This document shows positions 1 to 64,000 of a stretch of DNA of 64,000 nucleotides, piece by piece. The notes beneath the pieces are model-generated. The model saw nothing but the letters and a program-made list of their open reading frames with translations, did not search any database and was not told the DNA's origin. Position numbers and translations under genes: made by a program. Location of the stretch: NCBI RefSeq assembly GCF_001894865.1, contig NZ_BCXA01000017.1:1-64000 (forward strand), given 5' to 3'. The first letter of the stretch is position 1; each line of letters starts with the position of its first letter. This DNA is from Rhodococcus maanshanensis NBRC 100610. Its GTDB lineage: Bacteria > Actinomycetota > Actinomycetes > Mycobacteriales > Mycobacteriaceae.

Positions 1-307
1 GCTAGGGCCCGGGCACCAGCCCACTTGTGCCGCTGCGGTACCCGTACACGCCCTCTCGGAGGCGGGTCGCGGCCCGGCTGCTGCGGGCGATCGTCGCCCG
101 CGACGTTCGCAGGCGGCTCACGGGAACCCGTCGGTGACGCGCGGAGGCCAGATTGCCCCGCAGTCCGTGCCGGTTCCGTTTAACGGTTGACCTGCAACGA
201 CGCCGCATTCCGAATTCGACTGCCGGCCCGGCTGACTCGCCCTACTCTGGCCGACCGGGGGCCGGGTGTGGGCCGCCAAGCAAGAACACTTCGAACTAGG
301 GAATCTC
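1..307. other. Left-edge stretch without a recognised gene
   Basis: I see no credible coding region here. The open frames on either strand are arginine-rich shadow translations without a recognisable family. Weak promoter-like hexamers occur (TTGACC at 187-192), but no well-spaced -10 follows. It probably carries the promoter and leader of the small secreted protein that starts at 308. Confidence 0.5.
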
Positions 308-601
308 ATGTCACGATCTCTGGCGCGCCGTGGCGCGTCCGTCCTTGTCGCCGCGGCCATGCTCGGCGGCGGCATGACCCTCGGCGGGGGCACGGCATCG
401 GCCGCGGAAATCTTCGGCAGCGTGAGCGCCCCCGACGGCGTCATCCTCGATCTGCCTGCAGCCCTGGTGTTGACGCTCGGGCAGGCGGCGGGCTCCGTCG
501 GCCCTCTCGACGGGAGGTGTTTCTATCCAGGTGCGGGGCCGAGATGTCCCAGCAACACGGAGCTTTTGCTCGACTTGTTGCTGGGAAACGAGTCTTCATA
601 A
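308..601 (+). CDS. Small secreted hypothetical protein
   Basis: 97 residues with a clear Sec signal peptide: basic SRSLARR start, a hydrophobic Ala/Gly/Leu core to about residue 28, and a TASA-AE cleavage site after residue 32. The mature part is about 65 residues with only two cysteines (71 and 80), which could form one disulfide in an exported protein. I chose the ATG at 308 because it begins the signal peptide; an upstream in-frame start at 266 would put a polar extension before it. No family is recognised. It is monocistronic, followed by a strong hairpin, and converges on hemW. Its presence as a real gene is likely; its function is unknown. Confidence 0.7.
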   Translation: MSRSLARRGASVLVAAAMLGGGMTLGGGTASAAEIFGSVSAPDGVILDLPAALVLTLGQAAGSVGPLDGRCFYPGAGPRCPSNTELLLDLLLGNESS

Positions 602-635
602 GCTCCCCGTCAGTTCGTGGCCGCAGCCAGTCGGC

Positions 636-678
636 CGCAACTCCGCCCGCCCGGGATCCCCGGGCGGGCGGAGTTGCG
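636..678. terminator. Bidirectional hairpin between convergent genes
   Basis: A perfect 20-bp inverted repeat (636-655 and 659-678) around a 3-base loop (ATC). It lies between the ends of the secreted-protein gene and hemW, which face each other. There is no long T run, which is common for terminators in high-GC actinobacteria. It could serve both strands. Confidence 0.8.
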
Positions 679-688
679 TACTGAGGGT

Positions 689-1885
689 TCAGCTCAGGAT
701 GTCGCGGATGACGCCGTCGGCCAGCAACCGGCCGCGGTCTGTGAGCACCAGGCGGTCACCGGCGCGCGAGAGCAGCCCGTCCGCGACGACCTGCTCGGCG
801 GCCGCGAGCTCGCTCGGGCGCAGGTCCGACGCAGGCAGCCCGGACCGCAGCCGCATCGTCAGCATCACCCGCTCCATGTGCCGATCCTCGGCGGTGAGCT
901 GCTCGCTGTCCGCGACGGGCAGCTCGCCCGCTGCCAGTCGGTCGGCATAGCGCGCCGGGTGCTTGACGTTCCACCAGCGCACCCCGCCGACGTGACCGTG
1001 CGCGCCGGGGCCCGCGCCCCACCAGTCGCCGCCGTCCCAGTACCCCAGGTTGTGCCTGCACTCGGCGCCCTCCTTCGCCCAGTTCGACACCTCGTACCAG
1101 GTCAGCCCGGCGTCGGCGAGGCGCGCATCGATCCGCTCGTACCGGGCGGCGAGGACGTCGTCGTCGGGCGCGGGCAGATCCCCGCGTCGCACCTTCCTGG
1201 CCAGTGCGGTGCCGTCCTCCACGATCAGCGCGTACGCCGAGACGTGGTCGACACCCGCGGAGAGCACGGCATCCAGGGACGCGTCCAGGTCCTCGTCGCG
1301 CTCGCCTGGCGTGCCGTAGATCAGGTCAAGGTTCACGTGCTCGAACCCCGCCGCGCGCGCCTCCAGGGCCGCCGCCACCGGCCGTCCGGGGGTGTGGGTG
1401 CGGTCGAGGATCCGCAGCACGTGCTGCGCCGCGGACTGCATGCCGAGCGAGATGCGGGTGAACCCGGCCTCCCGGAGCCGGCCGAAGAACTCCGGCGAGG
1501 TGGACTCCGGGTTCGATTCGGTGGTCACCTCCGCGCCCGCGGCCAGGCCGAAGCTCGAGCGGACCGCGCCCAGCACGTCGGCGAGCCCGTCGCCGCCGAG
1601 CAGCGAGGGCGTGCCGCCGCCGACGAACACCGTCTCCGCCGCGGGCACCGCGCCCTCGGCACCGAGCATCGCGGCCGCCGCGTCCAGCTCGCGCCGCAGA
1701 CCCTCGAGCCAGGACTGCGGCGACGCGGAGGTGCCCAGCTCCCCCGCCGTGTACGTGTTGAAGTCGCAGTACCCGCAGCGCGTCGCGCAGAACGGGACGT
1801 GGATGTAGATGCCGAACGGACGCGACCCCACTCCGGCCAGGGCATGGTCCGGCAGCGCAAACGCAGCAGCCACCGGCTCGGTCAT
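689..1885 (-). CDS. hemW: Radical SAM protein HemW (heme chaperone, formerly HemN-like)
   Basis: About 398 residues. The N-terminal part carries the radical SAM cluster motif CATRCGYC (CxxxCxxC) in the context YIHVPFCATRCGYCDFNTY, followed by the GGGTPSLL glycine motif and the NPES segment typical of the HemN/HemW family. HemW proteins bind heme and deliver it to target proteins; many are misannotated as oxygen-independent coproporphyrinogen oxidase. The extra CxxxCxxC-plus-C spacing of true HemN is not seen, so HemW is preferred. Start is uncertain: ATG at 1885 has a better ribosome site (GAGTGGA) than an in-frame GTG at 1900. The M. tuberculosis counterpart also lies next to the sulfite reductase operon. 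Confidence 0.9.
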   Translation of the reverse strand: MTEPVAAAFALPDHALAGVGSRPFGIYIHVPFCATRCGYCDFNTYTAGELGTSASPQSWLEGLRRELDAAAAMLGAEGAVPAAETVFVGGGTPSLLGGDGLADVLGAVRSSFGLAAGAEVTTESNPESTSPEFFGRLREAGFTRISLGMQSAAQHVLRILDRTHTPGRPVAAALEARAAGFEHVNLDLIYGTPGERDEDLDASLDAVLSAGVDHVSAYALIVEDGTALARKVRRGDLPAPDDDVLAARYERIDARLADAGLTWYEVSNWAKEGAECRHNLGYWDGGDWWGAGPGAHGHVGGVRWWNVKHPARYADRLAAGELPVADSEQLTAEDRHMERVMLTMRLRSGLPASDLRPSELAAAEQVVADGLLSRAGDRLVLTDRGRLLADGVIRDILS

Positions 1886-1956
1886 CGATCCACTCACCAC
1901 ACCAGTGTCCCATTACACGACGACGTGACGAGCGCCACACACCGCCCTGCCTGCGC

Positions 1957-1980
1957 ATTTCCCCCGAGTCGGGGGGAAAT
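1957..1980. promoter_or_regulatory. Perfect inverted repeat upstream of the sulfite reductase operon promoter
   Basis: ATTTCCCCC (1957-1965) and GGGGGAAAT (1972-1980) form a perfect 9-bp inverted repeat with a 6-base centre. Its inner edge lies about 49 bases upstream of the predicted transcription start at 2029, a usual place for an activator or repressor site. The regulator is not known; a sulfur or nitrogen regulator is a guess. Confidence 0.45.
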
Positions 1981-2015
1981 GGTCTCCGGATGTCGGAATC
2001 GGCGAGGTGATCTGG

Positions 2016-2021
2016 CACAAT
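2016..2021 (+). promoter_or_regulatory. -10 hexamer of leaderless promoter for the sir operon leader peptide
   Basis: CACAAT lies exactly 7 bases before the GTG at 2029. That spacing is what leaderless actinobacterial transcripts show, with transcription starting at the first base of the start codon. No convincing -35 is seen, which is normal for this promoter type. Confidence 0.55.
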
Positions 2022-2028
2022 TGGCCGG

Positions 2029-2112
2029 GTGACCGGACTTGGGATTGCGCTCGTGGCTCGACGCCACGTCGATCTCAAGCGTGTCTGTAGCTGTCTGCCC
2101 TTGCCTGCGTAG
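2029..2112 (+). CDS. Cysteine-containing leader peptide of the sulfate reduction operon
   Basis: A 27-codon ORF starting with GTG and ending TAG, too short for ordinary gene finders. Its C-terminal half reads RRHVDLKRVCSCLPLPA. The RRHVDL-x-RV core followed by cysteines is the hallmark of putative leader peptides that precede sulfur genes in many actinobacteria. The start sits 7 bases after a -10-like hexamer, so the message is probably leaderless. Two cysteine codons (CSC) near the end would make ribosomes stall or slow when cysteinyl-tRNA is low, changing folding of the 121-base stretch before sirA. Polycysteine leaderless short ORFs acting as cysteine-responsive attenuators are known in mycobacteria; the mechanism here is inferred. 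Confidence 0.8.
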   Translation: MTGLGIALVARRHVDLKRVCSCLPLPA

Positions 2113-2142
2113 ACGCCATTCGCCAGCCCCCTCTCAGTCCCG

Positions 2143-2204
2143 GCCGGTCTCGGATGTGCCTGCGGGGACAGCCCTCCCCGTCGGCGATGCCATCACAGAC
2201 CGGC
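2143..2204 (+). promoter_or_regulatory. Folding leader between the leader peptide and sirA
   Basis: GCCGGTCT (2143-2150) can pair with AGACCGGC (2197-2204), enclosing a second stem CGGGGA/TCCCCG (2163-2168 with 2175-2180). This nested structure starts about 30 bases after the leader-peptide stop and ends about 30 bases before the sirA start, so it could expose or hide elongation or translation signals depending on ribosome position. No experimental support is available from sequence alone. Confidence 0.4.
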
Positions 2205-2233
2205 GCACCGAAGAAGATTCTGGAGCGCCTCCG

Positions 2234-3931
2234 ATGTCGCAAAGTGTCGACACTCCTCCTCCCGCCCGCGCGCCGCGGCCGGCCAAGCGCCGGGCCGAGG
2301 GCCAGTGGGCCCTCGGCTACCGCGAGCCGCTGAACGCCAACGAGCAGGCCAAGAAGGACGACAACCCCCTCAACGTCCGTGCCCGCATCGAGAACATCTA
2401 CTCGAAACAGGGATTCGACAGCATCGACAAGTCCGACCTGCGCGGCCGGATGCGCTGGTGGGGCCTCTACACCCAGCGTGAGCAGGGCTACGACGGCACC
2501 TTCACCGGCGACGAGAACATCGACCTGCTCGAGGCCAAGTACTTCATGATGCGGGTGCGCTGCGACGCGGGCGCCCTCAACGTCGAGCAGCTGCGCACCA
2601 TCGCAGGCATCTCGACCGAGTTCGGCCGCGACACCGCCGACCTCTCCGACCGCGAGAACGTCCAGTACCACTGGATCGAGGTCGAGAACGTCCCCGAGAT
2701 CTGGAAGCGGCTCGAGTCGGTCGGTCTCAAGACCACCGAGGCCTGCGGCGACTGCCCGCGCGTCGTGCTCGGGTCCCCGCTGGCGGGCGAGTCCCTCGAC
2801 GAGGTGCTCGACCCGACCCCGGCGATCGACGAGATCGTCCGCCGCTACATCGGCAAGCCCGAGTACTCGAACCTGCCGCGCAAGTTCAAGACCGCGATCT
2901 CCGGCCAGCAGGACGTCGTGCACGAGATCAACGACGTCGCGTTCATCGGCGTGAACCATCCCGAGCACGGGCCCGGCCTCGACCTGTGGGTGGGCGGCGG
3001 ACTGTCGACGAACCCGATGCTTGCGCAGCGCGTCGGCGTCTGGGTGCCGCTCGACGAGGTGCCGGACGTGTGGGAGGCCGTGGTCTCGATCTTCCGCGAC
3101 TACGGCTACCGCCGGCTGCGTTCCAAGGCTCGGCTGAAGTTCCTCATCAAGGACTGGGGCATCGAGAAGTTCCGCGAGGTGCTCGAGACCGAGTACCTCA
3201 AGCGGAAGCTGATCGACGGCCCGGCGCCCGAGCAGCCCAAGCGGCCCATCGACCACGTCGGCGTGCAGAAGACCCGCAACGGCCTGAACGCCGTCGGCTT
3301 CGCGCCGATCGCTGGCCGGGTCTCCGGCACCATCCTCGCGAAGGTCGCCGACGCCGCCGAGAAGGCGGGCAGCGACAAGATCCGCTTCACGCCGTACCAG
3401 AAGCTGATCATCCTCGACGTCGCCGACGACAAGCTCGATCAGCTGATCGCGGACCTCGACGAGCTGGGCCTGCCCGCCCGCCCGTCGCACTGGCGACAGA
3501 ACCTGATGGCCTGCTCCGGCATCGAGTTCTGCAAGCTGTCGTTCGCCGAGACCCGCAAGCGCTCGCAGGTGCTGGTGCCCGAGCTCGAGCAGCGACTCGC
3601 GGACATCAACGCGCAGCTCGACGTGCCGATCACCATCAACATCAACGGCTGCCCCAACTCCTGCGCGCGCTCGCAGGTCGCGGACATCGGATTCAAGGGC
3701 ATGCTCATCGACGACGGTGAGGGGAATCAGGTGGAGGGCTTCCAGGTTCACCTGGGAGGCAGCCTCGGATTCGACGTGGCGTTCGGCCGCAAGCTGCGCC
3801 AGCACAAGGTCGCCAGCACCGAGATGGGCGACTACATCGACCGGGTGGTCCGGCAGTTCGTCAAGCACCGCAATGCGGGCGAGCGCTTCGCCGAGTGGGC
3901 CGTCCGCGCAGACGAGGGGGATCTCCGATGA
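2234..3931 (+). CDS. sirA: Assimilatory sulfite reductase (ferredoxin-dependent, siroheme)
   Basis: 565 residues, close to M. tuberculosis SirA (NirA, about 560). It reduces sulfite to sulfide with six electrons from ferredoxin, using siroheme coupled to a 4Fe-4S cluster. The cluster ligands are visible as CSGIEFC (Cys427, Cys433) and NGCPNSC (Cys473, Cys477). The two nitrite/sulfite reductase ferredoxin-like half domains flank them. Start at 2234 is chosen because MSQSVDT fits the family N-terminus and GGAGCGC precedes it; the frame is open further upstream but runs through the leader. First gene of a tight operon; its stop overlaps cysH as ATGA. Ferredoxin nitrite reductase is the alternative, but the cysHDN context favours sulfite. 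Confidence 0.93.
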   Translation: MSQSVDTPPPARAPRPAKRRAEGQWALGYREPLNANEQAKKDDNPLNVRARIENIYSKQGFDSIDKSDLRGRMRWWGLYTQREQGYDGTFTGDENIDLLEAKYFMMRVRCDAGALNVEQLRTIAGISTEFGRDTADLSDRENVQYHWIEVENVPEIWKRLESVGLKTTEACGDCPRVVLGSPLAGESLDEVLDPTPAIDEIVRRYIGKPEYSNLPRKFKTAISGQQDVVHEINDVAFIGVNHPEHGPGLDLWVGGGLSTNPMLAQRVGVWVPLDEVPDVWEAVVSIFRDYGYRRLRSKARLKFLIKDWGIEKFREVLETEYLKRKLIDGPAPEQPKRPIDHVGVQKTRNGLNAVGFAPIAGRVSGTILAKVADAAEKAGSDKIRFTPYQKLIILDVADDKLDQLIADLDELGLPARPSHWRQNLMACSGIEFCKLSFAETRKRSQVLVPELEQRLADINAQLDVPITININGCPNSCARSQVADIGFKGMLIDDGEGNQVEGFQVHLGGSLGFDVAFGRKLRQHKVASTEMGDYIDRVVRQFVKHRNAGERFAEWAVRADEGDLR

Positions 3932-4650
3932 CCGAAGCGAAATTGGATCTGGCCACCGCCACCGCGGACGACCTCCGCGCGCTTGCCGCTCAGGGCGCGG
4001 CGAGTCTGGACGGCGCGTCCGCGCAGGAACTCCTGCAGTGGACGGAGGACACGTTCGGGACCGACTACATCGTCGCGTCGAACATGCAGGACGGTGTCCT
4101 CGTGCACCTGGCCGCCCAGGTGCACCCCGGCGTCGACGTGCTGTTCCTCGAGACCGGCTACCACTTCGCCGAGACGATCGGCACCCGTGACGCGGTCGAG
4201 GCGGTGTACGGAGTGAACGTCATCAACGTCCAGGCCGAGGCCAGCGTCGCCGAGCAGGACGCGGCCGAGGGCAAGGACCTGTTCGCCCGCGACCCCGGCC
4301 GGTGCTGCGCGCTGCGCAAGGTCGCGCCGCTGAAGAAGGCGCTCACCGAGTACAAGGCCTGGGTGACCGGCATCCGCCGGGTCGAGTCCCCGACCCGCGC
4401 CAACGCGCCGCTGATCTCGTTCGACGAGGCGTTCGGGCTCGTGAAGATCAACCCGATCGCCGCGTGGTCCGACGACGACATGCAGGCCTACATCGACAAG
4501 CACTCGATTCTGGTGAATCCGCTTGTCGACGAGGGCTATCCATCCATCGGGTGCGCGCCGTGCACCGCCAAGCCGGCCCCCGGCGCCGATCCGCGCAGCG
4601 GACGGTGGGCCGGCAACGCCAAGACAGAATGCGGGTTGCACGCCTCATGA
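3928..4650 (+). CDS. cysH: Adenylyl-sulfate (APS) reductase
   Basis: 240 residues. It reduces adenylyl sulfate to sulfite plus AMP with thioredoxin. The 4Fe-4S ligands of the APS-using subclass are present: adjacent Cys126-Cys127 in GRCCALRK and Cys209-x-x-Cys212 in GCAPC. PAPS-only reductases lack these. The usual C-terminal redox cysteine follows in the context ECGLH. The ATG at 3928 overlaps the sirA stop (ATGA), and its own stop overlaps cysD in the same way, so the genes are translationally coupled. APS use fits the lack of a CysC kinase domain on the neighbouring CysN. Confidence 0.93.
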   Translation: MTEAKLDLATATADDLRALAAQGAASLDGASAQELLQWTEDTFGTDYIVASNMQDGVLVHLAAQVHPGVDVLFLETGYHFAETIGTRDAVEAVYGVNVINVQAEASVAEQDAAEGKDLFARDPGRCCALRKVAPLKKALTEYKAWVTGIRRVESPTRANAPLISFDEAFGLVKINPIAAWSDDDMQAYIDKHSILVNPLVDEGYPSIGCAPCTAKPAPGADPRSGRWAGNAKTECGLHAS

Positions 4651-5582
4651 CTGCTGAACTGACCGACATCCGACCGCAACTCGACGGCACCGACTTCGAC
4701 ACCCTCGCCGCCCTCGAGTCCGAGGCCATCCACATCTTCCGTGAGGTGGCAGGCGAATTCGAGCGCCCGGTGATCCTGTTCTCCGGCGGCAAGGACTCCA
4801 CGGTGCTGCTGCACCTGGCGATCAAGGCCTTCTGGCCCGCGCCGCTGCCCTTCGCGCTGCTGCACGTGGACACGGGGCACAACCTGCCCGAGGTGTTGGC
4901 CTTCCGCGACCACGTGGTCGAGAAGTACAACCTGCGCCTGCACGTGGCCAAGGTCGAGGACTACCTCGCGGACGGGCGGCTCACCGAGCGGGCCGACGGC
5001 ATCCGTAACCCGCTGCAGACGGTGCCGCTGCTGGACGCCATCGCCGAGAACCGCTTCGACGCGGTGTTCGGCGGCGCCCGCCGCGACGAGGAGCGGGCCC
5101 GCGCCAAGGAGCGGATCTTCTCGCTGCGCAACGCGTTCGGCCAGTGGGACCCGAAGAAGCAGCGTCCCGAGCTGTGGAACCTGTACAACGGCAAGCACTC
5201 CCCCGGCGAGCAGGTCCGGGTGTTCCCGCTGAGCAACTTCACCGAGCTCGACATCTGGCGCTACATCGCCCGCGACAACGTCGAGCTGGCCAGCATCTAC
5301 TACGCCCACGAGCGCGAGGTGTACCAGCGCGACGGCATGTGGATGACCTCCGGTGTCTGGGGCGGACCGCGGGACGGCGAAGAGGTGCAGACCCTGTCGG
5401 TGCGCTACCGCACTGTCGGCGACGGCTCCACCACCGGCGCGGTGCTGTCCGAGGCTGCCGACAACGAGGCCATCCTGGCCGAGGTCGCGGCGTCCCGATT
5501 GACCGAGCGCGGCGCCACCCGTGGCGACGACCGAGTTTCCGAAGCGGCCATGGAAGACCGCAAGCGAGAGGGCTACTTCTGA
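4647..5582 (+). CDS. cysD: Sulfate adenylyltransferase subunit 2
   Basis: 311 residues. The small, catalytic subunit of heteromeric ATP sulfurylase, which makes APS from sulfate and ATP; CysN supplies the GTPase. The PP-loop motif SGGKDST is near residue 50, followed by HVDTGHN and the conserved GGARRDEERARAKERIFS segment. The C-terminus KREGYF is the standard CysD ending. ATG at 4647 overlaps the cysH stop; the cysD stop overlaps the cysN start (ATGA at 5579-5582 region). Confidence 0.95.
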   Translation: MTAELTDIRPQLDGTDFDTLAALESEAIHIFREVAGEFERPVILFSGGKDSTVLLHLAIKAFWPAPLPFALLHVDTGHNLPEVLAFRDHVVEKYNLRLHVAKVEDYLADGRLTERADGIRNPLQTVPLLDAIAENRFDAVFGGARRDEERARAKERIFSLRNAFGQWDPKKQRPELWNLYNGKHSPGEQVRVFPLSNFTELDIWRYIARDNVELASIYYAHEREVYQRDGMWMTSGVWGGPRDGEEVQTLSVRYRTVGDGSTTGAVLSEAADNEAILAEVAASRLTERGATRGDDRVSEAAMEDRKREGYF

Positions 5583-6865
5583 TGAGCGACCTCCTTCGAC
5601 TCGCCACCGCGGGCAGCGTCGACGACGGCAAGTCCACACTGGTGGGCCGGCTGCTGTACGACACGAAATCCGTTCTGGCCGACCAGATCGACGCCGTCAC
5701 CCGCGCGTCGGTCGACCGTGGGCTCGACACCCCGGACCTCTCGCTGCTGGTCGACGGCCTGCGCGCGGAGCGCGAGCAGGGCATCACCATCGACGTGGCG
5801 TACCGCTACTTCGCGACGCCCAACCGCACCTTCGTGCTGGCCGACACCCCCGGCCACGTGCAGTACACCCGCAACACCGTCTCCGGCGCGTCCACCGCGC
5901 AGCTGGTGATCCTGCTGGTCGACGCGCGCAAGGGCGTCATCTCGCAGACCCGCAAGCACGCAGCCGTGCTCGCGCTGCTCGGCGTGCCGAAGCTGGTGCT
6001 CGCGGTCAACAAGATCGACCTGGTCGAGAACCCCGCCCAGGTGTTCGCGGACATCTCCGAGGAGTTCAACGCGCTGACCACCTCGCTGGGGTGGGCATCC
6101 GAGGACGTCGTGGAGATCCCGGTCTCCGCGCTGCACGGCGACAACGTGGCCGTCCGCTCCGAGAACACCCCGTACTACGACGGCCCCACCCTGATCGAGC
6201 ACCTCGAGTCGATCCCGGTGGATGCCGAGCCGCACCGCGTCGGCCTGCGCTTCCCGGTCCAGTACGTGATCCGGCCGCGCACCGCCGAGTTCCTCGACTA
6301 CCGCGGCTACGCCGGTCAGGTGGCCGCGGGTTCGGTCCGCCCCGGCGACGAGGTGGTGATCCTGCCGTCCGGCACCCGCACCACCGTCGAGCGCGTCGAC
6401 ACCGCCGACGGTGAGCTCGACGTCGCGAACGCGGGGCGCAGCGTCACGCTGATCCTGGCCGACGACGTCGACGTCTCGCGCGGCGACACCATCGCCTCCG
6501 TCGAGGACGCGCCCGAGCCGATCGGCGAGTTCGAGGCGACGGTCTGCTGGCTCGCCGAGAAGCCGCTGCGGCCCGGCGCCCGGCTGCTGCTCAAGCACGG
6601 CACCCGCACCACGCAGGCGATCGTCGGCGGCATCGTGGAACGGTTCGACGAGCAGGACCTCACCACGGCGCAGAGCCCGGACACCCTCGAGCTCAACGAG
6701 ATCGGCAAGATCTCGGTGCGCGTGGCGGAGCCGATCGTGGCTGACGACTACACCGTCAACCGGCACACCGGCAGCTTCCTGCTGATCGACCCGGCGGGTG
6801 GCAACACCCTCGCGGCCGGTCTGGTCGGCGACGCGATCGCCGCCGTCGAGCTCGCGCGCGTCTAG
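5582..6865 (+). CDS. cysN: Sulfate adenylyltransferase subunit 1 (GTPase)
   Basis: 427 residues. An EF-Tu-like GTPase that drives APS synthesis by CysD. G1 is GSVDDGKST near residue 12, G3 is DTPGH, and G4 is NKID, followed by beta-barrel domains. It ends soon after the second barrel: the APS kinase (CysC) domain that is fused in M. tuberculosis CysNC (over 600 residues) is absent. Without APS kinase here, flux goes from APS directly to CysH, in line with its iron-sulfur type. Confidence 0.94.
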   Translation: MSDLLRLATAGSVDDGKSTLVGRLLYDTKSVLADQIDAVTRASVDRGLDTPDLSLLVDGLRAEREQGITIDVAYRYFATPNRTFVLADTPGHVQYTRNTVSGASTAQLVILLVDARKGVISQTRKHAAVLALLGVPKLVLAVNKIDLVENPAQVFADISEEFNALTTSLGWASEDVVEIPVSALHGDNVAVRSENTPYYDGPTLIEHLESIPVDAEPHRVGLRFPVQYVIRPRTAEFLDYRGYAGQVAAGSVRPGDEVVILPSGTRTTVERVDTADGELDVANAGRSVTLILADDVDVSRGDTIASVEDAPEPIGEFEATVCWLAEKPLRPGARLLLKHGTRTTQAIVGGIVERFDEQDLTTAQSPDTLELNEIGKISVRVAEPIVADDYTVNRHTGSFLLIDPAGGNTLAAGLVGDAIAAVELARV

Positions 6866-6905
6866 CGTCGTGTTCGACGTCCAGGCCGGGGCGCACGCCT
6901 CCCCG

Positions 6906-7670
6906 ATGCCCGTCCCGGCGCCGCTGATCGCGGTCGCCCACGGCAGCCGCGACCCCCGCTCCGCGCGGGCGGTCGCGGCCGCGGTGGACGGCATCCGGGC
7001 GGCGCGCCCCGACCTGGACATCCGCCTCTGCTTCCTGGACCTGTCCGCCCCCTCGGTGGACCAGGCCATCGATGCGATTGCCGCCGAAGGCCATTCGTCG
7101 GCCGTCGTGGTGCCACTGCTGCTGGGCAGCGCCTTCCACGCGCGGGTGGACCTGCCCGCGCTGCTCGCGGCAGGCCGTCGCAGGCATCCCGGGCTCGACC
7201 TGGTCCAGGCCGACGTGCTCGGCGACGACCCCCGGCTGGTGTCGGCGGTGCGCGACCGCATCGCCCAGACCGGTACCGCTCTCGGCGATCCCGAGGTCGG
7301 GGTGGTGCTGGCCGCGGTCGGCTCGTCGTCGGAGGCCGCCAACGAACTCACCATGCGGATCGGCCCGCGGCTGCTGGCCGGCACCGCATGGGCGGGCGTC
7401 GAGGTCTGCTTCGCGACCACCGGACCCGGCCTGCCACAGGCAGTCTCGGCACTCCGGGCCCGCGGCGCGCGATCGATCGTCATCGCCCCGTGGTTCCTCG
7501 CGCCCGGCCTGCTCACCGACCGGATCGGCAGGTCCGCCGAGGACTGCGCCCCGCAATCGCGGCACGCCGACGTGATCGGCGCCCACCCCCTGCTCGCGGA
7601 GGTCGCGCTCGACCGGTACGCCGCGGGCGTCGGGCGGCTCGCCGCCGCCCGGGTCGAGCTCTCCGCCTAG
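6906..7670 (+). CDS. Sirohydrochlorin chelatase / CbiX-SirB family
   Basis: 254 residues made of two CbiX-like halves. The first half has the metal-binding AHGSRDPRS motif at its N-terminus and a second histidine in GSAFHARVDLP. The family inserts iron (SirB) or cobalt (CbiX) into sirohydrochlorin. Its place 40 bases after cysN and in the sir operon argues for ferrochelation to make siroheme for SirA, as proposed for Rv2393 in the same position. The start is uncertain: ATG at 6906 begins just before the conserved strand; a GTG at 6870, 4 bases after the cysN stop, is also in frame. Its stop codon shares CTAG with the stop of the convergent sigma factor gene. Confidence 0.85.
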   Translation: MPVPAPLIAVAHGSRDPRSARAVAAAVDGIRAARPDLDIRLCFLDLSAPSVDQAIDAIAAEGHSSAVVVPLLLGSAFHARVDLPALLAAGRRRHPGLDLVQADVLGDDPRLVSAVRDRIAQTGTALGDPEVGVVLAAVGSSSEAANELTMRIGPRLLAGTAWAGVEVCFATTGPGLPQAVSALRARGARSIVIAPWFLAPGLLTDRIGRSAEDCAPQSRHADVIGAHPLLAEVALDRYAAGVGRLAAARVELSA

Positions 7671-8923
7671 CCCGACCGCTCGACCTCGTCGAGCCTGCGC
7701 CGCAGGTGCTCCCGTTCGGAGTCGGTGCCGACCGTCTCCAGTGCCGCCCGGTAGGCCGCCGCGGCCTCGGGGTACCGGCCCAACCGCTGCAGCAGGTCCG
7801 CGCGGGCGACCGCGTACGGGTGATAGCCGCGCAGCCGCGGCTCCCCCGCCAACCCGTCGAGCAGCGTCAGGCCCGCCTCCGGTCCGTCCCGCATCGCCAC
7901 CGCCACCGCCCGGTTCAGCGCCACCACCGGCGACGGGGCCAGCGCGAGCAGCACGTCGTAGAGCGCCACCACCTGCGGCCAGTCCGTGGTCGCGACGTCC
8001 GCGGCCTCGTCGTGCAGCGCCGCGATGGCGGCCTGCACCCCGTACACACCGGGCGGGCCACCGGTCAGCGCGACCACCACCAGGGCGGCCCCCTCCGCGA
8101 TGGCCGCGCGGTCCCAGTCACCGCGGTCCTGGTCGTCGAGCAGCACGAGCTCTCCGCCCGGCCCGGTCCGCGCGTCGCGGCGGGCGTGGATCAGCAGCAT
8201 CAGCGCCAGCAGCCCGGCGACCTCGCGCTCGGCGGGGAGCAGCCGCCGCAGGATCCGGGCGAGCCGGATCGCCTCCTCCGCGAGGTCGGGGCGCTGCAGG
8301 TCGGGACCCGAGCTGGCCGCGTAGCCCTCGGTGAAGATCGAGTAGATCACCCCGAGCACCCCGGGCAGGCGGTCCGGCAGCTCGTCGGCCCCCGGCACCC
8401 GGAACGGGATCCGGGCCTGCCGGATCTTCTTCTTGGCCCGCACTATTCGCTGCGCCATCGTCGCGGTCGGGACGAGAAACGCCCGGGCCACCTCCGGTGT
8501 GGTCAGGCCCGCAAGGCAGCGCAGGGTCAGCGCGGCACGGTCCTCGTCCGCGAGCGCCGGGTGGGTGCAGGTGAAGAACAGCTGCAGCCGTTCGTCGGGC
8601 AGGTCCGCGAGCGCGTCCGCGGGCGGGGCCGGATCCGCCCGGTCGGCCTCGACCTGCAGGACGGCGAGCCGGGCCGCGTAGGCCTGGTCCCGCCGCAGCC
8701 GGTCTACCGCCCGACGCCGCGCCGTCGTCATCAACCAGGCACCGGGCCGGGCCGGAACGCCGTCCACCGGCCAGTGCACCAGCGCGGCCTCGATGGCCTC
8801 CGAGGTGACCTCCTCGGCGAGGTCGAGGTCGCCGAACCGGCGGACGAGCGAGGCGAGCAGCCGGCCGCGTTCCTCCCGGAACACGGACTCCACGGACGAT
8901 CCGGCCGCGGCCCGCTCGTCCAT
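7667..8923 (-). CDS. ECF sigma factor, ECF42 type with C-terminal TPR-like extension
   Basis: 418 residues. The first 170 carry sigma region 2 (from about residue 12, with the DLDLAEEVTSEAIEAAL helix) and region 4 (LRCLAGLTTPEVARAFLVPTATMAQRIVRAKKKI). A helical extension of some 230 residues follows, with DUF6596/TPR-like repeats, as in ECF42 group factors. ECF42 genes usually sit beside DGPF-motif YCII proteins, and here the stop of such a gene lies just upstream. The ATG at 8923 has GGGGAG at an 8-base distance; a GTG at 8932 overlapping the YCII stop is also possible. No anti-sigma factor is visible; the extension itself is thought to regulate activity. Targets unknown. Confidence 0.87.
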   Translation of the reverse strand: MDERAAAGSSVESVFREERGRLLASLVRRFGDLDLAEEVTSEAIEAALVHWPVDGVPARPGAWLMTTARRRAVDRLRRDQAYAARLAVLQVEADRADPAPPADALADLPDERLQLFFTCTHPALADEDRAALTLRCLAGLTTPEVARAFLVPTATMAQRIVRAKKKIRQARIPFRVPGADELPDRLPGVLGVIYSIFTEGYAASSGPDLQRPDLAEEAIRLARILRRLLPAEREVAGLLALMLLIHARRDARTGPGGELVLLDDQDRGDWDRAAIAEGAALVVVALTGGPPGVYGVQAAIAALHDEAADVATTDWPQVVALYDVLLALAPSPVVALNRAVAVAMRDGPEAGLTLLDGLAGEPRLRGYHPYAVARADLLQRLGRYPEAAAAYRAALETVGTDSEREHLRRRLDEVERSG

Positions 8924-8928
8924 CGCGG

Positions 8929-9273
8929 TCACTCCCCGAAGTCGGCGATCGGCCGCACCACGACCGATCCGCCACCGCGGGCACCGGGGCAACGTGCGGC
9001 CCAGTCGAGCGCGACGTCGAGGTTCGGCACATCGATCACGTAGAAGCCGCCAAGGACCTCCCTGGTCTCGGCGAACGGCCCATCGGTGACGGTCCGCGAA
9101 CCGTCAGGACCGACCCGGACCGCCGTGGCGGTGGTCAGGTCCGCAAGCGATTCCCCTGACACGAAGATGCCCGCCTCGGTGACCTGCTTGTCGTAGACCA
9201 TCCAGTCCTCGGGCGTGCATCCGTTTGCGATCGGATCGGTGGAGGCCGCGTTGATCAGCATCATGTACTTCAT
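8929..9273 (-). CDS. YCII/DGPF-family protein, partner of the ECF42 sigma factor
   Basis: 114 residues. A YCII-like alpha/beta fold starting MKYMMLIN, with the name-giving DGPF segment in TVTDGPFAETREVLGGFYVI near residue 64. These proteins are the usual neighbours and targets of ECF42 sigma factors; their activity is not known. The ribosome site AGGAG sits about 8 bases before ATG 9273. Upstream of sigma in the same direction, with coupled translation. Confidence 0.88.
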   Translation of the reverse strand: MKYMMLINAASTDPIANGCTPEDWMVYDKQVTEAGIFVSGESLADLTTATAVRVGPDGSRTVTDGPFAETREVLGGFYVIDVPNLDVALDWAARCPGARGGGSVVVRPIADFGE

Positions 9274-9380
9274 GGTTCGACTCCTGTCGTCTCGTCGTGC
9301 GGCGAGGTGCCGTACTCAATGACGACGAACGGAACCCGGTCGAATCGACACGTCCAGGAAAATAGTAGGCGGCTTCGCCG

Positions 9381-9426
9381 CCCGTGCGCGGTTGGCGAGT
9401 GTCTGGACTCGTCAACCGCGCACGGG
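9381..9426. terminator. 46-bp palindrome, terminator of the sulfate transporter operon (repeat copy A)
   Basis: Arms 9381-9400 and 9407-9426 form a 20-bp stem with one G-T wobble and a 6-base loop. It begins 13 bases past the cysA stop. A near-identical palindrome occurs at 44624-44669 after ectC. A smaller hairpin GGCGGCTTCGCCGCC (9369-9383) abuts it. It is the likely transcription end of subI-cysT-cysW-cysA. Confidence 0.75.
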
Positions 9427-9438
9427 CCGCGGAGCGGC

Positions 9439-10431
9439 CTAGGCCGGGATGTTCGGGATCAGGGTGGCGCGGGCGTAGACGGTCTCGCCCTCCTTGAGCT
9501 GCAGCGCCTCGCTGTCGCCGCGGGTCACCTGCGCCGCGAACAGGTCGCCGGTCGCGGCGTTGCGCAGCTCCACCCGCACCTCGAAGCCGAGGTGCACCAC
9601 CCGCTCGACCGTCGCCCTGGTCACGCCTGCCGACTCCGCGGTGCCCGCCTTCTGCGCGACCGCCATGCTGGGGTCGCGGCCGACGCGGATGTCGTGCGGG
9701 CGCACCAGCTGACCGTTCAGCTTGGCCACCGGGCCGAGGAACGACATCACGAAGTCGTTCGCGGGCGTGTCGTACAGGTCGCGGGGGGTGCCGACCTGCT
9801 CGATCCGCCCCTTGTTCAGCACCGCGATCCGGTCGGCGACGTCGAGCGCCTCCTCCTGGTCGTGCGTGACCAGCACGGTGGTCACGTGCACCTCGTCGTG
9901 CAGCCGCCGCAGCCAGGTCCGCAGGTCCTCGCGGACCTTGGCGTCGAGCGCGCCGAACGGCTCGTCGAGCAGCAGCACCTGCGGGTCGACGGCGAGCGCG
10001 CGGGCCAGCGCCATGCGCTGCCGCTGACCACCGGAGAGCTGGGCCGGGTAGCGATGCTGGAAGCCGTCGAGGCCGACGATCTCGAGCAGCTCGTTGACCT
10101 TCTTGTCGATCTCCGGCTTCGGCCGCTTCCGGATCTTCAGCCCGAACGCGACGTTGTCCCGGACGGTCATGTGCTTGAACGCCGCGTAATGCTGGAACAC
10201 GAAGCCGATGTCCCGCTTCTGCGGGGGCACGCCGGTGACGTCCTTGCCGCCGATGGTGATGGTCCCCGAGTCCGGGTTCTCCAGGCCGGCGATCGACCGC
10301 AGCAGGGTCGACTTGCCGGACCCGGACGGGCCGAGCAGCGCCGTCAGCGAACCGGCAGGGATGTCCAGCGACAGGTTGTCCAGGGCGGCGAAGTCGCCGA
10401 AGTTCTTGTTGGCGCCGATCACGGAAATCAT
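9439..10431 (-). CDS. cysA: Sulfate/thiosulfate ABC transporter ATP-binding protein
   Basis: 330 residues. ATPase of the sulfate importer. Walker A is GPSGSGKST near residue 36, signature LSGGQRQR, Walker [12 protein letters not shown], and a C-terminal TOBE-like domain. ATG at 10431 overlaps the cysW stop (ATGA). An open frame continues upstream across cysW in another reading phase but is not coding there. Last gene of the operon, followed at once by a strong palindrome. Confidence 0.95.
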
Positions 10432-11234
10432 GTGTTGCTCCTCTTGCGGTCGAGCAGCGTCATCAGCAGCAGGGTCACCAGCGCGATCCCCATCAGCAGC
10501 GTCGCCGCGCAGTAGGCCCCGTAGGTGTTGTGATCGTCGATGTAGCGCGAGTGCACGAGCAGGGTCAGGGTCTGGGAGACGCCGGGGAACCCCGAGGACA
10601 CCATGATCACCGCGCCGAACTCGCCGAGCGAACGGGCCACGGTGAGCACCACGCCGTAGGTCAGGCCCCAGCGGATCGCGGGCAGGGTGATCCGCCAGAA
10701 GGTCTGCCACTTGGAGGCGCCGAGCGTCGCGGCGGCCTGCTCCTGCTCGTCGCCGATCTCGTGCAGCACCGGCTCGACCTCGCGCACCACGAACGGCAGC
10801 GTGACGAAGATGGTGGCCAGCACCATGCCAGGCAGCCCGAAGATCACCCGGAACCCGGCCTCGTCCAGCGCGCCGAACCAGCCGTTGACGCCCCACAGCA
10901 GGATCAACGAGACGCCGACGACGATCGGCGAGACCGCGAACGGCAGGTCGACGACCGCCTGCATCAGGCCGCGGCCAGGGAACCGTCCCCGGACCAGCGC
11001 CAGGGCCGTGACGATGCCGAAGATCACGTTGATCGGCACGACGATGGCCACGATCAGCAGCGAGAGGTTCAGCGCCGAGATCGCCGCAGGGGTGGAGATC
11101 GCATCGATGAAGGCGCCGATGCCCCGCTCGAACGTGCGCCACAGGATGACGCCGATCGGCACCAGCAGCAGGAAGAACAGGTAGCCGAGCGCGACGACCC
11201 GCATCCCGAGCTTCGATCCGGTCGAGAGGTTCAC
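10428..11234 (-). CDS. cysW: Sulfate ABC transporter permease CysW
   Basis: 268 residues, six predicted membrane segments, and the binding-protein-dependent permease EAA loop ([19 protein letters not shown]). It pairs with CysT to form the channel. The start is a GTG at 11234 that overlaps the cysT stop as GTGA; an internal ATG at residue 11 is less likely because of the coupling. Confidence 0.92.
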
Positions 11235-12145
11235 TGGGCCTGCTCCTCGCGTCGCTGGTTGCGGCTCGAGAGCACCCGCAACACCAACAGGGTGACGAAG
11301 GCGATCGCCAGCAACGCCACCGACACGGCGGCGGCGTTGACCGGCCGGTCGATCTCGATCTGCTGCTGGATGTACTGCGAGGTCACCTGCGTCTCGCGCG
11401 GGATGTTGCCGCCGATCAGCACCACCGAGCCGTACTCGCCGATGGCCCTGGCGAACGCCAGGCCCGCGCCGCTGATGATCGCGGGCGACAGGATCGGCAG
11501 CACCACCTTCCGGAAGATGGTCCAGTTGCTCGCGCCGAGGGACGCGGCGGCCTGCTCCACCTCCCGGTCGGTCTCGATCAGCACCGGTTGCACCGACCGG
11601 ACCACGAACGGCAGCGTGACGAACGCCAGCGCGACGACGAGTCCGGGCTGGGTGGCGTTGAGCTGGACGTTGATCGGGCTGTTCGGCCCGTACAGCGCCA
11701 GCAGCACGATGCTCGCCACGATGGTCGGCAACGCGAACGGGAGATCGATGAGCGCGTTGACGATTCGCTTACCGGGGAACTCGTCGCGGACCAGCACCCA
11801 GGCGATGAGGGTGCCCATCACCACGTTGATCAGCGCGACGATGGCGGAGACGGTCACGGTCACCCGGAGCGAGGCCAGCGCGACCGGGCTGGTCACCGCC
11901 TCCCAGAACCCGCTGAGGCCGTCCTCGAACGAGGTCACCGTCAGTGCCGCGAGCGGGAGCAGCACGATGACGCTGAGCCAGAGCATCGCGACGCCGATGC
12001 CCAGCGGGCCAACGGTGCCGGTCACGGCGGTCCACTTGCGCTTCTTCGGACGGGCGGGCCGAGCGGGGGGACCGGCCTCGGTCGACTGCTGTCCCACGGT
12101 CTCGGACACCAGTCCCCCCGTCGTCGTATCAGTAATGCTGGTCAC
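11231..12145 (-). CDS. cysT: Sulfate ABC transporter permease CysT
   Basis: 304 residues. A polar Pro/Lys-rich N-terminal tail of about 45 residues precedes six membrane segments and the EAA loop ([20 protein letters not shown]). It forms the transport channel with CysW. GTG at 12145 is chosen: it lies 8 bases after the subI stop, and the residues before it in frame do not resemble the family. Confidence 0.92.
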
Positions 12146-12152
12146 GGTCAGA

Positions 12153-13199
12153 TTACTTGGTGGCGTTGTCGTAGATCGTGGCGATGGAGCCGGTCTCCTT
12201 CTTGAACAGGCTCTCGTCGACCGCCTTCCAGCCGCCGAGGTCCGCGATCGTCCACAGCTTCGCGGGCGCCGGGAAGTCGGCCGCGAACTCGGCAGCGACA
12301 CCGGGATCGACCGGGCGGAATCCGGCCTCGGCCCACAGCTTCTGGCCCTCGGTGGTGAAGAGGAAGTCCTTGAACGCGTTGGCCTTCTCGAGGTTCTTGC
12401 TGTTGTTGATCACGGCGACCGGGTTCTCGATCTTGAACGTGACCGGCGGCGTGACGTGCTCGACCGGGTCCCCGTTGCGCTCGGCGAACAGGGCCTCGTT
12501 CTCGTAGCTCAGCAACACGTCGCCGGTGCCCTGCAGGAACGTCTCGGTGGCCTCGCGGCCGGACTTCGGCTGGACCTTCACGTGCTCGGTGACGAGCGTG
12601 TTCAGGTAGTCGAGTCCGGCCTGCGGGTTCTTACCGCCGTCGCTCTTGGCGGCGTACGGAGCCAACAGGTTCCACTTCGCCGAGCCCGAGCTGAACGGGT
12701 TGGGCGTGACCACCTCGAGGCCGGGCTGGAGCAGGTCGTCCCAGTCCTTGATGCCCTTCGGGTTGCCCTCGCGGACCACCACCGTCACGACGGAGCCGAA
12801 GGGGATCCCGTTGTAGGCGTCCTTGTTCCAGTCCTCGCTCACCAGGCCCGCGTCGACGAGGCGGGTGATGTCCGGCTCGACGGAGAAGTTGACGAAGTCG
12901 GCCTGGGCGCCGTCCTTGACCTTGCGGGACTGGTCACCCGAGGCGCCGTAGGACTGCTGGAACTCGACGTTCTTGCCCTCGTCGGTGTCATTGAAGGCCG
13001 GGATCAGCTTGTCGTAGCCGGGCTTGGGGACCGCGTAGGCAAACAGGCTGATGGTGCCCCCGCTGCCGTCGCTCGTGCCGCCCTCGGCGCCGACGGTGTC
13101 GCTCGAACCGCCGCTGCACGCGGTCAGTGCGACCGATGCGGCGGTGACGGCGGCGGCCAGCAGGAGGCCGGAACGGGTGATACGAGAGCGCGCGCTCAT
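12153..13199 (-). CDS. subI: Sulfate-binding lipoprotein
   Basis: 348 residues. A lipoprotein signal peptide with lipobox LTAC (Cys28) anchors it outside the membrane, followed by a linker of Gly/Ser and a type II periplasmic binding fold typical of Sbp/CysP. It captures sulfate and delivers it to CysTW. The ribosome site GAAAGG lies about 8 bases before ATG 13199. First structural gene of the transporter operon, after a leader of about 270 bases that encodes a cysteine-ending peptide. Confidence 0.94.
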   Translation of the reverse strand: MSARSRITRSGLLLAAAVTAASVALTACSGGSSDTVGAEGGTSDGSGGTISLFAYAVPKPGYDKLIPAFNDTDEGKNVEFQQSYGASGDQSRKVKDGAQADFVNFSVEPDITRLVDAGLVSEDWNKDAYNGIPFGSVVTVVVREGNPKGIKDWDDLLQPGLEVVTPNPFSSGSAKWNLLAPYAAKSDGGKNPQAGLDYLNTLVTEHVKVQPKSGREATETFLQGTGDVLLSYENEALFAERNGDPVEHVTPPVTFKIENPVAVINNSKNLEKANAFKDFLFTTEGQKLWAEAGFRPVDPGVAAEFAADFPAPAKLWTIADLGGWKAVDESLFKKETGSIATIYDNATK

Positions 13200-13245
13200 G
13201 TGAATTGCCTTTCACAGGTGTGCCACGAGGGCAAGGAGGTGGTGT

Positions 13246-13293
13246 CCGGTCCTCAGACCGCAGCGCGGGACCACTGCCGGCGACGGCGCGGTC
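13246..13293 (-). promoter_or_regulatory. Possible alternative hairpins in the subI leader
   Basis: Read on the minus strand, GACCGC within 13286-13293 can pair with GCGGTC (13256-13261), and the same GCGGTC can instead pair with GGACCG (13247-13252). Mutually exclusive pairing of this kind, between a leader peptide and its structural gene, is what an attenuator would need. The stems are short and this is inference. Confidence 0.35.
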
Positions 13294-13375
13294 TCACGGT
13301 GACACAGAATGGGGGTTGTCGCCCGCTACGTGGGGCGGACCGGCCGCGGCTCGATGGCTCGCGCGGCTACCGCAA

Positions 13376-13465
13376 TCAACAACAGTCGATATCGGCGACC
13401 GCAAGCATGCCGACAGCGATCAACGCCAGTTCATGGCGGACCTGGTGCACGGCTGTTGCAGACAC
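13376..13465 (-). CDS. Leader peptide ending Cys-Cys, upstream of subI
   Basis: A 29-codon ORF starting GTG at 13465 and ending with two cysteine codons directly before TGA (AVADIDCC-stop). The hexamer TACATT (13473-13478) lies exactly 7 bases upstream, so transcription probably starts on the GTG itself and the message is leaderless. Cysteine codons at the very end place a stalled ribosome next to the subI leader when cysteine is short. Its sequence does not resemble the leader before sirA, apart from the position of the cysteines, which argues for convergent design. Polycysteine leaderless ORFs of this kind control sulfur operons in mycobacteria; here the role is inferred. Confidence 0.78.
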   Translation of the reverse strand: MSATAVHQVRHELALIAVGMLAVADIDCC

Positions 13466-13472
13466 GCGCACG

Positions 13473-13502
13473 AATGTAGCAGAGCGCTCGGCCCGGATCG
13501 AA
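13473..13502 (-). promoter_or_regulatory. Promoter of the subI leader transcript
   Basis: On the minus strand, TACATT (13478-13473) is a good TANNNT -10 box, with TTCGAT at 13502-13497 as a possible -35 at 18-base spacing. The -10 is followed by 7 bases and the GTG of the leader peptide. Confidence 0.6.
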
Positions 13503-13523
13503 CCGGAGCCGAGCACCGTTCCA

Positions 13524-13601
13524 CTACCTGGTCAGCAGCCAGCCGATCAGGACGAGGAGGATCAGCGCGATCAGCGCAAGGGTGACGCGGGAGCGGGGCA
13601 T
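13524..13601 (-). CDS. 25-residue single-membrane-segment peptide
   Basis: Encodes MPRSRVTLALIALILLVLIGW and ends LLTR: three basic residues on each side of one hydrophobic helix. Its ATG overlaps the stop of the 68-residue gene before it (ATGA at 13600-13603 region), a strong sign of real translation by coupling. M. tuberculosis has a tiny annotated gene at this position between subI and the trehalase. It may form a membrane complex with its partner; the function is unknown. Confidence 0.6.
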   Translation of the reverse strand: MPRSRVTLALIALILLVLIGWLLTR

Positions 13602-13807
13602 CAGCGGGCACCTTCCTCGGTTGCGACGGTCGCGGCCGAGTCCCGGCCGAGCAGCACGAAAATCCTGGCGAGCAGCAGATCGGCTCCGGTGGCGATCCCG
13701 ATCGCGAGCGGCATCATCACCGCCATCACGAGGATCAGCTGCGGAATGAAGGGCAGCCCGATCACCCAGAGCTCGAGTCCGTCCCACCAGCTGGCAATCT
13801 GCGTCAC
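13601..13807 (-). CDS. Small conserved membrane protein
   Basis: 68 residues with one long or two short hydrophobic segments (about residues 14-52) and a polar tail. It starts with GTG at 13807, preceded by TAGGCT at 6 bases, so the transcript is likely leaderless. The promoter lies between this gene and the divergent GH15 trehalase. It probably matches the small Rv2401-type protein at the same place in M. tuberculosis. Coupled to the 25-residue peptide. Function unknown. Confidence 0.65.
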   Translation of the reverse strand: MTQIASWWDGLELWVIGLPFIPQLILVMAVMMPLAIGIATGADLLLARIFVLLGRDSAATVATEEGAR

Positions 13808-13833
13808 GCGGTCAGCCTATCGCCCCCACTCCG

Positions 13834-15876
13834 GTGGACGACCACGCCCTTCGGGCAGATGATGATGAGATGGCCCCACTCGATGATCAGACGGCCCCAC
13901 TCGATGACACCGAGCAGCTCACCGATGGCGAGATGGTGCCCGCGAACCTGCCGGCGCTCATCGATCTGGAGCACCGCAGCACCTTCCCGCCCATCGACGA
14001 CTACGCCTTCCTCTCCGACTGTGAGACCACCTGCCTGATCGCCCGCAACGGCTCCGTCGAGTGGATGTGCCTCCCCCGGCCCGACTCGCCGAGCGTGTTC
14101 GGCGCGGTGCTGGACCGCAGCGCCGGCCACTTCCGGATCGGCCCCTACGGCCAGAACGTCCCGGCCGCCCGCCGCTATCTGCCCGGCGGGCTGATCGTCG
14201 AGACCACGTGGCAGACCGAGACCGGCTGGCTGATCGTCCGCGACGCCCTGGTGATGGGCCCGTGGCACAACATCCAGGAACGCTCGAAGACCCATCGTCG
14301 GACCCCGACCGACTGGGACGCCGAGGGCATCCTGTTGCGCACGATCAAATGCGTCAGCGGGACCATCGAACTGGAGATGAGCTGCGAACCCGCCTTCGAC
14401 TACCACCGCGCAGCCGCGAATTGGGAGTACACCGGCAAGGTCTACGAGGAGGCCACCGCCACCTGCGACGGGAGCGCTCTCGGCGCGCACCCCACCCTGC
14501 GGCTGACCACCAACTTCAAGCTCGGTCTCGAGGGCCGCGAGGCACGGATCCGCACCCGGATGCGGGAGGGCGACAACGGCTTCGTCGCGCTGTCATGGGC
14601 CGACGTGCCCCCGCCCGGTACCTTCGAGGAAGCCGCGGACAAGATGTGGCAGACCGCGGAGTGCTGGCGCCAGTGGATCACCATCGGGCGCTTCCCCGAC
14701 CACCCGTGGCGCGGCTACCTGCAGCGCAGCGCGCTCGCCCTCAAGGGCCTGACCTACAGCCCGACCGGTGCCCTGCTCGCCGCCTGTACCACCTCCCTGC
14801 CGGAAACCCCTGGCGGCGAGCGCAACTGGGATTACCGGTACGCGTGGGTGCGCGACTCCACCTTCGCGCTGTGGGGCCTGTACACGCTCGGCCTCGACCG
14901 CGAGGCCAACGACTTCTTCTCGTTCATCTACGACGTGTCCAGGTCCGAGGACGGTCACCCGAACCCGCTGCAGGTGATGTACGGGATCGGCGGCGAGAAG
15001 ACCCTCGAGGAGGAGGAACTCGGCCACCTGTCCGGATACGACGGGGCCCGACCGGTGCGCATCGGCAACGGCGCCTACAACCAGAACCAGCACGACATCT
15101 GGGGCACCATGCTCGACTCGGTGTACCTGCACGTGCGCTCGCGCGACCGGGTCCCGGAATCGCTGTGGCCGCTGCTCAAGCGGCAGGTCGAGGAGGCGAT
15201 CGAGCACTGGCGTCAGCCCGACCGGGGGATCTGGGAGGTGCGCGGCGAACCGCAGCACTTCACCTCCTCGAAGGTGATGTGCTGGGTGGCCCTCGACCGC
15301 GGTAGCAAGTTGGCGATCCTGCACGGCGAGAAGGCGTATGCCGAGCAATGGGCGCGGATCGCCGACGAGATCAAGAACGACATCCTCGAACACGGGGTGG
15401 ACGACCGGGGGGTCTTCACGCAGCGCTACGGCGACGATTCGCTGGACGCCTCGCTGCTGTTGGTCCCGCTGCTGCGGTTCCTGCCCCCGCACGACCATCG
15501 GGTGCGAGCGACCGTGCTGGCCATCGCCGACGAGCTGACCGAGGACGGCCTGGTGCTGCGGTACCGGGTGGAGACCACCGACGACGGGCTGTCCGGCGAG
15601 GAGGGCACCTTCACCATCTGCTCGTTCTGGCTGGTGTCGGCGCTGGTCGAGATCGGCGAACTGCCCCGCGCCAAGCGGCTGTGCGAACGGCTGCTCGGGT
15701 TCGCCAGCCCCCTCAAGCTGTACGCCGAGGAGATCGACCCGCGGACCGGCAGGCACCTGGGGAACTTCCCCCAGGCCTTCACCCACCTGGCGCTGATCAA
15801 CGCCGTGGTGCACGTGATCCGGGCCGAGGAGGCGGGCGACACCGGCGCGTTCCAGCCCGCGCACGGTCCCACCTGA
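13834..15876 (+). CDS. Glycoside hydrolase family 15 protein, probable trehalase
   Basis: 680 residues. GH15 fold: an N-terminal beta-sandwich (about residues 50-290) and a catalytic alpha/alpha barrel. The barrel has the GERNWDYRYAWVRDSTFAL segment with the acid Glu region, and the second catalytic Glu region in EEGTFTICSFWLVSALVEIGE. The M. tuberculosis protein at this locus is an acid trehalase hydrolysing trehalose to glucose; glucoamylase-like activity is the alternative. The start is uncertain: GTG 13834, ATG 13870 and ATG 13933 are in frame, and the family usually begins near the last. The first residues contain two near-identical 7-residue repeats (DDEMAPL/DDQTAPL). Confidence 0.85.
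   Translation: MDDHALRADDDEMAPLDDQTAPLDDTEQLTDGEMVPANLPALIDLEHRSTFPPIDDYAFLSDCETTCLIARNGSVEWMCLPRPDSPSVFGAVLDRSAGHFRIGPYGQNVPAARRYLPGGLIVETTWQTETGWLIVRDALVMGPWHNIQERSKTHRRTPTDWDAEGILLRTIKCVSGTIELEMSCEPAFDYHRAAANWEYTGKVYEEATATCDGSALGAHPTLRLTTNFKLGLEGREARIRTRMREGDNGFVALSWADVPPPGTFEEAADKMWQTAECWRQWITIGRFPDHPWRGYLQRSALALKGLTYSPTGALLAACTTSLPETPGGERNWDYRYAWVRDSTFALWGLYTLGLDREANDFFSFIYDVSRSEDGHPNPLQVMYGIGGEKTLEEEELGHLSGYDGARPVRIGNGAYNQNQHDIWGTMLDSVYLHVRSRDRVPESLWPLLKRQVEEAIEHWRQPDRGIWEVRGEPQHFTSSKVMCWVALDRGSKLAILHGEKAYAEQWARIADEIKNDILEHGVDDRGVFTQRYGDDSLDASLLLVPLLRFLPPHDHRVRATVLAIADELTEDGLVLRYRVETTDDGLSGEEGTFTICSFWLVSALVEIGELPRAKRLCERLLGFASPLKLYAEEIDPRTGRHLGNFPQAFTHLALINAVVHVIRAEEAGDTGAFQPAHGPT
13861..13902 (+). 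repeat. Tandem 21-bp repeat at the 5' end of the GH15 gene
   Basis: Two copies (13861-13881, 13882-13902) differ at only two positions and end in GGCCCCACTC. A third partial copy GATGAC follows. In frame they encode an acidic heptad. They lie in the poorly conserved N-terminus and could be recent slippage. Confidence 0.7.
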
Positions 15877-15898
15877 GGCGCCGCGGGTCACCCCCGCG

Positions 15899-16891
15899 TC
15901 AGCGGCCGATCGCCTCCAGTTGCGGGGTGATCCGGCCGAGCGCGTACCGCAGCGACGCGCTCGACGGGGTGTTGAAGCCGACCACCGTCGGGTAGTCCTC
16001 GACGGCAAGGCCGCCGCTGCCGACCGACGGCAGCGCGGCGAACCCTGGGAGCTTCATCAGGTCGTCTCGGGTGCCGCCGTTGGGCAGCATCACCACCAGG
16101 TCCGCGGTGAGGGCATCGACCCGCTCGGGGCTGAGCAGCAGCCGACCTCCCGTCGCCCCCGCCTCCTCGACGAGGCGCGGCGGCACCGTCATTCCGAGCC
16201 GGGCGAACGTCTGGCTGGCACCGTCCTTCGGGTCGGCGACGACGACCAGCTGGTTGGTCTTGAAGACGAACTGGGACAGCACCGCCGTCTTGCCCTTCAA
16301 TCCCGGCAGCCGCGCGGCGAGCGCGTCGATCTCGCCGTTGGTGGCGGAGATGATCTCCTCGGCCCTGTCCTGCCTGCCGAGGATCCGGCCGAGCGCCGTC
16401 ACCTGGTCCTCCCATGAGTCGACCTGCGCGTCGCCGATCTCGCCGATGGTGGGCGCGATCTTGCTGACGCGGTCGAAGTCGCTCTGGCCGGCCACGAACG
16501 ATCCGAGGATCAGGTCCGGGTCCTGCGCGGCGATCTCCTCCACCGGGAGGGAGGCGCCCAGCTGGCCGAGGACGGCCCGGTCGAGCTCCACCGCCGATGC
16601 GTCAAGCGAGCCCTCCCATGGGTAGAGGCCGCGCTCGTCGCCCCGATCCCCCGCGGCCAGGTAGGCCACCGGTTGCACGCCGAACTCGAGCAGCGCGTCC
16701 AGCCACTGGCTGCCCACAGCCACGATCCGGGTCGGGGTCCCCTCGACCGTGGTGGAACCGAATCTGTGCTCGATCGTCGTCGTCCGATCGGCGCCGTCGT
16801 CGGCACCGGCGTCCGTGCCGCAACCCGCGGTTGCGATCGCCACCACCCCGAGCAGCGTCGCCGCCACCAGCCTCACCGCGCGCACCCACAT
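15899..16891 (-). CDS. Iron-siderophore ABC transporter substrate-binding lipoprotein
   Basis: 330 residues. Lipoprotein signal with lipobox ATAGC near residue 23, then a type III (FhuD/FepB-like) binding fold: RIVAVGSQWLDALLEFGV, the PDLILGSF segment and a long central helix. It would bind a ferric siderophore or heme outside the cell for an importer encoded elsewhere; no permease or ATPase is nearby. An IdeR box lies 14 bases upstream of the start, so it is probably repressed by iron. GTG at 16894 directly before the chosen ATG is an alternative start. Confidence 0.86.
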   Translation of the reverse strand: MWVRAVRLVAATLLGVVAIATAGCGTDAGADDGADRTTTIEHRFGSTTVEGTPTRIVAVGSQWLDALLEFGVQPVAYLAAGDRGDERGLYPWEGSLDASAVELDRAVLGQLGASLPVEEIAAQDPDLILGSFVAGQSDFDRVSKIAPTIGEIGDAQVDSWEDQVTALGRILGRQDRAEEIISATNGEIDALAARLPGLKGKTAVLSQFVFKTNQLVVVADPKDGASQTFARLGMTVPPRLVEEAGATGGRLLLSPERVDALTADLVVMLPNGGTRDDLMKLPGFAALPSVGSGGLAVEDYPTVVGFNTPSSASLRYALGRITPQLEAIGR

Positions 16892-16904
16892 CACCCCTTC
16901 GAAG

Positions 16905-16923
16905 TTAGCGAAGGCTAACCTTC
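16905..16923 (-). promoter_or_regulatory. IdeR/DtxR iron box
   Basis: TTAGCGAAGGCTAACCTTC matches the IdeR consensus TTAGGTTAGGCTAACCTAA at most positions, with a full AGGCTAACCT right half. It lies 14-32 bases upstream of the siderophore-binding lipoprotein gene, over the likely -10 region, so iron-loaded IdeR would repress it. Confidence 0.75.
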
Positions 16924-16954
16924 ACACACTTCGAGGGGTGGCGCCAGGGGTTCG

Positions 16955-17884
16955 TCAGGCGAACCGGCGCAGCAGCCGCTCCGCGTCGGCCGCGATGTTC
17001 CGCACCACCTCGCCCGCGGGACGGGCCGAGTGCACCAGGCCGACCGCCTCACCCGCGTACACCACGCCGAGGTCGGGGTCGCTCGGGTCGTAGGCCTCTG
17101 CGAGGGTCTCCTCGGACCCCTCGGCGCCGTGCCAGGCCTCGGTGAACTCGTTCGCGATCGCCCGGCCGCCCCAGCGGCTCGGCCACGGCTGGCTGCGGGC
17201 CTGGTCGAAGACCGAGGTGTACACGGTGTCGGCGCTGCCCGCCTCGACCACCCGCTCGCGGGCGTAGCCGGGTCCGATGGTCTCCGGGCTGGCCAGCAGG
17301 GCGGTACCGATCAGCGCGCCCTCCGCACCCGCGGCGATCACCGCCGCCAGCCCCCGCCCCGTCCCGATGCCGCCTGCCGCGACCACCGGCAGGTCCGTCG
17401 CGTCGAGCAGTTCCTGCAGCAGCGGCAGGGTGCCGATCTGGCCGGTGTGCCCGCCCGCCTCGCCGCCCTGGGCGATCACCAGATCCACCCCGGCCCGCTC
17501 GGCGACCCGCAGGTCGTCGAGCGTGTTCACCTGGGACACGACCGGGATCCCCGCGGCGTGTACCCGCGGCACGTAGGCTGCCGGGTCGCCGAAGGACAGC
17601 GACACCAGCACCGGCTCCTCCGCCAGCGCCGCGTCGAGCAGGGTGTCGTCGTCGTCGAGTGCCCACGTCATCAGCCCGACGCCGAACCGACCGCCGATGC
17701 GGCGGGCCACCGCCGCCTCCTCGGCCACCCACTGCGGGGTCGCGTACCGCGCCGCGCCGAGCAGCCCGAGGCCGCCCGCCTTGGACACCTCGCCGGTCAG
17801 TTCGCCGCCGGCCCTGCCGCCCATCGGCGCGCCGAGGATCGGCACCTCGATCCGCAGTTCCCTGGTCAGCCAGGTCTCGAGCAT
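16955..17884 (-). CDS. Nitronate monooxygenase family protein
   Basis: 309 residues, TIM-barrel FMN protein. Family marks include VPILGAPMGG at the N-terminus, the phosphate-binding VVAAGGIGTGRGLAAVIAAGAEG segment, and AQGGEAGGHTG with the catalytic-region His. These enzymes oxidise nitronates such as propionate 3-nitronate; enoyl reductase relatives (FabK) share the fold. The ATG at 17884 is preceded by AGGAGAGG. It sits downstream of lepA on the same strand. Substrate not known. Confidence 0.85.
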   Translation of the reverse strand: MLETWLTRELRIEVPILGAPMGGRAGGELTGEVSKAGGLGLLGAARYATPQWVAEEAAVARRIGGRFGVGLMTWALDDDDTLLDAALAEEPVLVSLSFGDPAAYVPRVHAAGIPVVSQVNTLDDLRVAERAGVDLVIAQGGEAGGHTGQIGTLPLLQELLDATDLPVVAAGGIGTGRGLAAVIAAGAEGALIGTALLASPETIGPGYARERVVEAGSADTVYTSVFDQARSQPWPSRWGGRAIANEFTEAWHGAEGSEETLAEAYDPSDPDLGVVYAGEAVGLVHSARPAGEVVRNIAADAERLLRRFA

Positions 17885-17930
17885 GCCGAATCCTCTCCTG
17901 TCGCGGCTACGCCGACTGTGCGCGCGGCGC

Positions 17931-19814
<1,884 letters not shown>

Positions 19815-19815
19815 C

Positions 19816-19831
19816 GACCCGAATTCGGGTC
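19816..19831. promoter_or_regulatory. Perfect 16-bp palindrome before lepA
   Basis: GACCCGAATTCGGGTC is fully self-complementary and begins two bases upstream of the lepA GTG. It could be a hairpin in the lepA leader or an operator. It also lies in the promoter region shared with the divergent PemK-like gene. Confidence 0.5.
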
Positions 19832-19896
19832 ACTGTCACCTCAGAGGATATCCAAGCGGCGCCGGGCTCCGTCGGACGGGCAGATAGGTTGGACAC

Positions 19897-20454
19897 ATGG
19901 CACGAAGCTGGACCTCGATCGGCAAACAACTCGGCGCCCTGGCGATGACCCAGGCACCCCGACTTCTGAAGGAACTGCAGAAGTCGGGCGTCCTTTCCGG
20001 CAAGGCGCGCACCGCGCCGAAACCACAGCGGCAGACCATCACCCCCGGCCGCCCGGTGTCCTCCACCGCGGTGCCGACCGCGCACCGCGCCCGCCGGGTC
20101 GAGTACTCCCCCGACCTCGACGGCCGGGCCGACCCGGGCGAGGTCGTGTGGACCTGGGTGACCTACGAGGAGGACGCCCACCAGGGCAAGGACCGGCCGG
20201 TCCTGGTCGTCGGGCGCGACGGCGACACCCTGCTCGGCCTGATGCTGTCCTCGAACGCCGAGCGCGACGGCGACCGGAACTGGATGGGTGTCGGCTCCGG
20301 TTCGTGGGACAGCGCGGGCCGCCCGAGCTGGGTGCGCCTCGACCGGGTGCTCGACGTCCCCGAGTCCGGCATCCGCCGTGAGGGCGCCATCCTCGATCAG
20401 CGCCGCTTCGAGCAGGTCGCGAGCCGCCTGCGGTCCGACTTCAGCTGGAGCTGA
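19897..20454 (+). CDS. PemK/MazF-like fold protein, conserved next to lepA
   Basis: 185 residues. After a 60-residue basic, low-complexity N-terminus, the C-terminal 125 residues carry a MazF/PemK-like barrel: GEVVWTWVTYEEDAHQGKDRPVLVVGRD and RPSWVRLDRVLDV. Classical toxins are about 110 residues and paired with an antitoxin; none is seen here. The gene is conserved beside lepA in mycobacteria (Rv2405), so a housekeeping role is as likely as toxicity. TAGGTT lies 6 bases before the ATG, so the transcript is probably leaderless. Confidence 0.75.
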   Translation: MARSWTSIGKQLGALAMTQAPRLLKELQKSGVLSGKARTAPKPQRQTITPGRPVSSTAVPTAHRARRVEYSPDLDGRADPGEVVWTWVTYEEDAHQGKDRPVLVVGRDGDTLLGLMLSSNAERDGDRNWMGVGSGSWDSAGRPSWVRLDRVLDVPESGIRREGAILDQRRFEQVASRLRSDFSWS

Positions 20455-20478
20455 GGCCCGCCGGGCCCGCGACGCGGA

Positions 20479-20886
20479 TCAGTTCCCGGCGAACTCGACG
20501 TCCAGCCGCAGCCGATGGGTTCCGTCGGCGTCGACCAACAGCTCGCCGGTCCCGTTGATCCCCGCCAGCTCTCCGGTCCCGCTGGTGGGGACCACCACGA
20601 GCTGGTGATGGGTGCGCTCGGTGCCGTCCGTTGTCGCCATGTGCGCGAAGTTGAAGGTGCCGAGGCGCCCGCCGATCGACCCCTCGAAGGACTCCATCGC
20701 GAGGTAGGTGCCCACGCCGGCCTCCTGGGAGAACGCGGAGGTGAACTGGGTCCGCGAGGTGCCCTCGATGTCGCCGGTGAAGGTCTTGGTCATGTAGGTG
20801 TACCCGACGTCGAGTCCGGTCTGGATCGGCGAGGTGTACTCGGTCGGCTCGAACGAGGTCACGGAGAAGGTGCTGTCTGCCTGCAT
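20479..20886 (-). CDS. DUF3224 family protein
   Basis: 134 residues, predicted all-beta. It has the DUF3224 (lipocalin-like/allene oxide cyclase-like) layout: FTGDIEGTSRTQFT, AYLAMESFEGSIGGRLGTF, and a late GTGELAGINGTGEL strand pair. The function is unknown. The ATG at 20886 follows TACCCT by 6 bases (leaderless promoter), which rules against the upstream in-frame start. It converges with the PemK-like gene. Confidence 0.8.
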   Translation of the reverse strand: MQADSTFSVTSFEPTEYTSPIQTGLDVGYTYMTKTFTGDIEGTSRTQFTSAFSQEAGVGTYLAMESFEGSIGGRLGTFNFAHMATTDGTERTHHQLVVVPTSGTGELAGINGTGELLVDADGTHRLRLDVEFAGN

Positions 20887-20953
20887 GAGACGAGGGTAGG
20901 ACCGGCCCCCGACACCGCGATTGAACAAACGCGACGTCACGACACAGACGAAA

Positions 20954-20984
20954 GGACCCCCGGCGCGATCCGCGCCGGGGGTCC
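20954..20984 (-). terminator. Terminator after the aquaporin gene
   Basis: A perfect 14-bp stem (20954-20967 with 20971-20984), loop ATC, starting 23 bases after the aquaporin stop. On the minus strand it is followed by TTTCGTC. Confidence 0.82.
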
Positions 20985-21007
20985 CTCGGACCGTGTTGTC
21001 CGGACCG

Positions 21008-21784
21008 TTAGATGTTGATCCGGTCGTATCGACCGAACACCCCGCGGTAGGCCAGCGCGCCGAGGGCGCCGCCGATCAGCGGGAACACGATGAACGCCCA
21101 CAGCTGGCCGAGCGCGCCGTCCTGGTAGGGCGCCACCGCGATGCTGCGGGCCGGGTTCACCGAGGTGTTGTCGATCGGGATCGACACCAGGTGGATCACC
21201 GCAAGGGTGAAACCGATGGAGATGCCGGCCAGCGGCACGTCCGAGATCTGGTCCGTCGAGGCCATGACCACGAACACCAGCAGCGCGGTGAGGAGCACCT
21301 CGATGACGATCATCGCGGCGAGGCCGTAGCCGTTCTCCAGCACCCCGATGCCGAGTGGCCCCTTGATCGCCGACGGGCTGTGCGCTCCCCACCCGTTCGC
21401 GCCGAGCCCCGCCGAGGCGCGGTTGTAGGAGGGCAGCGACTTGGCCACCGAATAGAGGACGACGCCCGCGAGCACGCCGCCGAGCAACTGGGCCACCACG
21501 TACAGACCGGCCTTGGCTGCGGCGATCCGGCCGAGCAGGAAATGCCCGAAGGTGACGGCCGGGTTCACGTGGCAACCCGAGATGGGTCCGATCGAGTAGA
21601 CGAGGAACAGCAGGGTGAGGCCGAACGCCAGGGCGACGCCCAGGTTGCCGACCTTGTCGCCCGCGATCACCGCGGTGCCAACGGAGGCGAACACCAAGAC
21701 AAACGTGCCGATGCCCTCGGCGATGTATTTCTTGGCGTCCGAGATCGGTTCCTTCTCGGCGATTTCCTGCGCAGTTGGAGACAT
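21008..21784 (-). CDS. aqpZ: MIP-family aquaporin
   Basis: 258 residues with six membrane helices and both half-helix signatures, HVNPAV (first NPA) and SVNPARS (second). The Arg after the second NPA fits the selectivity filter. Likely a water channel of the AqpZ type; glycerol transport is less likely because GlpF-specific residues are not seen. The N-terminus is slightly long and polar. AAGGTGG lies 3 bases before the ATG. Its own terminator follows. Confidence 0.9.
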   Translation of the reverse strand: MSPTAQEIAEKEPISDAKKYIAEGIGTFVLVFASVGTAVIAGDKVGNLGVALAFGLTLLFLVYSIGPISGCHVNPAVTFGHFLLGRIAAAKAGLYVVAQLLGGVLAGVVLYSVAKSLPSYNRASAGLGANGWGAHSPSAIKGPLGIGVLENGYGLAAMIVIEVLLTALLVFVVMASTDQISDVPLAGISIGFTLAVIHLVSIPIDNTSVNPARSIAVAPYQDGALGQLWAFIVFPLIGGALGALAYRGVFGRYDRINI

Positions 21785-21900
21785 GTGCCACCTTCGATTA
21801 GATCGGTTCAGGGCGTATCACAAGGACTCGGGCCGGACGCTACGCGAGGCCGGTACCCTGCACAACGACATCGAGGCCGTTTCGGGGAACGCATGCCGGT

Positions 21901-21930
21901 TTGGGTTCACAGCGGCATCCCTGGTAATCT
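21901..21930 (+). promoter_or_regulatory. Probable rpsT promoter
   Basis: TTGGGT (21901-21906) and TAATCT (21925-21930) with an 18-base spacer, about 70 bases before the rpsT GTG. The rest of the 218-base gap between aqpZ and rpsT holds no gene that I can see. Confidence 0.5.
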
Positions 21931-22002
21931 CGACCGTCGGCGCCCAAGTGCGCCCAAAGCTTCTTAGACAAGAAACCGAGCGAAAACGACAGGATTCTAC
22001 GC

Positions 22003-22263
22003 GTGGCCAACATCAAGTCCCAGGTGAAGCGGATCGCTACCAACGAGCGCCAGCGACTGCGCAACCAGTCGGTGAAGTCCTCGCTGCGTACCGCGATCCG
22101 TTCCTTCCGTGAGGCTGCGTCCTCGGGCGACAAGGCGAAGGCCGACGAGCTCCTCCTGGTCGCGAGCCGCAAGCTCGACAAGGCAGCCAGCAAGGGCGTC
22201 ATCCACGCCAACCAGGCCGCCAACAAGAAGTCGGCCCTCGCGCTGGCCGCCAACAAGCTCTGA
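22003..22263 (+). CDS. rpsT: 30S ribosomal protein S20
   Basis: 86 residues, highly basic, starting [18 protein letters not shown] and ending [15 protein letters not shown], the standard S20 form. It binds 16S rRNA in the small subunit body. GTG start with AGGA upstream. Single-gene unit with its own terminator. Confidence 0.97.
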
Positions 22264-22281
22264 CGTAAACCGTCTCGCAAG

Positions 22282-22311
22282 AACCGCCCGGTCCACGACC
22301 GGGCGGTTTTT
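22282..22311 (+). terminator. Intrinsic terminator of rpsT
   Basis: An 11-bp stem AACCGCCCGGT/ACCGGGCGGTT (22282-22292, 22298-22308) with a 5-base loop and a T run ending TTTTT. Confidence 0.93.
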
Positions 22312-22323
22312 CGCGTTCCCGCG

Positions 22324-23097
22324 TCAGGGCCTGCGGGCGTTGACGAACTGGGTGACCCCGCGGATCTGCTGCGCCACGTCGACCAGGCCCGCCGCGGCGA
22401 ACGCGTCCGGCAGGGTCGCGCGGTCGTACATGCGCACGCCGAGGGTGCCCGCCGCCAACCCGAGCGCCGACCGCAGCAGCGGGTGCTCGCGGCCGTAGCT
22501 GGTCATCACCGCGATCCGGCCGCCAGGCGCGAGCACACGGACCATCTCGTCGACGACGGTCATCGGTTCCGGGACGAGGTAGAGCGCGGCGTAGCAGCAG
22601 ACGGCATCGAAAGTCCCGTCGTCGAACGGCAACCGCCTGGCATCTCCGCGAACGTAGGCGGCGTGCGGGCCGCGGCCCGTGCGCACCGCCTGATCCAGCA
22701 TGTGCCGCGAGATGTCGAACCCGACCGCGATGCCCTCCCCGGCGAGTCGCTCGCCGAAGTAGCGGGTGAAGTTGCCCGGCCCGCACGCCACATCGAGGAC
22801 CCGCTGCTCACCGCCGAGGCCGAGGTCGGCGGCCGCCTTCGCTCGCTCGCCGCCCGCCGACAGTCCGTTGGCCCCCATCACGGCGGTCCAGACCGGACGC
22901 CAGGCCCGCTCGTACACGGCGGCGACGAGTCGATTGTTCATCGCATGCTGGGCCGCCGTCGGTCGCGGCGAGCCCTCGTCCCGGAGCAGGTCGAGATAGC
23001 CCGCGTCGGTGCGCGCGGACGCACGTAGCTCGTCCGGACGGAGCAGTGCGCGCGCCCGCTCGAGCGCACGCTCGCCGTCGTCGGGCGCGGGACTCAC
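22324..23097 (-). CDS. Class I SAM-dependent methyltransferase
   Basis: 257 residues. Motif [16 protein letters not shown] near residue 100, acidic VGFDIS, motif [17 protein letters not shown], and a post-motif [10 protein letters not shown]. The first 85 residues are helical, like the Rv-type menaquinone/ubiquinone-like methyltransferases. Substrate unknown. The GTG start overlaps the holA stop (GTGA), so it is cotranslated with the DNA polymerase delta subunit, though no functional link is known. Confidence 0.85.
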
Positions 23098-24068
23098 CGG
23101 TACAGCTCGGCGACGCGGCGAACCGCGAACTCCACGGCGTAGTCCGGGTCCGCGGCCGCGCCCTTGACGTCGGCATTGAGCTGGGCGACGACACCGAGCG
23201 CCTCACCGATGGACTCGGTACCCCAGCCGCGCGCCTGCCCCTGCGCCTTCTTGATCTTCCAGGGCGGCATGCCCAGCTCGGATGCCATCCGGAACGGGTC
23301 GCCGCGGCCGGCGGAGCCCACCCGGGCGACGGTGTGGACGGCGTCGGCAAGGGCGTCGGCGAGCAGCACGTGCGGGACACCCCGCAGCATGGCCCACCGC
23401 AGCGCCTCCATCGCGCCGGTCCGGTCGCCCGAGACCGCCAGCTCGGCCACGTCGAAGCCCGAGACCTCGGCCTTGCCCGTGTAGTACTTCTGCACGGCGG
23501 CCGCGTCGATCAGTCCGCCGGTGTCGGCGGCGAGCTGCGAGCAGGCCGCGGCCAGCTCGCGCAGGTCGGACCCGACCGCGTCGATCACCGCCTGGATGAC
23601 CTCCGGCGAGACCCGGACGCCCGCGGCGCGGAACTCGCCACGCACGAAATCGGCGCGCTCGCCCTGCTTGCTGAGCTTGGCGCAGTCGTGCACGACGGCG
23701 CCGGACTTCTGCAACGCCCCCACCATCGCCTTGGCGCGGCCGCCACCGGAATGCAGGATCACCAGTACGAATCCCTCGGGGGGTGCGGCCGCGGCATCGA
23801 GGACCAGCGCGACCGAGTCCTTGCCCGCCTCGGCGGCGGCCTCGAGCACGATCACCCGGTCCTCGGCGAACAGCGAGGGGCTGAGCAGCTCGGCGAACTC
23901 CGCGACGCTCACGTCACCCGCCCGGAGCCTGGTCACGGGCAGCTCCTCGGCGTTCGCCGAGTTCGCCCTGACCGCGGAGACGATGCCTGCGACCGCGCGA
24001 TCGATCAGCAGTTCCTCGTCACCGAGTACCAGGTGGAGCGGCGCGGGAGCGGGGGATGCGGGACTCAC
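23094..24068 (-). CDS. holA: DNA polymerase III subunit delta
   Basis: 324 residues. The clamp-loader delta subunit, opening the beta clamp at replication forks. The N-terminal strand [15 protein letters not shown] is the HolA signature, and the C-terminal collar helices include [20 protein letters not shown] at 24068 (reading [16 protein letters not shown]) is chosen since the frame upstream is arginine-rich and not family-like. Located between rpsT and comEC as in M. tuberculosis. Confidence 0.9.
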
Positions 24069-24146
24069 CCGACGATGGTCCCACGATGCGCCGACACCGC
24101 GCGGCGCGGAGTCGTACCTGCGCCTGCCGCGAACCCGACCCGGGTC

Positions 24147-24175
24147 TTGCATGGGACGCGGAGTCTCAGTAAATT
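24147..24175 (+). promoter_or_regulatory. Promoter of the AurF-like gene
   Basis: TTGCAT (24147-24152), a 17-base spacer, and TAAATT (24170-24175): a good match to a vegetative promoter. The -10 is embedded in CTCA-N6-TGAG (24165-24178), a possible operator half-site pair for the nearby TetR protein. Confidence 0.65.
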
Positions 24176-24255
24176 GAGGCGGCACCACGGAGCCGGTCAG
24201 GCCCGGACGCACGCACTCGCCGAACCGCACCGAACCACGACCAGGGAGACCATCG

Positions 24256-25254
24256 ATGGCGACGTCAACGACACCCCCAGCCGAGTTGCTCGATCCCGCC
24301 TATCGCGAACTGCTGCAGACGCTTTCCGAGGGATCCGTCCACCGCCGCTTCGATCCCTATCTCGATATCGATTGGGATGCACCGGAATTCGCCATCGACC
24401 CGGCAGATCCGCGCTGGGTCCTCTCCCCCGAGATCGATCCGCTCGGCGCCACCCGCTGGTATCGGGAGCAGCCGCTGGAACGACAGATCGCGATCGGGAG
24501 GTGGCGCCAGGCGAACTCGGTCAAGGTCGGCGCGGCATTCGAGAGCATCCTGATCCGCGGAATGATGCAGTACATCATGAAGCTGCCCAACCGGTCGCCG
24601 GAGTTCCGCTACTGCCTCCACGAGATGACCGAGGAGTGCAACCACATCCAGATGTTCCAGGAGCTCGTCAACCGGATCGGGGTCGACGTCCCCGGCATGC
24701 GGCGACCCTTCCGCGCGCTGTCCCCGTTCATCGGGGTGGCAGGCGGCTACGCGCACGTGATCCTCTTCATCGGCATCCTCGGCGGCGAGGAGCCGATCGA
24801 CCACTACCAGAAGGCGTTGATCCGCGAAGGGGCGAACATCCCGCCCGCGATGCTGCGCACCATGGAGATCCACATCGCCGAGGAGGCGCGGCACATCTCC
24901 TTCGCCAACGAGTTCCTCAAGGCCCACGTCGGCACGATGAGCGCCGCCTCCAAGGCCGTGTGCGCGGTGAGCTTCCCCCTCGCCATGCGCTGGCTCGCCG
25001 GCGAGATCATGACCCCGCCAAAGGCATTCGCCAAGGAGTTCGGGATCCCGCGCGCGGTGATGAAGGAGGCGTTCTGGCGCAGCGAGCACTCCCGCGCCAT
25101 CCTGCGGGGCTACTTCGGCGACATGCGCGCGCTCGCCGAGGAACTGGGCCTGATGAACGCGGTCACGACGCGGTTGTGGCGGCGGCTGCACATCGACGGA
25201 CCGCCCTCTCGCTACCGCAGCGAGCCCGACCGTCAGGCCCGGCAGGCCGCCTGA
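24256..25254 (+). CDS. AurF-family diiron oxygenase-like protein
   Basis: 332 residues. Two diiron ligand clusters are seen: [12 protein letters not shown] (E-x6-H type) near residue 124 and [17 protein letters not shown] near residue 210, with an earlier Glu in [10 protein letters not shown]. This is the pattern of AurF and CmlI, non-heme diiron enzymes that oxidise aryl amines to nitro groups. Paralogues in Mycobacteriales have unknown substrates. AGGGAG precedes the ATG, and a good promoter lies 80 bases upstream. Its 3' end overlaps a convergent tetR gene by 22 bases, suggesting local regulation. Confidence 0.82.
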
Positions 25255-25970
25255 CCCGACAGCTGCGCGATGACCGCGGACAGCTCCGCCGTCGGGTCGA
25301 CGGTCACGCCCGCCGAGCGCGCGGCGCCGTCCAGCACGAACCAGGCCAGCCTCGCGAGGTCGGCCACGATCTCCGACCGGTCCCGCGTGGGCTCGGGATC
25401 GCCGACCCATTGCGTCAGGGTGCCCTCGACCATGGTCACCACCGCGAACGGCACGGCGTCGAAGGCGCTGTCGTCGACGTCGATGAGCGTGGCGATCGAC
25501 GAGATGAGCTCCCTGGCCCGGTCCGACATCCGCACCTTCAGACCGCTCACCGCGTCGATGTCCGCACCGACGGCGATCGGCCCGGTGCGGGCGAACTCGT
25601 TCAGGCGCGGGTGGTCGGTCATCCAGTCCGCCACGGCGCGAATGGTCCGGACGAGGATCTCCTCGACCGACCCGGTGGAGATGTCGAGTTGGGCATCCAG
25701 GGTGCGGGAGAACTCGTCGACGAGATACGCCCGTACCCGGCAATCCAGGTCCTCGCGGCCGTCGAACTGTCGGTACACCACCGACTTGGCGAGCCCGGCA
25801 CGAGTCGCGATCTGCTGCACCGGGATCTCCGCGCCCGCCGGGCTCTCCTCGAGCATCGCGACCGCCGCCTCGAGGATCCGCGTCTGCCGCTCGAGATTGT
25901 GTTGCTCCCAGCGGGCCTCGTGCCCACTGGCGGAGCGAGACTCCTCGGACCGCTTCGCGGTGATCGACAT
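25233..25970 (-). CDS. TetR-family transcriptional regulator
   Basis: 245 residues. The N-terminal HTH is RILEAAVAMLEESPAGAEIPVQQIATRAGLAKSVVYRQFDGREDL in pieces: IATRAGLAKSVVYRQF is the recognition part near residues 54-69. A variable ligand domain follows. TAGACT lies 6 bases before the ATG, giving a leaderless promoter of its own between comEC and itself. The likely target is the AurF-like gene converging on it, or itself; this is inferred from position. Confidence 0.85.
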   Translation of the reverse strand: MSITAKRSEESRSASGHEARWEQHNLERQTRILEAAVAMLEESPAGAEIPVQQIATRAGLAKSVVYRQFDGREDLDCRVRAYLVDEFSRTLDAQLDISTGSVEEILVRTIRAVADWMTDHPRLNEFARTGPIAVGADIDAVSGLKVRMSDRARELISSIATLIDVDDSAFDAVPFAVVTMVEGTLTQWVGDPEPTRDRSEIVADLARLAWFVLDGAARSAGVTVDPTAELSAVIAQLSGQAACRA

Positions 25971-26001
25971 GGGCCGAGTCTAACGATCGGGGGCCAGGTC
26001 A

Positions 26002-28359
26002 TCATGGTCGTCCGACGGCGATGGCCCCGCCACCGGATCTGCCGACCGCGACGTCGCCGCCCCTATCGGTCCTGGCGACCGTCGCGCCCATCTCCTGCAG
26101 GGCACGCAGGATGCCGGGGTTGGGGTGGCCGAAGGTGTTTCCCTCCCCGACCGAGACCACGACCAGGTTCGCCCCGACCGCCCGCAGGAACTCCTCGGTG
26201 GTGGTGCGCGAGCCGTGGTGCGGCAGTTTGAGGATGTCCGCGGCCACCGGAACCCGATCCCGCAGCAGATCCCGCTGACCGTCCGCCTCGACGTCCCCGG
26301 TCAGCAGGATCCGTCCAGCGACGGTGTCCACCGACAGCACAAGCGATTGGTCGTTCGCCATCTCCGCGCCCGCGGCCGGGCTGCGTGGCACAGGAAGCGT
26401 CGGCCCGAGGACCCGGAAGGTCAGCGCCCCCAGCTGCAGCTGCTGTCCCGCCCGCGCCTCCCTGATCGCAACGCCCGCGGCCGCGGTCTGCGTGCTCACC
26501 TGGCGAAAACCGCTCTGCGGCTGGTGCATCGGGCCGAGCACCACGGCACCGACCCGCCGTCCCCGCAGCACCCCTGGCAGGCCGTCGATGTGGTCGGCAT
26601 GCAGATGCGTCAGCACCACCGCCACGATCGTCCGCACGCCCAGCCTGTCGAGGCAGCCGTCGACGAGTCGCGCTTCCGGGCCCGCATCGATCACCACCGC
26701 CGTGCCGTCGCCCGCGTCGAGCACCAGCGCGTCGCCCTGCCCGACGGCGCACGCGACCAGCACCCAGTCCCGCAACGGCCAGCCCGGCCACAGGACCCGG
26801 ACGGGCACCCACACCAGCGCCAGCCCCAGCACCGCGGCCGCGAGCACCCGCCGCAGCCAGCGGGATCGGATCGCGAGCAGCAGGCCGACCGCGATCCCCG
26901 CCACCGCCACGGCGCCACCGAGGCCGGCGGGAACCGCGACCGTGGCGCCGGGTGCGCCCGCGGACCACTCGGCGACCAGCAACAACCACCACAGCGGCGG
27001 CCCGGTCGCCCGCACGATCAGTTCGCCGAGCGGGAGCCACACCGCGGCACCCGCGGCCCCGATCGCGCCGACCACGGTGACCGGCGCGATCACAGGGGCG
27101 ACCGCGACGTTGGCGACGACCGCCACCGTGCTGAGAGTCCCGGACATCGCCGCCACGATCGGCACCGTCGCGATGTACGCGGCGGTCGCCACCGCCACCG
27201 CCTCGGCCAGCGCACGCGGCCAGCCGCGCTCCCGAAGCCACCGCGCCCACCCGGGCGCGAGCAGCACCAGCGCCGCGGTCGCCGCGACGGACAAGGCGAA
27301 CCCGAAATCGACTGCCAACGCGGGAAACAACGCCAACAGCACGATCACCGCCGCCCCGAGCGCAGGCATCGCCTGCTTGCGCCTGCCCGTCATCAGGGCG
27401 AGCAGCCCGATGGAGCCCATCACCGCGGCCCTGAGCACGCTCGGCGACGGCCGGGCCAGGATCACGAAGGCCGCCAACGCCGATGCCGCCAGCACCGCCG
27501 ACGCGCGCGGCCCGAGCGCCAACGCCCGCATGAGCAGCAGCACGGCGCCGATCAGGATCGAGATGTTCGCCCCGGAGACCGCGGTCAGGTGCGACAGCCC
27601 GGCGGCTCTGAAATCGTCCCGTACCCCGCCCGGCAGCGCGGACGTGTCCCCCACCACCAGTCCCGGCAACAGGCCTGCGGCGTCGGGCGGCAGCGCCGAT
27701 CGCGCGGCCGCGGCGAAGCGGTCGCGGACCGCGTCGGCCGCCCGCTGCGTCGATGGCGCCGGTTCGACGCGCAGCGGCGCCCCGGTCGCGCGGATCGTCG
27801 CGACCGTGAGATCGCGGCGAATCGGGCGGCTGACCTTGCCGCGCAGGCTCACCCGCTGCCCCGGCAGCAGTTCCTGCCAGCCGTGTGCAGGAGCGAAGAT
27901 CACCACCGAACCGCCGACGGCGAATCCGCCCGCCCCGGATCCTCCCGCGTCGATCGACCGCAGCGACGCCCGCACCATCACGGTGTCGCCGGCCGGAGAG
28001 CGCACGTGCCTTGGGTCGTCCACCGGCACGACCGTGAGGCTCACGTGCCCTCCCCGCGACGCGACCGCGGCCAGCGGGTGCTCGGCCACGGCGCGCTCGC
28101 GGGCCGCGACGGCGACCGCGAAGCCGGCGCCGATCAGCAGCGCGGCGATCAGCACACCCGCGGCCGCGCGGCGAATGCCCGCCACCGCGACGACCACGGC
28201 GACGGCCGCCGCGGCCAGCGCGCCGACCGCCGTCCACAGCGCGGCCCGCCATCCCAGCTCGATCCCGACCAGCGTTGCGCCCCAGCACATCCCCGCCGAC
28301 GGCAGCAGCCGTAGATCGAGCGCTCGCCCGTCGGGAGCCGGGCCACCAGGTGTCGCCAT
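26002..28359 (-). CDS. comEC: ComEC/Rec2 family DNA uptake channel protein
   Basis: 785 residues. An N-terminal DUF4131 soluble domain between the first membrane helices, the central Competence domain (GLVVGDTSALP and HLTAVSGANISILIG) with multiple helices, and a C-terminal metallo-beta-lactamase domain with LTHLHADHIDG and LPHHGSRTTT. In competent bacteria this protein passes single-stranded DNA across the membrane. Its start directly abuts the comEA stop. Natural competence is not established in this group, although the pair is widely kept. Confidence 0.92.
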   Translation of the reverse strand: MATPGGPAPDGRALDLRLLPSAGMCWGATLVGIELGWRAALWTAVGALAAAAVAVVVAVAGIRRAAAGVLIAALLIGAGFAVAVAARERAVAEHPLAAVASRGGHVSLTVVPVDDPRHVRSPAGDTVMVRASLRSIDAGGSGAGGFAVGGSVVIFAPAHGWQELLPGQRVSLRGKVSRPIRRDLTVATIRATGAPLRVEPAPSTQRAADAVRDRFAAAARSALPPDAAGLLPGLVVGDTSALPGGVRDDFRAAGLSHLTAVSGANISILIGAVLLLMRALALGPRASAVLAASALAAFVILARPSPSVLRAAVMGSIGLLALMTGRRKQAMPALGAAVIVLLALFPALAVDFGFALSVAATAALVLLAPGWARWLRERGWPRALAEAVAVATAAYIATVPIVAAMSGTLSTVAVVANVAVAPVIAPVTVVGAIGAAGAAVWLPLGELIVRATGPPLWWLLLVAEWSAGAPGATVAVPAGLGGAVAVAGIAVGLLLAIRSRWLRRVLAAAVLGLALVWVPVRVLWPGWPLRDWVLVACAVGQGDALVLDAGDGTAVVIDAGPEARLVDGCLDRLGVRTIVAVVLTHLHADHIDGLPGVLRGRRVGAVVLGPMHQPQSGFRQVSTQTAAAGVAIREARAGQQLQLGALTFRVLGPTLPVPRSPAAGAEMANDQSLVLSVDTVAGRILLTGDVEADGQRDLLRDRVPVAADILKLPHHGSRTTTEEFLRAVGANLVVVSVGEGNTFGHPNPGILRALQEMGATVARTDRGGDVAVGRSGGGAIAVGRP

Positions 28360-29235
28360 CTACACGGCCACCAGCGCGCGCAACTTCTCCAGCCGGGCCG
28401 GGCCGATCCCGTCCACCTCGCCGAGCTGTTCGACGTCGGTGAACCGCCCGTTGGCCTGCCGCCATGCGGTGATGGCCGCCGCCGTGACCGGACCGACCCC
28501 CGGCAGCCCGTCCAGCTCCGCCTCGGTCGCCGTGTTGAGGTTCACCCTGCCGGGAGCCGCCTGGCCGGGCGGACGGGCCGTGCCCGCCGCGGCCGGGCCC
28601 GCTCCGATGGTGGCGCTGCCCACCGTGACGGGCTCCCCGTCGCGGGGCGCCAGCCCGACCAGGACCTGGTCGCCGTCGCTGAGGCGCTGTGCCAGGTTCA
28701 GGCCCAGCAGGTCGGCGCCGTCCCTTGCGCCGCCCGCCGCCGCGAGCGCGTCCGCGATCCGGGCGCCGGCAGGCAGGTGCACCAGACCCGCGGTCCGCAC
28801 CAGACCGACGACGCTGACCACCAGCTCGGCTGGCGGTGGCGCGGCCGCGGGTTCCGCCGGTGTCGGCGCCGGAGTCGGCGCGTCCCCTTGCTGCCCAGGG
28901 GATTCGGTGGACACCACCGGCACCGGTTCGACCGCCCGCGCGACGGGCCGGTCCCGCCAGGCCATCAGGCCACCGATCACCGCAGCGACGAGCGCCACCG
29001 CCGCCAACGCCATGACCCCGCCGCGGCCGGGCGACAGCCGCGGGCGCGCCGGGGCCGCCTGCTCGGTCAGCCACTCGGGTGCGTGCAGGCCGGGATCGTC
29101 GTCACCGGGATCCGGCACGGGTTCCGCCTGCTCGACGCGGCCCCATGCGGTCGCGGGCCTGTCGACCCGGCCGCCGGCAGCGATCGCCTCGAGTCGTTGC
29201 CTGATCCGGTCACGGGTCTCGTCGGTGCTGCGCAT
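28360..29235 (-). CDS. comEA: ComEA family helix-hairpin-helix DNA-binding protein
   Basis: 291 residues. A cytoplasmic tail, one membrane helix near residues 73-92, a proline-rich linker, a SLBB-like domain (ELVVSVVGLVRTAGLVHLPAGARI), and tandem HhH motifs at the C-terminus (VNLNTATEAELDGLPGVGPVTAAAI). It would bind DNA outside the membrane and pass it to ComEC. TAGCGT lies 7 bases before the ATG, so the operon is likely leaderless. Confidence 0.92.
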   Translation of the reverse strand: MRSTDETRDRIRQRLEAIAAGGRVDRPATAWGRVEQAEPVPDPGDDDPGLHAPEWLTEQAAPARPRLSPGRGGVMALAAVALVAAVIGGLMAWRDRPVARAVEPVPVVSTESPGQQGDAPTPAPTPAEPAAAPPPAELVVSVVGLVRTAGLVHLPAGARIADALAAAGGARDGADLLGLNLAQRLSDGDQVLVGLAPRDGEPVTVGSATIGAGPAAAGTARPPGQAAPGRVNLNTATEAELDGLPGVGPVTAAAITAWRQANGRFTDVEQLGEVDGIGPARLEKLRALVAV

Positions 29236-29304
29236 GACAGCGACGCTAGGACCGCGATCCGCCCGGATCAGTCCGGCAGACCCCGCGTTCGGGCCTGCTG
29301 TGGA

Positions 29305-30207
29305 TCAGTTCTCGGGCTGTGGATGAGCGCCGTCGCCCGGCGCCGCGGGCTCCGTCGCGATGTTCTCGGCGTCGGCGCCGCCGGGGCAGACCAGCACGCC
29401 GATGGCACCGGGTCCGACGTGCGTGCCGATCACGGTGCCGATCTCCGAGACCACCATCTCGCTGATCGACGGGATCCGCTCCCGCAACGCGTCCGCGACC
29501 TCCTCGGCCCGCTCCGGTGCCTGCAGATGGTGCACGGCCACCGCGGCTGGGCCCTCCCCCGCGTACTCGGCCGCGCTCTCGACGATCTTGGCGAGCGCCT
29601 TGGTCGCGGTACGGGTCTTCTCCCTGAGCACCAGCTTGCCGTCCACCAGGTGCAGCACCGGCTTCATGGCCAGCGCGGTCCCGAGCAACGCCGCGGCGGT
29701 GCCGATCCGGCCGCCCTTGCGGAGGTGATCGAGCCGATCGACCATGATCAGCAGCCGGCCGCGGTTCGCGACGTCCACGGCGCGCTCGTAGACCGCCCGC
29801 AGATCGCCGCCTGCCTTCGCGAGCCGGGCGGCGGCCAGTGCCGGGTAGCCCAATCCCATTGCCGTGGACTGTGAATCGACGATGCGCACGTGCCCGCCGA
29901 ACTCCTCGGCGGCCTGCCGTCCCGCCTCCCAGGTACCGGAGAGCTGACGCGAGATGTGCACGGCGAGCACGCCGTCGCCCGCGCTCTCGTCCAGTGCCCG
30001 CGAGTACGCCTCGGTCAGCTCGCCGGGAGAGGCCCCCGACGTGGTGATCGCGGCGCCCTGCGGGAGCGATTGGGGCATCTCGTCGACACCCTCCCTGACA
30101 TCGCTGCCGTCGACGAGGACATGCAGGGGCACGATGCGAATCCCGTACCGCTGGGCCACTTCGGGAGCGATACAGGCCGAGGAATCGGTGACGACGACGA
30201 CGGGCAC
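29305..30207 (-). CDS. DegV family fatty-acid-binding protein
   Basis: 300 residues. N-terminal VVVVTDSSACIAPEVA and a later GLGYPALAAARL helix are typical of DegV; the ligand-binding SGTWEAG stretch is present. DegV (FakB) proteins hold a fatty acid for phosphorylation by FakA in firmicutes; in actinobacteria the role is open. GTG at 30207 is preceded by TACGGT at 6 bases; upstream in-frame residues belong to octT in another frame. Confidence 0.88.
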   Translation of the reverse strand: MPVVVVTDSSACIAPEVAQRYGIRIVPLHVLVDGSDVREGVDEMPQSLPQGAAITTSGASPGELTEAYSRALDESAGDGVLAVHISRQLSGTWEAGRQAAEEFGGHVRIVDSQSTAMGLGYPALAAARLAKAGGDLRAVYERAVDVANRGRLLIMVDRLDHLRKGGRIGTAAALLGTALAMKPVLHLVDGKLVLREKTRTATKALAKIVESAAEYAGEGPAAVAVHHLQAPERAEEVADALRERIPSISEMVVSEIGTVIGTHVGPGAIGVLVCPGGADAENIATEPAAPGDGAHPQPEN

Positions 30208-30211
30208 AGGC

Positions 30212-30985
30212 CTACCGTATGCCCTCCAGCGGTTCCCGGCCGGGAACCGCTGCGCGGATCGCGCTGAGCATGGCGGCAGCGACCCGCTCGTGCCCCTCCC
30301 AGCCCCAGTGGATGCCGTCCGGATTGCCGTGTTCCGAGAAGACGTTCTCCCTGACCGCCTCGGCGAGGTCGACGAGCGGCACGTTCTTCTCCGCACCCCA
30401 CTGCTCGAGCGCGCGGACGGCTCCAGGTCGCCCCGAATGCACCTTGCCGTAGGCGTCGCAGTCGTGGACGGACGGAAGGGTGCCGATCACCGGGAGCTCG
30501 GGGCGCATGTATTCCAATGCGTTCCTTGCACTCTCGAGGTACTCGACGCTCAGCTTCGGGGGCAGCGCGACCGGCCAGCCGAGCGGCGACAACCGCGGCT
30601 GCAGCCAGCCGTAGGCGGACCGGACCACGCGCCGCAGCGCGGGCGGCCGCACGTACCGGATCTGCTCACGCAGCGCGGTCGGCAGCGGCGAGGGCAACGA
30701 GTCCATGCCGCCGACGGCGAAGACGACGGCCCCCGCGCGCGGCACGGTGGCCCACACCCGCGGATCCTGGATCAACGCCCAGTAGGCATCTCGACTGGTC
30801 CAGCCGATCCGGGCGACCAGTTCGACATCCCAGCCGAGCTCGGCGGCGACGATGCTCGGCCAGATCCGTGGGTGATCGGCGGGCAGCCCGCCCTTGGGCC
30901 CGAAGTAGGCCAACGAATCGGCCAGCACCAACAGGACCGGGCGGCCGGGTTCGGCGGGCGGTTCGACCGCGAGCTCAGAGGACAT
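30212..30985 (-). CDS. octT: SGNH-hydrolase-fold protein, OctT-type octanoyltransferase
   Basis: 257 residues. GDSL-like motif [12 protein letters not shown] with the nucleophile Ser, GGMDSL block, and the late [14 protein letters not shown] with catalytic Asp/His. The M. tuberculosis protein at this place (Rv2418c) transfers octanoate to early precursors of methylglucose lipopolysaccharide, and its partner phosphatase GpgP is directly upstream here too. Overlaps gpgP by 11 bases. The end of the gene contains a 12-bp inverted repeat. Confidence 0.82.
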
Positions 30986-31643
30986 CGCTGGCCACCGTCG
31001 CCGAGGCGTTCCACACGTCCATCCGCCAGCTCGGCGCGTCCGGGTCCCCGTGCCCGCTCAGCTGCACCCAGCTGGTGTTGCCGAGGCCACCGAACACCGA
31101 CCACCGGTCGACGGGCAGGTCCAGCAGCGCGGCCGTGAGGGCGGCGATCAGCCCGCCGTGCGCGACCAGCACGATCGGCTCGTCTCCCCAGCTCTCCTGC
31201 CGGGCAACCAGTTCGGTCACCACCGGCTTCGAGCGTCGGGCCACGTCGATCCGGCTCTCGCCGCCGGGCGGCGCCCACCCGGCGTCGGCGCGCCAGGCCA
31301 TCCGGGCACCGGGGTCGCGCTCGTCGACCTGCGTATGGGTCAGTCCCTGCCACTCGCCGAGATGGGTCTCGCGCAGCCGCTCGTCGAGTGCGACCTCGAG
31401 GCCCGCATGCTCGCCCAACGCGGTGGCCGTGTCGTGGGCCCGCCGCAGGTCCGAGGAGACGATCTCGATCGGGCGTCGCTCGGCCAGCACCCTGGCCGCC
31501 GACTTCGCCTGCACCCGACCGAGTTCCGAGAGGTCGGTGTCGAGCTGACCCTGCATCCGGTCGCCTGCGTTGTACTCGGTCTGGCCGTGCCGGAGCAGGA
31601 TCAAGCGCCGGACGGACGGGCCGGCGGTGGGGCTTTCGGTCAC
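30975..31643 (-). CDS. gpgP: Glucosyl-3-phosphoglycerate phosphatase (histidine phosphatase family)
   Basis: 222 residues. Catalytic RHGQTEYN near residue 16 and the second [10 protein letters not shown], with Arg and Glu in the usual places. In mycobacteria GpgP removes phosphate from glucosyl-3-phosphoglycerate to make glucosylglycerate, the start of methylglucose lipopolysaccharide. GTG at 31643 overlaps the rsfS stop (GTGA). A generic phosphoglycerate mutase-like enzyme is the alternative, but the octT neighbour supports the call. Confidence 0.85.
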
Positions 31644-32074
31644 TGAGCGGACTCCGGGTAGTCGGGGGACTCCACGGCCTCGTCCTCGGGGGTGCCTGCG
31701 ATCTTCGAACGCGGCTCGATGCCGTCGACCGGGACCACCGGGCAGTCCTTCCACAGCCGCTCGAGGGCGTAGAAGTTGCGCTCCTCGTCGTGCTGGACGT
31801 GGACGACCATGTCGACGTAGTCGAGCAGCGCCCAGCGACCCTCGCGGGTGCCCTCCTTGCGGACCGGCTTGTGGCCTGCCTCGCGCAGCTTCTCCTCGAC
31901 GTTGTCGACGATGGCGTTGACCTGGCGCTCGTTCGCCGCCGACGCGATGACGAAGCAGTCGGTGATGACGAGCTGCTCGGAGACGTCGAGCACCACCACA
32001 TCGCTCGCCAGTTTCTCGTCTGCTGCCAGCGCCGCGATTCGCGACATTTCAAGGGCTTCGGCGGTTGCGCTCAC
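31640..32074 (-). CDS. rsfS: Ribosomal silencing factor
   Basis: 144 residues. DUF143/RsfS core: LVITDCFVIASAANERQVNAIVDNVEEKLRE and the WALLDYVDMVVHV segment. It binds L14 on the large subunit and blocks joining under starvation. GTG at 32074 shares a base with the nadD stop (TAGTG). The acidic C-terminal tail is longer than in E. coli. Confidence 0.93.
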   Translation of the reverse strand: MSATAEALEMSRIAALAADEKLASDVVVLDVSEQLVITDCFVIASAANERQVNAIVDNVEEKLREAGHKPVRKEGTREGRWALLDYVDMVVHVQHDEERNFYALERLWKDCPVVPVDGIEPRSKIAGTPEDEAVESPDYPESAQ

Positions 32075-32802
32075 TACGTGTTCTCCCGGTTCTGCGGATG
32101 GGTACTGATCTTGTGCGGTGCCGGTTGCGACACGGTGACGGCGCCGTCGAGGCGCTCGGAATCGTGCGGTCGGTACAGATTGCGTTTCGAGATGTACTGC
32201 ACGACCCCGTCCGGCACCAGGTACCAGACGGGACGGTTCTCGGCGGCCCGGAGTCGGCACTCCGTCGAGGAGATCGCCAGCGCGGGGACCTCGATCAGCG
32301 TGACCGCGTCCTCCGGCAGGCCCTCCAAATGCTCGGCCAGGTGCCCGACGCCGAGCTCGAAGCCAGGACGGCTCACGCCGACGAACTTCGCGAGTTCGAA
32401 CAGTTCCTCCCAGTCCTGCCACGACAGGATGCTCTCCAGCGCGTCCGCGCCGGTGATGAAGAACAGTTCGGCATCGGGATGCTGGCGGTGCAGATCGCGG
32501 AGGGTGTCCACGGTGTAGGTGGCCTTCTCGCGGTCCACGTCCACCCGGCTGACCGAGAAGCTCGGGTTCGAGGCTGTCGCGATCACGGTCATCAGGTAGC
32601 GGTCCTCGGCCGGGCTGACGGTGCGCGCGGCCTTCTGCCACGGCTGCCCGGTCGGCACGAAGATCACCTCGTCGAGCGCGAACCGGTCCGCGACCTCGCT
32701 CGCCGCGACCAGGTGGCCGTGGTGGATCGGGTCGAAGGTGCCGCCCATCACACCGAGACGGCGCGGTCGCCGTCTCGGGGCTGCTCCTGGTTCCTGCTGC
32801 AC
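32074..32802 (-). CDS. nadD: Nicotinate-nucleotide adenylyltransferase
   Basis: 242 residues. The nucleotidyltransferase motif [12 protein letters not shown] near residue 22 and the ISSTECR late motif identify NadD, which adenylates nicotinate mononucleotide for NAD. It starts with GTG at 32802; a basic 18-residue lead precedes the fold. The C-terminus is extended by about 30 polar residues after YISKRNLYR. Confidence 0.92.
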
Positions 32803-32849
32803 GAGTGTCGAGCTTACTGGCTGCCGCGGCGCGACCCGACCGAGCGCCG

Positions 32850-34292
32850 TCACACCGGGAGCAGACCCTCGACCACCGCGGCGAGCTGCTGCGCCGACCG
32901 GCACTCGTGCATGGTCACCGCGTCCGCGTAGACGAAGGCCGCGGAGTCGCCGCTGCCCCACTGCCCGCGCGGCTCCGGGTTGAGCCAGTGCGTGTGCTTG
33001 GCGACCGCGGCGAGGTGGGTGAGCGCGGCGATGTTCGGGTCGCGGTAGTTGTTGCGCGCGTCGCCGAGGATCAGCAGCGAGCTCTTGCTGGTCAGACTGT
33101 GCGCGAAGCGTTCGGCGAAGACACCGAGCGCATTGCCGTAGTCGGAGTGGCCGTCGTAGGTGATCAGCTCGGCCTCGCGGATCATCCGCGACATCGCCGC
33201 GCCGAGGTCGGCTCCCGCGTCGAAGAACCGGGTGACCTCGTCGGTGGTGTCGATGAACGCGAAGACCCGCACCCGGGAGAACTGCTCCCGCAGCGCGTGC
33301 ACGAGCAGCAGCGTGAAGTTGCTGAAGCCCGCCACCGAACCGGAGACGTCGCACAGCACCACCAGCTCCGGCCGGGCCGGCCGCGGCTTGCGCTGCACGA
33401 GGTCGATCGGCACCCCGCCGGTCGACATCGACTTGCGCAGCGTCTTGCGCAGGTCGATGGACCCCGCCCTGCTGCGCTTGCGCCTGGCCGCGAGCCGGCT
33501 CGCCAGCTTGCGCGCCAGGGGGCTCACGCTGCGGCGCAGCGCCACGAGCTCGGAGTCCGAGGCCCGGAGGAAGTCGACCTCCTCGGCGAGCCGGGGTACC
33601 CCGTAGGTCGCCACCCGGTCCTTGCCGAGCTGTTCGGCGGACCGGCGGCGCGTCTCCACCTCGACCATCTTGCGGAAGTCCGCGATCCGCTGAGCGGCGG
33701 TCCTGCGCGCGACCTCGGTGGCGTAGTCGCCGTCCGGGTGCTCGCCGTCGACGCTGTTGCCGATCAGCCCGTCGAGGATCCGGGCGAGCAGCGTCTCCGG
33801 CGCCACGTCGCGCAGCGCCTGGTAGGCGGAGAAGGAGGGCCCCTTGGACGACTCGTACTTGCCGAGCTCCTCGACGAGCTGCCCGGTGAGCAGCTCGGTC
33901 ATCGCCAGCGACTCCGGCGATCCGTCGGCGAGCAGTCCGGCGATCAGCTCCCGCAGGGCGTCGAAGTCCACCTCGCCCTCGGGGGTGCGCGGGATCGACA
34001 CCTCGGCACCGCCGTCCGCGCGCAGCCCGACCCCGGCGGGGAACCAGAGGTCGAACAGCGCGTCGAAGGTCGCGCGGTGGGTGGGCCTGCGCAGGAGCGA
34101 ACAGGCCAGGCCCTCCCGCAGTGACTCGCGGTCGAGCAGGTCGAGCACCGCCATCACCCGACCGGCGTCGACGGTTTCCGAGGGTCCGACCGCGATCCCC
34201 CGCTTGCGCAGCGCCTCGACGAACTCGACGAGGTGGCCGGGCAGCCCGTGCGGCGACGCGAGGGCACCGGGTGTGTGGGGCGTTGCGGCCAT
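32850..34292 (-). CDS. VWA domain (CoxE-like) protein, partner of MoxR ATPase
   Basis: 480 residues. A helical N-terminal CoxE-like part and a C-terminal von Willebrand A domain with a MIDAS motif [12 protein letters not shown] near residue 325 and a later GDARNNYRD. MoxR-VWA pairs act as chaperone-like complexes that insert cofactors or remodel partners. The gene lies just after moxR. AGAGGAC precedes the ATG. Client unknown. Confidence 0.88.
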
Positions 34293-34321
34293 GTCGGTTC
34301 CGTCCTCTCGGTTCGGACGAG

Positions 34322-35200
34322 CTAGTTCAGACGGAGTTCGGCCGCGGCCCGCACCTGATCGGACTGGTGCTTGAGGATGACGCCCATCGTGGCGCGGACC
34401 GCATCGTCGTCGAGCGTGTCCATGCCGAGCGCCAGCAGCGTGCGACCCCAGTCGATGGTCTCGGCCACCGACGGCAGCTTCTTGAGCTGCATGCCGCGCA
34501 ACACCCTGATCGTCCGCACGAGCTGCTCGGCCACCGCCTCGGGCAGCTCGGGAACGCGGCTGGCGAGGATGCGCCGCTCGAGGTCGGCGTCCGGGAAGTC
34601 GAGGTGCAGGAACAGGCAGCGGCGCTTGAGCGCCTCGGAGAGCTCGCGGGTCGCGTTCGAGGTCAGCACCGCGAACGGCTTGCGGCTGGCCACGATGGTG
34701 CCCAGCTCGGGAACGGTCACCGCGAAGTCGCTGAGCACCTCGAGCAGCAGGCCCTCGATCTCGACGTCCGCCTTGTCGACCTCGTCGATCAGCAGCACGG
34801 TCGGGTCCTCGCGCCGGATCGCGGTGAGCAGCGGACGCGGCAGCAGGAACTCCTCGGAGAACACGTCCTGCTTGGTCGAATCCCAGTTGTCACTGCCCGC
34901 CTGGATGCGCAGGATCTGCTTGGCGTGGTTCCACTCGTACAGCGCGCGGGACTCGTCGACCCCCTCGTAGCACTGCAGGCGCACCAGTTCCGCGTCCGAG
35001 ACCTGCGCGACCGCCCGGGCCAGCTCGGTCTTGCCGACGCCTGCGGGCCCCTCGATGAGCAGCGGCTTGCCCAGCCGGTCGGCGAGGAACACCGCCGTCG
35101 CGGTGGCCTTGTCGGAGAGGTACCCGGTCTCGGCGAGCCGGGTGATCACCTCATCGACGCTCGCGAAGATCGGCGGCGTCGTCGGAAGTGCGCGGTCCAC
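34322..35200 (-). CDS. MoxR-family AAA+ ATPase
   Basis: 292 residues. Walker [13 protein letters not shown], Walker [12 protein letters not shown], sensor 1 [19 protein letters not shown], typical of the MoxR/CoxD subfamily. GTG at 35200 follows AAGGAG at 5 bases. It sits between proA and the VWA gene; the pair is the conserved Rv2426c/Rv2425c unit of mycobacteria. Confidence 0.9.
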
Positions 35201-35247
35201 ACTCGCTCCTTGTGCTTGTCGGTGTCTGTCAGTTCTGCTTGGCGGAA

Positions 35248-36555
35248 CTACACCGGTCGGGTGTGCCCGTCGCCCCAGACGGTCCACTTGGTGGAGGTCA
35301 GCTCGGGCAGGCCCATCGGACCGCGCGCGTGCAGCTTCTGCGTCGAGATGCCGATCTCCGCGCCGAACCCGAACTGCTCGCCGTCGGTGAACGCGGTGGA
35401 GGCGTTGACCATCACGGCGGCCGCGTCGACCCGGGCGGTGAACTCGCGGGCCGCGGCCAGATCCGCGGTCACGATGGCCTCGGTGTGACCGGTGCCGTAG
35501 CGGTTGATGTGGTCGATCGCGTCGTCGATCCCGTCGACGACCTTGAGCGCGACGTCGAGCGAGAGGTACTCCTCTGCCCAGTCGGCCTCGGTGGCAGGCA
35601 CCTGCCCGGGCAGGTCGCCGTGGATGATCACGCCCTGCGACTGCAGTGCCTGGGTCACGGCGGGCAACGCGGTCTCGGCGATGGCCTTGTCGATGAGCAC
35701 GGTCTCGGCGGTGTTGCACACGCTCGGGCGGCGGGTCTTGGAGTTCAGCACGATCTTGACGGCCATCGGGAGGTCGGCCGCGGCGTGCACGTAGACGTGG
35801 CAGTTGCCGACGCCCGTCTCGATCGTCGGCACGGTCGCGTCGCGGACGACGGCGTTGATCAGCCCCGCGCCGCCGCGCGGGATGACGACGTCCACCAGGC
35901 CGCGGGCCTGGATCAGGTGGGTCACGCTGGAGCGGTCCTCGCTGGAGAGCAACTGCACGGCGTCGGCGGGCAGGTCCTGCGCGGCGAGGGAGGTACGCAG
36001 CACCTCGACGAGCGCGGCGTTGGAGTGCACGGCGGACGAAGAGCCCCGCAGCAGCGCGGCGTTCCCGGACTTGAGCGCGAGTCCGAACGCGTCGACGGTG
36101 ACGTTGGGGCGGGCCTCGTACACCATGCCGATCACGCCGAGGGGCACCCGCACCTGACGGATCTCCAGGCCGTTGGGCAGGGTCGCGCCGAGCACCACCT
36201 CGCCGACCGGATCCGCGAGCCCGGCGACCTGGCGCAGGCCGGCCGCGATGCCCCCGACGCGGTCGGCGGTCAGGCGCAGCCGGTCGAGCAGGCTCTCCTC
36301 GGTGCCGGTGGCCTTGGCTGCCTCGATGTCGAGGGCGTTGGCGGCGAGCACGGCATCGGTGGCGGCGAGCACGGCATCGGCCGCCGCGTGCAGGGCCGCG
36401 TTCTTCTGCGCCGTCGTCAGCTGGGCCAGGATCCGCGACGCCACGCGGGCGTTGCGAGCGGCCTCGTGGACGGCCGCACGGGCCGGGTCCCCACGCCCGT
36501 CGTCATCGCCCTTGGCAGTGCCGTTCGTCTCCACCGTCTTGCTCACCGCGGTCAT
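35248..36555 (-). CDS. proA: Glutamate-5-semialdehyde dehydrogenase
   Basis: 435 residues. Second step of proline synthesis: reduces glutamyl-5-phosphate with NADPH. The catalytic Cys lies in [13 protein letters not shown] and the family [12 protein letters not shown] block is clear. ATG at 36555 is preceded by TACCCT at 6 bases (leaderless). The first-step gene proB is 11 kb away, not in an operon with it. Confidence 0.95.
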
Positions 36556-36625
36556 GAGTACAGGGTAACGACCGGCCCGGCGCATAATCGTTCAGCCCAA
36601 GTAGTTAACAGAGGAAATCAGGTCC

Positions 36626-38020
36626 ATGACCCAGACCCATACCGAGGTGCTCACCGAGGAACCGTCCGAGGGCTACAGCCGCGGACTCAGTTCTCGGACC
36701 ATCCAGATGATCGCACTCGGCGGCGCCATCGGAACCGGCCTGTTCTACGGCGCGGGCGGCGCGATCGAGGAGGCCGGACCGTCGCTGATCCTGGCCTACC
36801 TCGCGGCGGGGCTGGTGATCTTCGTGATCATGCGCGCGCTCGGTGAGCTGCTCAGCTACCGCCCGGTCTCGGGCAGCTTCGGCGAGTACGCGGAGGAGTT
36901 CCTCGGCCGCTTCTTCGGGTTCGTCACCGGCTGGACCTACTGGGCGGTGTGGGTGGCCACCTGCATGGCCGAGATCACGGTGGCGGGCAAGTACGTCGAG
37001 TTCTGGTGGCCGTCCGTGCCGACGTGGTTGACGGCGCTGGTGGTGCTGGTCGTGCTGTTCGGCGCCAACCTGATCTCGGTCAAGCTGTTCGGCGAGGCCG
37101 AGTTCTGGTTCTCCGCCATCAAGATCACCGCGATCCTGGGCATGATCCTGATCGGCATCGGCGTACTCACCCTCGGCTTCGGTCACGCCACCAACCCGAC
37201 GGTGACCAACCTGTGGGCGGACGGCGGGGTGTTCCCCAACGGGTTCGGGGCCGCGCTGATGAGCCTGCAGATCGTGATGTTCGCGTACGTCGGCGTCGAG
37301 CTGGTCGGCGTGACCGCGGGCGAGGCGAAGGACCCGAGGCCGACGCTGCGCAAGGCGATCAACACCCTGCCGTTCCGGATCGGCCTGTTCTACATCGGCT
37401 CGCTGGTGGTGATCCTCTCGGTGGCGAGCTGGCGCGATTTCCACGCGGGCATGAGCCCGTTCGTGGAGGTCCTGCAGCAGATCGGCATCCCGGCCGCGGC
37501 GGGCATCATGAATTTCGTGCTGCTGACCGCGGCGCTGTCCTCGTGCAACTCGGGCATCTATTCCACCGGCAGGATGCTGCGCAGCCTGTCGCAGCGCCAC
37601 GAGGCCCCGGCCGCGCTCGGCGCGCTCAGCAAGCGATCGGTCCCGTTCGCGGGCATCGCGCTGTCCGCGGGCGCGATGGTGATCGGCGTGATCGTCAACA
37701 TCGTCTCCCCCGATCGCGCCTTCCTCTACATCACCTCGGTGTCCACGGTGGGCATCATCTTCGTATGGGGCACCATCCTGGTCTGCCACCTCAAGTTCCG
37801 GGCTGCGGTCCGGGCCGGCCGGCTGCCTGCCGCGGAGTACCGCCTACCAGGGGCGCCGGTGACCAACTGGCTGGCCCTCGCCTTCCTGGCCATGGTGGTG
37901 GTGCTGCTCTTCTTCACCTCGACCGGTCGCACCGCGCTGATCGTCGGCGTCGTGTTCGGGGCCGCGGTGTGCGGCGGATACGCGCTGCTGCGCGCGCGTG
38001 TGCCCGCCGACACCAACTGA
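36626..38020 (+). CDS. Amino acid permease (APC superfamily, AAT family)
   Basis: 464 residues, about 12 helices. N-terminal LSSRTIQMIALGGAIGTGLFYG is the AAT-family signature, and FAYVGVELVGVTAGEAKDP follows in the helix 6 region. Members import GABA, aspartate, aromatic or other amino acids; the substrate cannot be told here. AGAGGAAA precedes the ATG. Divergent from proA. Confidence 0.88.
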   Translation: MTQTHTEVLTEEPSEGYSRGLSSRTIQMIALGGAIGTGLFYGAGGAIEEAGPSLILAYLAAGLVIFVIMRALGELLSYRPVSGSFGEYAEEFLGRFFGFVTGWTYWAVWVATCMAEITVAGKYVEFWWPSVPTWLTALVVLVVLFGANLISVKLFGEAEFWFSAIKITAILGMILIGIGVLTLGFGHATNPTVTNLWADGGVFPNGFGAALMSLQIVMFAYVGVELVGVTAGEAKDPRPTLRKAINTLPFRIGLFYIGSLVVILSVASWRDFHAGMSPFVEVLQQIGIPAAAGIMNFVLLTAALSSCNSGIYSTGRMLRSLSQRHEAPAALGALSKRSVPFAGIALSAGAMVIGVIVNIVSPDRAFLYITSVSTVGIIFVWGTILVCHLKFRAAVRAGRLPAAEYRLPGAPVTNWLALAFLAMVVVLLFFTSTGRTALIVGVVFGAAVCGGYALLRARVPADTN

Positions 38021-38049
38021 AAGCCCCGCTCCTCACGCGGATCAGGCGC

Positions 38050-38484
38050 TCATCCGGACACCCGCGCGGGGCCGGTGTACGTGACGGCGAGCCGGGCGAG
38101 CGCGATCGCCGCGACCATCAGCCCGAAGTCCCGCAGGGCGATGTCGTAGAACCCGGACAGGGTCAGCAGGTTGACGATGATCCCCGCCAGCCAGGCCGCG
38201 ACCAGCCACGCGCCGAACCTGGGTGCCACGGCTACGGCGATGCCGGCCACCACCTCGATCACACCGACGACGTACATCCCTTGCTGCGCGGTCCCGGGCA
38301 GGATGTCGTCGATCCACGGCGCCAGGTACTGCGGCCAGTCGGTCAGCAGGTTCGTGAACTTGTCGAGACCGAACAGGATCGGTGCCACGGTGAAGACCGC
38401 CCGCAACGCCAAGAACGCCTGATAGCCGGGGTCGGAGAGCCGGGCCGAGACCCCGCTGACCTGCCCCTTCGAGTCGGTCGTCAT
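38050..38484 (-). CDS. DoxX-like membrane protein
   Basis: 144 residues, four membrane helices, DoxX-type: FTVAPILFGLDKFTNLLTDWPQYLAP and a late helix pair. The family is linked to thiol or redox stress and thiosulfate-quinone reduction but is poorly defined. AAAGGAGGG lies ahead of the ATG. Its promoter is divergent from and overlaps the regulator region. Confidence 0.8.
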   Translation of the reverse strand: MTTDSKGQVSGVSARLSDPGYQAFLALRAVFTVAPILFGLDKFTNLLTDWPQYLAPWIDDILPGTAQQGMYVVGVIEVVAGIAVAVAPRFGAWLVAAWLAGIIVNLLTLSGFYDIALRDFGLMVAAIALARLAVTYTGPARVSG

Positions 38485-38516
38485 GACGCCCTCCTTTCTA
38501 AAATCAATGTAAGTTG

Positions 38517-38546
38517 ACTATAGAACCGTTCGCGGAATTTCGTCAA
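38517..38546 (-). promoter_or_regulatory. Promoter of the DoxX gene with operator-like repeats
   Basis: On the minus strand, TTGACG (38546-38541), an 18-base spacer, TATAGT (38522-38517): a near-consensus promoter. Directly downstream lies TCAA-N6-TTGA (38504-38517), and ATTG-N6-CAAT (38552-38565) lies over the divergent promoter; both are plausible sites for the adjacent regulator. Confidence 0.7.
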
Positions 38547-38559
38547 CGATGATTGGTTT

Positions 38560-38565
38560 TACAAT
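38560..38565 (+). promoter_or_regulatory. -10 box of the leaderless regulator gene
   Basis: TACAAT lies 7 bases before the ATG at 38573. This spacing picks that ATG over two upstream in-frame ones (38549, 38564), which lie before or within the hexamer. Confidence 0.7.
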
Positions 38566-38572
38566 GTCGATC

Positions 38573-39259
38573 ATGGATCCGACCCCGCACTCGGACATCT
38601 CGGCCGTCTCCTCGCTCGACGAACCGGCCCGGCGACGGCTGTACGACTTCGTCCGCAGGCACCGAGAGCCGGTCAGCCGCGACCAGGCCGCGGAGGCACT
38701 CGGGCTCGCCAGGCAGACCGCCGCCTTCCACCTCGACAAGCTGGTCGACGCGGACCTGCTGACGGTCGAGTTCGCCCGGCGCAGCGGCCGCTCCGGCCCC
38801 GGCGCGGGCCGGCCGGCCAAGCTGTACCGGCGTTCGGACCGCGAGGTGGCGGTGCAACTACCCGAGCGCTCCTACGAGTTGGCCGGGCAGTTGCTCGCCC
38901 AGGCCGTCGACGACGCCGAGCGCACGGGCGAGTCGCCACGTGCCGCCCTCGGCAGGCGGGCGACCGACCTTGGGCTCGCCCTCGGCGCCGGCGCGGGCGC
39001 GACCGACGCCGAGGTCCTCGCGGTTCTCGAACGGTGCGGCTACGAGCCGCGCACGGAGGGCACGGACATCGCCCTGGTGAACTGCCCCTTCCACGCCCTC
39101 GCCCAGCGGCACACCGAGATGGTGTGCGGGATGAACCTCGCGTTGATCGGCGGGCTGCTCACCAGGGCCGAGTGCTCGGGGCGCCGCGCCCGACTGGCCC
39201 CCACCGCGGGACACTGCTGCGTCCGGATCGAACCGGCCGCGGACCGGGAATCCCGCTAG
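38573..39259 (+). CDS. Cysteine-rich winged-helix regulator (COG2345/SufR-like)
   Basis: 228 residues. A winged helix in the first 70 residues (VSRDQAAEALGLARQTAAFHLDKLVDADLL) and a C-terminal half with NCPFHALAQRHTEMVCGMN, plus GHCC near the end. Cysteines at 171, 185, 201 and 215/216 resemble the ligand spacing of SufR, which holds an iron-sulfur cluster. A redox or iron-sulfur sensor is thus possible. It faces the DoxX gene and probably controls it. No suf genes are nearby. Confidence 0.8.
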   Translation: MDPTPHSDISAVSSLDEPARRRLYDFVRRHREPVSRDQAAEALGLARQTAAFHLDKLVDADLLTVEFARRSGRSGPGAGRPAKLYRRSDREVAVQLPERSYELAGQLLAQAVDDAERTGESPRAALGRRATDLGLALGAGAGATDAEVLAVLERCGYEPRTEGTDIALVNCPFHALAQRHTEMVCGMNLALIGGLLTRAECSGRRARLAPTAGHCCVRIEPAADRESR

Positions 39260-39268
39260 CCTCGGCAC

Positions 39269-40135
39269 ATGTCAGCTCCCCGGATCACCGTCCTCGGCAG
39301 CATCAACATGGACCTGGTCACCACCACCCCGAGGCTGCCCGCTCCCGGCGAGACCATCCTCGGCCACGGCTTCTCGACCGGACCGGGCGGCAAGGGCGCC
39401 AACCAGGCCGTCGCCGCGGCCCGCGCGGGCGCCGAGGTGCGGTTCCTCGGCGCGGTCGGCGACGACGCCTTCGCGCCGGAACTGCGGACCGCGCTGGTCG
39501 GTGCGGGGGTGGACGCCGACCTGCTGCGCGAGACCGAGGGGCCGAGCGGGGTCGCCGTCATCTCGGTCGACGATTCCGGCGAGAACTCCATCGTCGTCGT
39601 GAGCGGAGCCAACGCCGCCATGCGCGCACCGACGGCCGCCGACCTCGGCGCGATCGCCGCCGCCGACCTCCTGCTGTCCCAGCTGGAGCTGCCGCTGGCC
39701 TCCGTGACCGCCGGCGCCCGCCACGCCAGGGCCAACGGGACCACGGTGATCCTCAACCCGTCACCGGCGGCGCCACTCCCGGACGAGCTGCTCGAGTGCG
39801 TGGACGTGCTCGTCGTGAACGAGACCGAGGCCGCGCAACTGGGCGCATCGACCCTGGCACGGGTACCCGACGTGGTCACCACCCTCGGTGCGCGGGGCGC
39901 CACCCTGCGCGGTCCCGGCGGCGTGGAGCTACGCAGCGAGCCGCCCGCCGTCGAGGTGGTGGACACCACAGGCGCAGGCGACGCCTTCGCCGGGACCCTC
40001 GCCGCGTGCTGGCACCTCGGGCGGGAGGTCGCGCTCGCGCGGGCGTGCGCCGCCGGGGCCCTCGCCACCACCAGGGCGGGGGCGGCCTCGGCACCGACCA
40101 GCGCCGAGGTCGACGCCGCGCTCGGGCGGCGGTGA
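39269..40135 (+). CDS. rbsK: Ribokinase (PfkB family)
   Basis: 288 residues. PfkB signature 1 GGKGANQAVAAARAGA and signature 2 DTTGAGDAFAGTLAA with the catalytic Asp. N-terminal GSINMDLVTTTPRLP is typical for ribokinase. It phosphorylates ribose to ribose-5-phosphate. TAGCCT lies 6 bases before the ATG, suggesting its own leaderless promoter. No ribose transporter is adjacent. Confidence 0.88.
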   Translation: MSAPRITVLGSINMDLVTTTPRLPAPGETILGHGFSTGPGGKGANQAVAAARAGAEVRFLGAVGDDAFAPELRTALVGAGVDADLLRETEGPSGVAVISVDDSGENSIVVVSGANAAMRAPTAADLGAIAAADLLLSQLELPLASVTAGARHARANGTTVILNPSPAAPLPDELLECVDVLVVNETEAAQLGASTLARVPDVVTTLGARGATLRGPGGVELRSEPPAVEVVDTTGAGDAFAGTLAACWHLGREVALARACAAGALATTRAGAASAPTSAEVDAALGRR

Positions 40136-40169
40136 CCCGATGTCGTAGCCGTCGGGCACCATGGGAGCC

Positions 40170-42278
40170 ATGACCACAGCCACCGAGCCCGCGACCCTCG
40201 ATCTCCGTGCCGACGCGGAACGGTTGCTGCGCGAGCTCGCCGGCCCCGACGCCACGCTGCGCGAGGACCAGTGGACGGCGATCGAGGCGCTGGTGGTGCA
40301 GCGCAAGCGCGCGCTGGTGGTGCAGCGGACCGGCTGGGGCAAGTCCGCCGTCTACTTCATCTCCGCGAAGCTGCTGCGGGCGCGCGGGCACGGACCCACC
40401 GTGATCGTCTCCCCCCTGCTCGCTCTGATGCGCAACCAGGTGGCCTCCGCCGAGCGGGCCGGGGTCCGCGCCGCGACGATCAACTCCGGCAACGTCACCG
40501 AATGGGACGAGATCCACGCCGCCATCGCCGACGGGACCGTGGACGTGCTGCTGGTCAGCCCGGAGCGGCTGAACAATCCCGACTTCCGCGACCAGGTACT
40601 GCCCTCGCTCGCCGCGGACGCGGGCCTGGTCGTGGTCGACGAGGCGCACTGCGTCTCCGACTGGGGCCACGACTTCCGCCCCGACTACCGGCGGATCCGC
40701 ACGCTGATCGGCGAGCTGGGCGAGGGCATTCCCGTGCTGGCCACCACCGCGACCGCGAACGACCGGGTGGTGGCCGACGTGTCCGCACAACTCGGTGTCG
40801 GCGGCTCCGAGACCCTGGTGCTGCGCGGCGGCCTCGAGCGGGAGTCGCTGCGGCTGTCGGTGGTGCACATCGACGAGGCCAGCAAGCGCGCCGCCTGGCT
40901 CGGCCAGCAGCTGGACCGGCTGCCCGGGTCCGGCATCATCTACACCCTCACCGTGTCCGCCGCCCGCGACCTGGCCGGGCTGCTCTCCGAGCAGGGCCAC
41001 GAGGTGGCCGCCTACACCGGCCAGACCGACCCGGCCGAACGCGAGAGCCTCGAGGCAGACCTGCTGGAGAACCGGGTCAAGGCCCTGGTCGCGACGTCGG
41101 CGCTCGGCATGGGATTCGACAAGCCCGACCTGGGGTTCGTCGTCCACCTCGGCGCCCCATCCTCCCCCATCTCCTACTACCAGCAGGTCGGCCGCGCCGG
41201 CCGCTCCACGGACCGAGCCGAGGTGGTCCTGCTGCCCGGGTTCGAGGACCGGCAGATCTGGAGCTACTTCGCCAGCATCGCATTCCCGCGCGAACACCTG
41301 GTGCGCAGGGTGATCGAGGTGCTCGACGCCGAACGGCCGCAGTCCACCCAGGCCCTCGAACCGCTGGTCGAACTCAGCAGGAACCGCCTGGAGATGGTGC
41401 TCAAGGTCCTGGACGTGGACGGCGCCGTCAAGCGGGTCCGCGGTGGCTGGATCAGCACCGGGCAGCCGTGGGAGTACGACGCGGAACGATACGGCAGGCT
41501 CGAGCAGGCCCGCGAGTCCGAGCAGCAGGCGATGGTCGAGTACCAGCGAACCCCCATGTGCCGCATGGAGTTCCTGCGGCGACAGCTGGACGACCCCGGC
41601 CTGTCCGCCGACCCCCAGCCGTGCGGTCGATGCGACAACTGCGCGGGCTCCGCCCACTCCGCGGAGGTGGACGAGGAGGCCATCGCGCGGGCGCGGGCGA
41701 GGCTGGACCGACCCGGCGTCGACCTGGCCCCGCGCAAGCAGTGGCCGACCGGCCTCGCCAAGCTGGGCGTGCCGTTGTCCGGCAAGATCACCGACGGACC
41801 CGAGACGGGCCGGGTGCTCGGCCGCCTGTCCGACCTCGGCTGGGGCCAGCGCCTGCGCGCGCTGTTCGACGAGCCCGACGGCCCGGTGCCGGACGCGATC
41901 GTCGACGCCTGCGTCAAGGTGCTGGCCGCATGGGACTGGCAGCAGCGACCGACGGCGGTGATGGCCCTCGAATCGGCGACCCGTCCCCAGTTGATCGCCT
42001 CGCTCGCCGATCGGCTCGCGCAGGTCGGCAGGCTCCGCAACCTGGGCACCCTCACCAGGAACCCCGAGCGTCCGCCGGTGTCCGCGGCCAATTCCGCCTA
42101 CCGCGTTGCGGGGCTGACGGGGGCCTGGCTGGCGCCGGATCTGGGTGGCGCCGACGGGCCGATCCTGCTGCTCGACGACCTCGCCGACACCGGCTGGACG
42201 CTCACGATGGCGGCCCGCGAACTCCGCATGGCGGGCGCCCCGGCCGTCCTGCCGTTTGCCCTGGCGAGCGTCAGCTGA
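40170..42278 (+). CDS. RecQ-family helicase with phosphoribosyltransferase-like C-terminus
   Basis: 702 residues. RecQ helicase motifs: RTGWGKSAVYF (I), VVVDEAHCVSDWGHDFRPDY (II), TTATAN (III), ATSALGMGFDKPDLGFVVH (V) and QQVGRAGR (VI). A zinc-binding set follows (CRMEFL, CGRCDNC near residues 463-493). Instead of an HRDC domain the last 130 residues run RPTAVMALESATRPQL then LLLDDLADTGWT, the PRPP-binding pattern of type I phosphoribosyltransferases. The start at 40170 has GGGAG just ahead; 40161 is also possible. Role of the fused domain unknown; it may be a non-catalytic nucleotide sensor. Confidence 0.85.
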   Translation: MTTATEPATLDLRADAERLLRELAGPDATLREDQWTAIEALVVQRKRALVVQRTGWGKSAVYFISAKLLRARGHGPTVIVSPLLALMRNQVASAERAGVRAATINSGNVTEWDEIHAAIADGTVDVLLVSPERLNNPDFRDQVLPSLAADAGLVVVDEAHCVSDWGHDFRPDYRRIRTLIGELGEGIPVLATTATANDRVVADVSAQLGVGGSETLVLRGGLERESLRLSVVHIDEASKRAAWLGQQLDRLPGSGIIYTLTVSAARDLAGLLSEQGHEVAAYTGQTDPAERESLEADLLENRVKALVATSALGMGFDKPDLGFVVHLGAPSSPISYYQQVGRAGRSTDRAEVVLLPGFEDRQIWSYFASIAFPREHLVRRVIEVLDAERPQSTQALEPLVELSRNRLEMVLKVLDVDGAVKRVRGGWISTGQPWEYDAERYGRLEQARESEQQAMVEYQRTPMCRMEFLRRQLDDPGLSADPQPCGRCDNCAGSAHSAEVDEEAIARARARLDRPGVDLAPRKQWPTGLAKLGVPLSGKITDGPETGRVLGRLSDLGWGQRLRALFDEPDGPVPDAIVDACVKVLAAWDWQQRPTAVMALESATRPQLIASLADRLAQVGRLRNLGTLTRNPERPPVSAANSAYRVAGLTGAWLAPDLGGADGPILLLDDLADTGWTLTMAARELRMAGAPAVLPFALASVS

Positions 42279-42284
42279 CACCCC

Positions 42285-42306
42285 CTGTGTGACCAGGCTC
42301 ACACAG
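42285..42306. promoter_or_regulatory. CRP/GlxR-type palindrome upstream of ectA
   Basis: CTGTGTGA-CCAGGC-TCACACAG: a perfect 8-bp inverted repeat containing the full TGTGA-N6-TCACA consensus of cAMP-responsive CRP/GlxR regulators. It starts 7 bases past the recQ stop and ends about 94 bases before the ectA ATG. Confidence 0.75.
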
Positions 42307-42399
42307 TCGGGCTCACCAGTACGGGAGCGGGGTCAGCGCATGCGGAATCGCCCGGGGTAGCTGTAATCCGTTGCGCCCATTGTTACGTTCGTTCGACAG

Positions 42400-42936
42400 A
42401 TGAGCCCCGTTACAGAGAGTGCGACCCCGACCACCGCTCCCGGAGCGGTGACGACAAGGCAGCCCGATATCGATGACGCCGTGCGGATGTGGGAGATTGC
42501 CCGCGATTCGCAGGTGCTCGATCTGAACTCAAGCTATGCATACCTGTTGTGGTGCAGGGATTTCCGTGACACTTCCGTGGTCGCGGAGCAGGACGGCCGC
42601 GTCGGCGGTTTCGTCACCGGTTTCGTCCGACCGGAAGACCCGCGGACGGTCTTCGTCTGGCAGGTGGCGGTCGACGAATCGCTGCGCGGCCGCGGAGTGG
42701 CCGCGGCGATGCTGAACAACCTGCTCGATCACCTCGCCCTCCAGGGCGTGACCAGGCTCGAGACCACGATCGGTCCGGGCAACGAGGCGTCCCGAGCCCT
42801 GTTCTCATCGGTGGCTCGGATGCGATACGCCGACCTCACCAAGCGAGAGCTGTTCACCAACAAGCATTTTCCCGATCAGCACGAATCCGAAGAGCTCTAC
42901 ATCATCGGCGATGACACCACCGGAGGAGAGCAATGA
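42400..42936 (+). CDS. ectA: L-2,4-diaminobutyrate acetyltransferase
   Basis: 178 residues. A GNAT enzyme for the second step of ectoine synthesis, acetylating diaminobutyrate. The family block [33 protein letters not shown] and acetyl-CoA loop [12 protein letters not shown] are present, with [15 protein letters not shown]. First gene of ectABC; TACGTT lies 10 bases before the ATG without a clear ribosome site. The stop overlaps ectB (ATGA). Confidence 0.95.
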
Positions 42937-44195
42937 CCACCCCGGAAGACAACAGCATCTTTGCCACCCTCGAGTCCGAGGTCCGCAGCTACAGCCGGAG
43001 CTGGCCGACCGTGTTCAGCTCGGCGTCCGGATCCTGGATGCGCGCCGAGGACGGCCGCGACTACCTGGACTTCTTCGCAGGCGCGGGCGCGCTGAACTAC
43101 GGCCACAACAACCCGGTGCTCAAGCAGGCGCTCGTCGACTACATCGTCGGCGACGGCATCACCCACAGCCTCGACATGTCCACCGTGGCGAAGCGGCAGT
43201 TCCTCGAGACCTTCCAGCGGCACATCCTCGAACCGCGCGGGCTCGACTACAAGGTCCAGTTCCCCGGGCCGACCGGCGCGAACACCGTCGAGGCGGCACT
43301 CAAGCTGGCCAGGAAGGTCACCGGCCGAGAGTCGATCATCAACTTCACCAACGCCTTCCACGGCATGACCCTTGGCGCACTGTCGGTCACCGGCAACTCG
43401 ATGAAGCGTGCGGGTGCGGGGGTTCCGCTGGTACACGCCACGCCGATGCCCTTCGACAACTACTTCGACGGCGCCACCGAGGATTTCCACTGGTTCGAGC
43501 GCGTGCTGGACGATTCCGGCAGTGGGCTGAACCGTCCCGCCGCGGTCATCGTGGAGACCGTGCAGGGTGAGGGCGGGGTGAACGTCGCGCGGCCCGAGTG
43601 GCTGCGTGCGCTCGCCGAACTCTGCCGGAGCCGGGACATCCTGCTCATCGTGGACGACGTCCAGATGGGCTGCGGGCGAACCGGGCCGTTCTTCTCCTTC
43701 GAGATCGCGGGGATCACTCCGGACATCGTCACGCTGTCGAAGTCGATCGGCGGCTACGGCCTGCCGATGGCCCTGACGCTGATGCGACCCGAACTCGACG
43801 TGTGGGCGCCCGGCGAGCACAACGGCACCTTCCGCGGGAACAACCCCGCATTCGTGACGGCGACGGCCGCGATCGAGCAGTACTGGACCGACGACACGCT
43901 GGAGCGCTCCACCGCCGCCAAGGGCAAGCGCATCGCGCAGATCTTCGCCAACCTGTCGGACCAGTTCGACGGGGTCAGCACCCGCGGCCGCGGCATGGTC
44001 CAGGGCCTGGTGTTCGACGATCCTGGCAGGGCGGTCAAGGTGTGCGGGCTCGCGTTCGACGAGGGCCTGCTGGCCGAGACCTCCGGCCCCTCCGACGAGG
44101 TGGTCAAGCTCCTGCCGCCGCTGACGATGACCGACGCCGAACTCGACCACGGCCTGAGCATTCTCGCCGAGGCCACCGCCAAGGTCTGTGCCTGA
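42933..44195 (+). CDS. ectB: Diaminobutyrate-2-oxoglutarate transaminase
   Basis: 420 residues. A class III PLP aminotransferase making 2,4-diaminobutyrate from aspartate semialdehyde. The pocket includes [20 protein letters not shown], the [13 protein letters not shown] Asp and the Schiff-base Lys in [10 protein letters not shown]. Length is normal for EctB. Coupled to ectA; ectC follows 13 bases downstream. Confidence 0.96.
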
Positions 44196-44208
44196 GGAGG
44201 GACCGAAG

Positions 44209-44607
44209 ATGATCGTCCGAACCACCGAAGAGATCACCGGCACCGAGCGCGACATCACCAGCGCCGACGGGAACTGGCGCAGCAAGCGCATCGTGCTCGG
44301 CGCGGATCGCGTCGGATTCTCGTTCCACGAGACCACGATTCGGGCCGGATCCGTCAACGAGTTCCACTACGCCAATCACATCGAGGCGGTCTGGCTGATC
44401 GAGGGCGACGGCATTCTCACCGACCTGGACAACGGCGTCGTGCACCAGCTCGGCCCCGGCTCGATGTACCTGCTCGACGGCCACGAGCGGCACCGGGTCG
44501 AGCCGGTCACCGAGATGCGCATGCTGTGCGTGTTCAACCCCCCGGTCACCGGTCGCGAGGTCCATGACGAGAACGGCGTCTATCCGCTGATCGAGATCCC
44601 CGGCTAG
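44209..44607 (+). CDS. ectC: L-ectoine synthase
   Basis: 132 residues, cupin fold. It cyclises N-gamma-acetyl-diaminobutyrate to ectoine with iron. MIVRTTEEITGTERDI at the start and YANHIEAVWLIEG / LLDGHERHRV carry the metal and substrate residues. GAGGAGGG lies 8 bases before the ATG at 44209; a GTG at 44188 is rejected. No ectD follows, so the product stays ectoine unless hydroxylase is elsewhere. Confidence 0.96.
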   Translation: MIVRTTEEITGTERDITSADGNWRSKRIVLGADRVGFSFHETTIRAGSVNEFHYANHIEAVWLIEGDGILTDLDNGVVHQLGPGSMYLLDGHERHRVEPVTEMRMLCVFNPPVTGREVHDENGVYPLIEIPG

Positions 44608-44623
44608 CCGTAGGCGCTGCGCG

Positions 44624-44669
44624 CCCGTGCGCGGTTGACGAGTGCAGGGACTCGTGAACCGCGCACAGG
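44624..44669. terminator. 46-bp palindrome, terminator of ectABC (repeat copy B)
   Basis: Arms 44624-44643 and 44650-44669, 6-base loop. It differs from the palindrome at 9381-9426 at only a few positions, two of which are mismatches in this stem. It begins 16 bases after the ectC stop. Confidence 0.75.
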
Positions 44670-44673
44670 CGGC

Positions 44674-45102
44674 TCAGCCCGTCGTGATCGAGCGCCTGGC
44701 CAGGAGCCACTGTCCGTCGACCTTCTGGAAGACATCACGGTAGGTCCCGATGCCGGAGAGTCTCGGCGCGGTGGTGGTGTCGACGAAGAACTGCCAGACC
44801 GACTGCACGCGGGCGGAGTCCTCGGAATCGAAGGCTATGGACACGCAGCTGCTCACGTGTCGTGTCGCCGAGCCGGGACCGGCGATGCCGTCGGCCCGTC
44901 GACGGCGGGCACTGTCTGCGATCGCCCTCCGGCCCTCGACGATCTGTGGTGCGATCGCGACGGTCGGGCCCGCCCCCTTCATCTCCCAGACCGCGTCCTC
45001 CGCATAGAGCTGTACGTAGTCGTCGACCGTTCCCTCGTCGGCCAGATGTGCAATCCGCGCGACGAGCGATCGGATCGCCTCGGACGAGCACTCACTTGCC
45101 AT
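44674..45102 (-). CDS. NTF2-like (SnoaL) domain protein
   Basis: 142 residues, a single SnoaL-type alpha+beta cone: IRSLVARIAHLADEGTVDDYVQLYAEDAVWEM at the start, late strands FFVDTTTAP... and YRDVFQKVDGQWLLARR. These proteins include hydratases, isomerases and hydroxylation partners; the activity is not known. GAGGAG precedes ATG 45102. It converges on the ectABC terminator. Confidence 0.8.
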   Translation of the reverse strand: MASECSSEAIRSLVARIAHLADEGTVDDYVQLYAEDAVWEMKGAGPTVAIAPQIVEGRRAIADSARRRRADGIAGPGSATRHVSSCVSIAFDSEDSARVQSVWQFFVDTTTAPRLSGIGTYRDVFQKVDGQWLLARRSITTG

Positions 45103-45204
45103 CGATCACTCCTCGCTCGAAGAAACTGTCCCGTTGGAAGATAGGCGGGTCGCAGACCACTATGGGTGAACACCCCGCCCGAACCGGCGCCCGAGGAGAC
45201 CGAC

Positions 45205-46128
45205 ATGACGCCAGTGCCCATCGCCCTCGGCCCGCACGCCGACCCCATGCTGATGGAGGCCATCGCCTCGGGCGGAGGCGAATGGGCGCCGATGGTCGAC
45301 GCGCAGGCACTGGTCTGGGCGGCGGACCCCGACCGGTTCCCCGACGAACTGCCGGAGTCGGTCCGGTGGGTGCAGCTGTACTCCGCCGGGGTCGAGGACT
45401 GGTTCGCGGCCGGGATCATCGCGCGCCACCCACGGGTCGTGTTCACCTCGGCCGCGGGCGCGTTCTCCGCGACCGTCGCCGAGCACGCCTTCGCGCTGCT
45501 GCTGGCCGGGGTCCGGGCACTGCCCGAGCAACTCGCTGCCACCAGCTGGCGGCAGCAGGAGTTCTTCGGCAAGGTCGGAACGCTGCGCGGGAGCACGGTG
45601 GCGATCCTCGGCGCGGGAGGCATCGGGCGAGCGCTGATCCCGATGCTCAGCTCGGTCGGCGCGAAGGTGCTCGCGGTCACCCGCTCGGGGCTGGCGGTTC
45701 CCGGCGCCGCCGAGACCCTGCCCGCCGACCGCACTGATGAGGTCTGGGACCGCACCGATCACGTCGTGGTCGCGGCGCCCGCGACGGCCAGGACACGGCA
45801 CCTGGTCGGCGCCGAGCAACTCGGCCGGCTCGGCGCCCACTCGTGGGTGATCAACGTGGCACGGGGCTCCCTCGTCGACACCGACGCCCTCGTGAAGGCG
45901 CTCCGGGACAAGGCGATCGGCGGCGCCGGGCTCGATGTCACCGACCCCGAACCACTGCCGGACGGGCATCCGCTGTGGAGCCTGCCGAACGCGATCATCA
46001 CCCCGCACTGCTCGAACCCGCCGTCGGTCCGGCCGCCCGCATTCGCCGACCACGTCGCGACGAACGTACGGCGCTTCGTGGCAGGCGAGGAGCTGCTGGC
46101 GCGGATCGACCCGGTCGCGGGTTACTGA
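45205..46128 (+). CDS. D-isomer-specific 2-hydroxyacid dehydrogenase
   Basis: 307 residues. NAD-binding GAGGIGRALIPML near residue 138, catalytic Arg in NVARGSLVDTDALV, Glu in DVTDPEPLPDGHPL and His in ITPHCS. The substrate may be a hydroxypyruvate-like acid. GAGGAG lies 6 bases before ATG 45205; a GTG at 45166 is rejected. Its stop overlaps the end of a convergent small gene. Confidence 0.85.
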   Translation: MTPVPIALGPHADPMLMEAIASGGGEWAPMVDAQALVWAADPDRFPDELPESVRWVQLYSAGVEDWFAAGIIARHPRVVFTSAAGAFSATVAEHAFALLLAGVRALPEQLAATSWRQQEFFGKVGTLRGSTVAILGAGGIGRALIPMLSSVGAKVLAVTRSGLAVPGAAETLPADRTDEVWDRTDHVVVAAPATARTRHLVGAEQLGRLGAHSWVINVARGSLVDTDALVKALRDKAIGGAGLDVTDPEPLPDGHPLWSLPNAIITPHCSNPPSVRPPAFADHVATNVRRFVAGEELLARIDPVAGY

Positions 46129-46295
46129 GCCCCTGACTCCTCGTCCGGGGTGACGGCGGGCTTCGCAGGCGACACCCGGATCACGCCCGCATCCAGGTCG
46201 AGTTCGAGGCGCGGCTGATACGTCTGCCCGTCGCCGTCCTGGCTTCCGTCGTCCTCGAGCTTCTTCCCCGGGAACAGCTCACCGATAACTCCCAT
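46122..46295 (-). CDS. 57-residue protein, DUF6191-like
   Basis: Starts MGVIGELFPGKKLEDD and carries LELDLDAGVIRV, matching the short actinobacterial DUF6191 pattern (LFPG followed by DLDxGVV) as I recall it. The ATG at 46295 follows TACGGT by 7 bases: a leaderless promoter. Its 3' end overlaps the dehydrogenase gene by 7 bases in opposite orientation. Highly acidic middle. Function unknown. Confidence 0.65.
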   Translation of the reverse strand: MGVIGELFPGKKLEDDGSQDGDGQTYQPRLELDLDAGVIRVSPAKPAVTPDEESGAQ

Positions 46296-46343
46296 GCGAT
46301 CGACCGTACTCGCGGCGCTCCGGGTCCGCCCGGATCCTCATGG

Positions 46344-46811
46344 TCATTCCGCCGGGTAGAACAGCTCACGGGCGCGCCGGGCCACCTCCTCGGCGGGTAC
46401 GTCCTCGATCTTCGTGCAGACCGCCCACCGATGCCCGAACGGATCGAGGAAGACCCCGTGCCGGTCGCCGGAGAACGTGTCCGCGACGGCGCTGACGAGG
46501 GTGGCGCCCTCGCGAACCGCCCGGTCCACGAACGCGTCGGTGTCCTCGACGTACACCACCACCGAGCTGTGCACCCAGCCCTGCTCGGGCGCCTTGAGTC
46601 CGTAGTCGGGCATGTCGTCGGACAGTTGCAGCATCGAGTCGCCGATCCTCAGCTCGGCGTGCATCAGGCCGCCGTCGGGGGCGTTCATCGCGTCCACGAC
46701 CTCGGCGCCGAGGCCGCGACGATAGAAGTCCAGCGCCACCTGGCCGTCCTTGACGGCGAGGTAGGGCGTGAGGGTCCGGTATCCGGCGGGAATGGGGTTC
46801 ACTGTGCTCAT
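46344..46811 (-). CDS. VOC-family (PhnB-like) protein
   Basis: 155 residues. A glyoxalase-like fold of the PhnB type: AGYRTLTPYLAVKDGQVALDFYRR at the start, LMHAELRIGDSMLQLSDD in the middle, HGVFLDPFGHRWAV near the end. Such proteins include metal-dependent resistance and demethylubiquinone-like enzymes; substrate unknown. Divergent from the sirtuin gene. Confidence 0.82.
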   Translation of the reverse strand: MSTVNPIPAGYRTLTPYLAVKDGQVALDFYRRGLGAEVVDAMNAPDGGLMHAELRIGDSMLQLSDDMPDYGLKAPEQGWVHSSVVVYVEDTDAFVDRAVREGATLVSAVADTFSGDRHGVFLDPFGHRWAVCTKIEDVPAEEVARRARELFYPAE

Positions 46812-46879
46812 GCCAACCAGTGTCGAGCGAGGCACCCGATGCGGGATTGAACATTCGCGACACGGTTAGCCTGGAAGCC

Positions 46880-47728
46880 ATGTCCGCTCCCCCACTCGAG
46901 ACCCCGGCAAGCGAGGACAGTGCGCGCCTGGCCGACCTGGTGAGCGGCCGCCGGGTGGTCGCGCTGACCGGCGCGGGGATGTCCACCGACTCGGGCATCC
47001 CGGACTACCGGGGTCCCGACTCCCCGCCGCGCACCCCGATGACCTTCCAGCAGTTCATGGGCGACGCCGCGTTCCGCAGGCACTACTGGGCCCGCAACCA
47101 CCTCGGCTGGCGGCACATGGACGCCTCACGCCCCAATGCCGGCCACCGCGCGCTCGCCGGACTGGAACGGGCGGGCGTGGTCGGCGGCGTGCTGACCCAG
47201 AACGTGGACCTGCTGCACACCAAGGCGGGCAGCAGGAGGGTCATCGACCTGCACGGCAGCTACGCACAGGTGCGGTGCATGGGGTGCGAAGCCCTGATCT
47301 CGCGGTTCACCCTCGCGCAGCGGCTCGATGCCGCGAATCCCGGGTTCGCCGAATCCGTCTCCGCGGCAACGGGAGTCGAGATCGCGCCCGATGCCGACGC
47401 GGTGATCGAGGAGACCGCACACTTCGTGATGGTCGACTGCGAGCACTGCGGGGGGATCCTCAAACCGGACATCGTCTACTTCGGCGAGAGCGTGCCCAAA
47501 CCCCGGGTCGAGGCGGCGTTCGCGATGGTCGCCGAGTGCGAACTACTGCTGGTGCTCGGGTCCTCGCTGACCGTCATGTCCGGCCTGCGCTTCGTCCGCC
47601 GCGCCGCCAAGGACGACATCCCGGTTGTCATCGTCAACCGAGGACCGACAAGGGGCGATGAGTTCGCGACACTCAAACTGGATGCCGGCTGCTCGGAGGT
47701 CCTGACCGCACTGACACCGGATCGGTAG
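46880..47728 (+). CDS. SIR2-family NAD-dependent protein deacylase
   Basis: 282 residues. GAGMSTDSGIPDYRG (NAD site), TQNVDLLH, catalytic His in DLHGSYAQVRC, Zn ligands CMGC and CEHC (about residues 136-139 and 192-195). It removes acyl groups from lysine using NAD. Longer between the zinc pairs than class III sirtuins, nearer to class II. TAGCCT lies 7 bases before the ATG (leaderless). Confidence 0.9.
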   Translation: MSAPPLETPASEDSARLADLVSGRRVVALTGAGMSTDSGIPDYRGPDSPPRTPMTFQQFMGDAAFRRHYWARNHLGWRHMDASRPNAGHRALAGLERAGVVGGVLTQNVDLLHTKAGSRRVIDLHGSYAQVRCMGCEALISRFTLAQRLDAANPGFAESVSAATGVEIAPDADAVIEETAHFVMVDCEHCGGILKPDIVYFGESVPKPRVEAAFAMVAECELLLVLGSSLTVMSGLRFVRRAAKDDIPVVIVNRGPTRGDEFATLKLDAGCSEVLTALTPDR

Positions 47729-47737
47729 ACTCCGGGC

Positions 47738-47905
47738 ATGTCGAAGTTCAGCGACAAGGTGAAATCCCTCTTCAGCAGGCGCAAGCCCGTCACCCCGGAG
47801 GATGCCGCCGACATCTCCGACTGGGTGAACGAGGGCGGCGCACTCCATCCCGAGGGACCACCCAAGGTCATCGGCGATCCGCAGGAGAAGCCGAAGGCCC
47901 CCTGA
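47738..47905 (+). CDS. 55-residue hypothetical protein
   Basis: Starts MSKFSDKVKSLFSRRKPVTP: a basic amphipathic lead followed by an acidic stretch (EDAADISDWVNEGG) and a Pro-rich tail. TAGACT lies 6 bases before the ATG, the usual leaderless promoter here, which supports expression. Converges with proB. I recognise no family. Codon third positions are G/C rich, as in its neighbours. Confidence 0.6.
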   Translation: MSKFSDKVKSLFSRRKPVTPEDAADISDWVNEGGALHPEGPPKVIGDPQEKPKAP

Positions 47906-47909
47906 CTCG

Positions 47910-49031
47910 TCAGAGGCGGACCAGGTCGTCGGCGTGCACCACTGGCCGCTGCAGCTCGGACGGCAGCTCGACCGTTGAACGGCCCAGCATCTCACCGAGC
48001 TCGGTCGAGTCGTACGCCACCACACCGCGCGCGACCGGCGAACCGTCGGGACCGAACAGCGACACCACGTCCCCGCCGTAGAACCGGCCGTCGACGCCGG
48101 TGATCCCGGCGGGCAGCAACGACCGCCGCCGGTCGACCACCGCCCGCACCGCACCCGCATCGAGATGCAGCCCGCCCCTGGTGTCGGCGGCATGCCGCAC
48201 CCAGAACTTGCGCGCCGACATCCGGGTCGGCCGGGCCGCGAAAGCCGTGCCGACGCCTGCGCCGGTGAGGGCATCGGCGGCATCGGTGGCCGCGGCGAGC
48301 AGCACCGGCACGCCGGAGTCGGCCGCGAGCCGGGCCGCGGACAGCTTGGAGGCCATCCCGCCGGTGCCGAGCGCTCCCCCGGATCCGGCGACCACGCCGT
48401 CGAGATCCTCGGGGCTGGTCACCTCCGAGATCAACGTCGCGCCGCCCTTTCGGGGGTCGCCGTCGTACAGGCCGTCGACGTCGGAGAGCAGGACAAGCGC
48501 GTCCGCCCCGACGAGGTGCGCGACCATCGCGGCCAACCGGTCGTTGTCCCCGAAGCGCAGCTCGGTGGTCGCGACGGTGTCGTTCTCGTTGACGATCGCG
48601 ACGGCACCGAGGGCACGCAGCCGGTCGAGGGTGCTCTGCGCGTTGCGGTGCTGGGTGCGCCGGGCGATGTCGTCGGCGGTGAGCAGCACCTGGCCGACGG
48701 TGCGCCCGTACCGCGCGAACGAGGTGCCCCACGCATGCGCGAGCGCCAACTGCCCGACACTGGCCGCCGCCTGCTTGGTGGCGAGATCCCGTGGCCGCTT
48801 GGTCAGCCCGAGCGGGGCGATGCCGGCCCCGACCGCGCCGGAGGAGACCACCACGACGTCGGAGCCGGCGCGCATCCTGGCCTCGATCGCGTCGGCGAGG
48901 GCGTTCAGCGCCCGCAGGTCGATGCCGGACTCCATGCTGGTGAGCGCGGAGGACCCGATCTTCACGACCACGCTGCGCGCGGTCGCGATGGTGGCGCGGG
49001 TCTCCGAGAGCGAACGGACCGCGTCGTCCAT
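47910..49031 (-). CDS. proB: Glutamate 5-kinase
   Basis: 373 residues. An amino acid kinase domain ([37 protein letters not shown]) followed by a C-terminal PUA domain near residues 280-370. It phosphorylates glutamate, the first step to proline, and is usually feedback-inhibited by proline. The start overlaps the obg stop (TGATG); a GTG three bases earlier is also in frame. Confidence 0.95.
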
Positions 49032-50491
49032 CACTGTTCTTCGGGATCCAGGCCCTCGAGGCCACGCCGGATCCGGTGCGCGTGCTTACGTTCGGCGGCA
49101 CCGATGCGGTCCACCTGGTCGAGTCGCGGATCAGTGCCGCGGCCGGTGCGGGTCAGGTCGATGCCCGCCGGGGTCTGCGGCTCCCACTCGAAGCTGACAT
49201 CGCCGATGGTGACGTAGCAACCGGGCTCGGCGCCCTGCTTGACCAACGCGTCCTCGACACCGAGCCGGGCGAGCCGGTCCGCGAGGTAGCCGACGGCCTC
49301 GTCGTTGTCGAACGCGGTCTGACGGATCCAACGCTCCGGCCGGGTACCGCGGACGATGAAGCCACCGGGGGTCTCCGGATCGGCGATGACGCTGAAGCCG
49401 GTCTCGTCCTTGGCAACCGGGCGGATGATCTGACGCTTCGGCGCGGCCTTCGGGTGCGCGAGACGGTACTCCTCGACCATCTTCGCCAGAGCAAAGGTCA
49501 ACGGGCGCAGCCCTTCCCGGCTGACCGCCGAGATCGTGAACACGGGCCAGCCACGAGCCTCGAACTCGGGGGTGATCATCTCCGCGAGCTCAGCCGCGTC
49601 GGGGACGTCGGCCTTGTTCAGGATGACGATCCGGGGACGGTCGGCGAGGTCGCCGAGGCTCGCGTCGCCCGACAGCGCGGGCTTGTACGCGGCGAGCTCG
49701 GCCTCGAGCGCGTCGACGTCGGAGACCGGGTCACGGCCCGGCTCGAGGGTGGCGCAGTCGACGACGTGCGCAAGCACGGCGGTGCGCTCGATGTGCCGCA
49801 GGAAGTCCAGGCCGAGGCCTCGGCCCTCGCTGGCGCCCGGGATCAGTCCCGGCACGTCGGCGACGGTGAACGTGGTGTCGCCGCTCGAGACCACGCCCAG
49901 GTTCGGCACCAGCGTGGTGAACGGGTAGTCCGCGATCTTCGGCTTGGCGGCCGAGAGCACCGAGACCAGCGACGACTTGCCCGCGGACGGGAAGCCGACG
50001 AGTCCGACATCGGCGACCGACTTGAGCTCGAGGACGAGGTCGCGCTCGACGCCCTCCTCGCCGAGCAGGGCGAAGCCGGGGGCCTTACGGGCCTTCGACG
50101 ACAGCGCCGCGTTGCCGAGGCCGCCGCGGCCGCCGGGGGCCGCGTCGAAGCGGGACCCGGTGCCGATCAGGTCGGCGAGGATGTTGCCGTCGGAGTCGAG
50201 GACCACGGTGCCGTCCGGCACGCGCAGGACCAGGTCCGAGCCGTTCGCGCCCTCGCGGTTGCCGCCGGCGCCCTGCTTGCCGTTGCCCGCCTTGGCGTGC
50301 GGGTGGAAGTGGAAGTCCAGCAGGGTGTGCACGTTCTCGTCGACGACGAGCACCACGTCACCGCCACGCCCGCCGTTGCCGCCGTCCGGTCCGCCGAGCG
50401 GCTTGAACTTCTCGCGGTGAACGGAGGCGCAACCATTGCCGCCTTTTCCGGCGCTGACGTGCAGCACCACGCGGTCAATGAATCGGGACAT
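49031..50491 (-). CDS. obg: GTPase Obg/CgtA
   Basis: 486 residues. N-terminal Obg glycine-rich fold ([13 protein letters not shown]), GTPase domain with [10 protein letters not shown] and DVPGLI, and a C-terminal OCT domain followed by an arginine-rich tail. It assists 50S assembly and stringent response control. ATG at 50491 has GAAGGAT upstream. Precedes proB as in M. tuberculosis. Confidence 0.96.
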
Positions 50492-50517
50492 GACTGCCGG
50501 ATCCTTCCTCAGTCTGG

Positions 50518-50568
50518 AAAAAAGCAATAGGGGCGGGCCGGGTATGAGACCCTGGCCCGCCCCTATTG
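50518..50568 (-). terminator. Intrinsic terminator of rplU-rpmA
   Basis: A 15-bp stem CAATAGGGGCGGGCC (50525-50539) with its complement (50554-50568), followed on the minus strand by CTTTTTT (50518-50524). One of the few with a full T run here. It separates rplU-rpmA from obg. Confidence 0.92.
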
Positions 50569-50628
50569 GGGAGCTTAGAACGCGTCACGCCTCGACCGAG
50601 AAACGATCGGGCGAAAGTCGCGGCAGAA

Positions 50629-50892
50629 TCAGGCCTCTGCCGCGGCCGGGACGATGTTGACGGTCTTGCGTCCACGCTTGGTGCCGAACTCGACCGCACC
50701 GGCGGCGAGCGCGAACAGGGTGTCGTCGCCGCCACGGCCGACGTTCACGCCGGGGTGGAAGTGGGTTCCGCGCTGACGCACCAGGATCTCGCCTGCGCTG
50801 ACGGACTGGCCGCCGAAGCGCTTCACGCCGAGTCGCTGGGCGTTCGAATCGCGACCGTTACGGGAGCTGGATGCACCCTTCTTATGTGCCAT
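50629..50892 (-). CDS. rpmA: 50S ribosomal protein L27
   Basis: 87 residues, [22 protein letters not shown]: standard L27 start, with no N-terminal extension to be cleaved. It touches the peptidyl transferase centre. GAGGAGG precedes the ATG. Follows rplU by 43 bases. Confidence 0.97.
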
Positions 50893-50935
50893 GTTGTTGA
50901 CCCTCCTCGGGTGAAATCAGCTGAAGAAGCGCTAG

Positions 50936-51247
50936 TTACTTGATGCCGGTGACCTTGAGGACCGTCAGCTTCTGCCTGTGGCCCTGACGCTTGTGGTAGC
51001 CGGTCTTGTTCTTGAACTTGTGGATGCGGATCTTCGGACCCTTGGTGTGCTCGACGACCTCGCCGGTGACCGTGATCTTGGCCAGCTTGGCGGCGTCGGT
51101 GGTCAGCTCGGAACCGTCGACGACGAGAACCGGGGCCAGCGAGACAGCAGTGCCGGGCTCACCCTCGATCTTCTCGACCTTGACGAGGTCGCCGACAGCG
51201 ACCTTGTACTGCTTTCCGCCGGTCTTGACGATCGCGTACGTTGCCAT
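50936..51247 (-). CDS. rplU: 50S ribosomal protein L21
   Basis: 103 residues, [20 protein letters not shown] and the ending [14 protein letters not shown] are diagnostic. AGGGGT lies upstream of the ATG. The preceding 207 bases up to rne hold a hairpin CGCGCGGCTTGAGCCGCGCG (51282-51301 region), which may be an L21 leader or the rne terminator. Confidence 0.97.
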
Positions 51248-51454
51248 CGGAGGGCTACCCCTTGCTTCTTCGAACGTGCTCGCGCGGCTTGAGCCGCGCG
51301 ACTGGTCTGGTGTGCTTGCTACCTCGGGCAGGCCCGCCGCCGCCCTCGCGGGCGCAGCTGAGCCATATCGCCGGGTAGCGACCGGTCAAGGTTACGGGAT
51401 GGAGAACCGCAGGGTCAAACTGGCGGTCTCCGATCCCCCTCGACCGGCCGTCGG
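51248..51454 (-). other. Gap between rne and rplU with hairpin leader
   Basis: No gene is seen. A GC-rich hairpin centred near 51291 and several smaller inverted repeats occur, fitting a terminator for rne and an rplU promoter/leader. Their roles cannot be separated by eye. Confidence 0.4.
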
Positions 51455-54400
51455 TCAGGCGTCGACGTCCGCAGGCGGTCCCGCGGGCCTGGCTGCGGCC
51501 CGGCGACGCGGCCGACGAGCCGGTGCCGCGGGTGCGCCGTCCCCCTCGACCGGTTCCTGCGCCACGGTGGTCTCCGCGGCCTTCGCCGGCTCGACAACCT
51601 TGGGTTCGACGACCTTCTTCTCGACGATCTTCTTCTCGACGACCTTCGGCTCGGCCGGTTCGGGCGCTGCCTCGATCACGACCACGGCGGCCTCAGCGGC
51701 CTCCTGGGTCTCCGTCGCGGGGGCGGCGGTGGCCCGGGACGCACGCCGGGAACGACGCCTGCCCTTCGCGGGGGCCTCAGCGGGCTCAGGCGTGGCCTGC
51801 GCCTCCGGTTCCGCCACGACATCGACGGCAACCTCGACGGCCGGCTGGGCGGCGACCTCGGCCACCGTCGGCTCCGGCGTGGCGGCAGTGGCCTCGGCGG
51901 GCTCCGGCTGGTGCTCGGCGGATTCGTCGTCGTGGTGATGCGCGGCCATCGCGAGCGCCACCGGGTGGGCGCGCTTGACCGTCGCGTCGACCTCGGCAGC
52001 CGGCGCCTGTCCGTTCTTGGGTGCGGCGGGCTCCGCGGCGCCGGACTTGTCGCGTCCCCGCTTCTTGCGGCCGCCGGACTCGCCCTTCGGCGCGCCCGAA
52101 CGTCCGGCGTCCTCGGAGGTGCGCACCTCGACCGGCTCCGCGTGCACGATGATGCCGCGGCCGTGGCAGTGCTCACAGTTGGTGGAGAACGCCTCGACCA
52201 GTCCGGTGCCCAGCTTCTTGCGGGTCATCTGGACCAGGCCGAGCGAGGTCACCTCGGAAACCTGGTGGCGGGTCCGATCGCGGCCGAGCGCCTCGGTCAG
52301 TCGACGCAGGACCAGGTCCCGGTTCGACTCGAGCACCATGTCGATGAAGTCGACCACGATCATGCCGCCGATGTCGCGCAGCCGCATCTGACGCACGATC
52401 TCCTCGGCCGCCTCCAGGTTGTTCCTGGTGACGGTCTCCTCGAGGTTGCCGCCCGCGCCGGTGAACTTGCCGGTGTTGACGTCGACGACGGTCATCGCCT
52501 CGGTGCGGTCGATCACCAGGGTGCCGCCCGAGGGCAGCCACACCTTGCGGTCGAGCGCCTTGGCCAGCTGCTCGTCGATCCGCTTCGCCTCGAACACGTC
52601 GGGGCCGCCGTTGCCCTCGTACTTCTCGACCCGCGGCAGCAGGTCGGGCGCGACGGTCTTGATGTAGTTCTCGACCGTCGACCAGGACTTCTCGCCCTCG
52701 ATGACGATCTTGGCGAAGTCCTCGTTGAAGAGGTCACGGACGACCTTGACCAGCAGGTCCGGCTCCTCGTACAGGGCCTTCGGGTTGCCCGACTTGCCCT
52801 TGTCCGCGGCCGCGGCCTGCTTCTCGATGTCGTCCCACTGGGTCTGCAGACGCTTGACGTCGCGGGCCAGCTCTTCCTCGCTCACGCCCTCCGACGCGGT
52901 GCGGATGATGACACCCGCCTCCGGCGGCACGATCTCGCGCAGGATCTCCTTGAGGCGCTTGCGCTCGGTGTCGGGCAGCTTGCGGCTGATGCCGGTCGAG
53001 CTGCCACCGGGCACGTACACCAGGAATCGCCCGGCCAGGGAGATCTGCGTGGTCAGGCGGGCACCCTTGTGCCCGACCGGATCCTTGCTGACCTGGACCA
53101 GGACCTGGTCGCCCGGCTTGAGGGCCTGCTCGATCTTGCGGCTGTTGCCGCCGAGGCCTGCGGCCTCCCAGTTGACCTCGCCCGCGTACAGCACGCCGTT
53201 GCGGCCGCGGCCGATGTCGATGAACGCGGCCTCCATCGAGGGCAGCACGTTCTGGACGCGACCGAGGTAGACGTTGCCGACCATCGACGCGGACGCCGAG
53301 CTGGTGACGAAGTGCTCGACGAGGATGCCGTCCTCGAGCACCGCGACCTGCGTCAGGCCCTCCGCGTGCGCGCCGGTCTTCTCGCGGACCACCATCACGC
53401 GGTCGACGGCCTCGCGGCGCGCCAGGAACTCCGATTCGGTGAGGATCGGCGGGCGGCGGCGGCCGGCGTCGCGCCCGTCGCGGCGACGCTGACGCTTGGC
53501 CTCCAGCCGGGTCGAGCCCGAGATGCCCTGGACCTCGTCCTTGACGCGGGCCTTCGTGCGCGGCTCGCGCTCGTGCACCACGGTGGTGACGCCGTCGTCC
53601 TCGGTGGCTGCCTCCGCACCATCGCCACTGCCCTTGCGGCGGCGGCGACGACGACGGCGACGGCTCGATCCGTCCCCGGCCTCGCCTGCCTCCTCCGACT
53701 CCTCGGGCTCGGCCGCCTCGGCCTCCGGCTCGGTGGTCTCGGCCTGCTCGGTGACCTCGGTGGCGGCCTCGGCCGCACCACCCTCGGGCTCGTTCTGGTC
53801 CTCGTCGGTAGCCTGCTCGCCCCGGCCGCGACCGCGACCACGACGACCGCGACGCCTGCGGCGGCTCTGCGACTCGCCGCCGTCCTCGTCGGACTCGACC
53901 TCGGCCGCGGCGGCCTCCTCGGTCACCGAGGTGTCGGCCTCCTCGACCGCACGCTCCTCGTGACGCTCTTCGTGCGGGGCGGCGGTGGTCACCTCGATGG
54001 GTGCGTCCTCGCTCGGCGCCGCTGCCACGCGGCGGGCGCGGCGACGCCGGGGTGCGGCCTCCGCGGCGGCCGCGTCGGGCTGCAGGAACAGCGGAGCCTG
54101 GAACACGGGGGTGACGTCGGGAACGACGTGCACCTCGGGCTCGGCGACGTTGGTGAACAGCGATGCGGGGGCCTGCTCGGCGGCCTTCTCGACCGGGGCG
54201 ACGGCCTCCGGCTCCGGCTGCGCAGGGGTGACGGCCTCGGGCTCCGCCTCGGCGGCGGGCGACAGTGCGGCGTGCACCCGCTCGGCGAGGGCGCGGTCAA
54301 CGCTGGACTGCGCGCTGCGCACCTCGGCACCGAACTCGGCGACCTGGGCGAGCACCTGCTTGCTGGTCAGTCCCAGCAGCTTGGCGAGCGCGTGCACCCG

Positions 54401-54478
54401 AATCTTGTCCGGGAAGGTAGGCACCGCATTCGCTGCGGCTGAAGTCTGTGAATTTTCGGGCGGCGCTTGATCGGCCAC
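51455..54478 (-). CDS. rne: Ribonuclease E/G with an N-terminal IF2N-like domain
   Basis: 1007 residues. Residues 24-72 (KIRVHALAKLLGLTSKQVLA and AEFGAEVRSAQSSVD) match the IF2 N-terminal domain. A long acidic, Ala/Glu-rich region with Arg tracts follows to about 350. The catalytic core has an S1 domain (VGNVYLGRVQNVLPSMEAAFIDIG), the metal site MTVVDVNTGKF and DIGGMIVVDFIDM, and a zinc link CEHCHGRG. The disordered C-terminus is acid/Lys rich. It processes rRNA and decays mRNA. GTG 54478 follows GAGGAG; upstream frame is not family-like. Confidence 0.92.
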   Translation of the reverse strand: MADQAPPENSQTSAAANAVPTFPDKIRVHALAKLLGLTSKQVLAQVAEFGAEVRSAQSSVDRALAERVHAALSPAAEAEPEAVTPAQPEPEAVAPVEKAAEQAPASLFTNVAEPEVHVVPDVTPVFQAPLFLQPDAAAAEAAPRRRRARRVAAAPSEDAPIEVTTAAPHEERHEERAVEEADTSVTEEAAAAEVESDEDGGESQSRRRRRGRRGRGRGRGEQATDEDQNEPEGGAAEAATEVTEQAETTEPEAEAAEPEESEEAGEAGDGSSRRRRRRRRRKGSGDGAEAATEDDGVTTVVHEREPRTKARVKDEVQGISGSTRLEAKRQRRRDGRDAGRRRPPILTESEFLARREAVDRVMVVREKTGAHAEGLTQVAVLEDGILVEHFVTSSASASMVGNVYLGRVQNVLPSMEAAFIDIGRGRNGVLYAGEVNWEAAGLGGNSRKIEQALKPGDQVLVQVSKDPVGHKGARLTTQISLAGRFLVYVPGGSSTGISRKLPDTERKRLKEILREIVPPEAGVIIRTASEGVSEEELARDVKRLQTQWDDIEKQAAAADKGKSGNPKALYEEPDLLVKVVRDLFNEDFAKIVIEGEKSWSTVENYIKTVAPDLLPRVEKYEGNGGPDVFEAKRIDEQLAKALDRKVWLPSGGTLVIDRTEAMTVVDVNTGKFTGAGGNLEETVTRNNLEAAEEIVRQMRLRDIGGMIVVDFIDMVLESNRDLVLRRLTEALGRDRTRHQVSEVTSLGLVQMTRKKLGTGLVEAFSTNCEHCHGRGIIVHAEPVEVRTSEDAGRSGAPKGESGGRKKRGRDKSGAAEPAAPKNGQAPAAEVDATVKRAHPVALAMAAHHHDDESAEHQPEPAEATAATPEPTVAEVAAQPAVEVAVDVVAEPEAQATPEPAEAPAKGRRRSRRASRATAAPATETQEAAEAAVVVIEAAPEPAEPKVVEKKIVEKKVVEPKVVEPAKAAETTVAQEPVEGDGAPAAPARRPRRRAAARPAGPPADVDA

Positions 54479-54903
54479 GTAGTCTCCTCGGACCCCCGGG
54501 CGCGTCCACCCAGGTCGTCCTGGGTGTGAAGCGGCCACGCGAGGGCGCTGATTGTGTACTCATACCGGTGGGCATGAGATTGTCTGGTCTCGCCCCGCAC
54601 GTCTCGCAGTGACCCGTTAAATCACTGCCAGCTCGCACGGCGCCTGGCTGGATGGCCGTACTCCGTGGTCCGTGCGCCTGATCATCCAGCGTGCCTGGGA
54701 TCGCGAGGGATTTCCTGCGCGCCGTGGCAGCGATGATCGGGCATCGAACCGTGGTGTCATCCGATCGGGCCCGTATGGAACACATCGCGGGTCGACCGCC
54801 ATCAGTATCCCACACCGGTGGGCCCGACCACGCCAACGGCGCACCGGTGTGGGTCCAGCGTGGCGTGTTCGGACCTCTTACGGGTGGTCGTGGGTGATGC
54901 GGA
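54479..54903 (-). promoter_or_regulatory. Long rne leader and ndk 3' region
   Basis: 425 bases without a credible gene. It should hold the rne promoter and a long 5' leader (rne messages are often autoregulated), plus the ndk terminator. Three ACCGGTG words occur (near 54563, 54814 and 54843). Confidence 0.45.
54809..54853 (-). terminator. Inverted repeat after ndk
   Basis: CCCACACCGGTG (54809-54820) and CACCGGTGTGGG (54842-54853) form a 12-bp stem with a 21-base loop, starting about 50 bases past the ndk stop. Each arm contains the self-complementary CACCGGTG, so two operator dyads are the alternative reading. Confidence 0.6.
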
Positions 54904-55323
54904 CTAGCCGCGGGCGAGCTCGGGGAACCAGAGCGCGATCTCCCGCTCGGCCGACTCGACGGAGTCGGAGCCGTGCACCAGGTTCTGCTGGCCGTCCAAC
55001 GCCAGATCGGCGCGGATGGAACCGGGGACGGCCTTCTCGACCGGGTCGGTGCCGCCCGCGAGCTGCCGGAACGCCGCGATCGCGCGCGGGCCCTCGAGCA
55101 CCGCTGCGACGAGGGGCCCGGACGTGATGAACTCGATCAGACCCGGGTAGAAGGGCCTGCCCAGGTGCTCGGCGTAATGCTGGCCGGCCAGCGCCTCGTC
55201 CGCGGACTTCATCTCGAGGGCCGTGATGGACAGCCCCTTGCGCTCGACACGGGAGAGGATCTCTCCTACGAATCGGCGCGCGACGCCATCGGGCTTGATC
55301 AGTACCAGGGTCCGCTCAGTCAC
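54904..55323 (-). CDS. ndk: Nucleoside diphosphate kinase
   Basis: 139 residues. Catalytic His in [16 protein letters not shown]; starts [12 protein letters not shown]. It transfers phosphate between nucleoside di- and triphosphates. GTG at 55323 follows TAAGCT by 7 bases, a leaderless promoter separating it from folC. Confidence 0.96.
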
Positions 55324-55341
55324 GGCGGACAGCTTAAGGGG

Positions 55342-55776
55342 TCAGTCTCGCTGGCCCGGAAGCAGACCCTGTTCGATCCGCTCGGTGAGGTCCCGCTTGA
55401 GATACAGCAGGTAGGCCCACACGGCACTGAACAGCAGCCCCACCGCGCCGATGGCGGGGTGCACCGCGAAGCCGGCGATCAGTGCGGCCTGCAACGCGAA
55501 GTTGTACCCCATCGCCCACGGCTTGCCCTGGACACCGCCGCCGAGAACCATCAGCACCGCGAGTCCGACCAGGTAGAGGCCGGACAGCCAGGTGACGCCG
55601 CCACCGACGGTCGCCACCACCGGCAGCGCCAGCAGCACCACGATCGCCTCCAGGATCAGGGTGCCTGCGCACACCCCCCTGAAACCCTTCCACGGGTCGG
55701 TGACCGGCGGCCGGAAGCGCGGGGCGCCGCCTTCCGCGTCGCCCTCGGGTGTGCTCGATCCCTCAGGTGTACTCAC
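55342..55776 (-). CDS. DUF4233 membrane protein
   Basis: 144 residues. A polar Pro/Glu-rich N-terminus, then four hydrophobic segments; KGFRGVCAGTLILEAIVVLLALPVV is the DUF4233 start. Always found between folC and ndk in this group (Rv2446c). GTG start overlaps the folC stop (GTGA). Function unknown. Confidence 0.85.
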   Translation of the reverse strand: MSTPEGSSTPEGDAEGGAPRFRPPVTDPWKGFRGVCAGTLILEAIVVLLALPVVATVGGGVTWLSGLYLVGLAVLMVLGGGVQGKPWAMGYNFALQAALIAGFAVHPAIGAVGLLFSAVWAYLLYLKRDLTERIEQGLLPGQRD

Positions 55777-57205
55777 GCCGGGTCCTTTCCGAACAGGGTG
55801 CGGGCCGCGCCCGCGGTGACCACCGATCCGGTGACCACGACGCCCGCCCCCGATACTGCCTCACCGGGCTCGGCGACCTCCTCGGCCAGCCCGATGGCGG
55901 TCTCGAGCGCGTCAGGGAGCGTCTGCGCCACCACCACGCGTTCGTCGCCGAACCGGGCCACCGCCAGGTTGGCGAGTTCCTCGACATCCATGCCGCGCGG
56001 CGATCCGTTGTGCGTCACGACGATCTCGTCGAACACCGGTTCCAGCGCGGTCAGGATCCCGGCAACGTCCTTGTCCCCCATCACCGCGACGACGCCGACC
56101 AGCTTGCGGAAGTCGAACTCCGCGACGAGCGCGGCGGCCAGCGCCTTCGCCCCGTGCGGGTTGTGCGCGGCGTCCAGGAAGACCGTCGGCGCGCTGCGCA
56201 CCCGCTCGAGGCGTCCGGGGTTGGTCACCGAGGCGAAGCCCTCACGGATCGCGTCGACGTCGAGCTGGCGGTCCGCGCCTGCCCCGAAGAACGCTTCCAC
56301 CGCGGCGAGCGCGAGCGAGGCGTTGCGGGCCTGATGTTCGCCGTGCAGCGGCAGGAAGATGTCGCTGTAGACCCCGGACAGACCCTGCAGTTCCAGTTGC
56401 TGTCCGCCGATGGCGATCCGACGGGCCAGCACCTTGAACTCGGAGCCCTCGCGGGCCACCGCTGCGTCGGCCTCGACGGCCCGGCGCAGCAGGACCTCGG
56501 TCACCTCCGGGGTCTGCTCCGCGAGGATCGCGACGGTGTCGCGCGGCACCAGCGACTCGGGCGCCTTCTTGATGATCCCGGCCTTCTCGGCGGCGATCCC
56601 GGCGATGTCACTGCCGAGGAACTCGACGTGGTCGAGCCCGATGGGCGTGATCACCGCCACCTGGCCGTCGATGACATTCGTTGCGTCCCAACGGCCCCCG
56701 AGCCCGGTCTCCACGACCGCGACATCCACCGGCGCCTCGGCGAAGGCCGCGAACGCCATCGCGGTGAGCACCTCGAACTTGCTCATCGCGGGGCCACCCG
56801 CCGCCTGGGACTGCGTGTCGATCATCTCGATGTACGGCGCCAGCTCGCGGTAGGTGTCCACGTACAGGCGCGGCGAGATCGGCTTGCCGTCGATGCTGAT
56901 CCGCTCGGTGGCCAGCTGCAGATGCGGGCTGGTGGTCCGCCCGACCCGACGGTGCAGGCGGGTCATCAGCGCGTCGATCATCCGGGTGACCGAGGTCTTC
57001 CCGTTGGTGCCGGCGACGTGGATGGCCGGATAGCTCTGCTGCGGCGAGCCGAGCAGGTCCATCAGGGCCGCGATGCGGGCCGTGGAGGGCTCGATCTTGG
57101 TCTCGGGCCAACGCTTGTCGAGTTCTGCCTCGACGAGCGCTAGCTCGGCCAGATCGACGGGCGAGGGCTGCGATCCCCCGTCCCACCGCTCGGGTGTCTC
57201 GGCGT

Positions 57206-57209
<4 letters not shown>
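55773..57209 (-). CDS. folC: Folylpolyglutamate synthase / dihydrofolate synthase
   Basis: 478 residues. Mur-ligase type: ATP loop [14 protein letters not shown] near residue 66, [14 protein letters not shown], and a C-terminal domain with [14 protein letters not shown]. It adds glutamate to folates. GTG at 57209 overlaps the valS stop. The N-terminal 25 residues are extra relative to E. coli FolC. Confidence 0.94.
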
Positions 57210-59905
<2,696 letters not shown>

Positions 59906-59952
59906 CCGGTGATTCTAGAGAACCCGCGGGCTCCCCCGACACCGCCGTCCGG

Positions 59953-60564
59953 TCAGCGCGGCGCCCGCCACATCGCCCACAGCGTCGGGCCACCGTTCGG
60001 GATGACGATCTCGCCCGTCACCTCGAAGCCGAATCGCTCGTAATAGGGGACGTTGGACTCCTTGCTCGACTCCAGATAGGCGGGTGCGTGCTCCGCGTCG
60101 CACCGGGCCAAGCGGGAGTTCATCAGCGCTTTGCCGTGACCAGCGCCACGCGCCGAGGGGTCTGTACCGATGGTGCTGAGGTACCAGTGCGGCTCCTCCG
60201 GGTGTGCCTTCTCGACCGTCCCGGCGAACTCCGCCCCCACCATGATCCGGTTGCCGAAAGCGCGGATCAGTCCGGGTAGCGCGCGCAACTGGCTCAGCGC
60301 CGACTGCCGCCAGCGTCCCGGCGGGTCCCACATGGTGGCCCCGGCCACCGACCCGTCCGGCGCGAGCGCCACCTCGACGCCGCCGAGCGGGAAGTGATGG
60401 TGCCGGATGAGCGTCTCGAACAGCCGCGGCAGCCCGGCCCGGCGCGAGCCGATATCCGGCCACATCCATTCCATGACCGGGTCGTCCTCGAAGGCCGCGG
60501 CCAGCACGTCCCCGGCAGCGGCGACGTCGGAGCGGGTGGCGGGTCGAACCGTAACGGCGGCCAT
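59953..60564 (-). CDS. GNAT-family N-acetyltransferase
   Basis: 203 residues. RPATRSDVAAAGDVLAAAFEDDPVMEW at the start, the acetyl-CoA loop DPSARGAGHGKALM near residue 137, and late YLESSKESNVPYYERFGFEV. Similar proteins act on small amines or antibiotics; the substrate is unknown. TAGCGT lies 6 bases before the ATG. Confidence 0.85.
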   Translation of the reverse strand: MAAVTVRPATRSDVAAAGDVLAAAFEDDPVMEWMWPDIGSRRAGLPRLFETLIRHHHFPLGGVEVALAPDGSVAGATMWDPPGRWRQSALSQLRALPGLIRAFGNRIMVGAEFAGTVEKAHPEEPHWYLSTIGTDPSARGAGHGKALMNSRLARCDAEHAPAYLESSKESNVPYYERFGFEVTGEIVIPNGGPTLWAMWRAPR

Positions 60565-60620
60565 GCCGTGACGCTACCGCCCCGGACGGCGGCTGTCCGG
60601 CCGGTCCGTACGTTGTAGGC

Positions 60621-60947
60621 ATGACGGCGGCATGGATGTTCCTGGCGGTGGCCATCTGCGCGGAGGTACTCGCGACGAGTCTGCTGACCCGGACGGAGGG
60701 CTTCCGAAGGCCCGGCCCGACCGCGGTCGTCCTCGGCCTGTACGGCGTGGCGCTGTACTGCCTGTCGCTGACCCTGCGCAGCCTCGACGTCGGTGTGGCG
60801 TACGCCGTCTGGGCAGGTGTCGGCACCGCCGCGATCGCCGCCATCGGGATGCTGGTCCTGCGCGAACCCCGGTCCGCAGGCCGAATACTCGGCATCACCC
60901 TCGTGGTGGCCGGCGTGGTCGCGCTCAACCTGGGCGGTGTCGGATGA
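60621..60947 (+). CDS. SMR-family multidrug transporter subunit 1
   Basis: 108 residues, four helices. The essential membrane Glu is in AICAEVLATSLL; GVAYAVWAGVGTA is the SMR signature in helix 3. Overlaps the next SMR gene by ATGA. Such pairs (EbrAB, YkkCD) work as heterodimers that export cationic drugs or guanidinium-like compounds. TACGTT lies 6 bases before the ATG. Confidence 0.88.
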   Translation: MTAAWMFLAVAICAEVLATSLLTRTEGFRRPGPTAVVLGLYGVALYCLSLTLRSLDVGVAYAVWAGVGTAAIAAIGMLVLREPRSAGRILGITLVVAGVVALNLGGVG

Positions 60948-61285
60948 GCGACCGCAGGCGGGCGTGGGCCTTCCTCACCGCGGCGATCACCTGCGAGATC
61001 CTCGCCACGGTGTCCCTCGGCAGCACCGAGGAGTTCAGTCGGCCGTTGCCGACGATCGCCGTTCTGCTCGGCTACGCCATCTCGTTCGCCTGCCTGGCCC
61101 AGGCGCTGCGGTCGCTGCCGGTGAGCCTGGCGTACGCGCTCTGGTCCGGGATCGGGACCGCAACGGTCGCGATGATCGGCATCGCGTTCCTCGGCGAACA
61201 GGCATCGGCGGCGAAGTTCCTCGGGCTCGCGCTCATCATCGCGGGCGTGGTGATCCTGAACATGAAGCAGCCGGCGCCCGAGTAG
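60944..61285 (+). CDS. SMR-family multidrug transporter subunit 2
   Basis: 113 residues, four helices. Glu in AITCEILATVSLG and SLAYALWSGIGTATVAMIG; basic N-terminus SDRRRA and charged C-terminus give it the opposite charge bias expected in asymmetric pairs. ATG at 60944 overlaps the first gene stop. An open frame upstream is only a shadow of subunit 1. Confidence 0.88.
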   Translation: MSDRRRAWAFLTAAITCEILATVSLGSTEEFSRPLPTIAVLLGYAISFACLAQALRSLPVSLAYALWSGIGTATVAMIGIAFLGEQASAAKFLGLALIIAGVVILNMKQPAPE

Positions 61286-61297
61286 CGATCCGCCGCC

Positions 61298-62956
61298 CTA
61301 CCTCCGCGTGGGGAGCGTAAGGGCGTGCTGTCCGATCGCGTTGTGGATGTGCATGATCGCCCCGGCGAGCATCTCGTGACGCCAGAGTCCGGCGGTCTTG
61401 AGCTGGTGGTGCAGGACGCACAGGCACTGCAGGTTGGTGAGGATGGTCCAGCCACCGTGGATCGGGTTACCCCTGCTGAACGGGACGACGTGGTCGATCT
61501 GGCAGTCGGCGGCGGCGATCAGGCAGTCGGGATGGCGGCAGGTGCCATCCCGCAGCCGAACGGCGGCGGCGAGGAGGTCGCTGGGTCGGTAGGTCAAGGC
61601 CCCCGGTGGCGGCTGCGTGAATCCGCCGTGACCGTCCGGGAACGCTGCGACGAGCCGTGTGGGGTCGTTCTGGATGGTGCGACACAGGCCTTCGATGGCG
61701 TCGGCCGACGAGACGATCCCCGGCTGTGGAAGTCTGCGGGCGGGCAAGGCGATTGCGCCCGCGGACAGGGTCCGGCTCGCGCGCACCAGCAGGCCGGTTT
61801 CGAGAGTCGGCTCGGTCTCGGCGTCCGCGGCAGTGCGCGGGTCCGGCGGGCCGGTTGGATCTGGCGGGTCCGGTTCGTGCGCTTCGGGTGCCGCCCGGTC
61901 GCCGGCTGGCGAGTGGTCCGATTCCGCGTTGACCGACTCGGGCGCCACGCCTGACCCCTCGGCGGATTCGGTCATGCCGTCGGCGCCGTCAGTGCGATCG
62001 CCGTCGTCGCCGAACTCGTGTTGCAGGCGGTCGAGCGCCTGTGTGGCGCAGTCGATGATCGCCTGCCAGGTGGCGTCCCCGGCGATGACGCGGGCCTGCG
62101 CGGCATCGAGATATCCGTATCCCTCGAGATAGGCGGGATTGTCGGCGAGACCGAGCAGCGTCTCCAGCCCGCACGAGATCCTCAGATTGACCTGTGCGCC
62201 TTCGGGTTCACAGTTGCGGGTGGCCGCGCAATTCCGGTCGCCGCATTCGCAGGCCAGGACGCTCCCGCCGCGCATCAGCACCATGAACGCGTCCGCACAC
62301 CGGACATCGAGGGGGCGCGGATCGGCCCGGCACGCCGTCTTGGCAACCTTCACGATCAGGCCCGTGGCCGCCGCCAACTGAGTCGCCGTCAACGTCACCG
62401 ACAGCACACCCATCCCGTGAGGTAGGCGACGGGAGCGAACCTTGCGTTTGGCCTCGGCCTCGTCGCGGGAGCGTTGCGCCCAGGCGGCGTCGTCCTCGAT
62501 CAGCAACCTGTCGATCTCGATTCCGAGCGGGGTCGGTGCGAGCCGTCGTGCGGCGGAGAGGATGCCGGCGTCGAGGCGCAGCGCCGCAGCGGTGGCGGCC
62601 TTACGGGTGTGCTCGTCGATCACCCGGATCTTCGCCAGCGACACCTCCCCGGCGGCGAAGGCCTCCCGCAACTCGGGCATCCGCTCGAGGGTGAACCCGA
62701 GGCGCATCAGCGACGACACCGACCTGAAGGTGCTCGACAACGCCAGCGCGACCTCCGCGATCGCGGACCGCTCCGCTTGCTCGGTATCGAATCCGGCACC
62801 GGGAGCCCGATGGTCGAAGGTGCCACGAGAGCTGGTGTAGTCCATGATCTGCGCGATCAGCCGGGCCGCCGCCGCATTCTCGGCGCGCGAGGTCTCGGCG
62901 ATCGCGTCGAGCAGGCACCGTTCATGATCGGTCACCATCGAGTCAGCCAAGTCCAT
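61298..62956 (-). CDS. DUF222 / HNH endonuclease domain protein (13E12 repeat family)
   Basis: 552 residues. A DUF222 helical region to about residue 310, a Pro/Asp-rich linker with low conservation, and a C-terminal HNH nuclease motif: CRHPDCLIAAADCQIDHVVPFSRGN and NLQCLCVLHHQLK. The M. tuberculosis 13E12 family has this build, and several members are LexA-regulated. An SOS-box-like site lies 16 bases upstream. ATG 62956 is chosen over the GTG three bases before. Such genes often mark mobile or repeated regions. Confidence 0.86.
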   Translation of the reverse strand: MDLADSMVTDHERCLLDAIAETSRAENAAAARLIAQIMDYTSSRGTFDHRAPGAGFDTEQAERSAIAEVALALSSTFRSVSSLMRLGFTLERMPELREAFAAGEVSLAKIRVIDEHTRKAATAAALRLDAGILSAARRLAPTPLGIEIDRLLIEDDAAWAQRSRDEAEAKRKVRSRRLPHGMGVLSVTLTATQLAAATGLIVKVAKTACRADPRPLDVRCADAFMVLMRGGSVLACECGDRNCAATRNCEPEGAQVNLRISCGLETLLGLADNPAYLEGYGYLDAAQARVIAGDATWQAIIDCATQALDRLQHEFGDDGDRTDGADGMTESAEGSGVAPESVNAESDHSPAGDRAAPEAHEPDPPDPTGPPDPRTAADAETEPTLETGLLVRASRTLSAGAIALPARRLPQPGIVSSADAIEGLCRTIQNDPTRLVAAFPDGHGGFTQPPPGALTYRPSDLLAAAVRLRDGTCRHPDCLIAAADCQIDHVVPFSRGNPIHGGWTILTNLQCLCVLHHQLKTAGLWRHEMLAGAIMHIHNAIGQHALTLPTRR

Positions 62957-62971
62957 CACCCCCCGGGTTAA

Positions 62972-62987
62972 TAGAACATATGTACGA
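62972..62987 (-). promoter_or_regulatory. SOS box (LexA site) before the DUF222 gene
   Basis: On the minus strand TCGTACATATGTTCTA; it matches the mycobacterial TCGAAC-N4-GTTCGA pattern at all but two positions. It lies over the promoter region, 16 bases upstream of the start. Confidence 0.65.
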
Positions 62988-63334
62988 TTCTACTCGAGAA
63001 CGGCCCGCGCGCACGGGGTTTGAGGAACTCCGGACTGTTGGAATCGCATGATGGCGCCGACGCCTCGATAGCTTGGATACGACTTCCTCGGGACCCATGA
63101 CCGCAATCCGGTCATCATCGGTGGCGGCACGCCGTTCCTGCCGCCGGTCGCCGAAAGCGTGCCGCTCGACCCTGCTCGAGATCAGGACGTACGGCTCGCG
63201 CGCGATCTACGAGCGCTACCGGCGCGTTCGCCGTCACTGGGACTGACACCTCCAACGGTTCCGCTGCGCGGCCAACAGCGGAGAAAGGACGTCAACATCA
63301 TTGAGTTTTCGACTGGCTCGTAGATGCTGTAGGC
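62988..63334. other. Intergenic stretch with a gene remnant
   Basis: Apart from the reductase remnant, this stretch holds no intact gene that I can see. Its position between a 13E12-type gene and an IS suggests repeated rearrangement. Confidence 0.5.
63072..63246 (+). pseudogene. Remnant of a RibD-C/dihydrofolate reductase-like gene
   Basis: Frame one encodes NPVIIGGGTPFLPPVAE and then PLD; a one-base shift near 63171 leads to LLEIRTYGSRAIYERYRR and a stop at 63246. Together these match the C-terminal third of the dihydrofolate reductase family (GGGTPFLPP, then ETRTFGS-VIYERY). The N-terminal two thirds are missing: upstream in-frame is a stop at 63069. The broken gene lies between the DUF222 gene and an IS edge. 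Confidence 0.75.
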
Positions 63335-63712
63335 ATGACGAATCGGTTGGTTGGAATCACGATCGACTGCGCGGACCCCGCACGGCTGGCATCGTTCTGG
63401 AGCGCAATGCTCGACATTGCGGAGTCCGACGATCACGGTGACGACAGCGGATGGGCCACCGTGGGATCTCGCCTTGATGGCCAGCCGCGCCTGACCTTCC
63501 AACGAGTTCCAGAACCCAAAACCGGCAAGGTCCGCATTCACCTCGACGTTCAGGTCGAAGATATCGACGCAGGCCGCCACCGTGTCGAAAGCCTGGGCGG
63601 CCGCTGGGCCGGCGTGCGTCACGACTACGACGATGGAACCGTGATGGTGATGCACGATCCAGAGGATCACGAGTTCTGCATCGTTCAGTACTACAACTGC
63701 GATACCGGGTAA
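63335..63712 (+). CDS. VOC-family glyoxalase-like protein
   Basis: 125 residues. A single glyoxalase_6-type fold: VGITIDCADPARLASFWSAML at the start, RIHLDVQVEDIDAGRHRVESLGG in the middle and MHDPEDHEFCIVQ at the end with a metal or substrate site. Activity unknown. GATGCT lies 6 bases before the ATG. Base use is slightly less GC rich than in the core genes, fitting an accessory region. Confidence 0.82.
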   Translation: MTNRLVGITIDCADPARLASFWSAMLDIAESDDHGDDSGWATVGSRLDGQPRLTFQRVPEPKTGKVRIHLDVQVEDIDAGRHRVESLGGRWAGVRHDYDDGTVMVMHDPEDHEFCIVQYYNCDTG

Positions 63713-63744
63713 CCCCACGGATTGACGAAACACCAAAGGGAAAC

Positions 63745-64000
63745 GGACTCTTCCTCATTCAGAGTGCGTTGATTCGTTCCTGAAGCTGACCCGAGTGGAT
63801 CAATGACCGCACGATGTAGTGGTCGAGGCTACGGAAGCCGAGGGCGATGCCACGCAGGTGCTCGAGACGTCCGTTGATCGCCTCCACCGGACCGTTCGAC
63901 ACCCCGACATCGAAGTAGGCCAGGATCTCGGCGCGGCGTTTCCAAAGGCTGCGGCCGAGCTGCGCCAACTCCTCCAACCCCGGCCCAAGTCCATTTCGAA
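63745..64000 (-). mobile_element. Edge of an ISL3-family insertion sequence
   Basis: The transposase gene end at 63759 and the sequence GGACTCTTCC at 63745, which resembles ISL3 terminal repeats, suggest the element end lies near 63745. The rest runs past the window, so length, target duplication and state cannot be judged. Confidence 0.6.
63759..64000 (-). CDS. ISL3-family transposase, C-terminal part
   Basis: About 78 residues of the C-terminus are present. SNGPVEAINGRLEHLRGIA then GFRSLDHYIVRSLIHSG is the conserved end of DDE_Tnp_ISL3 proteins, with the last catalytic Glu in PVEAIN. The start lies beyond the window. No frameshift is seen in this part. Confidence 0.85.
   Translation of the reverse strand, partial: RNGLGPGLEELAQLGRSLWKRRAEILAYFDVGVSNGPVEAINGRLEHLRGIALGFRSLDHYIVRSLIHSGQLQERINAL

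Follow-up and report, generated by a model that had tools for sequence, protein, structure and literature searches.

The subI locus and its leader

The window, as we call the whole stretch of 64,000 nucleotides that was analysed, contains two short leader reading frames, one in front of a subI-like gene and one that we call the sirA leader (Table 1). Permease-like reading frames and an ABC ATPase follow the subI-like gene. The host genome comprises 5.67 Mb, and among 58 named SubI loci the closest SubI was that of Rhodococcus oryzae (96%).

Table 1. Positions of the leaders, their elements and the neighbouring genes in the window
Feature	Position	Strand	Basis or remark
sirA leader (Ms4527A family)	2029..2112	+	NF042936; sirA name taken from the original prediction
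Hairpin in sirA leader, GTGGC-TCGAC-GCCAC	2053-2067	+	
ABC ATPase, in the ORF after the permease-like ORFs	11142-9439	-	Name inferred
Permease-like ORFs after subI	12301-11231, 11234-10428	-	Names inferred
subI-like solute-binding protein gene, presumed regulated gene	12153..13199	-	PF13531; name inferred
Leader-subI spacer, 176 nt, with likely subI ribosome-binding site GAAAGG	13200..13375	-	C 0.39, G 0.31; 176 bases from leader to subI, ATG at 13199
Leader ORF, 29 codons and TGA, predicted leaderless, Ms4533A family Cys-rich leader peptide	13376..13465	-	Sequence, NF042937, homologues
Terminal Cys codons TGT TGT	13379..13384 (13384-13382, 13381-13379)	-	Then TGA 13378-13376
Hairpin H1 in leader, CGCCA-TGAAC-TGGCG, 5 bp, 5-nt loop	13424..13438	-	Codons 10-14
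Predicted -10 element TACATT	13473..13478	-	7 nt (CGTGCGC) before leader GTG; similar spacing in relatives

The subI leader encodes the peptide VSATAVHQVRHELALIAVGMLAVADIDCC, with a GTG start at 13465 on the minus strand. An ORF of 29 codons on this strand, seven bases behind TACATT and closing with TGT TGT TGA before subI, was what the original prediction had described, and the sequence reads exactly so. It had further held that such a Cys-Cys ending is unlikely to arise by chance, which the counts bear out: five leaderless-like ORFs of 8-60 codons (ATG or GTG, 6-8 nt behind TANNNT) are present in the window, only this one ends in Cys-Cys, and none of the 271 found in 40 copies of the window from a first-order Markov model does. 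The transcript is predicted to start at the leader GTG. In the 176 leaders collected the -10 element lay 7 nt (132 leaders), 6 nt (42) or 8 nt (2) before the start; the counting script required TANNNT at 5-9 nt before a start and gave preference to 7 nt if several fitted. A promoter scan with the sigma-70 consensus gave no match. Further upstream on the minus strand, two small hydrophobic ORFs of 25 and 68 amino acids (13524-13601 and 13601-13807) overlap via TGATG, and the pair ends 45 nt ahead of the leader -10 element; peptides similar to the 68-residue one were also seen upstream of subI in three other loci (L033, L156, L177).

Comparison with profiles assigned the subI leader to NCBIfam NF042937 ("Ms4533A family Cys-rich leader peptide"), with 53.3 bits at a curated cut-off of 31 and a match spanning leader residues 1-29 and model positions 1-30 of 30. 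At E<=10 no other leader profile matched, including NF042936 (Ms4527A), the profile of the sirA leader. By its sequence, the subI leader is an ordinary member of this already named family: it matches over the full length, its start is predicted to be leaderless, a sulfate-binding gene comes next, and nothing in it argues against membership. The Ms4533A leader itself presumably lies directly before the sulfate-binding gene MSMEG_4533. Pfam searches at E<=10 gave no match for the two window leaders or for two relatives, and the two Rfam matches were both far below the gathering scores. The names Ms4533A, Ms5788A and Ms4527A did not occur for leaders in the literature searched, which leaves out most subscription papers, although the gene MSMEG_4533 does appear there; RHVDLC was likewise not found in that literature.

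The sirA leader reached 47 bits against NF042936 (cut-off 45); its matches to NF042934 and NF042933 stayed below the cut-offs and NF042937 was not matched. Neither of the two leaders is new as a family. A profile of subI leaders searched against the own genome gave no match at the sirA leader at E<=10, and the coding sequence for RRHVDL occurs once in the window, at 2059-2075 (+) inside the sirA leader, so that the predicted absence of this motif from the subI leader is confirmed. The prediction that the window holds two different cysteine leaders also stands, as they fall into NF042937 and NF042936 and have no detectable sequence relation; that they converged on the same design does not follow, and the two may have lost the traces of a common origin.

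Leaders in relatives

As the original prediction expected, relatives keep the ORF: a leader was present in 54 of the 58 named SubI loci, and the four without one all belong to Solirubrobacteraceae. With a profile built from 31 leaders, 270 of the 301 genomes searched in the family had a match at E<=1, many of the matches being weak and unchecked. A wider profile, applied to 397 genomes of the order, matched 43 at E<=1e-4, and a single one of these (G339) lies outside the family. The set of leaders used below comprises 176, with 113 distinct peptides and 137 cores that are distinct at the DNA level; two weak profile matches in the own genome (L061, L062) are not leaders and were left out of the counts. 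The peptide profile served to fetch 90 loci, chosen by hand from the list of matches and mostly its strongest places, and each of their 94 leaders has subI downstream. The same holds for all 176 leaders; for 80 of them SubI itself had been used to retrieve the locus. The leaders are spread over about 20 genus codes of the family, and where subI genes lie in tandem each copy has its own leader (L092-L095, L003, L009, L010). In five of these seven tandem loci a leader with a Cys-Arg ending is paired with one that ends in two or more Cys.

Not every subI gene has such a leader. Among 36 SubI loci scanned, 17 had no leaderless ORF with a Cys near the end and three more had only unrelated-looking ORFs (L287, L293, L299). 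One of the 17 (L283) does carry the leader behind a Shine-Dalgarno (SD)-like start that is described below, and the genome of another (L168) holds a second subI with a leader (L179). In five loci (L152, L153, L154, L156, L177) the roughly 650 nt upstream of subI hold no recognisable cysteine leader, possibly a loss. The match outside the family, G339, belongs to another family of the order; its ORF (L236, about 897-1004) ends in ..RLALMAVHILAVADIDCR with one TGT and keeps the peptide core, its ATG stands behind the SD-like GGGAGAGG and lacks the -10 spacing, and H1 is incomplete. It reads as a leadered version of the same leader.

The most constant feature of the leaders is the first terminal Cys codon, here called C0, which is TGT in all 137 distinct cores. 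Cys codons in 662 matched gene stretches of the same loci were TGT in 105 and TGC in 286 cases. Later codons of the terminal run were also mostly TGT (63, with 13 TGC), other Cys codons of the cores mostly TGC (21, with 4 TGT). The same partition was seen in 15 further leaders, 14 of them of the mycobacterial type, most of them drifted and several lacking the core or H2: 30 of 32 terminal Cys codons were TGT, and 17 of 19 other Cys codons in the same ORFs were TGC. UGU thus looks like a rule for the presumed regulatory Cys codon; sirA leaders are laxer (74 TGT, 34 TGC). The terminal run comprises one Cys in 71 cores, two in 54, three in six and four in six, so that contiguous Cys codons as in the window leader are found in 66 of the 137, and C0 is followed by Arg, Cys or both, with Arg in the 71 single-Cys cores. 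The family name speaks of Cys-richness, yet these 71 distinct relatives end in a run of just one Cys.

The peptide in front of the cysteines is conserved as well. V-5, D-3 and C0 are invariant in the 137 cores, and a constant 28 codons separate start and C0 in 135 of them. On 3000 random pairs, pN/pS was 0.17 (pS 0.55) for codons -13 to -9 and -6 to -4, compared with 0.79 at the N-terminal codons and 0.85 at codons -8 and -7. These ratios indicate that LALIAVG and AVA are under purifying selection. The original prediction had proposed conservation of the terminal cysteines against drift in the rest of the ORF. The first of these codons is indeed kept throughout but the pair is not, and much of the remaining peptide shows conservation instead of drift. 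Only in a Mycobacterium-like genus did we find what had been expected, a retained Cys-Cys with a drifting remainder. The label of this genus rests on PPE numbers: two of its genomes have 41 and 42, two others 3 and 5, and eight genomes from other genera between 0 and 3. Some subI leaders of the mycobacterial type are only 18-20 residues long (L271, L274, L275, L276, L279) and keep the leaderless start and an HCCR ending.

Hairpins and other cysteine leaders

RNAalifold, run on 89 distinct cores, predicted a stem over codons 10-14 (CGCCA-N5-TGGCG), termed H1, and a second stem, H2, around the Cys codon. With the GTG taken as +1, H1 covers +28 to +42 of the transcript. It is intact in 130 of the 137 cores, compared with 25.9 +- 4.3 expected when the peptide is held and codons are redrawn by gene usage and 8.0 when the third-base composition of the leaders is used; the sequences are related and hence not independent trials, and kinship inflates all such counts. 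Across the nine pairs of the predicted structure 98.6% of the alignment cells can pair (shuffled 96.0%, slid 20 to 63%). Double-sided changes occur in 12 cells, in ten of which the closing pair has changed from CG to GC. Since a slide by three columns also gives many double changes (27, with a covariation score of 0.165, compared with 12 and 0.221 for the true structure), covariation alone is weak evidence. Among nine long mycobacterial-type leaders taken as drifted, one of which (L281) retains most of the core, seven have H1 with at least four pairs at +28, compared with 5.2% in other registers. One leader has an altered stem, CGCCG-N5-CGGCG (L284), and two keep H1 despite two codons gained downstream (L238, L239).

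H2 (GAYR-N5-TGTY) is paired in 137 of 137 cores, with 36 expected. We nevertheless do not claim it, because the peptide pattern D-[IV]-x-C-[RC] already accounts for most of its pairs and short leaders that lack H2 have TGT all the same; the UGU codon rule thereby removes the main independent evidence for this stem. In the window a terminator-like stem, GCGGTCG..CGACTGT followed by TGTTGATTGC, spans the first Cys codon within the leader ORF (13382-13402, minus strand).

Hairpins comparable to H1 are predicted in cysA2-type and sirA leaders. In sirA leaders a hairpin of 5 bp with a 5-nt loop at +25 is intact in 25 of 28 distinct stretches (null 7.9), and in a stricter set of 26 leaders with 16 distinct 15-mers it is intact in 15 (null 4.7). 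Ms5788A-type leaders have one at +39, the best register scanned, in 22 of 22 distinct sequences (null 4.6), after six of 30 loci without a leaderless leader were dropped from the sample. The families Ms5788A (NF042933) and Ms4527A (NF042936) thus resemble the subI leader in this hairpin, though at other positions, and also in a start that is leaderless by sequence, late Cys codons and sulfur genes downstream; they differ in having RR.VDL and several Cys, whereas the subI leader has an RHxLALIAVG core and as few as one. The genome holds a third cysteine leader, leaderless by sequence, before a rhodanese gene (VQTSQELMLTRRRTVDLCRLGGCCCTCC; L300, about 96-179, contig C61), which scored 38.2 bits against NF042933, under the cut-off of 45. 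A search of the own genome with a DNA pattern for triple-Cys leaders was uninformative, with 192 matches compared with 212 in the reversed control; 30 of the places were inspected.

Leaders of this kind have precedents. Shell et al. (2015) describe small ORFs before cysA2, Rv0485 and nirA in mycobacteria, the one before cysA2 with a cysteine cluster. Cysteine-dependent translation of leaderless small ORFs regulates downstream genes in sibling leaders of M. smegmatis, according to PMC9031893 and PMC13236596, which cite Canestrari et al. 2020 for cysteine-responsive translation. The polycysteine leaderless attenuator of the Canestrari type has contiguous Cys codons near the stop, as does the window leader with TGT TGT. 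The Mycobacterium cys leaders of Seliverstov et al. 2005 (PMC1262725) are similar to the subI leader in having Cys runs near the stop and no conserved terminator, but are named for the cys operon and cbs, not subI; Rho is suggested for them there, weakly.

Possible mechanism of regulation

Taken together, the subI leader, as a member of the Ms4533A family, very probably acts as an attenuator that responds to cysteine, a response that we infer from family and anatomy. Transcription would start at the GTG, and a 70S ribosome would translate the leader at once. With ample Cys-tRNA the ribosome would pass the UGU codon or codons and leave, and subI expression would be shut down in the spacer. With cysteine short, it would pause at UGU, aided by the nascent LALIAVG..AVAD chain, and subI-cysTWA would be expressed. 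One Cys codon could suffice because the nascent chain, as we propose, helps the pause. The +28 hairpin may hold the RNA polymerase until the first ribosome has loaded, which is speculative. Two observations count against an attenuator: a single Cys codon, as in the 71 cores, would be few for a classical one, and some SubI genes have no recognisable leader.

For the output step, we prefer Rho-dependent termination in the exposed C-rich spacer, a serious possibility just short of probable, over unmasking of the subI ribosome-binding site, which we consider doubtful. An intrinsic terminator of the trp or ilv type is not indicated, with T runs of five or more in only 12 of 143 spacers, and the sole terminator-like match in a scan of 12900-13800 sits within the leader ORF. 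The spacers contain C at 0.38 and G at 0.28, and C exceeds G in 133 of 143, compared with 58 of 143 upstream control stretches, which are not 5' UTRs; this fits Rho weakly, C-richness being a weak sign. TnaC, an arrest leader, senses tryptophan. The TnaC type of arrest leader with Rho similarly has a single key codon, a conserved nascent chain and a rut-like spacer, a likeness by working mode only.

Unmasking would correspond to the translational attenuation proposed for Ms5788A: a masking structure would cover the subI ribosome-binding site, and stalling of a ribosome at Cys would open it. This is a rather unlikely mechanism for the subI leader, even though PMC9031893 and PMC13236596 report it for sibling M. 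smegmatis leaders. In one group of 17 sequences RNAalifold predicts that leader bases preceding H1 pair with the subI ribosome-binding site; in nine mycobacterial-type sequences it gives a stem in the spacer, and the five group alignments have no spacer structure in common. With the footprint of a stalled ribosome blocked, the predicted accessibility of the ribosome-binding site, a crude measure, shifted by more than 0.1 upwards in 11 and downwards in nine of 143 leaders. The group of 17 gave one shift up and three down on stalling and three up and two down with the leader covered, the nine mycobacterial-type leaders one up and none down. The unmasking version therefore finds no general support, as the change was unsystematic in the 143 leaders.

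The nascent chain might also do more than assist. If LALIAVG..AVAD in the exit tunnel stalled the ribosome at a single Cys, the leader would be an arrest peptide sensing cysteine or another thiol, a possible reading that we nevertheless hold to be somewhat improbable. Selection on the core at the amino acid level, the nearly fixed distance from start to Cys and the frequency of single-Cys cores all favour it, and so does the G339 leader, in which core and single Cys persist in the absence of H1 and behind an SD-like start. In addition, all 14 mycobacterial-type leaders, in most of which the core has drifted, contain two or more Cys codons, although this apparent trade-off between core and Cys number is confounded because the drifted cases all come from one genus. 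The core is not needed everywhere, since the leaders of 18-20 residues without it still end in CCR. It is quite unlikely that H1 is instead a DNA operator palindrome for a repressor and that the conservation of the ORF partly reflects such a site: H1 forms a perfect inverted repeat around a loop that is not conserved, near +35, but the stem sequences differ among the three leader families, U-G pairs and two-sided pair changes occur, and the selection on the peptide lies partly outside H1. We find it hardly credible that the ORF arose by chance and has no function, or that it encodes a stable small protein that works in trans. A conserved hydrophobic peptide can be a protein, but N-terminal codons that evolve almost freely would be unusual for a working one; nothing favours chance, and the spread of the leader over many genera, before subI wherever it was fetched, together with the lack of Cys-Cys endings in the Markov copies, speaks against it.

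Returning to the cysteine-responsive attenuator, the comparisons raise the questions how one Cys codon can suffice, why UGU is used for the regulatory Cys when UGC prevails among the other cysteines of the same ORFs, and why hairpins stand at set places. A single explanation, which we offer as a conjecture that is more probably wrong than right, would be that the three cysteine-leader families share a coding hairpin of 5 bp with a 5-nt loop, kept by codon choice and often at +28 despite drift of the peptide, and that it pauses the polymerase long enough for a first 70S ribosome to load at the bare 5' end, so that a single UGU with a conserved nascent chain can sense cysteine. In a leaderless attenuator the ribosome has little time to catch the RNA polymerase, and a pause hairpin, if true, would be a simple answer to this problem. 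The details of its conservation make the subI leader a good test case.
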